Positions 1-64,000 of a DNA stretch of 64,000 nt are shown piece by piece. Position numbers and translations under genes: made by a program. Position 1 is the first letter of the stretch. Every line of letters begins with the position of its first letter. Under the pieces are notes generated by a model. It saw nothing but the letters and a program-made list of their open reading frames with translations, was not told the origin of the DNA and did not search any database. Source of the stretch: Saksenaea vasiformis B4078 (Eukaryota; Mucoromycota; Mucoromycetes; Mucorales; Saksenaeaceae); NCBI GenBank assembly GCA_000697055.1, contig JNDT01002381.1, positions 1-64,000 on the forward strand, read 5' to 3'.

Positions 1-1704
1 CCTGGTGAGCTAATCCATGCCCGAAACAATGCATCTCATCGTATCCAAAGAAGTAGGGACCGTGAAATGTCTGGAGCTCTGCAAATGGAGTTGGCTTCTT
101 AAGGCCATACTCCTTGTGATTCGATATCAGCGTTATTCGGTGATGGACAAGTAATATTTACCGTATCTCCATCTAGAAAATGGACAGCTTTCCGCAAGGC
201 TGCTTTTCGAACGACTTCGGGAAAATACATCCCACCATTGCTTCCGGAAACACCCTTGACACGGCAGATTCGACAACCATAGGTGGAATTGTGCCCACTA
301 TGATGGCATAGGTCAGCAATACCTGGGATATTCCCACTGGCGACGAGAAGATGGACGCGAGAGCGGTAGACCTTTCCATCTATATGCACTTCCATCCCTT
401 CTCTAGAAAGTTTCTTCAGTTCCTCGATTGTTGGCTGCAGGAAGCTAAAAAGATCTCTCGGTTTTTTTGGTCCAGGGATCACAGTGATCTGTATCATGTT
501 CTTTTTCAGATACCTTTAGAAGGCATGTTAGTGCCACGTCAGAAATCAAGAGGTCTTTGCATACCTCTCCTCTGGAGAAAGGTTGAGATTTATCGCCATC
601 ACCATTGTATTGGTTTGACTACGCTTGCGAAATGTGTTGAATCCATCTACAAACATCGACAGAACAATGTCGTAGGGACCGGTGAATAGTTCTTTGTATC
701 CCTTGTACAATTTTCCATCGAGTATGTCAACGAATTCAGTTTTCTGTTCCGTTTTGTCGCAGTTATCCCGGTGCGTAAGCATTTCTCTCGTATCCGGATG
801 ATAAAAACGCGTCGCGAGCTGCTGTGTCAAAGGTAGTTGTGTCGTGCTCGCCAGGGCTTTTGCAGTCTTTGGATTAAAGCGTGGTTCTTCGCAGTAAGGG
901 CAGGAAGCCGCATCATCTGTGTACATATAACAACCACGAGGACACATATCATATATTGCTGGCTTCACAGGGTACATCTTCAGTAGAGCCTTCTTGGCCT
1001 TGTACTGACTAGGAAGCGTTTGTCCCTCTGTTACGAAGGTTATTGTTATCTTAGAATTTACAGAATTCAAATATACTTACGGAAATCTGGATGGGTAATA
1101 TAATCATTGATCCATTGTATAGCTTCATCCACAGCGTTTCTACCTACGTTAAGATCGTTCATCAGGGTGATGAACTCGACGCTCTTCTTCTCAGAAAAGG
1201 ACAACTCGGGAATGAGTGGCATTGTAATTTTGATGGGGTTATGGGGATCACACTGCCCATCATCCATGGCGACCTCATCGGTGTGACCCAGGTAGTCCAT
1301 ATCACTTTCGTCATCTGCATCAGCACCTTGACTACATCCTCCTCAGCGTCTGACCAATCTGTGGAGTTTTCACTGTCTTCGTTTTCAGTATCCGTATCAT
1401 CCTCTCTGTAGGCATCGTCAGTGTCCATATCATCTAGATTGCCCAGGTCGAAATATTCGTCTTCCATTGGATCTACCCTGTCATCATTTTGCGTATCTTT
1501 CCAAAAGAAATTATCATACAAGCGTCAGAATTTTGTAAATCTTTGGGAATAAATCTTACCTTTAACGACACTGGTTCGTTTTTCAGAGGAAGATGAAACG
1601 CCAGGATTAGTGTGCACGCGCTGTCTTTTTCTTGCAGGACATAAAAACTGATGCTTATCCCATTCTTTCTGAAGAATAATTACTTTGCATTTGTAGCACT
1701 TCAT
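1..1704 (-). CDS. Plavaka/CACTA-family transposase (partial, broken frame)
   Basis: Reading leftward from 1704, the protein opens with a C2HC zinc finger (CYKCKVIILQKEWDKHQFLC), then an acidic linker, then blocks typical of fungal Plavaka (Tnp2-like) transposases: YDMCPRGCYMYT with CPYC near 950, LSMFVDGFNTFRKRSQ near 650, IPGPKKPRDLFSFLQP near 460, and a zinc-binding HNSTYGCRICRVKG near 270. The last codons in the window (FHGPYFFGYDEMHCFGHG) are in a different frame from the preceding block, so there is a one-base frame change or an unresolved intron near 110-150. The catalytic remainder lies outside the window. The start at 1704 was chosen because it is the first ATG before the zinc finger. 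The protein would bind the element's ends and move it. Family assignment is good; activity is doubtful. Confidence 0.8.
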
Positions 1705-1993
1705 ATGGAAAAGAGTAAATCTAACAAATTGTCAATTGGTACATATTTATACCGTCTTCTGCTTGCACATTGCATGAGTCATTGTCGGACATGTTCACTA
1801 TCATCCTTAAAATTTAGAAAATTGAGAATCAGCAAATTAATCTGAAACCGTGAGAAGGTATAAAAAGGCTGTAGCAAAAGCACCGAAATTGAGCCCCTTT
1901 TGCGCGTTACACTGTTTTCCATTGCAAAGTAAGATATTACCAGTCGTTAAATATACTAAATAACAGGTGTTTGTACCATATTAGTACCGTATA
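1705..1993. promoter_or_regulatory. Shared intergenic region between divergent transposon genes
   Basis: About 290 bp separate the start of the minus-strand transposase from the start of the plus-strand gene. No other coding signal is visible. By position it must hold both promoters. A tataaaaa run at 1859-1866 could serve as a TATA element for the rightward gene, but this is inference only. Confidence 0.4.
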
Positions 1994-3246
1994 ATGAACC
2001 CAAGTACCTCTAAGAACGACCAGCGCAAACGCGTCGAAACGCAGATGTTACTCGACCTGCAGGAAATGGTGGACCGTGTCGAACAACGCCAGGAGGAAAT
2101 CCTGTCTATTTTGCACCAGCTTCGAAACACCCGTGGCTTCCAGACCGAAGGAGACAGTGCTGCCGATAGGACCCCACCAAAGTCTCCCCCAATTCCAAGG
2201 CCTATGAATGGGACCAAAGCACGCAAGATATACGCAAATGACATCCTTCAGTTCATTCAAGCGTATATTCCCAAGCCAGATGGTTCCGGCAGCGAAGGTC
2301 CTGAGGCTGAGGCCGATGATGGTGTTCTCGGCGACTTTTCTCCTGCTGCCAAGGATATCTGTGATATAGCTCAAAAATATAGACTTAGTAAATCCTTTGA
2401 GACTGAATTACTTTTTATTAAATGTTAATGTCTGCTCTTTTATATTATGTTCAGTTCTCTAAAGTATATTCTAATAATGATCTATTTTCCATGTAATTCT
2501 ATTATATGCTAATTCCCTTATTACAAAGCTACATATGTTTGTACTTAGGATATATTTATATATAGAATGGAATATTATTATGTTTGTTAATATATTAATC
2601 CCGATTACTATTTGATCTGTAACTGTACACAGATATTTATTTCTACGTGCACTACGGCATGTCACATATACCACAATATCTACCGCAAGCTTGTTCGGTG
2701 GGTAAAGTGGTCCTGCGATTCCAAGGCCAAAGAATCCACAGACAGCGGGAGATTCGTCCCAAACTGGAAAGACCTCCCCAGCTCTGATAAGGCATTCCTT
2801 TATCAAGAAGCAATCGAGGGGGGGGAATCAACCTCAACCTGCCCATGAATGCTTGTGCCGATGACTGGGTCGCTAAGCATCTTGTCAGTGAGTGCTGGCA
2901 CAATAAAGCCAAGCAGTACAGAAAACGGTAAGCCCATTATGTCCTGATCTAGCTAATTATACAATAGCGAGGCCAAAAGTGCCAATAAGCAGCCAGTACC
3001 TGAACAACCAGGTCTACCCAGGAACCCATGCCAAGGAAAGAGAGTAAGGATTATAACATGATTTCACATATTACTACTGCCATTAATAGACTCCAGGCAA
3101 ACAACTGTCTGCCCACAAAGGCAAGAGGGCCAAGCTTACAGTAGATGAAGGTATGAGATATCAGTTGCCACAAGTAATCTGATACTGACACTATCTGTAG
3201 GAGACACTGCGTTAGAATCATCAGAAGCATCAGAAGTATCTGAATA
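1994..3246 (+). CDS. Second, divergent gene of the CACTA/Plavaka element (unknown function)
   Basis: The first exon starts at 1994 and encodes a charged N-terminus with a coiled-coil-like stretch (LLDLQEMVDRVEQRQEEILS), a proline-rich linker and a segment ending AQKYRLS near 2390. After a roughly 300-bp AT-rich gap, coding-like sequence resumes near 2690 with a Trp/Cys-rich block (PNWKDLPSSDKAFLYQEAIE, then DDWVAKHLVSECWHNKAKQY). A basic tail follows, joined across introns near 3043-3094 and 3150-3201, and ends at TAG 3244-3246. I do not recognise a catalytic domain. Its place inside the transposon boundary and its divergence from the transposase suggest an accessory, possibly DNA-binding, protein. 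Exon borders in the middle are uncertain. Confidence 0.5.
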
Positions 3247-3429
3247 GCTCGATCCATCTGATGCTTAAAAATAGAAAGAAGTTTGGTGGTAATGGTACAG
3301 CAATAATGTAGTCAATTGTGAAGAATATATAATAAATAAAGAAGCAGATACTGCTGTATTTAGCATTAAAACATGCTGTATGATTCTGATACCTAATGTA
3401 AAAGTAGCAATATTCGTGGTGAACCACTA

Positions 3430-3622
3430 TTTTACTATCAAAATGTACCCAAACTTTTTGGTCATTTATGGTTATTTCTGGTCAGTTCGACCAAAAATTT
3501 AGGTCACTTTCAGGTTATTTCATCTCGGTCATTTCCGAGGATTAGGTTCCTAATCCCCCAACTTTTCGGTTAACTATTTAACCAAAAATTTAACCAAAAT
3601 TAACCGACTTTTTCCCGCAGTG
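3430..3622. repeat. CACTA subterminal repeat block and right terminus
   Basis: Short ggtta, ggtca and ttaaccaaaa motifs recur in both orientations through this block, which ends at the CACTG-type terminus (3618-3622). The spacing is irregular. The arrangement resembles the transposase-binding subterminal regions of CACTA elements. Confidence 0.6.
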
Positions 3623-4503
3623 CTGGTAAAGTTGCAGTTGACTGCTGGTGAAAAAGAAGAGAAAAAAGGTGAGATACCTTTTTATATCTACCTGGAAAGT
3701 AAAAATGCTTCTACTCAACATACCTGTAGAGAGTTAGTATAACTTGACGCCGTGGTAACTGCGGCCAGTCACCTTGCGTTAGCGGGCACCCATAGACAAT
3801 CCATCTGATAGCTTGTGTCGCTAAATTGTGTAGTGTTAAAAAAATGAGTGATCGTTACTTCAAGTCGGTTAAAACGACAACGCACCAAGAGTCGTGATGC
3901 CCGCAGGAAGTCTACCATTGTTTCTCAACTTCAATGTGGCGAAAAACGCTTTCCATAGGTATCGCATGTAAGTGACGACGTTGAGCTTTAAATGTTGCAG
4001 GACATCTAATGAAGGAAATTGACAACACTTTCACCATTGCCAATTTGACTTATAGCTTACTTGTCAAGACAGATGTATAGAACAGATCCCGGTCTGTGCT
4101 GAGGACGCGAGAATCGTCCCGAAAGTGCATACAGACCTAGTTTAGGGATACAATAACAACAAACATCGGTACACAACTGCCATTCGTGCGTACCTTCTCC
4201 CATAAAAGGATTCTTTTCGAGCGGTTCGTACATTGTATTGAATGTCCTGTACAGATAATTCTTCCATTCTTGTATGTATGAAGTAAATATTGGTGTATAT
4301 GATTCTGTAGGAAAGGGTGATGCTTCTTTGTGCAAACAAACGCACGTTCCTCCTCTCTTGAATGATATGGTAGGAAAAACATACCGAACAGTTCTTCGTC
4401 TATCCGATCTCTTAAAACACTTCATTTAGATTGGTTAACGGACAATAGCGATATCTAGGATATAACGTTACAATGTATTTCGAAGCCAACAAGACATACA
4501 GTA
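3623..4503. other. Non-coding stretch with no recognisable gene
   Basis: This lies between the CACTA right terminus and the pogo-like element. A 122-codon minus-strand open frame (4057-4425) shows no motif or splice context that would support it. I see no RNA gene or repeat here. Confidence 0.5.
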
Positions 4504-5178
4504 CGGTGCAACCTCTTTAATTTCAATGCTTGAAAGTTCCGGGTTTTGATATTATAGAGGATCTGTCATAAAGCCTTCTGAGTATGGATTGAGCTATGTG
4601 GTGGATGAAGCTCTCGTTTGACACACTAAAACGCAACCCTAATACCTTCCATATTACTGGCGCAAGATAGGTATCATGGATAAAGCTGTTCATGGAGATG
4701 AAACAACCTCAGTGCTGGATGCACTTGTGACAAGCATGAATTGTCACCTTCAGACTATCAACTGGACCACAATGACAATGTCCAATTTCGAGAGTGGCTG
4801 CCGAGAAGGAGAGGATACTGTTGATCCCAGAACTGAACAAAACGTATTCACTGATGCGAAGACTAGGAGATTGTGAATGATGACATACCCCAAAACCTGC
4901 GGAAGAGAAACGTTGCATCCCACTTTAAAGATCAACTGTTTCGCATTGACACAATATAGATTTTCTTGATGAGGAGATATTACATCATATTTTGCAAAGG
5001 ATCAATGCGATTAGTAAACCTTTGAGAACTAAATCTTCCCCCGATAAAAGATTCAACCTCCTTTTTAGGTTTGGACTTGATATTAAAGAGGATTTGAAAA
5101 CCTACAATATGTTTTCTGGCGGTGGGTCCAAAAATTTTTTTGAAAAAAACGGGTTTTGAAATTAAAGAGGTTGCACCG
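4504..5178 (+). mobile_element. Short pogo/Tc1-mariner-type element with perfect TIRs
   Basis: The first 23 bases (4504-4526, cggtgcaacctctttaattt plus caa) are the exact reverse complement of 5156-5178. The element is flanked by TA on both sides (4502-4503 and 5179-5180), the target duplication of Tc1/mariner-pogo transposons. Subterminal motifs of the type ttgatattaaagagg recur at about 4545-4560 and 5077-5092. At 675 bp it is too short for a full transposase and contains only a decayed remnant, so it is a non-autonomous deletion derivative. The perfect TIRs suggest recent mobility. Confidence 0.85.
4585..4876 (+). pseudogene. Remnant of a pogo/CENP-B-like transposase C-terminus
   Basis: Inside the TIR element, the plus strand reads LSYVVDEALV, a stop, then YYWRKIGIMDKA followed by about 60 open codons. 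The W-x-x-V...W-R-K-x-G-I-[LM] arrangement resembles the end of the DDE domain in pogo/Tigger transposases, where a TI-x-NCW-x-K-TGI motif is usual. It is interrupted by stops and lacks all catalytic residues. The assignment agrees with the TIR type but rests on a short motif. Confidence 0.4.
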
Positions 5179-5180
5179 TA

Positions 5181-5906
5181 TAAATAACGTTACCTCAGAT
5201 AGAAAAGTTTGAAGCTTATACTTTTTCTTGCTCGAGAATAAATTTAGTCTCGCTGAATTTTTCGATTCCTTTCTATTTCATATCAATGAGACATCACAAT
5301 CCCGTTCCCGTTTCTTGAAGAACCATGAGTCCCCCCGATCCAAGTGTCGGAGAACCGGATTTCTTCGCTCGGTGGCCATATCTGTAGCAGTAGAATTTTT
5401 CTTTAAATCGACGAAGGTTTGTTGCGAGAGAGTGTGAAGCATGTTTAAGCGGTGCTGGGCCTTATGTCTAGGGTTCCTGTTGATGTCCAGGTCAAAAAGC
5501 GTCAGAGCGCCTGTGTACGATTTTTTTCCTAATGAAACAAGGGAATAACTACCGTGTTAAGGATATTATCCAATGTGATTCATATGATCATGGGTTAACA
5601 CAGCCTAGCATTGGCATCAAATACTACCCAGGAAAGACAGCATTGAGCAGTGTTACCCGAAAATCTATATACTACTAGTAGAAACATTAGGGAAGTGGCC
5701 TACTACCAGGCAAGTCACAGGAATGAGCGACCACCTGCATTTCGAAGAAGCAAGACATATCACTGATTTTTCTTTGTGGGATTCCGAAGCGTAGCGAGGC
5801 TATATACTTGTTAATACTAATGGAGAGAAATGGGTGTATTGAGATTCAAAAGATTTTAATTTTATGTTAATACAATTTTTATGATGGATATGTTAGAGCG
5901 AGGGTA
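5181..5906. other. Non-coding stretch
   Basis: A 69-codon plus-strand frame at 5228-5437 has no recognisable motif. No RNA gene, terminal repeat or conserved exon is seen between the pogo-like element and the minus-strand mobile gene. Confidence 0.4.
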
Positions 5907-7161
5907 TTAATTCAAGCATCGTGATCTATTTTGACTTCTAGGACAGCTTGCTTCACCGCAAAGAGCACAGTGTCTCGATCGCTTCCTGCGCTGGATTGGT
6001 TGTGTTATTCTTCGGATCAGAGTTCTGGCCGCTAGTGTTACGGGTGGGGTATATGAGGTTGATGGTACAGGTGTTGCAGCTAATTGGGGTAACATGAGAC
6101 GAAGTGCTGTTGCAGGCGGTATAATTGGTGGTGGTGGCGGTGGTGGTGATTGGAGTGGATATACAATCGGTATAGACCGCGGTCGAGGTATTGGATTCGG
6201 GGCGTCAATGGCACCCTCATGCTGCCGTTCTGATAGGTATGATAGTCGGCTGCGGACCGCTTCTGTCAATATCGCCGAGATGCGATGGACTTGGGCTTGC
6301 TCCCACAGCCTGTGGTATGACTGAATCATCTGAGGGTATTTATAATGTCTATTTGCTCCATTGGTATATGTGCTGTTCCAAGTTTGAGCAAAACTTTCCC
6401 ACCTGACCACTGCAGTAACAACATTGCTGCAAAACTGGGTCACAAGTCGGGAAAATAATGGTCTTTCCTCCATGGTATGAACAGGGAGGATTGCATACTT
6501 GGTATCTTGCTGTTGTATAAGGAATTGGTATCGTTCGCTGCTGCTAGCGATGGCGCCATTGTATCGTTCCATCTGCAGCAGGTGAATCTGCTAATCGGAG
6601 ACTCCTGGTATATCATATCGCTCGCTCGTTGGCGTATATACGGATGTATTCCGCCATCCATCCAAGTGAGATGGTATCTCGTCATCGGGTTTTAGGTATA
6701 GTATTTGGATTTCGTCTTTCAACCACAGATCGTAGTGATAGCTGTATCGTTTGCCCGTGCGGTTTTCAATTCCCACCTAAGTAATGTAAGACAACGTAAA
6801 CTGTCAGCAAACTCTCTCCACTTACATCAAGGTTATGCCGCGTACGGTATTCAAGTATTAAGCTGCAGGCAAATTTTGGGCTTGCATTGAAGGCGCCGAA
6901 TCTTCTAATTATATTTTGGTGTATGCCGCCTTCCAAAATGTTGGTTCTTCTTGAGCATCGATAGACTGTAAGGCCATCTGCATCTGTAAAGCGTTCATGA
7001 TAGAGATGCTGTCCCCCCGGTTCGTTAAGAGATCCCTTTACGACTAACTCCAAAAATTTATGGGCTTCCTTCCAGGCTTGAGCATTGAAGAGCGGTTGCT
7101 TTGATGATGCGCACAGTAGAGGACCGTATGTGACGAGCACATCGTAGACAGGACGTATCAT
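5907..7161 (-). CDS. C-terminal half of the decayed mobile gene
   Basis: The right part (6766-7161) contains LYHERFTDADGLTVYRCSRR, TNILEGGIHQNIIRRFGAFN and LEYRTRHNLDV. After a probable intron near 6775-6830 follows a segment with YSYHYDLWLKDEIQILYLKP (6591-6776). The last part (5907-6572) has a W-rich helix (VRWESFAQTWNSTYTNGANR), a polyproline run and a terminal cluster CALCGEASCPRSQNRSRC. The order and style suggest the C-terminus of a large transposon-encoded protein with a final zinc-binding knuckle. I cannot name the superfamily. The terminal stop is the one at 5907. Confidence 0.5.
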
Positions 7162-7546
7162 TAATTGAGGTGGTGGGATGACGCACCAAATCCTAGCTTG
7201 CAGCCGTTGATTTCTCGTCCTCTGGACTGTATGTCAATTATATTAGAGGAGACTGTTTGTCGTATAGGTCAAATATGAGGACATAACTCCACATGTAAAA
7301 AGATCGGCATCACACCCAAAGTCAAGACTTACTCAGGAACTCAGGTCTCCCAATCAGGATCAAGATTATAATCTCCGAATGAATAGAGCAATAATAAGGA
7401 CAGACGGGTAAACGTATGCAATCATCTCTTACTTCCATAACCAAATAAAGAAGAGCATCAAAGGATTTCCTGTCTGTCAAGCTACCATCTAAACAACCGA
7501 TATCCATACTGTTACCATGAGAAATGGTAAACACTACTAATCTTGA

Positions 7547-8041
7547 TCAAATTGCTCTCTTTTTCTTGCAAGCACCCATTTCGCTTTGGCAACGTCGCTT
7601 TAATCCATTATCACGACTGTATAGCGCATCCAGCACTCTGTGTCCTCTTCTCCTGCTTTCTCCATCTACTGCAGAGTTTTCGGCAGTCTGTTCACTTTCA
7701 ATGTCGCTGTCGACTTCGTCAGACTCTCCTTCTTTGTCCTTTACATTGTTGCTATCCCGCGAAAAGTTCGTCACGTTGCACATCTGCGTCTGACCAGCTT
7801 GGGTTACGTCCTCTATCACAGGTTGCTTGGCGTTGCGTGTTTTTGAGATATTCTGTAGCCGGTATTGAATCGCTTGTATCCTGGCCATAATGCATAAAAG
7901 AGGAACACCAACACTCGATAGAGAATGTCCATCGCATAGCTGAGTAGTGGCACTAGGTAATATGACATGCTGAACCTCTATGTCCTCCCTATTATCAGTA
8001 CGATTTCTTCCATTAAGTTTGCTACGTTCATTGATCAACAT
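7547..8041 (-). CDS. Acidic linker exon of the decayed mobile gene
   Basis: This 164-codon open segment is rich in Asp/Glu/Ser in the middle (EGESDEVDSDIESEQTAENS) and ends in a basic patch (CKKKRAI). It has no catalytic motif. Its place between the exonuclease-like part and the LEGGIHQN part suggests an internal low-complexity linker of the same large protein rather than an independent gene. Confidence 0.35.
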   Translation of the reverse strand: MLINERSKLNGRNRTDNREDIEVQHVILPSATTQLCDGHSLSSVGVPLLCIMARIQAIQYRLQNISKTRNAKQPVIEDVTQAGQTQMCNVTNFSRDSNNVKDKEGESDEVDSDIESEQTAENSAVDGESRRRGHRVLDALYSRDNGLKRRCQSEMGACKKKRAI

Positions 8042-8059
8042 GTATTGCCATCGCAGTGC

Positions 8060-8818
8060 ATTAGTGTCTCTTACCGTGATTGAGGTTCATGATGATTCGT
8101 CCGTGAGCAGTGGTTCGTGTACCATCACCACTTAGAAGCGTAATTGGCTCATTTTGCTCGATCGACACGGCGGTCTGACTTGTTCATGGCAGAGAAGATG
8201 CTTGCCGGTAGATTTTCAAAGACGCCCAGGCATTTGATGCAGTGAACGTGATTTGTACCTGACTCGGAGTTGGTTGGTCGCAGTCAATTTGCCGGATACG
8301 TGCACCGTTTGGGAGACGACGATGAAGGACACTCGCATAGATTCCCAGCAAAGGTTGCCGTTGCGGACACCGCGAAGCCGCGATCTTTACAGTACCTACC
8401 AAACTCCGTCGTGCCGACCACTTCGATTGGAAGTTCAGGGAAGCTTCTTTGAAGCCGGCTGATGTCACCTCCAATGTGCTTGCCAGCTTTCATTACGTCA
8501 CTTCTGGAATGGAAGGCGAGGAGTGTATGCAGACGGGATAGTCGCAATATGATGATTGGTCGACAATATGCTGGATCCGAGATACGGTGAAGGAGCTCGA
8601 GGCGGTTTCGTATGGGGAAACATGGAAGAAAATACTTTGATCAACGTGGATACTTCTACAACGCGGGTAAGGACAGAGTTTTTCTCCGCGAAACCATCAT
8701 AGACGCCAACTGGTACAATGTCTATGTTCTTCTCTCGTAATGAAATGCCATACGGTGGGTACCTCGAGAATTTTCCCCAACGTTTTTTCATCAGCTTTCC
8801 TAGGACGCGTCTGTACAA
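8060..8818 (-). pseudogene. 3'-5' exonuclease-like (WRN/DEDD-type) segment, frameshifted
   Basis: In one minus frame the sequence reads VMKAGKHIGGDISRLQRSFP followed by ELGxFCKxxG-like TTEFGRYCKDRGF. In another frame, further left, it reads a degenerate form of the family signature in which a YAAxDAxAxLxIY block ends the domain (here ASNAWASLKIYRQ), followed by TAVSIEQNEPITLLSGDGTR. These are the ExoII and ExoIII regions of WRN-like 3'-5' exonucleases. The parts lie in at least two frames without splice signals between them, so the copy is probably dead. The first acidic motif (ExoI) was not identified. Confidence 0.5.
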
Positions 8819-9522
8819 ACATAGTCGGCTTCACCTTGTTTATTTTCAACTTTCTGTGCTTTCAACCTTCTGCCGCACCATTGACGGCTAAAATGATTCG
8901 CAGCAGCTTTAAAGGCGGCATTTATCACACGGAAACAAAGGAGAATCCAATATGTTTGAGTTCGGAAATTACTAATAAGGGTCATGAATGAATACGCTCT
9001 ATATGTTCCGTGAAGGCCGAATAATAACTCTTATATGTATCGATGATATTGAAATGCGTGAATAAAGATGAATGTCACATACGACACTGCCATATTTTTT
9101 CATCTGTAACATCATCCTATATAAATATACTACTTATTGAGTTCGCAAGATTGTAAAGTTAACAAGAAGTTTCTCCAAAACATTCCCTCGTCGATAAGGT
9201 ATTTGTTGCATTTGCAAGTGTTTCATGTTCTGAAAATGTCTCCTAATCTTTGGTGCATATTCTGGTATTAGCGCCGTCTCGTCGTGGCGGGCCGAGGGGC
9301 TTACCTTTTAGTGCTAGCATCCGGTTCTTCATTAAAAAAGAGGGAAAGGGGAGTTTGCTCATATCTGGTGAGTATATCACAGTGGTTTGGCGCAGAAGTC
9401 TGCTTAGAGTAATACACGCGCATTCCACCGTGACCCAACTGTGGCCCACCGAAATTTTTCCAGCGAAATTCCTTTCGGAGCTGTGAACCGAAGCTCTCTG
9501 TATCAATAAGTCCAGGCTATTC
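8819..9522. other. Region upstream of PGAP1; nothing firm
   Basis: Two unsupported open frames lie here: a plus frame at 8740-8991 overlapping the mobile-gene remains and a minus frame at 9243-9524. Neither carries a recognisable motif. The 200 bp before 9523 should contain the PGAP1 promoter. Confidence 0.4.
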
Positions 9523-12431
9523 ATGGTGGCTGTAAAAGGGGAACGGACAGCGCAATATTTTGCGTTGTTCTTGTCTATCGTTGTCGCATTTCTCTGTCAC
9601 GTCATTTTCGATTCGTTCTACCGATACCGACGAGATATTTCGGCATGTCAAATGTCGTACTCGCGCCCTTCATTTATCAAAGTTGATCCTGGCCCATCCT
9701 CTCGTCTAGCGGATAAATATACGCTTTATTTGTATCGGGAACTTCTTTTTCAAGAAAATGATCAGGTACCTTAACCTTTTTATAATTGCCATCGTGCCAA
9801 TTCAAACATCAAAATAGCTCCTAGGAATCCCGGCGCTCTTCATTCCTGGTCACGCAGGCAGTTATAAGCAAGCACGCTCCATAGCTGCTGAAAGTGCCTA
9901 CTACTATCATGAAAAGTATGCGCATCATCCGTCTGAAGGCGTTCGCGGCTTGGACTTTTTCACTGGTAACTTTTGCTGTAGGATTTAACATGAATTAATA
10001 CTTTTCATGCAGTTGATTTAAATGAAGAATTCTCGGCATTGAGTGGTCGACTAATAGAGGACCAAGCAGAATACTTAAATGACGCCATCAGACGAATCTT
10101 GGAGCTTTATGATCGTCCAAAGTCCGTTTTACTCGTTGGGCATTCGATGGGAGGTATCGTGGCCAGAACGATGTTTATGTTACCGAACTATGTACCCGAC
10201 AGTGTAAACACAGTGTTGACTCTGGCTACACCCCATGTCGTTCCTCCAATTGTGCTAGAGTCAAGAATATACAACCTCTACAAACGTCTAAGTCAATTTT
10301 GGAAGGAAGGATATGGGACGGGCCTGCTTGAAAATGTAACCTTGATATCTTTGGCTGGAGGTACACTCGATACAACCGTCAATTCGGATGCAGCGAGTCT
10401 GGCTAGCTTTGTTCCGCCATCTCATGGAATGACAGCATTCACAACTTCTGTTCCAAACGTGTGGACCAGCTGCGATCACCGAGCCATTCTATGGTGTAAC
10501 CAGCTAGTAAAGACAGTTGCAGCAGCTTTAGTAGAGGTCGTCGACTATCGCCGACCATCACAGACGAAGCCAGTGCCAGAAAGAATGCGTACGTTTAGAG
10601 AACATTTGCATCCTGTGTCCTCTACAGTATCAACCGGTATTCTTTAATCTTTTTTAAGTAGCATTATTCAGTTTTCTTTAGGTGTCATGAAAATCGATGT
10701 AAGCCGTATGAAGAAACAGGTACTGTCGGAGAGAAAAGTACACTTGGAATTCCGTGAGAAACAGGAACGACGAGCCCTTTTGATGCCCATTCCGAAAGAT
10801 AACCTATCCACCTTCGGGTTACTTACTGATCAAACTGTTAAGACCGACGGAAGGTTATCTATTGCGCCCTGTCGAGGAAATCCAGATAAACTATCGTGTT
10901 ACGAGTATGTTGCGCCTCTCATGCTTCTACCATCCTCGAGATTGGGTCATCCCTATTCTTTCCTAAAAATGGATCATATGTCTTTGGAAACGTTCGATTA
11001 TATCTGCATCATTGACCATGGAGACGGTAGCATTAATCAATTTGCACGCGCAGAGTTCTATAATGATAACATCGATGTCATTCATGCACCCATGAGCAGT
11101 ATGTAGCTTGTATCTTGGTCATTTCTCACCAACTAACAAGGACCCTGCAGAAATTATTACACAGGGATTAACTATTACATTACCCAATCAGCCGGTGTCT
11201 ACATTCTCTATCCCAGCGATCAGTAACCCATTACTTTCGTATCGATTATCGTTGATACACAATTGTTCTGTCCAGGAATCATCCACGTCCCCGTCTTTAG
11301 TCCGGCAGATGATTGGAAGCGAAGGAGAAAGCAAGTTTCACGTAGATTTTTTTGACGATGGCCAAATACCGATCCATTTTCATAATGAGCCTTTTGGCGA
11401 CGTAGACAGTCTTTATCTCCAATTTTGGACCGACTCGGCATCATGTTCTTCGCCCAAAATAGTACATCTTACAGTAGATGCGTACGGCAGTGCAGGCCTG
11501 TTCGTCCTTCGGTATGGCTCCATTATTACTACATATCTACTTGTGGTTGTCTCAGCTATTCTGCTCCTACAATTTCAAGATTTCGTTCGGCATAGGGAAG
11601 GTAATAAATTTATTATGCGTAACAGTAATAGCTCACGAGAACAGGAACGTTCATGCCATTCGGGCAGGCCTTATTTCTTTTCGTGAAAAGGCCAGCTTTG
11701 AATTACGCCGTGCTACTTGCCATCGGCGGTGTAATCCAACCCTGGGTATCGTCTGGTATACTTTTAGGAAACCAAGGCTCTTTCTTCTGGTGGCTTCCTA
11801 TGCTATTGTTTTTATTCGCCGTAGGCTTGTCAACTTTGCCGTGGGTACTAGTAAATTTACTGGTATCCATTCTTGGGTTTCCTATGCGTCTAGTCAAAGC
11901 ACGAAAAGTTGATGGTCGGTTTCCCGCAATAGCGATGGTCATTGCCAGTCCTTTTCTGCCCGCACCAGTGGTTTTCGGACTCTTTTATTTATTCTGGTTG
12001 CTGGGGACTGCGAGCACCGTAAGGCTTTGTAGTACGTTGTTCTCATAGTAACAAAGCTGTGGTAGCGCTTCCTGAGCTCGAGAAATCAACACAATTACCG
12101 CTGTTCGGTGCTCATCTTCCTGACAACTTTACTACCATTCCATATACCTGGTGTCGTGGTGTTCGTTCGAGATTTGATGGTCGGATGGATAACCCCATTC
12201 TCCTTCTTTTCCGATTTTCTGGAACATCTACCTGTATTACTCTATATCTGCCTATTTAGCTTTGGAAAATACGCCAAAAGGTAACTCCGACGTAGCTGAG
12301 AAATCGCTGATAAGATGTGTAGATGCTGGCCAGTCTTGCTTTATACTGCTAAGCTTGCACTGGTGTACAATTTACTTTTCGGTTTTCAATATCCGTATAT
12401 CTCTCTCTCTCATAGTGAACATACAACATAA
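9523..12431 (+). CDS. BST1: GPI inositol-deacylase (PGAP1/Bst1 family)
   Basis: This ER membrane lipase removes the acyl chain from the inositol of GPI anchors. The start at 9523 gives a short cytosolic tail and one membrane segment (YFALFLSIVVAFLCHVIFDS), as in the family. The next exon reads IPALFIPGHAGSYKQARSIA, then the lipase core with the nucleophile elbow LLVGHSMGGIVAR (Ser about residue 180) and TLATPHVVPP. Introns by consensus signals are at 9766-9817, about 9966-10014, about 10636-10681, 11099-11150, 11601-11667, 12019-12065 and 12281-12322. The later exons encode several hydrophobic segments, ending YTAKLALVYNLLFGFQYPYI before TAA 12429-12431. I see no disabling lesion. Assignment is firm; the exact borders of the last two introns are inferred from frame continuity. 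Confidence 0.88.
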
Positions 12432-12624
12432 ATCAAAGGATTCGTGCCGCAGCATTTCGAATACACCTTCTCTTCCTCCTTTTTTTTTGTACTATACAAT
12501 ACGCCGTCTAACATCGCAAATCGTGGGTCTTTGCTGGTTTTGAATCATAGGTGCAACATCACGGTGATTTTTTGTTTTTATTGCGCACCGTGGTGGCAAG
12601 GACAAGCAACATGGTGTGATGAAT

Positions 12625-13739
12625 TTAGACAGATTCCAACACGGGGGGTTCCACGAAATCCTTGGAGACCTTAGCACCAACTTCATCAGCAGCGGCAGCA
12701 GCACCACCGTGGAGAGCCAAAAGAGCGGAGACATCGAACTTGGGAGCCTTGAGGATCTTAACCTTACGGATATAGGTGTTCTGCAAGGGATAGATGCCGT
12801 GACATGCCTTTTCAATGCGAAGGGCAATGGAGTCCTGGGCAGTCTTGGAGGCAGAGCCAGTGAGCTTGATGACAAGCTCCTTAAGATCGCATGAGACGGC
12901 CTCTTCAGTCATGATCTCAAACATCTTCTTGCGGATCTGGCGGATCTGAGCAGACTGAGCGTAGGTGGTCTTCTTGATCTGGTTCTGACGACGGGAGGTG
13001 AAGGAGATGGCAAAAAGACGCACAAGGTAACCATCGGTGGTCTTGACATCGACAAAAGCCTCAATCAAGGTCTGCCACTTCTTGACCATAGAGCGAAGCT
13101 TATCAGTGGTCATATCCATACCATAGAAGTTGGTCAAGCAGTTCTTGCCCTGAATTTCATCGACCTTCAACTGGATCTTGCGGAAGGCACGATCTTCCTG
13201 CTTAGACAACTCACCAAGCGACACCTCGACAACACGACCGTTCAAAGAGTCGTTGGCGTTGCCTGAACATTCATCATTGAGAATTTGTCGACATGATCGG
13301 GTTTTCTACTTACGCAAACCCTGGGAACGGTTGACCAAGGTCTTACCGACCTGGCGGACGTCGAACATGGAAGGGGCCTTGATGTCATACCAATCCTTAC
13401 GCGTGAAAGGATCGACGCTAGAGGAATGGAAAAGCAAACTGTTAAATGACTGTTCTCTCTCGCCTCTTCCGATCGCGTTCTCGTTCATTTCCACAACTAC
13501 ATAGAAGATTCGCGTCGCATGCGATCATTGACACAAAATACTTACATCTTCTTCTTCAATCCCTTCTTTCCTTTGCTAAGGCGTCTTAAAAATTGTTGGA
13601 ACTTAGTCAGTATCGCAATGCTGGTGTTACACATCAAAGATCGTCCCAAACTTACTTGTTCTTACCAACAGCTGCTCGGCAAAAATGCAGACGTTAGCGT
13701 GGATGGATGATGGATGGATGCTTTTTTTTACGTACCCAT
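12625..13739 (-). CDS. RPS1: 40S ribosomal protein eS1 (RPS3A)
   Basis: The protein is a core small-subunit ribosomal protein near the mRNA exit. Spliced in order on the minus strand it reads [40 protein letters not shown], then [18 protein letters not shown] and the long final exon ending PPVLESV. Exon 1 appears to be only ATGG (13736-13739), followed by a GTACGT...GCCGAG intron containing a GCTAAC branch site. Further introns are near 13565-13660, 13425-13555 and 13262-13312. The length matches the family (about 255 residues). It converges with PGAP1, leaving under 200 bp between the stops. Assignment is firm; the tiny first exon is inferred from splice signals and the conserved N-terminus. 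Confidence 0.93.
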
Positions 13740-13879
13740 ATTGGACGATTATTTCGAAAGGACGCAACTGATATGGGTAGACATCGCTTCAAATGGGGAT
13801 GGCAAAGTGCCTGTGACAGCCGCACCGGGCGTTAGGTAAATCATTTACCCGGATTCGAAAAGGCTACTGCTTGCAGTAA

Positions 13880-14250
13880 CTGCATCCTACCGATTATTGA
13901 ATAAGTTTTTACGCTAACCTATACATTTTGCGTCCATGAAGAGCCATTTTTATGCTAAGAAATAATGCATTATGCGTTCATTAATACATAAGTTGGCAAC
14001 AAATTTTTGCGCCGCTTACAGCAACGCGGCCCCTCGATAGGCGCGAAATTTTATATAGACAGCATACTGTTTATTGAATTATCTTTTACGCTAAACTAAA
14101 TAAATCTTGCGCCTCTGAAGAGACAAGTTTGCGCTAAAGAAGAATCGAGTATGCGGCCATTAGTACATCAATGTTTCGTCTGAAGATTAATCAACTTACA
14201 TAAACTTGGCTTTCAGCGGACGCAAAATTTATTCAGGCAGCATAAAAAAT
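13880..14250. repeat. Degenerate direct repeats with a period of about 175 bp
   Basis: Two diverged copies of one sequence are visible. The first (about 13890-13992) contains attgaataagtttttacgct, gcgtccatgaagag and atgcgttcattaatacata. The second (about 14070-14172) contains attgaattatcttttacgct, gcgcctctgaagag and atgcggccattagtacatca. Part of a third unit is seen where the cgcgaaattttatatagaca block at 14041-14060 recurs as acgcaaaatttattcaggca at 14221-14240. The function is unknown. Confidence 0.55.
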
Positions 14251-14284
14251 AATTCATGGTTAGTAAATGGAAGATGCCTTGATA

Positions 14285-14575
14285 TCTTTTCACTCACCCC
14301 CCGAAGGGGTAATTCCGCCCATTGACGGAAGCCAAAGCCCCGCACCTGAAGCGGTGGGGGCGGCGAGAGTTTGGGGGTGACCCGATGGCATTGGAGCAGC
14401 CATTTTTGAACGGCGTGCAGAGGACTTGAAGTGATACATCGTCTGGCAATCTCTTGCGGAAGATGAACGATACTGAGTGTGTGTGTGTGTGACAATGTTT
14501 ACGTACTTTGAGTGTGGGCATAAAGCACCAACACGGCCAAGACGGTTCGGGACAGCGGTCATGCAGCCTAAACGG
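14285..14575 (-). CDS. Possible unidentified small gene, two exons
   Basis: This GC-richer island stands out from its AT-rich surroundings. On the minus strand an intron-like segment (gtacgtaaacattg to a CA repeat and cag, about 14474-14506) joins a block reading AVPNRLGRVGALCPHSK to one reading MYHFKSSARRSKMAAPMPSG and LWLPSMGGITPSGG. That block is followed by a good donor, gtgagt. A polypyrimidine-AG acceptor precedes the first block. The ends of the gene could not be located and no family was recognised. A second frame across the same exon is also open, so the reading frame is uncertain. Confidence 0.3.
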
Positions 14576-14714
14576 CATACAAAAAAATGAGTGATCCTGG
14601 ATATGTAAGAAAAAGTTGACATCCGTACCGGGGATGTTTGTACCAACAGAGCCAAAGAAGAAGAGGAGAAAAAGGAAAAAGAAGTGGTCCCTTTAAATAT
14701 GCATCACTTTCCGT

Positions 14715-15058
14715 TATCTGAGACATCCTTTTTGTGTGAGATAAAAGGAACCTATCTTCAACACACTTTTTGCATGAGACGACGGAATCCTGTTTCTGAG
14801 ACACCGTTTTTATGAGTCAAAAGAACCCGATCACTGATTCACCCCTTTGCATGACACGGTGGTACCCTATCACCGCCGCGCCTTTTGCGTGAGATAAAAA
14901 AAAACGTATCTTTCGCACACCATTTGCATGAAATAAAGAGATCCGATCACTGACTGATCGTTTGCACGAGACGATGGTATCCTATCTCGAACACCAGATA
15001 ATCGAGCCCTATCTTTATCACGTCATTTGCACGAGACAATGAATTCCTGTCTCTGCCT
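14715..15058. repeat. Diverged minisatellite, about nine 38-bp units
   Basis: Units of about 37-39 bp follow each other head to tail. A rough consensus is TTTGCATGAGACGA, then GGTATCCTATCTCC, then ACACC with spacers. Recognisable cores include tttttgcatgagacgacgga, cctttgcatgacacggtggt, gtttgcacgagacgatggta and catttgcacgagacaatgaa. Units differ by many substitutions, so the array is old. One unit, around 14990-15015, is truncated. No coding frame runs through it. Confidence 0.7.
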
Positions 15059-15942
15059 TAGATAATGGAAAGTTATCTATGACGCAAACGTAACATGGAA
15101 GAGTATGATACGAAAATCACAGCATCGGATAAACGTAAAAATACGTGCTCCAAGACTCAGAGTTTATCTGGAAGTAACGTCAAATATCTTTGAATAGACG
15201 CAAATGGGTATTCAAAATCCAGTAATTAATTTGACGATTCCTTCACAGTATTTGTTTTGGATAGTCTCGCCCTGTCAGTGGTAAGGATCCAAAATTTTAT
15301 TGAGAAAAGCTTAGACAAAACTCACTAGTGTTTTATATTTGTACACAAAGATTTGTCGTAAAAGTGTTTCAAGGTAATGAATGCTCCACCCAAAATAATC
15401 CGTACTTAAAGAGACATAAAACAGGGCGGAGAACTACAGGACAAAGCTCATCTCACCCAACCCAATCTATTGATCATACAGCCAATTCACGTTAGTGGAT
15501 TAATGCAGCAAAGCATAGAGAAGCAAGCTACAAAAAAATAAAAAGAAAAGCATAGTACCCAATCTCATTGAATTTTTTGCACGCTCACTATCCAAGACAG
15601 CGTCATTTAAGTATAATATCGAAGAGTATCCTTGAATTCACGCATAGTATACCCTGATACCATCTCCTGGTATCGAGAACACTGTAGCTGACACATCTAA
15701 ATGGACATGATACAAATGCAGAACGCTCAACCATAGTCGAATCTCAAAACCAGCACTTATTAAACACGTCAAAAAGATTGGAGATAGCACAGGTGTTCAG
15801 GTACCGAAAGGTGGAACTGCCATTGACGATTGGGGTTTTATAAGTCCGCTATGGAATGACGTACTTTGAAAAGTGGCTTGCAGAGGAGCCATTCCGGCTT
15901 TGCCATTTCCCGAGTTGAAAGCTCTCTTCTTGGTTTACGAGT
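15059..15942. other. Non-coding stretch upstream of the Mpe1-like gene
   Basis: No motif-bearing open frame occurs in this stretch. I looked here in particular for an upstream exon coding a DWNN ubiquitin-like domain (expected YKFKS near the start and a basic Arg-Arg end) and found none. Confidence 0.5.
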
Positions 15943-18581
15943 GATGGCAGACGAGGATTCTAGAAGCGAGGAAGAAAAGATTCAAGCCATGTTCCAGCAG
16001 AGTTCCGATCAATGGAATGATCAGCAGGAAAATTTGCCTTCGTAAGTATAGCTAATTGTTTTCTTTTTTTTTTGTTTTTTGTTTTGCGAGATTGCAGCAC
16101 TTTGTTCACGTTATATAATAAGCAACGTAAGCCAACAATCTGGCCGATCACCCCAACCATTCCGTCCAAACGCCAACATGATGAACATGGCTATGATGGC
16201 CCCTCAGTTTCAGTATCAACAACGGATTCAACAGATGATGATGCAACAACAATTCCAACGGCAGCAACAGATGCAACGACACATGAGCCCAGGTCAGTCA
16301 ACCATTCCACCAGAATCACAGAAGCCACCTATAGGTTACGTCTGCTTTAAATGCGGGCAACCAGGTAGGGAAATATTTGTCGTCGACATCATAGATCATG
16401 ACTCTTTGTCATTCAGGGCATTGGATTTATTATTGTCCCAACGTACCAAAAGGTCAGTTTGTTCCCCGGCCAGGAATGAATGGAAAGTAAGTGGAATTCC
16501 TTGAGTAAAGGCATTGACACTAATGAGGTTAGACCTGCTGGAACGGACGCGTTAGAGTCGCAAGCTCGTCAAAAGCCCAACGAACTTACATGCCGGTTGT
16601 GCAAAAAACTGATGGTGGATGCTGTTCTTGTTCCATGTTGCGGCAAGTCGTTTTGTAAAGAATGTACGTATATTACTATGACGTCGAATCTCGCGTTGTT
16701 TTTGGTGTTTTCTGGTTATATTTGGAGGAAAAAGCTTGGCTATGTAGTTAGCATTGTATATATATACATCATTGTTCAAGCGAACTCACCTGAATGCGAT
16801 CCGGTCGAGGCGAGCCGCCTGTTACAAACTGTTATCTACGATGCAGCTGCTCCTAATTGTTTTTTAGACAGCAATGGTCATAGTAGTGTCATGAGAGAAG
16901 ATCAGAGAGCCTTGGTTGAAAGAGGATGCGTCCTAAAAAGAACAAAAAGCTATGGCTGACCGTGACGCTTACAATGACTGAGGCTGTAGAATAACCGACT
17001 CAATCGCACTTCCAAGCTGCTTCCTTCCTTTCTTTTTTTCTTGCTTTTCATAGACTCTCGGGATGCTTAACTTCCTTCTCTTCGTTTGGTAGGTATCTGT
17101 GCGGAGCTCGATAATACCAACAAGTGCCCTCTCTGCTCTAAGGAGAACGTATCGTCCAGTCAAGTTATTCCCAATAGATCGCTTAGGAATACGATCCAAG
17201 CATTTATCGAAGAACGTGAAAAAGATGAGCGAGAGCGTGCCGAAGTTGCACAAACTAGCGAAGCCACTGCAGCAACAGAAAATAGTGAAGTTCAGGCTCC
17301 ATCAGGGACGGAAAAAGAAGAACAATCACCAACTGTTAGCGCTGCGGTAAAGAATAAGAATATTGCTCTGCTGCAATCTCACCTCTTGCAGTCTGTACAG
17401 CAGCAGCCATCAATGGCTGCTTCACAAGGTGGCTTACCCATTCAAGTATTTGAATCGGAAGAACGAACAACGCGCGGAAAACATAAAGGCCAAGATGGCA
17501 TGATGGACATGGGCATGATGTTCGGAGGAAACCCGGCAATGATGATGGGTGGCATGGGGGGTCCACCTGGGGATATGTATGCTGGGGGAGCCAATGGTGG
17601 ACCTGACATGGCCTGGATGGGCATGATGGGTATGCCTCCACCAGGCATGAACTCTATGGCGAGGATGGGTATGGTAGGCCCGGATCAGTGGGGATTCGGC
17701 ATGGGTGAAGGTAATGGCAGCACGGAACATCTTATTTGTAGAACTAAATTACGTCTTCGACAGGTATGGGAGATATACCACCTGACATGGACATGCCACA
17801 AGGCCCTATGGCCAATCGAGGCATGGGCAGGCCCCCTTTTATGATGCCAGGTGCAGGCTTTGGTCCTGAAGAAATGTGGAATAATATGAATGGACCTTTT
17901 CCAGGGATGATGCCCCAAGAGATGTTTCCTTTTGGACCTGGGATGTCATTTAATGCGAGAGGAGGATTCAGCGGCGGGCGAGGACGGGGCCGCGGTGGAA
18001 GGGATCCCAATCAAAGTATTCGACGTAGGAGTGAACATGGTGAAGACACCAGTAAGCGAGGTCCCGGAGGAAGTTCCGAAACCTCCACCACTGAGAAACC
18101 AGCAAGTATCAAAGGTGTTGCTATGGTAACTTCAGATGAGGATATCCCAACTGGTCCACGTGCAGAACGTGAAAAATATACTTCATCACAGAGCCGATAC
18201 GAGCAACGTAGCAGCAGCAGCAGTCGCTATCGCCGGCGTTCTCGTTCAAGATCAGAAAGACACGACAATCGTAGCAGTCGACGATCCACCAGTCGTTCTC
18301 CTTCACGATCTCCAGAACGCAGCCGTCATAGATCTACAAGTCGATCATTATCGCCTCGTGGAGGAGGCGAATCGTCCCCACGACCACACAGAGATCGACA
18401 TTCCAGTAGTTCTTCTAAACATCGTAGTTCACGACACCATTCATCCCGCTACCGAAGCCGCGAACGTGAGCGTGAACGCGAGCGTGAACGCGAGCGTGAT
18501 CGTGATCGTGATCGTGAACGGGATAGGGATAAGTACAGAGACAGGAGCCGAGATAGAAACAAACGACGGGAGCGACGATAA
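15943..18581 (+). CDS. Mpe1/RBBP6-like zinc-knuckle, RING and RS-domain protein
   Basis: Family members act in the cleavage and polyadenylation factor and in ubiquitin ligation. The first exon gives MADEDSRSEEEKIQAMFQQS, then a Gln/Met-rich stretch, a CCHC knuckle (YVCFKCGQPGHWIYYCP), and a RING/U-box-like domain split by an intron (ELTCRLCKKLMVDAVLVPCC then KCPLCSKENV). Asp/Glu-rich, Met/Gly-rich and finally Arg-Ser and Arg-Glu/Arg-Asp dipeptide regions follow, to TAA at 18579-18581. Introns are about 16042-16110, 16364-16416, 16489-16531, 16664-17092 (unusually long) and 17712-17762. The knuckle-RING order matches Mpe1/RBBP6, but the N-terminal DWNN domain that normally precedes them is absent from the sequence I can read. 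It could be a paralogue, a truncated copy, or a gene whose first exon I missed. Confidence 0.75.
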
Positions 18582-18714
18582 AGTGGGAAGTAACTTGATC
18601 ATCGCTATGCATACATTTATCTTTGAAGAAATAAAATTTAACTGGTTCAATAAGTTATGGAATGTATCAAATGGGTACTGGTTTACTACAAAAGAAGCGG
18701 CCAGGATTCCCCCT

Positions 18715-19176
18715 TTAGACAGCATACAAGCTTCTTGCTGGTAGGCTACTACCACTGGAAGGTATTCCTTTTGGATGACAACTTTCCGTGGTCGTTTGAT
18801 CAATCCCAATCGAAAGGAAACGGTTCTGGAAGTAGATTTCTATACGTGAGACATCAGTGTTTACGGTACCATTGCGTCTTAGCACGTCAGTGTGCCACAC
18901 TTTGGCTTCACGATGCTGGAAACTCTTAAATATCTTCAAAGAGTAGTTGGACAGAGTAATTACATAGCAAGCCTTAACAGTGAAGTGAAACATGTGGCAC
19001 CTGTGCCATGCTGTAACTTGAATAGATATGTTGTATTTGGCTAACGGAAATGGAGAGAAACAAATAATTATTTGGTGGAAGTGCCAGAAGGTATTTTCTA
19101 CTTCAGAATTTTTGCATGTAAACTTAATCCTTCCATAATCATCTAAATAACCGGTCTTCCTTGGAAACAGATACAT
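18715..19176 (-). CDS. Hypothetical open frame, unrecognised
   Basis: This single uninterrupted frame of 153 codons lies downstream of the Mpe1-like gene on the opposite strand. The composition, with alternating hydrophobic residues and several Trp/His/Cys, would fit a beta-rich domain. I see no signal peptide, membrane segment or catalytic motif, and no splice sites linking it to other segments. It could be an exon of a lost gene. Confidence 0.25.
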   Translation of the reverse strand: MYLFPRKTGYLDDYGRIKFTCKNSEVENTFWHFHQIIICFSPFPLAKYNISIQVTAWHRCHMFHFTVKACYVITLSNYSLKIFKSFQHREAKVWHTDVLRRNGTVNTDVSRIEIYFQNRFLSIGIDQTTTESCHPKGIPSSGSSLPARSLYAV

Positions 19177-20763
19177 GTCTCAGTATCAAACTCCTGTGCC
19201 CGGTTGCAGAGCGGCCTGAACTTAAGGCCCTAACGGTGGTATACACTGACCTGGATAAACTGCGATCAACATTACAAAAACGGAAAAGTTTGTTGTCAAT
19301 GGAAATAGGACAAGTTCGAAGAGCCTGTGATACAGAGCTACGGTAATTTGCGTTTTACGGGTATACACCAAAAAAGACTGTACTAGTGAACGCTATGGGA
19401 ACGCCTAACTAACGACGCACCATATTTCTGGAACCTTACAATGATGAATCGACACCGCGATTAGCTCTCATATAGGGACGCTTCTGGTATTCTGCACAAT
19501 TTCTTTTTTCTGTAACAAAATAGAATTTTCGTCATTTCATGCACAACCCGAAAAAAAAAGAAAAGAAAAATCAAAATAGCAAAGTTTGATTGGTATCTGA
19601 TTTTTTGAAGTAACCTCGCACTTCGTGCGATAGCGATTCAGCGGAATCCAAATGCGTCAATTTCTCAGGTAAATGTGATAATCCAAGCTTCAGATGCTTT
19701 GCGTGGCAAATGCTATCAGAATTAGCAGATGTATTTGCCATCTAAACAGCCAAGCAGGAAGCTCGGTTTCGAAACAGGACCCACAAGCTATATATCCAGA
19801 GGACCCTTGCACACATCATACAGGGGCTTAGTGTATTTTGAGAGGTTGACCGTAAACTTCCGTGATCACACGTGTACTCTTTCAGCAAATCAGTGTTCCT
19901 GCTTGATATGCTAAATAGCTCATCTCCCCGTCATGGGACCGAGCTCCTTGGGAACGGGAACATGAATAAATGACAACAGATGCTAAGGAGACAACAAAGT
20001 CTGTTCTGCTTGACGCATAAGTTCCGGAGATGTTCTGCTTCCTGATGAATATGAACATATTCCACCTATAGACATAGAGGACGCATCTTTGCATTCTTTT
20101 TTTCACTTGTTATTTTTGGCTAAATTAGGTCGATCGTAGCAACAACTAAAAATTGTTTATTCCACACGGGTCGCGATAAACTGTACTTAGTGGCTGACAT
20201 GACAATGAAATGTAACTCATTGGCCCGGACATGTAACGATCCGATTACGACATCGATTTGTACTCAGAAAGGAAAAATATTTCACCCATCTGTTGCCCCA
20301 TGTAGATAATGTGTATCCATGTTCAAGTATGGCTTTTTAAGTGTTTGTCATTAGCTATAATACAAATCATGCAGTTGTGTAGTGCTTCCCAAGATCACAG
20401 ATGCCGTGTGATCTCGGAAAGGGTCAAAAATTGTCCCTTATTGTTAAGTTGATCCAAAAAGAAAAAGTGCCTTCGGTTTCGTGTAACAGATATCACTTGC
20501 CATCCAAGGATTAAAACTCTTTGTACTACAATGGCGATCAATCATATCTGAGCTAAGGATCATGCTGGTCTACAGACGACAACGTGTTTCTCCATATACG
20601 CCTACCTCAGAATCATAGCCGCTTATTATTCGTAGATCAGTATGAATTACTGTCTTTCACATGAAGGCGTCAACTTCCAGCTGTCGCACATAGAGGAAGA
20701 AAAGGACTTTGATGAACGTGTCGACACTGAACGGAAATAAACATTTTTCCTTTAGCGACTCCT

Positions 20764-20770
20764 ATAAAAG
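20764..20770 (+). promoter_or_regulatory. Candidate TATA element of the phosphoesterase gene
   Basis: A tataaaag motif lies about 50 bp ahead of the ATG at 20818, in a non-coding context. Position and sequence fit a fungal TATA box. This is inference from sequence alone. Confidence 0.4.
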
Positions 20771-20817
20771 CACCATACCTTGATCACATTTTGTAGCGCC
20801 GAAGTATAACTTTTCCA

Positions 20818-23708
20818 ATGCGGATCTGGACAGTAGCAGCAGCCCTCTCGTTATGCGCGGCAGCTGTATCTACAGCGCCTGTGGATCATAAGAAATCTGG
20901 AAACTCTCCGCAGACTATCGTTAAAGGCAAGCACTTTGACCGTATTGTCATCGTTGTTTTCGAAAACCAGAATTACGAGGATGCTGTCAAAGATCCATAC
21001 TTTGCAACGCTAGCTGAAAGGCATAATGGTAAGTTATCTTTAATTTAGACGTTGGCAGTTCGAGCAGGTCCTAATGATAACTACTAGGCATAACGCTTAC
21101 CAATTACCAGGCGCTTGCGCACCCCTCGCAGCCGAACTATGTACGTTGCGATTGACTTGCAGGAAGGCCTTAGGCTAAATCTTTCAATAGATCGGGATGA
21201 TTAGCGGTTCTCATAAGGGCACACATTTGGATTTCGATTCCAACATTGACCGTAAAAATGTTGTGGATCAACTTGATGCCAAGGGCGTATCCTGGAAGGC
21301 CTATCAAGAGGGTTATGCAGGTAGGATAGCAAGAAAACTCCTGTAACCACGTATTCACTGGAAAGCGACAGGTGGATGTGACAAAGATACCAAGAATGGA
21401 CAGTATCGACGCAAACATAATCCATTTATTTCCTTTACAAATATTGCAAATAATACCACTCGTTGTGCAAATATTGTGCCGGCTACACAATTAGATATTG
21501 ACATCGAAAACAACGCAGTTCCCCAGTATGTTTATTATACACCGGATGTAAGTGCAGACGCCAATACCGTGCGAAAAAACATAAAATTAACCTTTGTACC
21601 ACTTTATCAGATGAAAAACGATGGTCACGGTAAGAGGGCATAAGGGAAATTTAGTCGCACGCACTAACACTTTGCCATAATTCAGATACCACCCTTAAAT
21701 ACTCCTCAGACTGGATTAAGTCTTGGCTGGAACCACGTATCAATAAGCCTGCGTTTAGTGATAACACGCTGTTCTTATTGACTTGGGATGAGCAGAAGGA
21801 TTATGTTGACGTCCACAACCATGTCCTCACTGTGCTGCTTGGTCCTGCCGTGAAACGTTCTGCAAAGACAGATGGTGTACGGTATGATCATTACTCGATT
21901 TTGAAAAGCGTACAAGAGAACGTATGTGTAACGACCACCTGTGATTGAGTATTAACCTTTATCTTCCTTCTTCTCAGTGGGATTTAGGTAATCTTGGGCA
22001 AAACGACGTCAGCGCGACACCTTTTATCCTCAAAGATCAAGCAGGTTTGTCCTTGTATTTGTTTCACGGACAATGATGTTAACACTTTACGTTAGAAAAT
22101 GGTGCATCAAGCAAAATCAAGAATGTTGTGCTGCTCATGATGGAAAACCGTAGCTTTGACCGCATGATGGGTTGGTTCAAATATTCAAAAGAAATCAATG
22201 GTCTTTCCGGTAAAGAGTTCAACTATGCTGCGGCTGGAAACAAGTCCAGAAGAATCTTTGCTACGAACGAAGGCAAGCTGAAGGACCCGCTTGACCCTGC
22301 GCACGGCTACCGTGATGTTACCTGGCAGATTACTGGTGATCCGAATATGAAGTCGAACACCAACTTCAAAGAGGCACCTATGAGCGGCTTTGTCTCAAAC
22401 TTTGCCCATACTTACAAGCAAACTGCAAACAACGACTCCGCGCTTCACCAAGCGATGGATGGATTCGATCCCTCTGCCATCCCTATTACGTACGAACTGG
22501 CAGCAAACTATACCATCATTGATCGTTGGTTTTCCTCATTCCCTGGATCCACTATGCCTAACCGTATGTATGCTCATTCCGCAACGTCCCATGGAGAGCC
22601 CAATACAAATGGTTGGAAATATATTCCAGGATATCCTCAGCGAACTATTTACAATAATTTGGATGGTAAAAGGAAAAAGCTATAGGATATATATGCAATT
22701 TTGGCTGAAAACCATGCTTTTAGATGCTGGCATCCGATGGCATAACTATTACACGGAAATTCCAAGCTTATTGGTCTTTGATAAGCTTCGAACTTCTTTA
22801 GACCGGTATCATCGATGGGCAACTTTCAAGAAAGACGCCGCCGAAGGAAAGCTCCCACCTGTATCTTTTATTGACCCTGCATATTTTGCAATTGCTAAAT
22901 GTATCCCCGAGAGCGATAACCACCCGCCATCTGATGTCGCAGAAGGTGAAAAGCTCCTCAAAGAGGTTTATGAGACATTGCGCGCTTCCCCGCAATGGAA
23001 CGAGACATTATTTATTGTGACCTATGACGAGGTAAATGTTTTCATCAGCTCTATAGGAAAACTAACACTTCGATAAGCACGGAGGCTATTATGACCACGT
23101 TCCAACACCTTTGAAGGGTAATAAATATCTCTATAATGCAAGTTTCTCTAACAAACGACTCACTGTAGCGCCAAATCCCGATGGTCTCACCGTATCGGAT
23201 TTCAATTTTGACCGCTTGGTAAGGACACTGGAAACCCATATTTCAAGCAAAAGCTCAATGCATTGCTATTCGCTTATAGGGTGTACGAGTTCCTACTATC
23301 CTTATTTCCCCCTGGGTCGAAAAAGGCGGTGTGATCCATGGCGCCGAAGGTCCCTATGAAGACTCAGAATATGAGCACTCTTCTATCCCAGCGACTATCA
23401 AGAAGGTACACGATTTACCTTCCACAACTTTTCAATCGTCTCACCATTGACTAGCTATTCAATCTTCCCAATTTCCTCACTAAGCGTGACGCCTGGGCTG
23501 GTACCTTTGAAAAAGCCGTTTCTCTTGATAAGCCTCGTACGGACTGCCCCGCAACGCTCTCGCCACCTCCACCACCTGTGGAAGCAGACACTCCCAGTAA
23601 TCTTCTTGGTAAGCGCACTTCATTGGCCACGTGTGGATCTCTTGCTTATACGTTGATATAGAAAAAGCTATCTGCGATGGTTTGAAGAAGATCCTTCAAG
23701 GAGTATAG
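20818..23708 (+). CDS. Secreted double phosphoesterase: acid phosphatase-like plus phospholipase C-like
   Basis: The N-terminus [20 protein letters not shown] is a clear signal peptide. The first domain carries [28 protein letters not shown], and [15 protein letters not shown], as in fungal acid phosphatases of the phosphoesterase family (Pfam phosphoesterase). After an in-frame intron near 22045-22095 a second domain begins [20 protein letters not shown], with SGSTMPNR-like [42 protein letters not shown] and [16 protein letters not shown], the motif set of bacterial-type phospholipase C. Several short introns (for example about 22661-22723, 23032-23081, 23117-23168, 23219-23279, 23407-23455 and 23609-23661) join the exons to TAG at 23706-23708. 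The second domain has no start or signal peptide of its own, so the most direct reading is one fused secreted hydrolase. Expression as two mRNAs cannot be ruled out. Confidence 0.75.
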
Positions 23709-25009
23709 AGTGTCTATAGTTCGAATATAATTGCGTAGTGATAACAAGTGTTCACGATCACGTTTCCTTAATATTTAAAAAACATAAAATACGAACTATT
23801 TACTTAATGGCTCTAAGTGAGCACGATGCATGCGCAATCACTTCGGGATAAGGACGGCTACTCCGCGTTCCTGTACAAGATTTTTACTACCCTGTTATAT
23901 GCCATCTACGCATAGAACAGTGCGCTTTATTGGAACCCTCTGAGTAATTTCTTCAGTTCGTTAGATCCGATGAACACTCCTTTGTTTGACGTAGTATTAC
24001 TTTTGTAATATCTATTAATCGTTTGACAGGTTCTATCTTTCAATGTTATTTGATGCAAATGCTCACACAAAATCCAATATTTTCGAGGGAACCACTGAAA
24101 AGAAACAAAGCAATGCACTTTTCCCCTTCGCCAAAGTTAGTTGAACTCATATCGGTTTGTCTCGCTACAATTTACTGGATTTGGAATCAACTTTTGCGTC
24201 AGAGAAATATATTATGAGACGTTCGAGCCGAATAATTTTCGTGCTGGAAAGTGAAGCGGTTTTGAGCTGGGAAGCAAGTCGCTTTGCGTTAAATCCATGG
24301 ATGGTCAGTATCCCATCGGAAGTAGTAAAAATATCTCACGATAGCAACAAGTTTCCACCCAAGATGATCCGTATTTAAACGGACGCATGCATTTCTTTTA
24401 CTTTTTCTTTCGGTCTGTCTTTCCAAAAAGAGATCCCGGTAAGGATGTCAATTCTTCAAAACGTATACCGGATCATTCATTCCCCCTGTTATATTTTAGC
24501 CTACAAGACCTCTGTTCGAACCACCTTGGCTAAGTGAGCTCCCTCTTGTCACATTTGTATGTACAGTTGTCACTCATTCTTACACCCTTCATCTGGGGAA
24601 CAAGTTGATATAAGTAGAGTATTATTCTATCGCCAATTTATACTGATAACCGCATATTTCATCCCTTCCTTAGCGCTAACCTGGCTCTTGATGGACATAG
24701 AGTAGCGTAAAGATCCATTCAATAAATAGTATGTTTCTCATTCCACCTGATAATGAAATCCCAACTTAACAAACAAAAAGTATAGAAGCTGAACGTTGCA
24801 GTGATCTCCAACTTTGAAATGAGCTGAACTGACGTGTCGTTCGCTGATTGAATTTTCAGTATAATCTAGATGCGCTCCAAGTAGTTGATTTCAATATAGT
24901 ATAGCAAATAGATAAAAAATTATTTTTGCAAACGATGCCAGATGAATGTATTGGTCGAGAAAAAAAGGCATGACAATCATACATAAGATATAGCATAAAC
25001 CTTTTTCCT
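23709..25009. other. Non-coding stretch between phosphoesterase and eL15 genes
   Basis: Only short frames (60-75 codons) without motifs are present. The right end must hold the eL15 3' untranslated region. No repeat or RNA gene was recognised. Confidence 0.5.
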
Positions 25010-25679
25010 TTAACGGTAGCGACGGAGAGAAAGGGTGTTGCGTCGCTTCCAGCTGGCGTGACGACCGGAGCCCTTGGTCTTGGTGTAGCGGTGGCCCTTG
25101 CCCTTGCCGCGAGACTTCTTGCCAATGGCGGTAAGACCACGGGCTTCGCGACGCTTGTGAACAGCGTTGCAAATCCAGTTGATACGGGGATCGCGACGGA
25201 TGGCCTTGTGCGAAGGGTCGACAAGGATCACCTCGAAGTACTTGTAGGTGGCGTCCTGGTTGATCCAGTAGGAGTTGAGGACACGGAGGTTGGCGCACTT
25301 GCGACCAACACGCTCCTCAGCAGTGGAACGGAGCGAGCGCTGGTACTTAAGTTGATTCACACCCTCATTGACAGGCTTACCGTAGGTGGCACCCTTGTGG
25401 ACGGGTCTCTTACGGCCACCACGACGGACACGAATACGGTAGATGACATAGCCCTGCTTGGCCTTGTAGCCCATGCGGCGAGCCTTATCGGGACGCGAGG
25501 GGCGCGAGGCACGGTGGATCACGTTCAGTTGTCTGTATTCCCAGCATCGGACGCGAAGCAAGAAACGCAACACATCGGACTGCTTCTTCTTTTGGAGCTC
25601 CTGAAGATATTTGTAGGCTAAAGGATCGCGAATGCTTAACGTCACCAGGTATAAAATTACCATTCCACTTACCACCCAT
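25010..25679 (-). CDS. RPL15: 60S ribosomal protein eL15
   Basis: The main exon reads [100 protein letters not shown] and ends [10 protein letters not shown], matching eL15 throughout. The first exon is ATGGGTG (25673-25679), separated by a 55-bp intron (25618-25672) from CCTACAAATAT, restoring the conserved MGAYKYL start. The apparent ATG five bases further upstream is a frame artefact. The product belongs to the large subunit near the peptidyl-transferase region. No lesions. Confidence 0.95.
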
Positions 25680-26239
25680 GACAAACTAGAACCTGCAATG
25701 GAAAAAGAAAAAAAAGAAGTTAGTTACTGTAATAACTTCATGCCGTAAGTTGGTAATTTGGGTCATTGTGCTCATCATCTTCCAAAGGTACGAAACGATC
25801 GAATTATCCCATCTATTCATCCATCCATTCATCCATCCGTCCATTCTCCCAGTTTTAACACCTCTTCTCGCTATTTATCATGCCCTACCTTGTGAGGTAA
25901 AAGAGGGTTTTATCGGTGGCGGGATTTGGTTCCTTAGATGTGCAATCCGAGGTTTGGCTGGCTTTCAACGCAATGGTTCTCCGACGCCATAATGTACTCA
26001 ATAAGGCATGTATTCAATGGAAGCAATTTAAGTCGATCCCTGGGTAACTGTGGGTGCTTTCATACAGTTGGAAAGTGACACTTGCATTCTATCAGCCAGC
26101 AAATGTTGATGAAAGAAACATGAGGTGATACATACTGAATTGTGATGCATGAAACGCCAACAACGGCGATACGTAGTCACGTTGGCCTACATATCCGAAA
26201 CACTTTTCTCGGCTTTTGCCTCGCAACATGTTTCATTGA
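25680..26239. other. Intergenic region between the divergent eL15 and FAB1 genes
   Basis: It separates two divergent genes and must carry both promoters. It includes a short (CATC)n-type repeat at about 25808-25848. No other feature was recognised. Confidence 0.5.
25808..25848. repeat. Imperfect (CATC/CATT)n microsatellite
   Basis: Tetranucleotide units of the form ccat and ccatt repeat about ten times with small interruptions (catctattcatccatccatt). Confidence 0.6.
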
Positions 26240-29200
26240 GTGACTCATTTGGATATGAACGACGAAGACGAAAGACGGTCCTCACTCACAACGTTCAACT
26301 TTGAAGCACCACCAGATCATGAAGACAGTGAAGGTGTGCTGTCAAAGCTGTTTGTTAAAGTCAGGTCTGCTGTCTCTGGTCCTTCGTCTGAAGATCATAT
26401 TATACCTAGCCACGACTCTGGTGCATCTCTATCTTCTGTGCATAAATCTGAAAGCACGTCCGCATCGTTATGTTCTCGTGCAGACGACCTCATTGCACCT
26501 GCTGCAGCAGAAATACACACTGAAGAACAAACGTTAGCCCCTTCTTCATCGTCTAGTTCAAGTCTTCAACGACAGATCTATGTAACTACACCTACTCCTC
26601 CCGTTTCTTCAAAAGACTCAGTTGTCGTCAACTTCCATGCGTCGTCGTCGCACTTTGACCCCTCCCGCACTACAGTAGACCAGGATGCGTCGTCTGTGTT
26701 GGCACATGCATCCATCAGCAGATGCTCACAGGATGAAAGTCATACGGTGGCAAGTGCGTCCGATTTTGCACTTGGCACTCCCATCCGTAAAACGATATCG
26801 AATGATAGCGATTCTCAATCAGTGATAACGACCTTTTCTATATCCACGTCCAATTCTCTGGGTAGAATCCTTGCTCGCCTTCGAGGGCACAAAAGTGATA
26901 AACAATATTGGATGCCAGACGAACAATGCAAGGAATGCTATAAGTGTCGGAAGCCTTTTACATTATTGAGACGGCGACATCATTGCCGAGCATGTGGTAA
27001 GCGGAAAGAAGCGACACCCGTGAACCCTGTTCAATGTCTTATTTTGTGGTAGGTCAAATATTTTGCTCCAAATGCGCATCACACATTATCTCTGGCAAGT
27101 TTTTCAAGCAAAAGGGGCAGGTGCGCGTATGCAACTTTTGTTTTTCAGAGCTACGATTTGGTGATACCTTGTATCCCTCGGGTACGGATCCGCCGATGCC
27201 GAAAACGATTGTGCAACAAGAAATCAGCCAATACCCTGAGGTGATTCCATCGCAACAACCACCTCTCACCGCACCAAAAATGCAGATACCAACCACCGCA
27301 TTCAAAAAGACGAAAACAGTGTACGGAGGGGACGATGCAACCACATTTGCTCTCGAGATACCGACTCACTCCAATTCATATCGAAATCAACTACAGGGAG
27401 ATATGCATCAAACAAGCAGCTCACGCACAGGAGCAGTTGGTGGCTCCGGAGACGAACAAGATAGTAGTTTTAAACAGTTTCTCGATGTCAGCGCGTCATT
27501 ACTTAAATCGCATTCTCGATTCAACACATCGTCCTCTGCACCTCTTGAAGATACATGCCACATGCCAAGTGGAACTTCACCAGGCGGTGGAAATCTAGCA
27601 TCCACGAACTCTATGTATGTCGATCGTGGAGGAGGAACCGTAGTAGCCGAGAGTGAACTAAGCGCATTTACCGGCCATGACGAGGTGGATGGAAATCTAT
27701 GTGGACTTCGAAGTCGTTCAAACTCTATGCAGAGGCTAAATCGCACCCGGTCAACCAACGCCAACATGAAATCGGACCAACCCAAGGGAAAACTATCTCG
27801 CGAATCCGCTGGAAGTGATGATGAAGCATGGGACACCCGACTACGAGCAAAGCGCATCGAAGAGCTTTGGGGCAGCACGAACCCAAGGGAACGCATACTA
27901 CCGTTCCGACGACCGAGCGTTACCACTACTGGACGTCTTAAGAGTCGGGTAAGAAACATGCAGGTTGTGACAGCTGGGCTTCCCAATACGGACTATTCGC
28001 AATGTGACGCATGCTCGCCGAATCCTCTGCTTTCACCTTATGCAACTGAGCCGTCTGCACAAGATCAGACGATCAAGTCAAGGTTACTGACACCCAGGCC
28101 CAGACGCATTTCTGCCCCACCACCTAATGTGGAGCTTAGCTACAGCGCTATTCTTCAGGCTCGACATATGTTGAGACAGCTTATGCAAAGTGCTGAACTG
28201 GATGAGCTTTCGGAGCAAGATAAGACTGTTTGGGAAGATGCGATTGTGAACTTGTTATTGAAGGTTACAGACAACGTCCGCCCGGATGTACGCGCAGGGG
28301 ATGATATGGATGTACGTCATTACGTAAAGATCAAGAAAATACCCGGCGGTGTACCTTCCGATAGCTTTTACGTGAAAGGTATTGTGTGTTCCAAAAATGT
28401 AGCGCATAAACGAATGGTGCGCAACGTATCGAATCCTCGTATTCTGATTCTGCTCTTCTCGCTTGACTATTCGAGAGTGGAGATGGAGAATCAGCTGCTT
28501 TCCATTTCGCCTGTACTCTCCCAGGAACGTGAACATCTCAGCAAATTGGTCGGACGCATTGTAGCACTCCGCCCCTCTTTGCTACTTGTCAAATCAACCG
28601 TATCACGGTTGGCATTGGAATTTCTACTAGATGCCAATATCCCGGTCATCCACAACGTCAAATACAGCGTGATCGAGGCCGTAGCACGATGTACACAAGC
28701 AAGCGTGATTGCTTCTGTGGATAAGTTGCAACATGGACTATCGTTTGGCCGATGCGGTGCCTTTGAAATTCGAACAATGATGCATGAGATGATACCAAAT
28801 CGTCGCAAAACTTACCTGATTTTCGACGATTGTCCAGCTGAACTCGGTGGCACCATCGTCCTTCGCGGCGCATCAAATCAGACGTTACAAGTGATTAAAA
28901 GGCTGATCGACTTTATGGTATTTGTAGTCAATAACCTGAAGCTTGAAACGTCTTTGTTACGGGATTCGTTTGCTAAGAATCGAGGCCTGGAAGACCTTCA
29001 GCGTGATGAGGTGCTGCGAGAAAGACAGCGTTCGCCTTTAGTCCCTGTCGACAAAGCTGATGAAGTCAGCCCAGAAGCTCGGTCTATCGAAGAAAAGGGA
29101 GATGACCATCCAAGTCCCCTTGATACATTGATTGACATGTATCAAAACACCATGCTATCGGCATCGCTCTATGTTCACTTTCCTGCACCTTATTTGCTGA

Positions 29201-32200
29201 AAAGTTTGAAGGAGACGGAGGATAGATTGGCAGTATTAAATCCATCCCGTCGGCCATTCCGGACTAATGATATCTTATCAACATCACCAGCACGAACCAC
29301 ACCTGACCGCCAGTTATGTAGTAGTGAGATGACGCGGTCGGAGCAAAGCGAAATGGCCATGAACGCAGAGTATGAACATTTGGTTGTGAAGCAGCATCAG
29401 TTAACGCGGGCGCGGCGAGATGCCTGTATTGCTGACACGCCAGAGTACATTAATCCGTTTTATCAGCAAAACATCGTTGTCCTCTACTTCAATGTCTGCA
29501 TTCGAACCGCTGTACCTTGTCAAGGTCCAGAAGTCCGTATATTCGAGTATTATCGCTATCCATCGGATAGAACACTTGGCCAATATCTTTTGGAACTTTT
29601 CGCCGATGCTAAGCAACAATGCAACTCCTTCATGTGTGAGCACACTATGTTCAACCATTTTCGATCCTATGTTCACGGCGACGCTAAGATTAATGTAATG
29701 CTTAATCGCTTCCCATGTCCGCAACCAGGGATGTCGGACAAGCTGCTGATGTGGAGTTATTGCAATGAATGCAAGAGGCCGACGCCTGTAGTTCCTATGT
29801 CAGAAAACACGTGGAATTACTCGTTTGGAAAGTTTCTAGAGATCATGTTCTACCAGACAGGCATCCATTGCCGCGCCGATATATGCCCTCACGACATTGC
29901 GAGACATCATGTTCGTTACTTTGGGTACATGGATCATGTTGTTCAGTTTGCCTATGATCCTATCGAATTATTGGAAGTTGCCGTTCCGCCTATGAAACTG
30001 TTTTTGCTTAGTCAAGTGCAGATAGATATAAAGGAAGCCGAGCTCAAAACGCTGAGGAACAAGATTAATAAGTTCTATCAATCTATCAACGAACGGAACA
30101 AGGCGTTCCCATTCGATCTCGTAGATCCTCGAAAACTTGAAGCATGTAAAGCTGAATTGCAGGCTATGTCGAATCGTTGCGTTGGTGAAAAGAAACAAAT
30201 GTTGCAGCAACTTCAGACGATCTATGTCAAGTCGGACCCCAGCGACACGCTATCATTGAACTGGGTACGGCGTTTACTCTACCACGAAGTTAGTCAATGG
30301 GAACTGGATTATGCTGAACTTGTACGGACCTATCTTCAGCCAGAGCGTGAGCTGAGAAAAAACCTACGCAAGATCTTTCCGGCCGACACGCCACTTGCAA
30401 TAAATACAGATGATGAACGAGCAAAACGTGCGACAGAAGCAACAGACTTGCCTTTGTTAGGCATTGGACTAGATGATGAAAGTGGAGAGGGTATAGATGG
30501 CACGAACCATTTCATAGATTGTGAAAACATGCCTATGTTATCGAGTTCACCAACGGGAGATATGTATGGGCGAGAATTGCTCAGCACCCCGGATGATGTT
30601 TTCTTGCCCCGCGAAGCCCGACGAAAGTTGTCGCTGGAACTCATGCGTGAACTCAATGCAAAATTCAAGACGGAGGATGCAGTGGATAACAGACCAGATA
30701 CAAGTTATTTGAGAGCAAAAAGCCCTGGACTCACTGGAGCACAGATACCATCTCGGATACCTCAGCCAACCAACAACAGTAACAACAAGTCGGGCCTATC
30801 GCCGTTGGCAACAGACGTAAATGCCCTTCAGCCGAAGTCGTTTGATACGGAAAGCATACAGGATATTACACGCGAAAAGAAATCGATGTCAAGGTCATTG
30901 CCTCGCTATTCATCACATGTCCCGCTATTTCCAAGAAGCCAGTATATCGACATGGACCCAACACGGCGAAAGACCCAGGGTGACATGAGACGAGGGGTCG
31001 TACCGCGCGATCGATCGTTTCGTTCCCGGTTACCGCGCAAGAAGACGTTTATTCAAGTCTACAAACGTGCCAATGACCTTGTGCGAGAAGATATGGATGA
31101 TGAATTTTTGCTGGATTTAGACGATGCAACAGATGATCGCGAAGAAGACCAAGTTGACTACTTTTCACCTATGGCGCCTTATACCAATGGCTTTTTGGAT
31201 AGCCGAAAGCGGTCGGATCCAACGGCTGTGACAAATTTCAGCGCGGAACTTGAGCGGCATTTACCGTCTGCATTTGAGTTATTGGCACCTCCAGGGGTAT
31301 CCAAAGGTGTCTCCAAGTCCGGTTCTGCGCAAGAGACAGGCAATATTAATGATTCGACAATCATCGCGACGGGACAGGTCGTTCCGGGTGAGCCCAAACA
31401 TTCACCAGAGAAGAGTTCCTTCATGAAGACGATTACAAATTTTTTGACGGACGTGAGTGTTACACATCTTTTGCCATTAGAACAACCACTGTAAGTATGA
31501 TTGGATTATACCAACTTCATGCATATTCATTCTTTCTTTAATTAGACAACCTACCGAGCATATATTACCGGAATCATTAGTGGTAGTGCGGGAAGATGAG
31601 CCTAGCACCATCATCGCATACACGCTCAACTGTGACGATTATTTGCAAAAGATGCGCGAAATTCAAGAGACAATGGCTGAAGATGCATCTGATGACGGCA
31701 CGCTTCTTCCTTCTGTCTGCGGTCTTACTCCAGATGATGCGTCTACTCCAGCAAACATACAAGAGACACTTCTACGAGAATCTGGAACACATATGCGTTA
31801 CAGTAAAGTGAAATGATGCAGAATATGTACTTAGTAAAACCTTACATATAGACTTTTCCGACGGAACGACCAAGTTCTTCTGCAAGATCTTTTTCTCAGA
31901 ACAGTTTGATGCTCTCCGCCGTAATTGCGGATGTGATGAGAGTTATATCACGTCTATGTCCAGTTGTGTCCAGTGGGACTCGTCAGGCGGGAAATCAGGA
32001 TCTGCGTTTCTAAAAACAAAAGGCAAGCATTGGGAGAAATCGAATGTCCTTTCTAATTATGCGTGTGTTTGTAGACGATCGATTGCTGATGAAGCAGATG
32101 TCACGTTATGAAATGGACGCCTTTTTGAATTTTGCTCCGGCGTACTTTCAGTACATGTCAGAAGCTTTCTTCCGAGAGGTACCAGGAGGAAATTGGCCAT

Positions 32201-33071
32201 CATGCTAGTGTAACTAATCTGCAGAACTTAGCTTCCCACTGTTCTTGCCAAAATTTTTGGATTTTACAGTATTGGGTACAAGAATTCAGCTACTGGGAAA
32301 TCAATGCGTATGGATGTCCTAGTCATGGAGAACCTATTTTATCAACGCAATGTTAAAAAGGTTGGTTAAGCTAATTATAGATGACAATGTTGATAAGCAT
32401 AAATTAGATTTATGACTTGAAAGGTTCCATGCGCAATCGTCATGTACAATCGACAGGAAAGCAAGATGAGGTCCTGCTGGACGAGAACCTGGTTGAATGT
32501 AAGATAGCGTGGCTAGACAGCGTATACTAGACGGCGTATACTAATGAAACCGAGCAGTGATTTACCAAAAACCACTTTTCATTCGCGCACACTCCAAGGA
32601 AAATCTGCGAAGTTCTCTGCACAATGACACACTGTTTCTTTCAGGCCGAAATGTTATGGACTATTCGTTACTCGTTGGTATTGATGAAGAACGTCAGGAA
32701 TTAGTAGTCGGTATTGTTGGTAAGAGCGAGAAATACAGGGAAGGCATTCCCTTTTAAGCATCATTTTAGATTTCATGCGCACATTCACATGGAGCAAGAA
32801 GTTGGAAAGTTGGGTAAAAGAATCCGGCATATTTGGCGGTGGTGGCAAAGAACCGACGATCGTATCACCACGACAGTACCGGATTCGATTTCGGGAAGCA
32901 ATGGAGCGCTACTTTTTAATGGTGCCCGATCTCTGGGCGCTATCCAGACAGAATATTGCTCCCTATGCAAACATGCATCATCACGAGCAGCATCAACAAC
33001 AGCAACAACAACAACAGCAACAGCAACAGCAATCTGGAGCCTCTGAGCCGCCCTCATTGAATTTTAGTTAA
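26240..33071 (+). CDS. FAB1: Fab1/PIKfyve phosphatidylinositol 3-phosphate 5-kinase
   Basis: The enzyme makes PI(3,5)P2 on endosomal and vacuolar membranes. A Ser-rich N-terminus precedes a FYVE finger split by an intron at 26997-27052 ([27 protein letters not shown], then [17 protein letters not shown]). The huge second exon (27053 to about 31491) contains the Cpn60/TCP-1-like domain ([49 protein letters not shown]) and the Cys/His-rich region ([20 protein letters not shown]). The small 3' exons encode the PIP-kinase core: [24 protein letters not shown]...[39 protein letters not shown] and [15 protein letters not shown] glutamine tract ends the protein just before the TAG at about 33069. An alternative start is the ATG at 26255. 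About 2,000 residues, apparently intact. Confidence 0.93.
32995..33030 (+). repeat. CAA/CAG tract encoding polyglutamine near the Fab1 C-terminus
   Basis: Mixed caa/cag codons give about twelve consecutive glutamines inside the last exon. The tract lies after the kinase domain, where length variation should be tolerated. Confidence 0.8.
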
Positions 33072-33074
33072 TTC

Positions 33075-33219
33075 ATGTACCTGAAACAGCAATTAGCTTC
33101 TCTAAAAGTTCTTGTAATGTTGATAAAGAAATAAAACACAATTAGCCATATTGGTTGCGTCTGGTTTTAATCTCTAAAGGCTGCTAAAATCGCCCCCAAT
33201 TTCTTCTTGTCACATAGAA

Positions 33220-33259
<40 letters not shown>

Positions 33260-33723
33260 TAGCTCAATAAAATGTAGTATAACGTTACAGATAATGAATT
33301 ATTTAAAATGGAAGATATGACAAAGAAAGCCATCGCTAATGCTGCATTTCGAACTCTGCTTTATTTGTTTGGTTCATGTTCCTTTATGTATCTGTCAGAA
33401 GATACCTGACGACTTGGGCAGGGACAAAATTTGTCCAGAGACACAGATTCTAATGTTTTCAAAGCTTTGTATGAGCGCCAGGGGTCTGGCTCCATTGTCC
33501 TTTGCGCATGCACTATTGGTGCAGAATGTACAGGTTCACTAAGCGTATACCCTCGTCATAGGAGGGACTAGTATTTATCCTTCACAGAACTTTCTTAACT
33601 TTCCTAGCCTTATTACGCCTGTGTACGTTACCCGGATATATTCTATAAATGGACGAACCAATGCTGTAATTATCGTGTTTGACATATGCGATATACTACG
33701 TTTGCACCTGAATGGCCGTGTTA
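33075..33723. other. Spacer between FAB1 and the Tc1-type element
   Basis: Apart from the compound microsatellite there is only a 67-codon frame (33339-33542) without motifs. Position suggests the FAB1 3' untranslated region at the left end. Confidence 0.5.
33220..33260. repeat. (CA)10-(TA)10 compound microsatellite
   Basis: A pure CA run (33221-33240) passes directly into a TA run (33241-33259), downstream of FAB1. Confidence 0.95.
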
Positions 33724-33750
33724 CAGTCACCTGACAAAAAATTGTCAATA
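33724..33750 (+). repeat. Left terminal inverted repeat of the Tc1-type element
   Basis: Starts CAGTCACCTGACAAAAAATT right after TA. It pairs with 37913-37939 with two mismatches in the first 26 bases. Confidence 0.8.
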
Positions 33751-33807
33751 AAATACTCGATGAAAAAAAAAAAAGGCATCTACTGTTTTTGTTACAACGA
33801 GATATGA

Positions 33808-34280
33808 TCAGCGTTGAAACACCAATGGTCGGCCTTGACCAAGTGACGAGCATGTTGCAAGCTGGTGTATGTTTCTGCTGGGGTTGACATCGCGTTGCCA
33901 TAACGTGCCACAGGTTTGGCAACCGAGCACGCTATGCAGCGTTCCGTACGCTTCTTCGTTCAGTCGTAAGTTTTCCATGTTCTTCTGCTGACATCTGGAG
34001 CACACCTAAGTATCCTCGTTAATATGGAGTGTCTCCATGTGTTTGTCAATATTACCTTTGACGTGTTGTACTCGTCCACATTGACCATAACAAGTAAACC
34101 GGCATTTTCTGCCTTTTTCAGGAGAACTCGACAGCGGTCAGCCAGTCCAGAGATCTTGCCGCGCATATTCGTTTGGAATGTGGCATTCCCGAATGCAACC
34201 AAAGGGATCCTGTCTGGCATTGGCCGTAGTGGTACCTTTCGCCATTTCTGTTTCTGTGATCGTGGACGCCTACCAACCAA
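33808..34280 (-). CDS. Fanzor (TnpB-like RuvC nuclease) C-terminal fragment
   Basis: Two exons joined across an intron at 34006-34055 read IPLVAFGNATFQ, VMVNVDEYNTSK|VCSRCQQK, then a second Cys pair and LGCQTCGTLWQRDVNPSRNI. The glutamate in VDEYNTSKVC is the RuvC-II residue. The two CxxC pairs form the zinc ribbon, and the aspartate in QRDVNPSRN is the RuvC-III residue. Splicing exactly restores the TS-K-x-C-x-x-C motif, which argues that the fragment is a real former exon pair. A basic Lys/Arg-rich segment on the same strand (about 34395-34520) may be further N-terminal coding sequence, but no RuvC-I motif was found. The stop is 84 bp from the Tc1-type terminus. Fanzors are RNA-guided DNA nucleases of eukaryotic transposons; this copy is probably truncated. 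Confidence 0.75.
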
Positions 34281-34290
34281 AGAGAATTAA

Positions 34291-37200
34291 CAGCGCTGCC
34301 AATAAGTGTAACTGCAATACTTCTTCTCCCTTCCTATACGTGAAAATAAAAAAAAGTTAGTCAACGTTATATTACAATTTGAAAGGCACATACTTTTGTT
34401 CCTTCTTCTTTCTCCAGGTCTTCCGTTTCTGTTTCAGACCGCGTAGATTATATTTTTTGTCACCATCAAGCAGTACTGGAGTTGCAGATTTATTGGTAGC
34501 AACAGCCTTCCCTTTGCTATTAAGTACATTAACGATTATCAAGTGTTATACGTTTGATATTACAAGCTTATCCTTTTTGCAACTTTTTTGGAGGCATTTC
34601 AGCGAAAAAGCAGAGGAAGAAATCCCTCTGACAATTTAGAGAAGGAGTTTGTCCACTGGTTTACTTGTATGGTAAGAGGAATAGAAGAAGAATGAGTGCT
34701 TTACTGTGCTTTTCGCGATTGAGTCACATTCTTATATAAATTTTGGATTATCCCTCCCAACCCGCTAGGTACATCAAGTAAGCCAGAAGAAAACTTTGTT
34801 TTGGACCAGGACATGATGAAGTTACACAAAGACACAGGTCACTTCTATCTGTACTTATTTATACTAATATTTTTGGTTGTTAAAAGTACAAGCGATCCAG
34901 GATGAAAAAAGAAAGTAAATTTCCAGAGGATCGCATAAAGATAATGGGTAGTTGCTAGAAGTTTACAAGAAAGTAAACGCTTACATATTTGCTAGGATAA
35001 AGCGTTGAACCTCCGTAACTTAGAGTTGTTGTTTCTGATATGCAGAGTTGATCATCGTGCAGGATCGAATAAATTGCTTTTTTTTTCGAAATGGTCTCAT
35101 GCTGCACGGAAAATCAAGTCATGCAGAAATCGCTAATATTTCTGATTCTGCAACAGCTGATCATAATGTTGCTCAATTTTTCTCAATATAATAATGAATC
35201 CAATTCGTGCAGATTTCTTATGCTAATGGTAGCCTTTACTAGGTATTAAGGACTGAAGCAAGAAGAAACGCTATTTGGAAGGTATACCTTGATCACAGAC
35301 TTAAACAGCTAAAGAGAGTTAAAGCATGAAAGCTCGGCAACAGTTGGAATCTACTACTTTCAATTTTACTTATTGCAATAACTTTGCAAAATAAGTCACA
35401 TCTCCTATTCATAGCACAGCCGAAGCAGGGCTTATGCTGCGGCCTGTAGTAAGCTTTGAATGGAAATCTTCATGACATAATGTCAGATATGATTCAGAAC
35501 AGTTTCCCATTAATTCTTCCCGTCTGTTTTCAACCATCTATTTTGACAAGCTTACCGAAAACAGACACCAGCATACTGTGTATTAGTCTAAGTAGGGCAA
35601 TCGCCGTATGCGTAGCCTGAAGAAACACCTGATTACACAGAGCACCTAACGTTTACAAACATTTACATCTACCAACGATTTCCTCTGTTGAGTTCTTTTT
35701 CAAGGATGACGTTTCCAATCGAACGATCGAACGATAGTAATCGGTTTAGAATTCAAAAATTTTACAGATATCTATGCCTCCGTCCACTATCTTGTTTTGA
35801 GAGACGATATCGCATTTACCGATTTTGGAATGGTTTCTTACTATAAACCTTATGCAAAAGCCATTGTCTATTGTAGGATTCACTCCAACCGTGAGGACAC
35901 TGATTGCTATTATTAAATAGAAACTTCTCAGCAAATTACCAACTGTGATGGACAGACATTTTTTTTTGTTCTGAATGCAAGGAATATGGCAGGTACAATT
36001 CCATACGCCTTTGAAATGCGCAAATTACTATAATGCTAGTAACTGTAGAATGAGTCGGGCTGAGCTGAAACAAAGTCTAGTTTGCATATGTTTTAGATTC
36101 TGGAGTACGTAGATTCTGGAGTACGTTGATCCTAATAATCGCTTTAAAACTCATGTGTACTGATCAACGTACACTCTAAAATGACGCACTATAAACTTGG
36201 TATTGAGACTTGCACTACGGGAAAACATCTTGGAAAAATCTTGGATTTTGTTGGTTTCGTAAGATTTATCCAAGTTCTTGCTAAATTTTTGTTAAGACTT
36301 TTCCAAGATTATGCAATAGTTAAGATCTTTTCCCATAGTGTTGTAAAAAGAAGTCTGAGACTCGATTGTAGATTTTTTTATTCCTGTATGAGAACAATAT
36401 CTATTGCTATTGAGGTCTCTTTCAATAATCGAATTCAGTAGAATGGTGTCAATATTGCTGGTTTGGAACATGCATATATGACATAAGACTCTCAAACACG
36501 ATAAATATCCACGCATATGAAAAATATATCAATTTATTTCTGATACTCTCGAAAAATGGCATATGAAGTTAATATGAAGTATAGTCATATGCAGACATAC
36601 TATAAGTTAACCGCTAAAATTGTAAAGAGTGTGCGTTGTCTTTGTATAGAAATTTACTGAAGGATGATGGAAAAGAGATACAATGAAATATCTGTCATGT
36701 GAGAAACGAATCGTCCTGTACACTAAAGCAGATATGGATATTTGTGCATATTTTTAGGTTATGGCATCATGTAGAAAATATAAGCTAAACCATTTTGTTT
36801 TGTTTGTTCAAGGCACAGGGATACTCGGACGTTGCATATTTATTTGTCATCTTCCAGATCTAAAGATAATTCTGTATTTACAAAATTTCTGAACATTGCT
36901 TCTATTCTTTATGAAACATGATTTTCTACTGCAGCTTCCAAAAGACAGCAGGCCGTCGAAAGATAGTTTCCTTGAAAACTCAAATGGGAGTTCTTTCCTT
37001 ATGCAATTGTCGGATTTCTATTCAAACAATTCATAGAGATATTACAAACTTTTGAACAGCACTCACATGCATTGGACATATGATAAGGAGAAGAGTTATA
37101 CAACGTAGAGAGCTGTAATCGAAAAATGAAGAAGATCTTTTTGAAATAGATTGGATATTTTCTTTGTAGGTATCTTATGGTCAGTAATCGGAATAAGGAA

Positions 37201-37461
37201 TATTGATGTAAAAACTCTTTCTATAAAAAATCGATAATCTAAAAAAGGCCAAACACCGATATCTATCTGACTTTGATGTCACAGACTTATATATCACTAT
37301 GCCCGGTATGCAGTTAAATTTTTGTGTGGGGCTACTGTCACTCATGATTTCGCTCGTATACATGCTATTCATTGTCTTCAGCTTCGCTGTCTCCTGACTA
37401 CACTGGCTATCATTCGTAGATGCATCTCGCATATACTGGAGGTAATGCTGCACATCTGCTT
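34291..37461. other. Interior of the Tc1-type element, mostly unassigned
   Basis: The minus strand at about 34395-34520 codes a basic run (LRGLKQKRKTWRKKKEQK) that may belong to the Fanzor. Otherwise the 3 kb is AT-rich with only short frames. A 90-codon minus frame at 37181-37453 follows the transposase fragment but does not look like the Tc1 DDE domain. Confidence 0.45.
36098..36182. repeat. Fold-back with internal direct repeat
   Basis: The segment tagattctggagtacg is present twice in tandem (about 36098-36126). Its extension ctggagtacgttgatc is matched by the inverted gatcaacgtacactctaaaa at about 36161-36180. The result is a hairpin of about 20 bp arms and a 35-bp loop, possibly a nested small element or footprint. 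Confidence 0.45.
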
Positions 37462-37872
37462 TCAGAGCAAAAACAGTATCTTCATCAAAAACTTTAGCAT
37501 TTTCTTGTGACCTTTGCTGAGAAATGGCTTCTTTGCGATATGACTGTGGAATCCTTGTTCATGAAGCGTTCTGCGAACTGTGCGCTCAATGACTTTAACT
37601 GGTAATGTCTTCGTAATCTCACTTAGCGTTGCGCGACAATTCTTCTTCACTATTCTCAGTAGATTGCGAATATCACGTTGCTTAAATTTTTTGGGTCGTC
37701 CAGACCCTGCAGGTCGTTTGACTGTGTGTCGCCTTTCGTAATTATGCAAGACGCGATATACGGTTCTTAAATGTGCCACAGTCTTATTTGCAATCGCTTT
37801 TGGTTTTATACCAGCTTGAGCAAAAATAACAATTCGAATCTTTTCTTCGTCAGTCAAATGCATAATATACAA
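37462..37872 (-). pseudogene. Tc1/mariner transposase, N-terminal DNA-binding part only
   Basis: The frame starts MHLTDEEKIRIVIFAQAGIK after a short leader, and continues with a paired-like helix-turn-helix (AIANKTVAHLRTVYRVLHNY), the GRPR-like hinge RPAGSGRPKKFKQRD and a second helix-turn-helix ending HEQGFHSHIAKKPFLSKGHK. These are the two DNA-binding subdomains of Tc1 transposases. The frame stops where the DDE catalytic domain should begin, and no DDE-like sequence follows. It lies 40-70 bp inside the right TIR in the usual orientation. Confidence 0.8.
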
Positions 37873-37912
37873 GTTTATGAATATAACAACCTTTGGAAGC
37901 TCCTAATGAAAT

Positions 37913-37939
37913 TTTTGCCAATTTTTTGTCATGTGACTG
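37913..37939 (-). repeat. Right terminal inverted repeat of the Tc1-type element
   Basis: Read on the minus strand it starts CAGTCACATGACAAAAAATT. It is followed on the plus strand by TA, and the Tc1 transposase ATG lies about 40-70 bp inside it. Confidence 0.8.
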
Positions 37940-37941
37940 TA

Positions 37942-39938
37942 CTTCATCTGCAAGTTAAAACCTAGACTTCATTCAGCTAACTAACAACCGGTATTTTGGA
38001 ACTAAGATAACGGATAAATTCCCACGATTTTGATATTCTTGAGCATGTGCTAGTCTTGTGATCTGTGAGATAAAGACAATTATGATGTCCACAATCGCTG
38101 TTTTGTCCAGATCTGTTTATCATAAGGATCTTCATACGTCGTACATAGATGCATAAAGCCGAACGCGGTCAGGCCACCTCTCGAGAACGCATGCATGACA
38201 GCGTCTGAGGACAATTACTCTATATTGCTCCTATATGATTACTGATATGTGTGAATTTATCAATTCACAGTTACTGTAATACGCTTTATTTTTGTTATAG
38301 ATTGTATTCCTCACCTCCAAAATGCTATAGTCATATTTTCTGACTGGAGCTTGTAGATAGCACTACATAATCTGTTTGACTGCCAATATCGTCAGACCCA
38401 TGGGTTATCTATTGAGCATCCGTAGGCAGTATCTTATAAAGTTTTCAAGATTCGACTATGGCATTGTTTCGTCGCAAGGAGTTAGTACCAGCCAGTCGAG
38501 AAGAAGCTTTGAGCTAGCTTTGCTATCTGGCTGTTGCGTTTCCGCTCGAGGCTCTCTTCGTTATGACTATATATACTTGCTCAGTATTCATTGCGGAACA
38601 AGACAAGCGAGGTACAGCCAAATTTCCCCTGCGAAGAGTGGTTCATCTTGGGTTCGCTTAGGTGGAGACTTGTCTATTGCTCACATTTGACCACACATCA
38701 CACCAGTGTAACTTTATTCTGCTATGTATTGTCGCTGTGCGCCATTTCTTCTTTGGAATTAGAAGCAGACTTGGATAGTCAGTTATTTTATCTGTTGCAC
38801 ATTCTACTTCAATGTAGCCTCTCCGGGTTACTGAAAATCATTTCTTCTTTCGTAGGTTTCTTTGCTCTCTCGGCATAAATTACTTTCAAAAATGGTCAAA
38901 AACGAATGTGTGCCGCATTCACTAGTAATAAGCTTCCTGCACATTAATATGCACTTAGAAATGCCAAGGTCACTATTTGATAGCACGAAGTATGAACCAC
39001 TCTTTCAACGACAAGGCTGCGTAATTCGCAGAAGAAAGGTAAGGATCCCTAGTATCAAAAAGCCACAATCCAGCAACTTAAAGCGTTTACACTTTACCCA
39101 CTATGGGAAAGCTGGTTCCTGCTGGAGTACTTTCGCTTACGTAGAAAGTAGTTAAAGGAATTGTACGAACTTAGTTCTGATTGCCCGCTCTCCACTCAAG
39201 GAACCAAATTCTCGCCAAGAATCAATGTTGCTTCCTTTGCTGTCCGCCCTTCTTCGATTTTCCAGCAGCCAGAGTAAGTGGCATATCTCTTTGTCCTGGA
39301 GCGTGTCGAATATGGGTCCTGATTTAGTTCTGGATATTTCTCTAGGACCCAAAGGCTATCTGCCAAAGTTCCTTACCCATTGTCTTCCCTAGAAAGATCC
39401 ACTTTCATCAAAGTGCGTACACGTACGAAAAAATTCATCTGTATTCCTACTCTTATATTATCGCCGTTATCTTGTAGTAGCCTGTGTACGCACTTGTTTG
39501 TCTGCTCATCCAGCTCTGCGTTCCCGTCTCTACGTTTGACAAAATGCCACTGCATATATTCCAGTAAATTGTTTTCGTCACTCATTCAATTATTTATTGA
39601 ACCCTCGATATGAAAGAAATGGCCACAAAGAAAGCTTATCGTCAGGAGAACTAGTTTCCTGGCGAAAAGCAGATCTTGTGAAAGGTAATCGATAATCACA
39701 TTGAGCAATGATCGGTAACATGTTTAGTAAGCCGGTCAGGTGGGTTAGAAATCCGCTTTTGGGCGGGAAGAAATTGATGTACGCGACTTAGACAATGCTC
39801 GTAATGACAGCGTTCTTATATGGATACGTATACACATGTATTTATGGTTATTTTTGCGGGGAAATCGATATAATGATGAGTCTACGAGGAAATGGGTACT
39901 GCTAAACCTATGCTGTAAATAGCTACGGTTGCATCTTC
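37942..39938. other. Stretch without a confident gene
   Basis: Several open frames of 60-105 codons (plus 38376-38690, 38591-38878, 38862-39155; minus 39152-39352, 39373-39585) carry no motif I recognise. The two minus frames could be exons of one protein (KVDLSREDNG running toward LEKYPELNQ in a shifted frame), but this is not supported by clear splice sites. Confidence 0.4.
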
Positions 39939-41965
39939 TCATTTTTTTGTCTCCGTTGAAACTAAATGGCAGTTTTTCAGGAAGAGCGTGGCAATAAATG
40001 CAATAACGGAACAGAACATAGTGTATAAGAATGTCGTATGAATAGAATGTTGAAGGGCATCCAGGACAAGTGTTTGTGTTTCCACGGGTAAAGTGCGAAT
40101 CTTTGTAATGGAAGTACGAACGAATTTTATAATCTGTCGCCATCGATGTTAAGTTTGTGTGATCACAGAAAAAGGAAAAAAGAAAGACTTACTTTCTCCG
40201 CTTCTGGGCCTCGAATATTTTCTGTAAGAGCTTTCTTGAAATTTGCCTGTAAGATAGCTGCGGCAATGGTGCTTCCTGATAACCAGCCGTTTGATCGACA
40301 TAGGAAAAGTAAGGATGTGGCCGACGCAGTATCTATAACGTAATTTTAGTGTTATAGCATTGAACAAAGTACATATACCTCGTTGCGAGATATCTGCCAC
40401 AAGAGCTATCATGGTGGCCACAATGACTGTACCCATGCAGTAACCTTCGAGGTTCATCGACAATATCATTCTCCACAAATAACTAGTGGGACTCCAGCTA
40501 TAGTACGTTGACACTGCTAGCATATGTACTACCATGATCCCCATCAAGTAGCCCTTGTATTTGCCTTTGATTCTTAAATATCTTCCTGCAGACCAGCAAC
40601 CAGCAGCAACCATGGCTGTGCGAGGCAAAACCCATACACCGGCAGATGATGCATTGTACCCCATTACACCCTAATGCATTGATGAGGGTAAATAAGAACA
40701 ATCGATCAGTAACTCCGCAAGGGTACGGTACACAAGGTTGGTTACCATGAAGAATTGTGGGACCAAGTAAATACTGGTCATTGCTCCAGAGGCGATGAAA
40801 AAGTTGTTAACACAAACAGCGGCAATATTGCGGTTTGTGATAAGCTCTCCAGACAGCAACGGGTTGGTCGCCCAGTTGAATTCGTAAAATCCAAAGGCGA
40901 TGAAAAAGAAGGCAGCGCTGGTAAGCAAAACGATGATCAGTGGATCTGTCCAGGGGTGGGTGTTTCCACCCAAAGACATGGCAGTGACGAACGAAACATT
41001 TGCAATTAACATGGTTCCTGCGCCAACAAAATCAATTTTCCGGAGCTTGGCGCGGAGGTTCCTCCAGGGTACATTATCTTTGTCAAGATTGTAGTTTTGC
41101 AGCTTGTAAATGTAGATAAAGATAATAATCAAGCATGGAGGTACGTTAAGATAGAAGCAGTACCGCCATCCAAGAGTATCGCTGATGAGGCCGCCCAAGG
41201 GTGCACCCAATGTGGTTCCAACTGTCTGAGACATGTTTACGTAGGACTGATACTGGCCGCGTTGACGGAGTGGAAACAGGTCATGAATCACAACAGCTGC
41301 CATAGTCAGCAGTCCACCGCCACCAAAACCCGCAACAGCCCGAGCGAGAGCCATCTGGACCATGGTCTGTGCTGCGCCGCACAACCAAGATCCAATAAGA
41401 AAGAATACAAGGATCGTAACCAACGTTGTCTTCCGTCCGAATATGTCCGACAGCTTGCCATCTGATTAAACTTTTCGGTAAGCGATCTTTGCGACTAGTA
41501 TGCTTACACAAAGGTTGTAACGCTGATGTACTAAGCATGTATGAAGTGAGAATCCAAACGGATAAATTGGAACTGTTCATTGGGAGAACAATTATCAGTA
41601 CTGCAATCATAGCATGGTGCTAGTATAAATTCACCTATGGTATTCAGTACCGATCTCGTTAAATATGGTGGTTACTATAGATGTATCTAACGATGCCAAA
41701 AAGGCTCCCGTACACAAACTCGAGGCTAAATTAATAACAGAAGAGTATATGGATATGTATAAAAACAAAATTAAGACACGAGCTCTTACCAGAGAGCTAG
41801 GGTGAACAGACTTATATCGCCCAAGCTGCCTTTGGTATGCTCGTCTGCATGATCCGCAGAGTGTTCCTCAGAAGGTATTCGAATTGTGGTAGAGGCAGTG
41901 CCATAAGATTCTGTTGGATCTACAAGCCGATCCGTCTCCTTCCTAAAGGGCTCCTGAGAAGTCAT
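39939..41965 (-). CDS. MFS transporter, DHA2 family (vacuolar basic amino acid / drug-type)
   Basis: The start at 41965 gives a hydrophilic N-tail (MTSQEPFRKETDRLV...). After introns come GAFLASLDTSIVTTIFNEIG (TM1 with the LDxTIV-like motif D), WILTSYMLSTSALQPLCGKL and GKLSDIFGRKTTLVTILVFF (motif A), ARAVAGFGGGGLLTMAAVVI (motif B/C region), QTVGTTLGAPLGGLISDTLG and WRYCFYLNVPP. The third exon group has VMGYNASSAGVWVLPRTAMV and the last exon ends FIATLFLKNCHLVSTETKK at TGA 39939-39941. About 14 hydrophobic segments are expected. The WRxxFxxNxP and the LDTSIV motifs fit the fungal DHA2 group that includes vacuolar basic amino acid permeases and multidrug exporters; the substrate cannot be told. 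At least six short introns, no obvious lesion. Confidence 0.85.
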
Positions 41966-43600
41966 AAAGAGAAGAGTGGAAAAAATCGGCATGGAGACAT
42001 TTTTAAGTATGAGATGGTAGCCGAAAGATCGGACGCCAGTCACCGCATTGCATCTCGTTCTTGTATGAGCCAATAACAACACTTATGGGCAATGGTTTTC
42101 CCTGTTCCCAGCTGAGCCATACGGAGACCTGCCCGTGTTCCCCAACATAGCCACTGACAGGATGATCAATTACCATATTTGATAATAGTTCTTGCTTCGG
42201 GGACATATGCGAAGGTTGTAATCATAATGCTTCAAGTTAATCTACTCAGCGGCATTAAATTCTGCTCCACACCTAACAATAAATAGAGGCTCAAGAAACG
42301 AAGGGCTCTCCACACTGAATTTTCTTTTAAAAAAAAGCATTGAATAAAATAAAGCTCGTTCATGGCATTTTTGCAACCAGTGCTGCATATCACCAGCCCA
42401 ATGGTATGAAACATAGTTAATGATATGCAAAGATATGATCGAATGTTAATTCGCGGACTTGGGCATCTTATGCAGTCTAATCGCTGAAAGGAACTATCCA
42501 AATGGAAAATTCTCAAATAGATCGGTGATTCTTGTATCTAACGTCATGCTTGTTCTCGGTTTGAGATATATTCTTTTAAGATGAGCGAGTTGATGTTTGG
42601 ATGCAACATTTGTTCGATCCTTCGGTAATAACCATCATTTTCTACTTACGTACGGATACAGCAGAAAGGCCTACACTCGCCTACTATTATCCATCATTAT
42701 ACGTTGTGCCAATGCTAACTTGACCTTCATCATTGAAGACGCGAATTGGGAGATTCGTCAGCCCTTGGATCATCATCGTGCGATAACCATGCTTAGGGAC
42801 CGCCGAGGTTGTTTGCTGTACAATATATTCGTTGCTCACTGAGAGCAGTCCATCCGTTGAGACTTTCCCCGGTTTTACTTGTACTTTCTAACGGGGAGCG
42901 AACAATGTGTACTACTACATAGCATTTGCAAATACAATGACAAGTGGTCAATCAAACAATGAGCAAGTCCTCAGACGTCTTGCAGCGAACACTTGTATAG
43001 GGGATTCGTTAATGTGATGGCTGCGATTAAAATTGCGAACATCAATCCACCTTACAATTCAACGGACCATTCCACAATCGCTCATACCACAGATCTGATG
43101 AATAAAGGAACACGAATGTCAAGTTAGTCGTTCTTGTTCATTCGTGCTGATCATTAAAACCAAATCAAACAGCAACGTCTGCCCTTAAGAACTCTAATAT
43201 TCGTGACCGTTAAACTATTCGTAAACAGATACTACATCGCTTGTCAGTAAAGCTACTTGCTTTTACTCAAATCGAGCAGGCCGAGGAATTCGTTTAGCGT
43301 TCTTCGACTTAGCGAGGTATCAACAGCTGGAGTCACAGTAACTCAGGTACACGTTGCGTCCACCTTTGCATTTGCAGAATTATTTTCGAGGACTATTCTA
43401 GTTGAACTAGCAGTTCTTAGTACTCGACCATCATAAAGTTAGGAGACTGCCAGCGGCATTAACATGAATAAAGATTCGTTCTGGTTTTGGAATGGTTTGC
43501 GAACAATTCAATGGCTTTGTTTGGTGTATTCCTCTTCCACTACATAACCTAGGAGCTATAAACCGTAAGGAAAAGCAGTATTGTTAAATGTATAAATTGA
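41966..43600. other. Stretch without a confident gene
   Basis: Short unmatched frames only. The left 200 bp should hold the transporter's promoter. No repeats were recognised. Confidence 0.45.
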
Positions 43601-43614
43601 ATGGAGATAGCGCA

Positions 43615-45500
43615 AGTGGAAAGCATTGGTGAGTACTAGATGGCTCGTATACAGTAACGTGAGCATTCTTTAGTTATGCTGAACCAGATTAGAAAAATTT
43701 GGAGAGGTGAAACGGAAGAAATTAGAGAGGAACGAGGATAGAAGGTCGAAGATGCCCAATACTTCTCAGGAAAATGCAAACTGGAATTCGACGAAGGAAA
43801 CAGAAACTCGCGAAAATTACGGTGGAATGGTCCGAAGTCTCCTGCATCCGAGCTTACAATGAAGGTTACCAGAGAACACCAAATAAGCTTTATCATCTCC
43901 TAAACGTCACTGGAAAGCAAATCGGTGCACGGCACAGTAATGAGCAGCAAACTCATTTCAAGTAGACACACGTAACTGTTGATTAGCGCTGTCAAAACGC
44001 AGTATTGTCAGCAAAAAGACAGATTATTTCTTTACGGCGGAAAAAGCACAAGGACGAAACAGGAAGACGTTTAGGGGAATACAAATCCCCGCGTGGCACG
44101 AAGAACTTTAGTACAACTGTTCTCTGCTCAGCATTCTTGTTTCCCTTATGTCTAAACAAAACGATATACCAAGTTCAGGTAGGATATCTTACTGCATCCC
44201 AGCTAACATAACACTAAAATGATGTATTCAGAGCCGTTCTTGTATGCTCGGGTATCAATGCCAGGTCCTAGCGTTGAGGCTGATTATGGCACAACTGCTC
44301 GAAATTTAACAGAGCAAGAATTCATTTCGCATGATCCGAACAGCTCATTGCCAGCTTATACTCCTTATCAAAACAGCGACGAGGGAATTAACATGCAGGA
44401 CACAGATGAGGAAGTCAATGATCTTGTACAAAGGCTGTATCGACTAAACACGCCTCCTAAGTTCATATATCATATCCGTGGTACGTAAATAATATGACAT
44501 AACGTATCTACTGATAGTAAAACAGGGTACCACGAGGAGAGGGAGATCACCCATGTAACTGAACGAAAGGATTCTAAGGTGAAGGAATACGACAAAATCA
44601 GTACCCGTACAACCAACGATTTTGAAGTTGACTTCGATCTCAGCCACTGGATGCTACCAGATGGGATTACGGTGAAACCAGATCCGACGACTGGACAGAT
44701 GAAGACCTTGCAGAAGATTTGCACTGAATACAAACAATCCAATTCGAGTTTTAAGAAGCTTAAAGTACCAAAAAATGTTAAATGGGATCTTACATTGGTT
44801 GATAGAGGTACCAGAAGTGGAAAAATTAGTTCGATTCATTCATTCATAGCTCGACAGCCGTTCAAGCATCCATCCGTTCTCATGGCTATCAAGGAAAGAT
44901 AGTGATCACTCACAAGATCAAGAAAGATAAGGTCGTTGTCAAAAATATGGGCTTGGGCCGCTACCTGACAGGCTTGGAATTTTTCAAAGACACTTACATC
45001 TTCATATTTGCTTTTTTTGCGATTTTGGCTTTCAGCTCCGAAGTAGCTAGAGCCTCTGCAGCAGACAGTTACTTGGAAATGATCTGTTTTATTTTCCCCA
45101 TCCCGTTGATCCTATTTATTGTATATCGCATGTTACACAAAACTTTTGGCTACGATGCGTTGACGAGTGAATGGATCATGACAGTCTCCGAATACGATTG
45201 GGTCAGCCAACACAGCGAAGAAATCGTAAACCAAATACCTATAGCTTTACTCTTTAAGGGGAATCATTGTACTTGCTGCTGTCATGCTGCAAATTAAAGA
45301 TCAATATCATTTTCATTACATACTTCGGCCTTTTTTTGACACAAGTTGATGTTTACGATTATGTAGCCTTCTTCATGTCAGATATAACCTTTCTGCTTGG
45401 GACTACAATATAAGCTGACGCTATTATGTGGCGAATGGCTTACCTGGAAAGATCTCTCTATCTACCTATTGCGATATATTCGATTGGTGAAGAGTTAAGT
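43615..45500 (+). repeat. Tandem duplication, copy A (about 1.9 kb)
   Basis: From a block starting near 43630 (gtactagatggctcgtatac) to near 45420 (ttctgcttgggactacaata), the sequence parallels 45530-47350 with many substitutions and small indels. Upstream non-coding sequence, coding exons, introns and the 3' flank are all duplicated, so the event copied a whole gene with its promoter. Confidence 0.85.
44219..45297 (+). CDS. Unidentified protein with two C-terminal membrane segments, copy A
   Basis: Exon 1 (44219-44480) encodes a soluble N-tail with a PAYTPY motif. Exon 2 (44526-44807) contains TTNDFEVDFDLSHWMLPDGI. Exon 3 (from 44858) contains SIRSHGYQGKIVITHKIKKD, then two hydrophobic stretches (IFIFAFFAILAFSSEVARAS and EMICFIFPIPLILFIVYRML). 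Introns 44481-44525 and 44808-44857 keep the frame. Beta-like sequence before the membrane pair suggests a cytosolic domain anchored at its C-terminus. Compared with copy B, an extra base near 45234 shifts the last 20 or so codons (NQIPIALLFKG instead of NQYLKLYSLRE), so the C-terminus is altered. I do not recognise a named family. Confidence 0.6.
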
Positions 45501-45509
45501 CATCAGAGG

Positions 45510-47400
45510 AAAAAAGTGATAAGTGTTGCTGAGTACCAGATGGCTCGTGTACGGTAACGTGAACATTTTTTAGTCATGCTTAACCAAATTAGAAAAATCT
45601 CGGGAGGTAAAACGAAAAGAAATAGAGAGGAACAGGGATAGAAGGTCGAAGGTATCGAATGATTCTCAGGAAAATGCAAGCTGGAATTCGACGAAGGAAA
45701 TAGAATGTGGCGAAGATTACGGTAGAATGGTCCGAAGTCTCCTGCTTCCAAGCTTACAATGAAGGTTACTAGAGAACAACAAATACGCTTTATCATCTCA
45801 TAAGCGTCACTGGAAAACAGATCGGTGCATGGCACAGTTATGAGCATCAAACTCATTTCAAGTCAAGAGGTACGTAACTGTTTATTGTCATGCTCGAAAT
45901 CACCTACCTCTTCCTTCAGTCCTTGGTGGATGTATTGAAACACTGGGAAGTTCGAGACGCGCAATTAACCCGTCAAACCAAGGTATTCCTAGCAAGAAGC
46001 CAGGTTATCCCTTTACTGCGGAAGAAAGCACAAGGACGAAACAGGAATATTTGTAGGGAATACAAATCCCCGAGTGGCACGAAGAACTTCGGTGCAACTG
46101 TCCTCTGCCCAGCATTCTTATTTCTCTTATGTCTAAACAAAACGATATACCAAGTTTAGGTAGGATATCTTACTGCATCCCAGCTAACGTGATACTAAAA
46201 TGGTGTATTCAGAGCCGTGCTCGTATGCTCGGATATCTATGCCAAGCCCAAGTGCTGCTCCAAACTTAACAGAGCAAGCGTTCATTTCGCATGATTCAAA
46301 CAGCTCATTGCCGGCTTATACTCCTTATCGGAACAGCGACGGGGGAATTAACATGCAGGACACAGATGAGAAAGTCAATGATCTTGTACAAAGGCTTTAT
46401 CGACTAAACACACCTCCTAAACTCATATATCATATCCGTGGTGCGTACAATAATGTGATACAAGCTCTCTACTGACAACAACGCAGGATACGATGGGGAG
46501 AAGGAGATCATCCATGTAACTGAACGAAAGGATACTACGGTGAAGAAATACGACGAAGTCAGCACCCGAAAAACGGACGATTTTGAAGTTGACTTCGATC
46601 TCAGCCACTGGATGCGACCAGGTGGGATTACGGTGAAACCAGATCCGACGTCTGGACAGATGAAGACCTTGTAGGAGATTTGCACTGAATACAAACAATC
46701 CAATTCGAGTTTTAAGAAGCTTAAAGTACCAAAAAATGTTAAATGGGATCTTACATTGGTTGATAGAGGTACCAGAAGTGGAAAAATTAGTTCGATTCAT
46801 TCATTCATAGCTCGACAGCCATTCAGGCATCCATCGGTTCTCATGGCTATCAAGGAAAGATAGAGATCACTCACAACGTCGAGGATGATAGGATCGTTAT
46901 CAAAAATATGGGCTGGGGCCGCTGCTTCACCTTCGTATGTGCTTCTTTTGTGATTTTGGCTTTGAGCTCCCAAATAGCTGGAGCCTTTGCAGCAGACAGT
47001 TATTTTGAAATGATCTGTTTTATCTTCCCCATCCCGTTGATCCTATTTATCGTATATCGCATATTACACAAAACTTTTGGCTACGGTATGCTGACGAGTG
47101 AGTGGATCATGACACTCTCCAAAGACGACTGGGTCAGCCAACACAGCGAAGAAATCGTAAACCAATACCTAAAGCTTTACTCTTTAAGGGAAATCATTGT
47201 ACTTGCTGCTGCCATGTTTCAAATTAAAATCAGTATCATTTTTATTACATACTTCGGCCTTTTTTCTTGACACAAGTTGACGTTTATAATTGTGTGGCCT
47301 TCTGCATGTTAAATATAATCTTTCTGCTTGGAAGCTACGATACAATCTGAACCTACTTCTCAATTGGTGAAGGGTCAAGTCAGCAGAGGAAAAAAAATAA
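45510..47400 (+). repeat. Tandem duplication, copy B (about 1.9 kb)
   Basis: This is the second copy of the unit described at 43615-45500, immediately adjacent and in the same orientation. Coding parts are about 85-95 percent alike by eye, flanks less so. Confidence 0.85.
46200..47270 (+). pseudogene. Copy B of the duplicated membrane-protein gene, with an internal stop
   Basis: It follows copy A exon by exon (MVYSEPCSYARISMPSPSAA, then DDFEVDFDLSHWMRPGGI). A TAG at 46672-46674 replaces the CAG of copy A (KTL-stop-EICTEY against KTLQKICTEY). It also has a small deletion near 46250. The 3' exon remains open and keeps what looks like the ancestral C-terminus (NQYLKLYSLREIIVLAAAMF). It is probably a pseudogene, unless the stop is bypassed by splicing, for which I see no signals. 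Confidence 0.65.
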
Positions 47401-47627
47401 CCGAGGATAATTTGTTATGGTACACAAAGAATGTAGTAAATTGTTCCCATCGGCGACGGAGCCCAGATCTTTGGTGAGATCGCAGGGATTCTCGAACAAA
47501 CCCAATAAAGGGAAGTCAAACTTACGCGTCTGCATGAAAAATGACGTTCTATGCTCATCATCCCTGGGTCGATTCTTCGCCTATAAATAATTAACCCCGT
47601 CCACTTAATTCTATTTTCTCGCTTCTT

Positions 47628-50220
47628 ATGTACATCATGATACTGAGAAATATTTGTTTTTTCTTATTATTCGTACCAATTATCATAGCTGCAAAGCCGT
47701 CTTCCATCATCGACATCATCAAAGCCGATGACAGGTTTAGCGTGCTTATGGAATATTTGGATCGTACTGGCTTGGCCAAGGATATCAAAGAGCTTCGTAC
47801 AGCTACACTTTTTGCTCCTGTCAATGATGCTTTCGAAAAACGCGAAGAAAATGCAACTTCTTATTTACTCATGGGTCAAAAAGTTACATACGACCAACTT
47901 CGGTACCACGTACTGCCCATTGCCATCAGCAGTCGTGACTTGCATGATGGACAAATCTTGGAAACAATGGACATGTCTCAGAAGCTCAAGGTTCACGTAG
48001 ACAAGGCCTTGTATGTAGGGAATGCTGAAGTAATTGAGCGCGATCTTGAAGCCTCCAATGGCGGCATCGTTCATGTCATCGATCAAATTTTGACTGAACC
48101 CGTATCCTTGGGTGAGTTGAGCATGATCTATCGTTTTGTTGACAATGATTAATGTGTTCGTGATAGACAAAGCACTCAAAAAGCACGAAGACACCAAGGA
48201 ATTCTGGGACTTGAGTGCCAAGTCTGGAGTGGATAAATTGCTTAAGAATGCTCATGGATTTACCGTTTTTGCAACGCGAGATGTTCTTGAAGGACTTTCA
48301 GAGACAGAAAAGGCTTACTTGAAGCAGCCATACGCCAAAGATGATCTAGCTGTGATCCTGAAACATCAAATATATGATGGCGTAATATACGCAAAAGACT
48401 TTCCCACGGGAGAAACCGAATACAAGACACTGCAAGGCGAACGTTTAACCGTAGATGTCAATAAAAAAGGAGACATCACTGTTAATGATGTCCGAGTCCT
48501 TGAATCGGATATACTGGCATTTAATGGTATGTAAAGGACAAAACGAGACAATTCTCGTTCTAATCTGTCAACAATTCAGGTGTCATACATTTTCTGGAAA
48601 AATCTATCCTGCCTCGACAGAGAGATTTCTTGAAGTTTGACGTACGCAAGACATTGATTGCAATGAATGCTACCAAGTTCATCTCATTGTTTGACAAGAA
48701 TGATTTGGGAGACTATCTTGACAACGCCAACGACGAACCATATACTATTTTGGCACCTCCAAATGAAGCACTGGATGAAGATACTGTGCCAAAAAATGAA
48801 CTCAGATCTTGGCTCAAATACCATATCATCCAGGAGAAGCATATGGCAGATGACTTGGTAGATGGCGCCCTTTTGAAGACAGAATCACAAGACCATCTAG
48901 GACAGCATTGGCAACGTGTTCCAGTTCACGTTACCGATCAAGATCAAAGTTTGGCCAGCGACGGCATCCATGCATCAAAGCAATCCATTCAGTTTGGCCG
49001 TGCTGGTCTTGTGAGAGACCCAGGTAGGCAGGTGAAATTTATTTTATTCTCCTTTGTTCAACGAAATCTTTGAAGTCGATATCCGTAGCAGTATTATTTA
49101 TCCTGTGTCAAGATCCCTATTGCTACCTTTGAGCCCGCTTAGGCAACTTCCAGTACGTCTGGACCTGTCAACATTTGTTGCTACGCTTTACGCCTCTGGT
49201 TTTGCAGATGAGCTCGAGGATGAAAAAGGAATTACGTTGTTCGCCCCGTCCAACGATGCCTTTGTGCGTCTCGGTTTACTTACCAAACACTTGTTACAAC
49301 CTGAATCCAAAGCAAAACTGAACAATCTGATCAAATTCCATGTTATTCGCGCCATATACTACGCTAATTCGACGGAACAAGGCGAACACCGTGAACCTAC
49401 TCTTGCGGGTCCAAAGATCAGCCTGAACAAGACAGAAGACGGCATCTTCTTACGTGGTTCCGGAGCAGTTGATGGCAACGACAGGTCCGTGATTGCTCGT
49501 CTGACGGATACGGACATCTTGGTGAACAACGGCGTTATTCACAAAATTGACCGTGTACAGCTTCCATCCACGTTAGCGATCTCCAACCGCGACCTATTGT
49601 CTTCCGAGAGCACAAGCAGCATCCTTGGATTAATTGATCGGGTTAATTTCAAAGATGTACTGGACGAGCTTGCGGGAGGTCCATATACAATCCTTGCCCC
49701 AAGCGATCGCGCATTTGCTAAGTTTAACATCACAAAGTTGTTGGAAGACCGAGACAGGTTGCTAAAGATCGTTAAATTACATATCTTGCCGAGCTCTCTC
49801 CCACGCTTAACAGGCAACTATGACAATGACAAGAAAACACACAGCAACGAAAATAACGACGAACGTAACAAGCACCGAGAAATCACGAAAGGCGGCACCG
49901 AATTTGAGACCCTTTTGGAAGATGCTCGCGTCTTGATACGACGCGCCGACGCGGGCTACTACGTTAATGTCCAAGGAAGCAATCAGGAAGTCGCTAGTAT
50001 CATTGACACCGGTCGCGCCAGCAATGGCGGCGGCGTGATTGAGATCGACACCGTCCTGCTTCCACTCGAAGAAACTGGCGGTCGTGGCCTTGCATGGTGG
50101 GCGGTCTTACTGATTGTATTGGCTGTTCTTATCGGACTCGGACTGCTTGCACTTGCCGGCTACTATGGCTATCGCTGGTGGCAGCAACGCCGCCAAGGTT
50201 ATATCTCATTGGAACAATAG
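47628..50220 (+). CDS. Membrane-anchored protein with five fasciclin (FAS1) domains
   Basis: A signal peptide (ILRNICFFLLFVPIIIAAK) opens the protein. FAS1-type units follow, each with the H1-like TLFAPxNDAF and the VIxxID motifs: ATLFAPVNDAF...GIVHVIDQIL, HGFTVFATRDVL...NGVIHFLEKSIL, YTILAPPNEALD...IIYPVSRSLL, ITLFAPSNDAFV...NGVIHKIDRVQL and YTILAPSDRAFA...GGVIEIDTVLLP. A membrane helix (AVLLIVLAVLIGLGLLALAG) and a short tail ending GYISLEQ close it at 50218-50220. Introns are near 48112-48164, 48527-48580 and 49022-49075. FAS1 proteins act in adhesion and at the cell surface or vacuole; the tail with a Tyr-x-x-hydrophobic motif could be a sorting signal. Apparently intact, about 820 residues. 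Confidence 0.88.
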
Positions 50221-50475
50221 TCGTCTCAATTACATTTGAATAAGAAAAAAGTCTGACTTGCAAAACGATAAGTTCTGAAACATACAAGGGATTATAACCC
50301 CTTGTCGAAAATGTAAAGGTTGAATTCCTAACACGGGCTTTCTTTAACTGATTTTTATAAGTTGATGCCATCTAAACTAGCAGTATTCTTTTCGAAGTTC
50401 TCTTCACATTGTTGCGCTTTTGTTTGCTCCATAGTTCTTGTGGTAATGCTGGAGTGATTTAGCTGGAAGAGAATA

Positions 50476-51755
50476 ATGAAAATTTTGACAGCTCGTCGGA
50501 CCGGCTTTGATTGCACTCGATCTTTCGTATCTACCAAGTAATTTCTACGTTTTGTATGTAGCCTTATACTGAAAAAGCACTTAGATTGGGTATACGAAGT
50601 TAATGCCGGGGACCTGTATGCCTACCTTGGTGTAACAGGCGTCGTAAGTCTATGGAGTCTGTGGGGACTATACACTATAGCCAAGGTGAGCGTTAACAAA
50701 GGAAGAAGTCGCGTAGTTTATTAACGCGCAATACATAAGCGTTTCCGCAAAGGCTTCCATTTATATGTACTTGTCCTTATTGCCTTATCTGTAATCCAAT
50801 GGGGTATTGGTTTCATTCATATCATTATGTTATACGTCGTCTATCGGCCTATACTCATGGACGGATGTCTCCAGCGACAACCCACGCGGTTGTTTTGGTG
50901 GTCTCTCGGTTACGAGGACAGTGAAGAAATGAAGCAAGTTTACAAAACTTGCTCATCAAAGTGGAGTCAGTTTGCGCTTGAACGTATTGTTTCCTGGGTC
51001 GTCGTTAGTATGATCTCGGTAAACCATATAATGTACAGCTATTTTACGTGTTAATATGAAACATATAGGTTGTGGCTATATGGTCATTACGGCGACATTA
51101 TCGTCATCTCAAGCGAGCAAGTGATACAGAAGTGGGTGAGATTACAAAGCATGGTGATATGTCAGAGATGAGAGTATCCCCACCTCCAGCCTACACGCCA
51201 TCGATGGATATAGTGGAGAAAACGAAGATACAAGAAGAAATGCATCAGCAGCGGCAAAAGCTTTACGAAGAAATTGCCAAACGACGTCGCGCTCGCAACA
51301 GTTTGCATCGACATTCTATCGCTGGAATCCATCCACTCGACTCAACACTGCATGGCGACGACAATCATCATCCAACTACTTTGACAGCACTTCCGCCGCC
51401 ACCACCACCCGTTGCCCAGCCTGGATCAGCAGGTGGCGTGGGGTGGCACTATTCTGACAGATTATCGTCAGAAACACCGGAAAGCAGTCGTGCCAGCTCG
51501 TTTTCGTCCGAGAAAATGGACTATGACCTGTTTAGGGCCAAAGGAAAATCAAAGCGTCCTTCTATCTCTATTACCCCATCCGAAGAATCATATGCCACAC
51601 CCAGCAAACCACTGACTTCTTATAGTGGTAATAAAAGGAAAAAAGGGAGGGAACAGACGTCAGAACAAGAACCCATGATCGCTGAGGAGCAACCTGAGGC
51701 GGACGAAGAAACAACTGGGTTAATTGATAGAGAGGATGATGACCGACTGGCGTGA
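50476..51755 (+). CDS. Multi-pass membrane protein with long cytosolic tail, unidentified
   Basis: Three or four hydrophobic segments (LYAYLGVTGVVSLWSLWGLY, LYVLVLIALSVIQWGIGFIH, IVSWVVVSMISVVVAIWSL) with a Cys-containing loop (DGCLQRQPTRLFWW...) are followed by a long polar tail. The tail contains PPPAYTPSM, a charged coiled-coil-like segment (EEMHQQRQKLYEEIAKRRRA), polyproline and many Ser/Thr, to TGA at 51753-51755. Introns near 50685-50754 and 51021-51069 are well marked. The 5' end is uncertain: an ATG at 50476 gives a plausible start (MKILTARRTGFDCTRSFVST) but joins the next exon only through a 24-nt intron. No family recognised. Confidence 0.55.
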
Positions 51756-52566
51756 ACTTGTATGAATTGGAAAGATCGACCGAACAATGAAGTCATGCTA
51801 CTTTCTATTATTTGCTATTACTTTAAAAGTGCTAGTATGTCAAGGTTGTGTCCTATTCCACTATCAGTTACGCACTGCTGCATGCGTTTTATGCTTGTTG
51901 ATGTGTACATTAGCGATAATCCGTTCTACACAAAGCTATCACTTTACCAAACGGGTGTGTTCGCCACTTCCCTAATTGTGGAGCTACTTGCTAAGATCAA
52001 CTGTGCTCATCATTATAATACGCTGACGATAGATGATAAAAAGTGGTATTAACTTAATGCATTAATGATGTTCAGAACTGCAAGCACGCCTGGTTGGCGA
52101 AAAGCTACTCCTCTTTTTGCCAAGTACACCAAAGAAGAGAGTAATATCCAGTACAATTCAGTGCATCATCCTAAATAATATGTACGCTTATATAGCAATC
52201 TGTGAAGCCATTACTGTACAATGGTTTGATGACACGTTTCTTTACTTAGATCCATTACAAAATTCAGAGGTCGTCGGCAGATGGCGGTATTGCAAGGCGA
52301 ACAAAAAATACCATTTCTTCCTCTCATTTTCGAACGTCTGTTCCAGAACATTTTCTCTGTCTGGTTTTAATCGCGCGTTTATCATAAATGTCGCGTTTCA
52401 ATGTTTCGCGTGTTTCCTCAACTTGAAATTCTGGTGTGCAGGTACGTAAAAGACGATCCCAACAACGAGCCGAGATCCTGTCTATAAAAATACCTCTGTA
52501 ACCAGTCTGTAAAATAATTGCGGGATTAAGACAAATTTATTTTTTCTAAGCATCCTTTAATTCGTT
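51756..52566. other. Stretch without a confident gene
   Basis: Frames of 60-110 codons (for example 51762-52052, 52117-52449) have no motif or splice context. The region separates a plus-strand and a minus-strand gene, so it should hold two 3' ends. Confidence 0.45.
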
Positions 52567-53187
52567 TTACTCAGTGCGAGCCTATGTCACAATAATCAGT
52601 TTTTGCACGCATTCGTGTCCTATGATAACTTACACCACGAGTTCTAATATCGTCCTCTCGGGAGCCAAGTTCCTCCTTCAATCCGTTATAAGGGTAGGTG
52701 CGTTGGACCTAAGAAATCGCGTGAATACCGCTAGTTTTCGCCTTGAACGATCTACGCAGAACTTACAACAGGTCTCTCGGGGTTATATTTGTAAATAAAT
52801 GCAGAAAAACCACCAAGCAGAGCAAAGAACAAGGTCAGTTGACCAAGAGCCTTGTAGGGACTGTATGTGTGAATATCAGGACCCCAGACACCGAGAATTT
52901 CATCTTCTTCATGGACCTATACTCATCTAATGAATATCGCGTTTCGGAAATGCCATGCAAAATACCGTCTCTCCAAAGTTACGTCTGTCCTGGTTATCCC
53001 ACCAGCCGAAAGGCGAGCGAAGCTGATTGCTGAGACGTGGCAAATTGGGGTAATCACCAATTTGAGGATCCTCTACAACTTCACCAGTGTGCAAGGTAGA
53101 TTGAGCACGAATGGCCATAACTCTGTTGTTGTTCGCGGCCAGAAGGCGTGCATTCAGTAGTCGGGCAGTTGTTGCGCGAAGGGCCAT
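52567..53187 (-). CDS. NDUFB8: NADH:ubiquinone oxidoreductase subunit NDUFB8 (ASHI)
   Basis: It is an accessory membrane-arm subunit of mitochondrial complex I. The first exon (from 53187) has a basic, Arg-rich mitochondrial presequence (MALRATTARLLNARLLAANN) and DPQIGDYPNLPRLSNQLRSP. After an intron of about 65 bp follow EDEILGVWGPDIHTYSPYKA and one membrane helix (LTLFFALLGGFSAFIY). Further exons give TYPYNGLKEELGSREDDIRT and ARTE before the stop at 52567-52569. The PNLP, EILGVWGPD and YPYNGLKEELG motifs are those of NDUFB8. Length and order fit. Intron signals are good. Confidence 0.85.
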
Positions 53188-53709
53188 GCTGAGAGAGGGG
53201 AGGAAAAATAATAGTGTAGTTTGCGAATATTGTCAAAGCGAGAATTTCGGGGGACTAAAGGACAACTGTCACGCCCAGTGACGTCAACCACTCATGAAAA
53301 GCGGGTCTTCAGCCAACCTTACCTACTTACTAGCAGGCGTGGTGAAAGGAATCCCGCGAAGACATTCGCGTTTAGAGCACAAATGAGAGTAGCATAGTGC
53401 TTTCATGCCACTACCCCTGCACCATGCTTTCAGGAATTTACTGTTTCATTTTGAGTTATGTGAGAGAAGGCAACATAGATGTAGCACTCTAAACCTCGCA
53501 CAATTTTCTATCGTGCAGTCTGCTTGGAAGATGCAAAGGTTGTTTTGAAATTATGTATGGTGAGCGCGGTGAGAAGAGACCACGCTGATGTCGTCTTTTA
53601 AGAGCACTCATGAAAATAGCAGATTTTGAATACACATTTGCATCATCTCAATACTGAGCAAGTGTCTACACTCGAATTAGTACCCGATAAGGAAAAAAGT
53701 AGTGCTTAC
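53188..53709. other. Spacer between NDUFB8 and the Fanzor gene
   Basis: No gene is seen. On the right it is the 3' flank of the minus-strand Fanzor. In TnpB/Fanzor loci the guide RNA commonly overlaps or follows the 3' end of the nuclease gene, so this is the place to look for it. A palindromic gcttactcagtaagc lies at 53704-53718. Confidence 0.4.
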
Positions 53710-56700
53710 TCAGTAAGCGCCCTGCTGGGCGGTGCGCGCTTCGAACCGTGATTGGTTGAAGGGCAAAAGTCTGTCGAGCTCGTACGCGCTCGTTTGCTTG
53801 GCATTAAACGGTGCAAGAGGGCTGCCATCTACAGAAACGACCATGGAAGTACCTTTCAAAGCGAGGTTGTTTGCAGCATTTTCATCTCTATTCATGGTGC
53901 TGCAGCCTTTGACAAGCGTACAACACCGTGGATTAACACATTGGACAGCATCATTGCTTCGCCTAAATCGACCATCGGTCGTTCGATATTTCTGTAACTG
54001 AAGTGGTTTTAAGCACCAGTGGCAAGTTCGGCTCGTATTTAACTCATTGACTGTGATCGCCAGACCGTTTCGCCGTTGTTGTGCTCGGAGACGCTTGGTC
54101 CCTCGGCGTGCATGACATTTTATCATGCTGTTTTTCGGCTGCCAATGTCCGTAAAAATGGACGGCGGGTTGAGAAGATACTGCCGCTGGAAAAAGTTCCC
54201 GTTCTGTATCCGCTAATCGTTGGTAGGTTTTGAGAGTACGAATCTCTCTTGTACGCTGTTCTCTGTCGATTCGCCTTTTTTCTGTAGTTGTACTCTCCTA
54301 TCCTACTTGCTTGATTCGTTCCCTGCGTAGGCGATGTTGGTTCGAAAAAGTAGCGTGATTGACGTATGATGCCCGCAGGTTCCATGTAGCGTATTCGTGC
54401 ATTTGGTGTTCGTCAGCTTTCCCCTCACAAACGTGATGAATCTGCTCTATCAGATTACCAAATGTTGAGATCGCTGTCGTTGCTGTTTTCTTGATTCCGG
54501 GATCAACTCCACAGACCGGGGTGGAAGCGGTGCAGAATAGCTTTCTCGCAGCAGATATCATCTAAAAGCTTGAATAAGTATCCCGATGGCAGAATAAATT
54601 TTAACTCACTTGATCAACGTGGCCTTCAGTGATCACTGCATTTTCCGGCAATTGCGTTTGCTCCCTTTTTGCCCGCTTTTTCCGTTTCCGTCGTCGACGG
54701 CGTCTAGTTTCAGTGGCCTCCTCCTTTCGCTTTCCCTTCTTTCTCATGTCCTGTTTCATCTTATTTAATTGATAGCGTTCTCGGCGGGACTTTTTCAGTT
54801 GATCTTCCAATTGAATCGTAACAAGTTGCTTGGCTCGGATCTCCTTGCGAATCTCCTTTAGAATCTGATATTTTGCAGGATTTCGACGTTTGGTAGTGTA
54901 CCGATTGTATACCATGCGGTCCTTCTCCAGAGCTTGGATTGTTTTCCGCAAAGGTTTCAGCTGTGTCTCCAACCGATGAATTTGTGCGCAATTGGCGCTG
55001 ACTCTTTCTTCTAATCGAGAGCTGCTCAACGGTATCCGTGCAGAGGACTCGGAGGGTGCTGATGTAACTCGCTGTGTGTTAAGTGCCGAAATCTGGAATC
55101 GTCTGCTCTGGTCAATATCACCCATCAGGCGCACCGTCCATTCGTTTACGAAAACAAGTTTCCATCTAAACGAGAGATGTCGGCGTTTCATCAACTGTTC
55201 GATCTTCCGTAAATCGAAGAAGGCTCCAACCACCGCATCCTTCCGTGTTCGGGATTGGAACTCGCTGGTGATGAACTCTCCTTCAGTGGCAGTCGGGATT
55301 TCGTACATATCGCCCATAATCTTGTATATACTATCTGCCGATAAAAACAGGCTCCATTTGGCACTGGTATCAGCTGACAACTTGTTTATTCTGGTTTCCA
55401 TGCCGACGATCTGACTGATGGTATTGGATAGTGCTGCGATGGGTAGAACTGTAAGGACGTGCTTCATTGGTGGGACATCGGTCTCGGCCCTACGAGGCAC
55501 ATAGGGTCGAAGGAAGTTAGCGACCTTTGCTGCTACGTGTTTCTCTTTGGCAGTCAATGTCGTGCCTTCATACGCGGCATCTGCAATGTCGCTAGCTGTG
55601 ATAGTTCGACGGATCTTAGGAGATTCGACCAACATTCGAACGATGGCGACTAAGGCACGAATGATCCGAGCTGATGTCTCCTTGATACGTGCAGCAGTCT
55701 GTAAACTTGTCCCTGGAGACTCTTCGGGATCCTCGTCTTCACTATCATTAACAATGTCTTCTTCCATTTCGTCCATCACATAACCATCATATTGGTCTAC
55801 TATTGCTGGACCTTTGCCCTTTGGGTTTCCTCTCTTTTCCTCCTTTTCCAAACATTCGCTTGGTAACGTCTCTGTTATCTTCTGCTGAATCTTATTAAGT
55901 ACTTGAGAAGGACGACCATTCGCTGTGGCTGTTGCGAGTTGAGAAACCCAATAGAATCTGCTGTGTCGCAGCTTTCTTCCCCTGTCGGAACGCTTACTCT
56001 TCTCCTTCTTCTCCGACTTTTCTTGTGCTTTTTCCTTGGTAAGTTCTATGTATCTACGCATCCTCTGTGGTGCAAGGTTGACGCGAAGTAGGAGACGGAT
56101 AGCGTTTGTTAGCGATCGCTGGTACAAGGATCCGTGGTACATATTGTTAGATGCTGTATAGAGCTCCTTTATAGAATGTGCAAGGAAGGACGATTTGACT
56201 ACATCCGGCTCGCGTTGCACCAGAGAAAGCAAGGCAGAATTGATCTTACCCCATGATGATGATGCACTACAAACGCAACGTTAGTTTTCAAGTTAACTAT
56301 TAGTTAGAAATCCTACAACTACTGTACATTAACAGAGCCCACGCAACGGTAGAACATGTTTTGAAAATGAAGAAACGTGAATATGTCGGAATCACGGACA
56401 TCGTCCGCACTTTTGAACGGCAACGAGGAAATTTCGTGAGTCGCTCCAATGTCGCCAAACTGGAAGCCAGCAGGGAAAACATGGGTGAAGTTTGCTTGTC
56501 GGTCGTAAATCTCATATCTGAGGAATTCATAGACGTTACCATGGATGACCTGGTAAAAAACACCTTAAATACGAAGCAAAATATAACAATGTACATACCA
56601 TATCGGCGAAATGGGACAGTACCCGTCCCATAGCGTTCATAATTCGTGAATTTCTGTCCTGCTCCTCTAGCAGCCGACTCTTCATTATCTCGAAGTCGAT

Positions 56701-57947
56701 TTCGGGCCGAACAATGTTTCGCAAGCTTGTAGTTGCTGTTCGAATGTACTCCTTCCGCCTTTCTTCGTCATCATCATCATCATCATCATCATCGCTGGGA
56801 TCCTCGCTCCCGTCATCATTGGATCCTTTATCATCGCCCTCATCGTTGCTGACTTCAGCTTTTCGCTTGGCACCTTTACTTGGACCAGCAGCATCCTGAA
56901 GTTTGTTCCATCGGCTTTGTTGCCTCCGATAAAATGCAGTAGCCATTGAATTCCATATGGGCAAGGGGTTTGAGGGTCCTTTTAGTCGCTGTTCCAAAGC
57001 ATAACTACTGGCTGTTGTTCCATACTTTGTCTTTAGCGTCTTGTAAACATTATCGGAAGTTCCGCTACTTGTGATAAGCCCTCTTGGAACCCTTTTCCTA
57101 TTCATACATCTTTCCTTGAACTTTTGCAAAAGTGCTTCGGTTGGTGGTTTTCTTCTTGTGATACGTGCCCATTCACTGTTCAGTCGTTTCTTTCTATTTA
57201 AGACACGGTCAATATAGGATGAATAGATCCTATACTATTTACATTCCTTGCCGCAGCTCGGACTGGATCTGATCATCGGTTACGCCAAGTGCAGTTGGAG
57301 CTTTCCTCTTCTTTTCAACCTGGGGATCCTTTTTGGTCGCAGCAGGACGCATCATAGGGGTTTGACCGGTTGTACGTTTTGGCCTTGTTGCTCTTGTGGT
57401 GTTGGAATTTGTAACCGTCATTGCGTACCAGCGGCTCTGCGCGGAGTAGGAATCAACCTCATGCAACAATGAAATATTGTAGTTGGCATTTTTGTTTCCG
57501 ATAACTTTTGGTTTCTGTTTTGTGGAAAATAGAAACACTTGAATATCATATGCCTTTGCGATAGCAATCAGATGAAGCAGGTTATTTGCGGGGATTGTCT
57601 GGTTATTAGGTAATAGCACAGAGATACCGCTCTGTTTGAGATTCAAGCATTCTGCAACAATGACCGCCAAAGCTGCCTCTCGAGAACTCGAGTCATCAAT
57701 CTGAGAGATAACTCGAATACCTCGTCGCCGTAACCACCAGAGAGCCTTTCGATAATTTTCTTTAGATATTGGTTGTCCTCTCGCTGTAGCCACCGCATTC
57801 TGCAGTTGCTGTTCGTAGTTTGGAGTTGGATCTCGGTTGCTGATGCCACGAAGGTCCAGGTTGGCATCTCCGTGAAATCTTAGATCAGGTAGCTATTATT
57901 GAACATTATCAATATGTGGATCCATATTATGATACTCGTTTTACCAT
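53710..57947 (-). CDS. Fanzor-type RNA-guided nuclease, large and apparently intact
   Basis: Seven exons can be joined in frame on the minus strand: 57945-57947 (ATG only), 57243-57892, 56599-57193, 56323-56549, 54610-56266, 54307-54561 and 53710-54255, together 1311 codons. All introns are GT-AG and 48-56 bp long. The C-terminal third has RuvC-I CGVDPGIKKTATTAIS, RuvC-II ITVNELNTSRTCHWC, a Cys4 ribbon (CHWC and CVNPRC) and RuvC-III STMNRDENAANNLALK, so the D-E-D triad is complete. The central region has a charged helical section (KPLRKTIQALEKDRMVYNRY, Arg/Lys-rich) and the N-terminus an acidic run encoded by GAT repeats. A TAG at 54298-54300 lies in a 51-nt intron (54256-54306). Fanzors are eukaryotic TnpB relatives cutting DNA under RNA guidance. 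The first 180 residues form a separate domain, weakly OTU-like. Confidence 0.8.
56763..56797. repeat. (ATC)n tract coding an Asp run in the Fanzor
   Basis: Trinucleotide repeats on the plus strand (tcatcatcatcatc) read as consecutive aspartates on the minus strand, in the acidic linker of the Fanzor. Length differences between strains are likely. Confidence 0.85.
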
Positions 57948-58885
57948 GACGAGATTTTAGGGAGGAAGATAAAGAAGCCCAACTGTCAATGTAGGTAAAA
58001 CAGATAAATCACAATTCATTGTCTTGATGTTGTCATCATGGTTATCCTGTTTCCAAAATGGGAATCTTTTTTGAATCAATCTAATATTGCAGTGAAAACC
58101 TGACGATTTCTAGCTGCTTTCGACCTCTACCAGCTGATAAATTGGTGTATACGGTGATATTGACGATCTTTGTTTTGCCTGAACGGACTATTTTCTATGT
58201 GTGCTTTTCCACTAAATCCTATGATGAAGCGGCTTTTAGTCCAACCTGCAGCTAACAGGTTAACTCAACTCAGAACAACTTTATTTTACTGGCTTCCCTC
58301 AAGTATTACAATGAGTCAACTCGAAGCCGACAGGTTCAACTCAGACTCAGACAGTAACCTCTGAAAAAGCCTTCACCAAAAGTGTTAGAGTATTGCAGAA
58401 AACTTTTCGCGATACTTTGAATAAAGAACCATCGATGCTATTGGTACAGCGCTGTCAGTACAGACCATATTTGCCTTCCACCCTCTCTTCTACCCCAGAA
58501 CTAGTTGTACTGGCTATGATGATCCAGTTGCATCTATTTCTCTTTCGTTCTTTTACCTTCTGTAATACACTGCATGCATAGATGAAAGAGTTTGCTCTGC
58601 TTGTTGAAAGCAGAGAAAAAGTTTAATCGCAAAAACAAACCAAACAAGAATTCTTACTATCTAGAGGACGATTACATCCCAAGCCAAAATGGTCATGCCT
58701 GTTCATGGATTTCGAAATTTCATTTTTATATTCAGTGTGTTTGTCATTATCTTCAACGTGTGTTTACCGCAGACAAATTTTTCGGTCGTCGTTTTCTTTC
58801 CTTTTTACTATTATTATTATTATTATTATTAGCGATTTTGTAAGGACAACAATTACGAGAATGGCAAGTTAGTTCTATTCGTATC
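57948..58885. other. Spacer between the Fanzor start and the Crypton-type fragment
   Basis: The two genes are divergent, so promoter sequence of the Fanzor lies at the left end. I searched for the Crypton tyrosine-recombinase core on the plus strand, since it should precede the GCR1_C part, and found no recognisable R-HxxR-Y motifs. A (TTA)n run lies near the right end. Confidence 0.45.
58812..58834. repeat. (TTA)7 microsatellite
   Basis: attattattattattattat is an uninterrupted trinucleotide run just upstream of the Crypton-type fragment. Confidence 0.9.
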
Positions 58886-59856
58886 ATGAACGGCTTCTCC
58901 GGCAACAAAGGCGATTATTGGCTACCGAGGAGTAATGTTTGCCCGCCAGAAAGCCTCCAAAGGAAGGTGTTTCCAAAAGCAGAGGGCTGGCTGGCGCGAG
59001 GGCGCTCTCGCGAGTGTGAATACTCCACCTGCGCGGAGGCATCTCTGTCGTTACTGATCACTATGCGACGGATAATCCTACAAGATGCAGTGATGTTTCG
59101 GGTGGAGCATGGCCACAACCCTTTCTTCAATCATGTCCTCTTCACCTACCCAGAGTTCTTGGCATTTGAACGTAACCTCCTATCGACCGTCCAAACCGCG
59201 CAGGAACCAGCAGATATTCTGGTACGCAGAGCTATGCCTTTGGTTAGCGATCAGCTGCAAGTGCTGAGTGCAAAGGTAGATACGAATCAGCATATATTAC
59301 AGTACCTTCTCAGCAACGACAGCCGGAATCCATCAGTTCCTACTGAGACTATCACAGACGATATCCGTGGATTAAGGCATGACATGCAAATGCTGAGACG
59401 AGCGTGCTCAGTGTTTGCAACTGGAACATCAGTAGCAGAATTACAACAGCAAGCACCGTCTCCATTGCCCAGTTCAGCTACCACACAGCGTCCACGTTGC
59501 TATCAGCTGGACAGGAACATCAGCACAGTTTTCGACTTGTGGAGAGAATGGTCTGAAGGACTGCGATCAGACTCGCCTTCAGTTATGGAACTTGACAGGA
59601 AATTTGGAACCTCATGGAGATCATGTCCTAAAGGTTTGCTACATCAAACCATCTTTGCAGTGACATGTTATATACTAACTTTTGTTTGCAGAACATCAGT
59701 TTTACTCAAGATGTTTGACTATTATACATGAAATCCACCGTATTGCTCGGAGCAGCGGCATAGACATTAAGGAAGCCGTGAAAAGATTAGACGCAAGACT
59801 TCAGGAGAACAAATGGTCGCTTAGTAGATTGACGAAGGAATTGCGCAAGCAATAAA
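58886..59856 (+). CDS. Crypton-type protein fragment with GCR1_C DNA-binding domain
   Basis: The first codons GFSGNKGDYWLPRSNVCPPE and LQRKVFPKAEGWLARG correspond to what normally follows the tyrosine-recombinase domain in fungal Cryptons. ILQDAVMFRVEHGHNPFFNH and FTYPEFLAFERNLL continue the pattern. The last part is a GCR1_C domain: CYQLDRNISTVFDLWREWSE, SPSVMELDRKFGTSWRSCPK and, after an intron at 59634-59691, EHQFYSRCLTIIHEIHRIAR to a stop at 59854-59856. The exon join restores the WR...FYSR motif. The recombinase core is missing upstream, so this is a truncated Crypton or a domesticated GCR1_C protein. It is divergent from, and 1 kb away from, the Fanzor start. Confidence 0.7.
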
Positions 59857-62173
59857 AACTGCCATCTATTATCGTTGCTTTTACTACATTTTGACTCTAT
59901 TACGAGTGGGTAATTTTGCAAACTACATCCATACATGGAAGTACACTTAAGTTATTGAAGTGTCTATCAGTCAAAGAAGATGTAGGAATCGTTGTACACA
60001 ATCAAATCAAGTTGGTCAAGCATGAAGCCTGCCCCAAGCTGCATTACTGAGAGTCCAATTCGGCAACCACCTTTTTTTCACATTCAGATTATAAGCAAAA
60101 AGGGACTTTCAAGGTCAGATGTGACCCCGACCGTAAAATACCGTGGTATTTTGAACGTCTACAAGCCAACTGGCTCAAAATACCGAGTGTTTGATTAAAT
60201 TTGTTGACTCAGGTCACAAAAATCTGTAGACTCCGACCGATGATACTGTAAGGCGCGTGCCCAAAACAAGAAAATCGTACGTTTTATGACCAAGAGCATG
60301 AAACCAAGTCTTTTTGTATGTAATCGTCTGCTGAATTAGATGACATGCCGAAGAGCGACTTTGGTCGATTGATGGGTAGAGCTGTAACAGTCGATGGTTC
60401 TGTGCATGATCGAACAACGCTGGGGCCACCTCGATGGTCGTGTTCGCGAGCAGGGCGTGCTCTTGGTTTAGCCAAGTTGTCGCGAAGTGCAGCAATAATA
60501 CGTGAAAGCATGAAGGATGTCTGAAATGTACAAATGTAAGAAAATGGATGTTGGTTTTAATAATACAGGTCGGTTCCATTCGTTCAATGTCCCTTTTTTT
60601 ATATCTTAAAGCGAATCGGCTCACCAATCGGATTGGCCGACACAAGTGGCGTGTTTGATTTGTCATTACGTCGCCGGTGTTCGATAACACCCCACACTTT
60701 AACATATGATCTGCCCGTCCGTGGAACCAGAAGAAAAAATGTATAGTATACCCGTGATAGCAAGTACGGACTTCGGCTCCCCCATTTATTGGCACAACAT
60801 GAAACGCTAGGATATTTAGTACCTTAACCGAAGGCCATCCCGTCGCTATTATGGCCAAGGAAGAGACCCTGGAAATGACGTGTCTATAATAAATGAGGCT
60901 CCGTCTGCCTTGTCGCGTGTAAAGATGCCTCGCTTGCTCGCGTCTAGAAACTGTAAAAAGAACGAAATCATTAGGAACGAAAACACACACACACACACCG
61001 ACTGCTTAATTTCCGTGGTATTTCGGCCTGTATCCGCAATTACCGGATTGTTTGGTCTAAATCGGGAAAATATGAATCATCCGAGATTGAATCAATTACA
61101 CAGTAGCACACAGCCAATTGCTATTAAAAGTTGGAGTGAACATCTCGTGCTTTCAGCTAGCTGGAAGTAACTCAGTAATTCTGAACTATCACTGGGATTG
61201 AAAAGGACGAGAGATTTCCGGAATCTCCTGGTACATTCGGAGATCTTGCTTGATTTGAGGAAACGACAGCAGTTGCGTGATTCATTCATTCATCAAATAG
61301 GATTACGTCGAAGCATTTCTATTTTCACAGAACGGAGACCAACCGGGCCCCGGACAAGTAGTATGCAGCTACTACTATCCATGCCTTCTGTGGGAGGGCT
61401 TCCCGTTTACTAAGCAATTTACACCGACAGTTATAAGGTTGGCAGACACAGCATAAATGTGCATAACAGCAAGCAGCTGCATTACGTCTCTGATGCATGG
61501 ACCCATTGGGCCGAGAAACACTGCTAACTCCGGCACCATTGCAGGAAATGTAGAATCTGTGATGAAGTAGATGTATGGTACCCTCTTTCCTGCGATTAGG
61601 CTATTTCCACTCTCATGAGCAAACAAACAAGAGTGCTGGCATGTACAGCTTGCCTAAGAAATGGTTGTGGCTTCCTACAGGTCCTGTCTAATGCAGATTA
61701 CCAGCCCGGGAACCCGGAAGAAGTGACATGTCAGCTGCTGAGATACTTCACTACGCCTCTCATTAAAGCATCGTTCAGTACAGATGTGCATCAGTAAGAC
61801 AGTGGTGAAAATGGGACGATTTTAAAAAAAAAAAAGGGGGGGGGGGGCAGAGACTTCCACAATGCGCAAGCTGTTGATACCAAAAACCACCCTGCTCATC
61901 GTTTATTAGCACATGTGCTACACGATTACTCATACATTTTGCATCCAACAAGGACCGATATTTTCCCGGATGCATCGTTTCATCTAAAAAATCAATGATC
62001 GACTACACAAGCTAGAGATACAAAGAAAGTGCATAGCTTAATCTTCTTGATCTTATACCAACAAGTAATGAAACGCAATTTGTTGTGACCGTGGTCAATC
62101 AACATGCAGTACATCCTTCCTTTTTTTTTTCTTTTTTCTTCCTTCCTTTCTTTTATTCTTTTTCCAATAATCA
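59857..62173. other. Long stretch without a confident gene
   Basis: A 260-codon minus-strand frame (60214-60996) is the longest. One of its alternative frames has a well-formed exon start (polypyrimidine-CAG, then FLDASKRGIFTRDKADGASF near 60950-60890). Neither leads to a recognisable protein. A polyA-polyG run lies at 61826-61849 and a CA repeat near 60982-60998. Confidence 0.4.
60214..60996 (-). CDS. Hypothetical 260-codon open frame, doubtful
   Basis: The frame is long for this AT-rich DNA, but its composition (many His, Cys, Phe scattered, no domain pattern) and the presence of better-looking short coding stretches in the other minus frames (FLDASKRGIFTRDKADGASF; MLSRIIAALRDNLAKPRARP) make a single-exon gene unlikely. 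It may be the remains of a spliced gene. Function unknown. Confidence 0.2.
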   Translation of the reverse strand: MCVCVFVPNDFVLFTVSRREQARHLYTRQGRRSLIYYRHVISRVSSLAIIATGWPSVKVLNILAFHVVPINGGAEVRTCYHGYTIHFFFWFHGRADHMLKCGVLSNTGDVMTNQTRHLCRPIRLVSRFALRYKKRDIERMEPTCIIKTNIHFLTFVHFRHPSCFHVLLLHFATTWLNQEHALLANTTIEVAPALFDHAQNHRLLQLYPSIDQSRSSACHLIQQTITYKKTWFHALGHKTYDFLVLGTRLTVSSVGVYRFL

Positions 62174-63773
62174 TGCCACCACGTAAAAGAGAGTCCTCTG
62201 CTGTTTCTGAAACACCTACTCAAGATGAGCAAATCGTCAGGAACATGTCGGATGAAGAAGGAGGCGAAGAAGATCAGGTAATAATCCATGTACTCGCTGA
62301 AGTGTATCTCAACTTTGGATTCGAGACCTTTTATTCAGAAGTGGAAGTTCTACAGGTACATCCATATGTTTAATAAATTTGCTTTAACATCGAGCTTCTC
62401 AGGGGCATGGCATCGGAATGGCAGATATCAATAAACTAAAGGGTGCAGGGATTTGGACTGTGCGGGTAAAACTCTCTCAGCTTTTCTTTTTTGCTCCAGT
62501 TCCGTACAATTAAAGGGAAATATTAGGGCGTCCAAATGACAACAAAAAGAAATTTACTGAGGATTAAGGGCCTGTCGGAAACAAAGGTGGATAAAATCAA
62601 AGAAGCAGCTGTCAAAGTTCAGGTATTAGTTCATCCATCTAACGAGTCATCTTCTCAGACAATAAAAAGACGTGTGGCTTCCTTACAGCCACTGATATCG
62701 CCAAGTACAGGGAAAATGTCGTCCGCATCTCCACTGGAAGCAAACAGTTTGATGCACTGTTAGGAGGTGGTATTCAGACTATGTCCATTACAGAAGGTAC
62801 ACAGAAATAAGAAAAGCGATAAAAAGATAATGTCCTATCCAATCTAGTCTTTGGCGAATATCGCACAGGAAAAACGCAGCTGGCCCATACCTTGTGCGTT
62901 CAAGTCCAATTACCTCCTGAGAATGGTGGCGCGAACAGCAAAGCAGGCAAGGTCGCCAAATATTCTCTCTCGCAGTACTCACCTGCCAAACTTTTTTTTT
63001 TAGCTTACATTGATACAGAGGGCACATTTCGCCCTGATCGTATTCGCGCCATTGCCGATCGATTCGGCGTTGATCCGGACATTGCATTAGACAATATCAT
63101 TGTTGCACGTGCGTGGAACAGTGAACATCAGATGGAGCTGCTGACAGAAATCGCAGCCCATTTTGCTCAGGACAAAGGCGCATACCGTCTACTGGTAAAA
63201 ATAAAACATGTCCATGCCCTTCTGATTCATACATTACCAAGATTGTAGATTCAATTATTTCGCTATTTCGTTGCGATTATGCAGGTCGTGGCGAATTGGC
63301 TGAACGTCAGCAAAAGTTGAATCAGATGTTGAATCGACTGTCAAAGGTGGCAGATGAATACAATGTAGCTGTCTTTTTGACAAATCAAGTGTCCTCTGAC
63401 CCTGGAGGTACGCAGAGATCCTTATCCACGAGTTGAAAAAATAGATCAAATACAGGTGGTATGGTGTTCGTATCCGATCCGAAAAAGCCTGTAGGTGGCC
63501 ATGTTCTGGTAAGTGATCTGTTCGTGCTAGTTTCTTTTCTTCATGTATTTCAACTGTGTGATCCTTACTTTCTCAGGCCCATGCGTAAGTTACATAAAAA
63601 TGAAGGAAAACATGCTGCTCATTTTTTTTCGCCCTAGATCTGCAACCCGTGTGTACTTGCGCAAGGGTCGAGGGGAAGAACGCGTGGCCAAGATCTACGA
63701 CTCTCCCGATATGCCCGAGAACGAGGCATCCTATGTCATCATGGCAGGAGGAATAACAGACACAACTTTCTGA
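62174..63773 (+). CDS. DMC1: Meiotic recombinase DMC1
   Basis: DMC1 forms filaments on single-stranded DNA and drives interhomologue strand exchange in meiosis. Exons spell an acidic N-terminus from MPPRKRESS, then [73 protein letters not shown], Walker [127 protein letters not shown] and a stop at 63771-63773. The C-terminus (PENEA..I..GGI) separates DMC1 from RAD51. About eight short introns. Between GKVA and YIDTEG lies an extra 48-nt stretch with a good 3' splice end but no GT start, which stays open in frame. Presence of DMC1 implies a sexual cycle now or recently. Confidence 0.9.
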
Positions 63774-63834
63774 ACAAAAGAAAACGACATAACGAAATCA
63801 TTGTAGCAAAATAGAAAGAAAAAATAAACCGTAT

Positions 63835-64000
63835 TTATTGCGCCTTCTTGGCTGTGCCACGAAGATACTTACGACGCTGGACGATCATGTGCGAGAACAA
63901 GATTGGCGAACCTGAAGCCGTGATGTGAGTTTTCCATCATGAGATCTCTGCATCCCAATTTACCTGGGAGATATAATAGACAAGCCGCGATCAATCCATA
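63835..64000 (-). CDS. 3' end of an unidentified gene with a C-terminal membrane segment
   Basis: Two exons joined across a 52-bp intron (63912-63963) read YGLIAACLLYLPG|SPILF and then MIVQRRKYLRGTAKKAQ before TAA at 63835-63837. A hydrophobic stretch followed by a basic tail suggests a small tail-anchored or multi-pass membrane protein. It converges with DMC1, 60 bp between stops. The remainder lies beyond the right edge and I do not recognise the family. Confidence 0.5.

Follow-up and report, generated by a model that had tools for sequence, protein, structure and literature searches.

Published Fanzor1 proteins mostly comprise 600-700 residues (PMC11423790), and some reach up to about 800 residues (PMC10711439). 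SpuFz1 of Spizellomyces punctatus (PDB 8gkh) has 638 residues and carries its first aspartate at residue 383 (PMC10432273). Fanzor and TnpB proteins can be recognized by the published fingerprint D-X(125,275)-[TS][TS]-X-X-C4-X(5,50)-RD (PMC3627910), and a catalytic glutamate placed six residues before the zinc ribbon is used to define Fanzors (PMC10711439). The association of a Fanzor with Crypton is also already known, namely from MCi-2A in Mucor (PMC3627910), and Crypton is named among the partners of Fanzor1 (PMC10711439).

Here we analysed a stretch of 64,000 nt from Saksenaea vasiformis B4078 (positions 1 to 64,000 of contig JNDT01002381.1), which is called the window throughout. An earlier note on this DNA had proposed an apparently intact Fanzor gene of 1310 residues and seven exons, which would make its product a candidate active nuclease. 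According to our analysis the window very probably harbours a decayed transposable element that derives from a Crypton, lacks terminal inverted repeats and bears a giant Fanzor gene, most likely of the Fanzor1 type.

The minus-strand coding blocks, the motifs and the coordinates 57947-53710 given in the earlier note were borne out, and the blocks join in frame. Moreover, six GT-AG introns that we reconstructed from this note, at 57944-57893 (52 nt), 57242-57194 (49 nt), 56598-56550 (49 nt), 56322-56267 (56 nt), 54609-54562 (48 nt) and 54306-54256 (51 nt), all on the minus strand, reproduce its seven exons; removal of the first five leaves 3984 nt, from which the 51 nt of the last one are subtracted to give 3933 nt or 1311 codons. 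However, the comparison of genomic copies shows that the predicted gene consists of six exons and five introns. On the minus strand these exons are located at 57945..57947 (exon 1, the ATG alone, followed by intron 1 at 57944-57893), 57243..57892 (exon 2, the N-terminal part, without Pfam match in the window), 56599..57193 (exon 3), 56317..56549 (exon 4), 54610..56266 (exon 5, the middle part) and 53710..54561 (exon 6). The last exon ends with TGA at 53712-53710 and encodes D1066 of RuvC-I, E1219 of RuvC-II, the zinc ribbon and D1272 of RuvC-III.

The window copy belongs to a near-identical set together with L009, L010, L011, L012, L013 and L014 (95.2-97.1% identity over the aligned gene). GT and AG at junctions 1, 2, 3 and 5 are kept in all seven copies of this set. 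The introns 1-5 can be regarded as well supported, because the diverged copy L019 on contig C445, which shares 40-53% identity with the window copy over three matched blocks, has all five at homologous places (58, 50, 52, 51 and 48 nt), including the odd first exon in which ATG is directly followed by GT. Hence, the same five-intron layout exists in a second, diverged family. For junction 4 the acceptor could be confirmed; the proposed donor at 56322 could not, since the six other near copies have GC at this place and GT at 56316, which corresponds to the fourth donor of L019 (51-nt intron). The donor sequence at 56316 is not the same in the window copy as in the near copies; the two differ at the sixth base. 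When the donor of the relatives is used, the window frame comprises 1330 codons including the last stop, i.e. a protein of 1,329 residues if stops are counted through, and it then contains an in-frame TAG at codon 493 (56319..56321, minus strand), which does not occur in any of the other six near copies. The donor at 56322 would remove this TAG at 56321-56319, and the window copy might escape the stop in this way.

The situation is different at junction 6. The last two open reading frames represent one frame that is split by a single TAG at 54300-54298 (54298..54300 on the minus strand, codon 1134), a stop that would end the protein after RuvC-I but before RuvC-II. Of the other near copies, five have a sense codon here and read through, and the sixth, L010, shares the TAG. 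Furthermore, the region aligns as protein in nine more distant copies (L015, L016, L017, L018, L019, L021, L022, L023 and L024) with 27-68% identity over the matched stretches, and eight of them contain KRRIDREQRTREIRTLKTYQRL or a close variant, L024 being looser. Families that share about 56-68% identity are among those in which this region can be aligned as protein. It is very improbable that the window copy has a genuine sixth intron whose removal eliminates the TAG and yields a protein of 1310 residues: the segment 54306-54256 does have GT-AG ends, measures 51 nt and preserves the frame, but five of the six near copies show an open frame here, the distant ones align over it as protein, and removal of the segment by splicing would lose conserved residues, among them the first eight of KRRIDREQRTREIRTLKTYQRL. 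The fit itself was assessed by searching for frame-keeping GT-AG pairs, 45-60 nt apart, that can be placed over individual codons of the exons. Exon 6 allowed such chance fits at 126 of its 233 tested codons; for exon 5 the figure was 322 of 502, and for exon 2 it was 96 of 166. Since these fits cover more than half of the tested codons, the GT-AG fit at junction 6 is at chance level and carries no weight. The case illustrates that a stop within a frame may be mistaken for a short intron of a fungal gene, and that the comparison of copies settles which of the two is present.

Hence, the window copy does not represent an intact nuclease gene, because a stop codon that was mistaken for an intron breaks its frame. 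An uninterrupted frame through all RuvC motifs is absent, owing to the TAG at codon 1134 and possibly also that at codon 493. The TAG at 54300-54298 precedes the zinc ribbon as well as the RuvC-II glutamate and the aspartate of RuvC-III, and the six near copies are broken too; the proposal of a candidate active nuclease is thus not supported. One could assume that the gene is in fact intact, with the TAG arising from faulty sequencing or assembly or being passed by readthrough. The window copy and L010 are identical over 53960-54400, the stretch containing the TAG, and this identity suggests that gene conversion took place or that the assembly is chimeric here; several copies are located at the ends of contigs, and the window copy has none of the frame-shifting indels, relative to the frame of the others, that occur in each of the six other copies. 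Nevertheless, the window copy is situated inside a 133-kb contig, the second in-frame TAG at codon 493 appears with the donor of the relatives, and the other six near copies are broken as well, which makes this assumption improbable.

Among the seven near-identical copies compared, not a single intact one was found. Counted in the frame of the window copy, L009-L014 each contain frame-shifting indels as well as in-frame stops, and L011 and L013 are in addition cut by contig ends; the partial copies L020 (87%) and L027 were left out of this count. As a separate observation, the several copies located at contig ends may be partly chimeric. L019 ends ahead of RuvC-II. A glycine that precedes RuvC-II was counted by eye in 14 of the 15 fetched copies covering this place; the window copy and L010 have a cysteine there.

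For the last exon, dN was between 0.22 and 0.32 in all seven comparisons made between families. Synonymous sites were saturated in five of them, and the remaining two gave finite dN/dS values of 0.10 (window copy and L021, dS 3.2) and 0.14 (L015 and L021, dS 1.5). These low ratios indicate long purifying selection, under which, as shown by the compared coding sequences, the RuvC and zinc-ribbon fingerprint was kept in the family in the past. Among the near copies (window, L013 and L014) dN/dS amounts to 0.54-0.92, i.e. selection is relaxed. Of the changes specific to the window copy, 18 are silent and 26 replace a residue or create a stop; the neutral expectation is 3.43 to 1. This suggests a late onset of decay, so that constraint apparently persisted along part of the branch of the window copy.

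The assignment to the Fanzors, which the earlier note had made from the motifs, holds. RuvC-I of the window copy reads VDPG with D1066; six residues lie between the catalytic glutamate E1219 and the first cysteine of the zinc ribbon, which consists of CxxC and CxxxxC and is followed 11 residues on (counted by eye) by RD, with D1272 in NRD. The spacing from D to TS amounts to 155 residues with the TAG codon counted and agrees with the published fingerprint. In an alignment of five members (A1: window, L013, L014, L015 and L021) RuvC-I reads DPG in the window copy, L015 and L021, and DPR in two near copies, L013 and L014. Each of the five members is hit by the TNB profile at E values up to 1, 7.1e-9 being the best and 2.2e-4 that of the window copy. 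The scores of the latter, 22.2 and 21.8 bits, stay below the curated cut-off of 26.3, which L015 (32.7 bits) and L021 (36.1 bits) exceed. The NCBIfam profile guided_TnpB matches one of the five members, L021, with E 5.5e-5; its 22.6 bits lie far below the cut-off, which is 100. Compared with solved structures, the profile built from the alignment gave two matches, the better one being SpuFz1 with its motifs aligned but at E 0.52. Hence, the window copy by itself scores weakly, as would be expected if the protein belonged to a RuvC/zinc-ribbon group from outside the TnpB/Fanzor clade, but the joint occurrence of DPG, shifted glutamate, C4 and RD and the relatives that exceed the TNB cut-off render such an origin extremely improbable.

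No match to solved structures was obtained with the window proteins or L034, and L033 gave two weak, unrelated ones. A protein search with residues 740-1327 returned none at E 0.001 (best 7986 candidates scored), and one with the N-terminal exon returned one protein of 204 aa, encoded on a 1.1-kb contig. On viral contigs 20 stretches fit a pattern, of which none was confirmed. The AlphaFold2 model of the last exon (mean pLDDT 34.6) was too poor for statements on its fold, and the same is true for the structure prediction of the N-terminal exon (mean pLDDT 39.7). An OTU-like N-terminal domain was also considered and dropped, as Pfam gave only DUF4402 at 0.039 in two of the five members.

The note had also remarked on the large size of the protein, rightly so: with 1,329 residues it would be about twice as long as a usual Fanzor1 of 600-700 residues, and this length, together with the shared intron layout of a second family, makes the family worth studying. 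The carrier of the gene is not IS607 but a different eukaryotic transposon, a repeated element with a Crypton-type remnant, and from carrier and length together the family is most likely Fanzor1 rather than Fanzor2.

The window gene represents one member of a large set, because the TNB zinc-ribbon profile gave at least 149 matches in the 38.7-Mb genome (150 scored of 388 candidates). The window copy itself is not among these 149; 131 of the matches listed exceed the cut-off, and six of these do so only in combination with adjacent matches. Judging from the few that were inspected, the TNB matches are probably mostly Fanzors. For the middle part of 559 aa at least 80 matching stretches were found (78 scored of 153 candidates), often several per locus. 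Contig C419 contains an open frame of 772 aa with a TNB match at 9.8e-8, in which RuvC-I seems to read DPR.

The gene lies within a repeated element of approximately 6.6 kb at 53651..60250, which shows TACTG at both edges. On the Fanzor side the matches of L009, L010 and L012 start at 53650-53652, at TACTGAGC; those of L014 and L020 start at 53662 and 53681, respectively. At the far edge the window copy, L025 and L026 end together near 60250, at ATACTGTA (one base differs in L026), and the matches of L011, L013 and L027 end earlier, at 60112, 60144 and 60183. Terminal inverted repeats were considered and rejected, as the two ends of the element do not pair with each other in inverted orientation. 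For the 38 nt that lie at and beyond the Fanzor-side edge (53614..53651, minus strand) one other match was found in the genome, on contig C600, and for the far-side flank no second match was obtained. The other side of the L016 insertion was searched for in the 13.9 kb read but did not turn up.

On the plus strand, the element encodes what remains of a Crypton-type tyrosine recombinase, its C-terminal part (58886..59855, 303 aa in two exons, intron at 59634-59691). This remnant matches the profiles GCR1_C (E 2.4e-19) and NDC10_II (positions 235-316 of 317, E 4.2e-8), and it aligns to residues 332-599 of an open frame of 661 aa on contig C604 (E 8e-38), which itself carries NDC10_II positions 7-316 of 317 (1.5e-59) plus GCR1_C. 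The catalytic residues of such recombinases presumably lie in the part upstream of the matched residues. For this catalytic part no supported match was obtained in 53001-61000 (one further match, at E 0.74, is attributed to chance), and a tyrosine recombinase with its catalytic domain, the mark of an autonomous Crypton, was thus not found in the element. Because of this, the element was probably moved in trans. The many TNB loci together with the open frame of a Crypton-type recombinase make this genome a good system for studying what Fanzors do for such elements.

The last 67 nt between the stop codon and the edge of the element (53651..53717, minus strand) are predicted to form a terminal hairpin, a candidate omegaRNA 3' scaffold or recombination site. 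The fold of 53650-53770 (121 nt) had a z value of -4.97 and none of 200 shuffles was as stable, that of 53650-53790 (141 nt) had z -2.94 (1 of 200 shuffles) and that of 53660-53760 (101 nt), in which the stem is cut, z -1.10 (32 of 200). Covariation gives the hairpin no support, since among 20 predicted pairs compared across five copies none showed a two-sided change and the covariation term was unfavourable (+1.08). The terminal 75 nt have seven matches in the genome, including that of the window. One of the diverged copies, L016, has kept the hairpin module with approximately 82% identity, while its coding sequence is far more diverged.

Hence, the hairpin may be an omegaRNA scaffold, a site for the recombinase or both. 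A role as recombinase binding site only, unrelated to any guide RNA, is plausible but less likely than not: in L016 the module stands some 780 nt away from the end of the Fanzor match, TACTG occurs at both edges of the element, and the outermost 15 nt seem to be inverted in L028, but the hairpin extends from the stop codon on at the Fanzor-side edge, which is where known omegaRNAs lie according to PMC10432273. A much bolder proposal would be an undescribed class of giant Fanzor1 (approximately 1,330 residues, some 680 of them extra before RuvC) that is spread by Crypton recombination and whose hairpin serves as recombination site and omegaRNA scaffold at once, so that broken copies would supply guide RNAs to other Fanzors and the 38-nt flank match on C600 would be a target or a former home; we consider this unlikely.

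Under the preferred reading of a degenerate, Crypton-derived element, the roles of its parts can be outlined by analogy with known Fanzors. If its frame were unbroken, the Fanzor protein would be expected to bind an RNA made from the element end that carries the hairpin, and the guide of that RNA would be taken from the DNA just outside the element. Matching DNA would then be cut next to a short motif, which would favour the persistence of the element. The copy in the window would make no complete nuclease, would depend on a recombinase supplied in trans for its movement and could at most supply RNA to other Fanzors.

Compared with known systems, the window element resembles Crypton elements in the combination of NDC10_II and GCR1_C, in the lack of detectable terminal inverted repeats and in the short sequence shared by its edges; in contrast to them, the catalytic part was not found and the element consists mostly of a Fanzor gene on the opposite strand. 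The MCi-2 family of Mucor circinelloides, as described in PMC3627910, is similar in its Fanzor1, the absence of recognizable terminal inverted repeats, the partial Crypton recombinase and the fuzzy far ends. However, MCi-2A keeps approximately 473 residues of the recombinase and lacks the C-terminal 200 or so, whereas only the C-terminal part was found in the window element, and MCi-2 shows duplications of 11-12 bp (ATAATTNNNN(N)) instead of TACTG at the edges. The "ghost" elements of SpuFz1 (PMC10432273) also keep their ends, have a lost or broken nuclease and may supply RNA in trans, but in the window element most of the coding sequence remains and the RNA is only a candidate. SpuFz1 itself differs from the window family, whose first aspartate stands at residue 1066 in a protein of 1,329, whose gene has five introns and for which no terminal inverted repeats were found; since this aspartate is residue 383 in SpuFz1, the window protein has some 680 more residues before RuvC. 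Both nevertheless share the order of the motifs and an aligned stretch of glutamate, zinc ribbon and RD (E 0.52), and both are borne on elements and multicopy.

The TnpB-type zinc ribbon (PF07282) was matched at least 149 times in this genome by the profile search, in which 150 of 388 candidates were scored, and a manual count put 131 of the 149 matches above the cut-off, six of them only together with their neighbours. Probably, the 38.7-Mb genome harbors a large Fanzor expansion. One other locus, L033 on contig C419 (199-2514, minus strand), carries an open Fanzor-like frame of 772 aa with the zinc ribbon above cut-off, the RuvC-I motif of which apparently reads DPR. A Crypton-type tyrosine recombinase likewise occurs elsewhere, as an open frame of 661 aa with NDC10_II and GCR1_C domains (L032, C604:99300-101700).

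Over 53960-54400, the window's own Fanzor gene and the element copy L010 are identical without any difference, including the premature TAG, whereas across the entire gene L010 resembles another copy, L009, more closely (98.5%) than the window's gene (97.1%). This identity could result from either conversion or an assembly chimera.

In the copy L028 (C535, near 4935), the hairpin module's last 15 nt are, judged by eye, apparently inverted relative to other copies, which resembles a flip of a recombinase core. In L016 (C539, 2596-3108), a diverged element has its Fanzor-side edge joined, at TACTG, to DNA 83% like window 58923-58455, either a nested insertion or a rearrangement, the far side of which was not found in the 13.9 kb examined.

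At the Fanzor-side edge in the window, 38 nt (53614-53651) occur once more at L035 (C600:142627-142664) with 95% identity, and the similarity ends on either side of the match. The same kind of flank search found no second match for the flanks of L009, L010, L012 and L028; the flank of L014 is a dispersed repeat. The 38-nt match could represent a guide target, a donor footprint or a small repeat.

Adjoining the element, 52927-53232 (minus strand) holds a reading frame for an NDUFB8-like complex I subunit (E 1.8e-6). Farther away, at 26240-31494 (plus strand), two ORFs share one FYVE zinc finger, followed by a Cpn60_TCP1 domain, the arrangement of Fab1/PIKfyve kinases.
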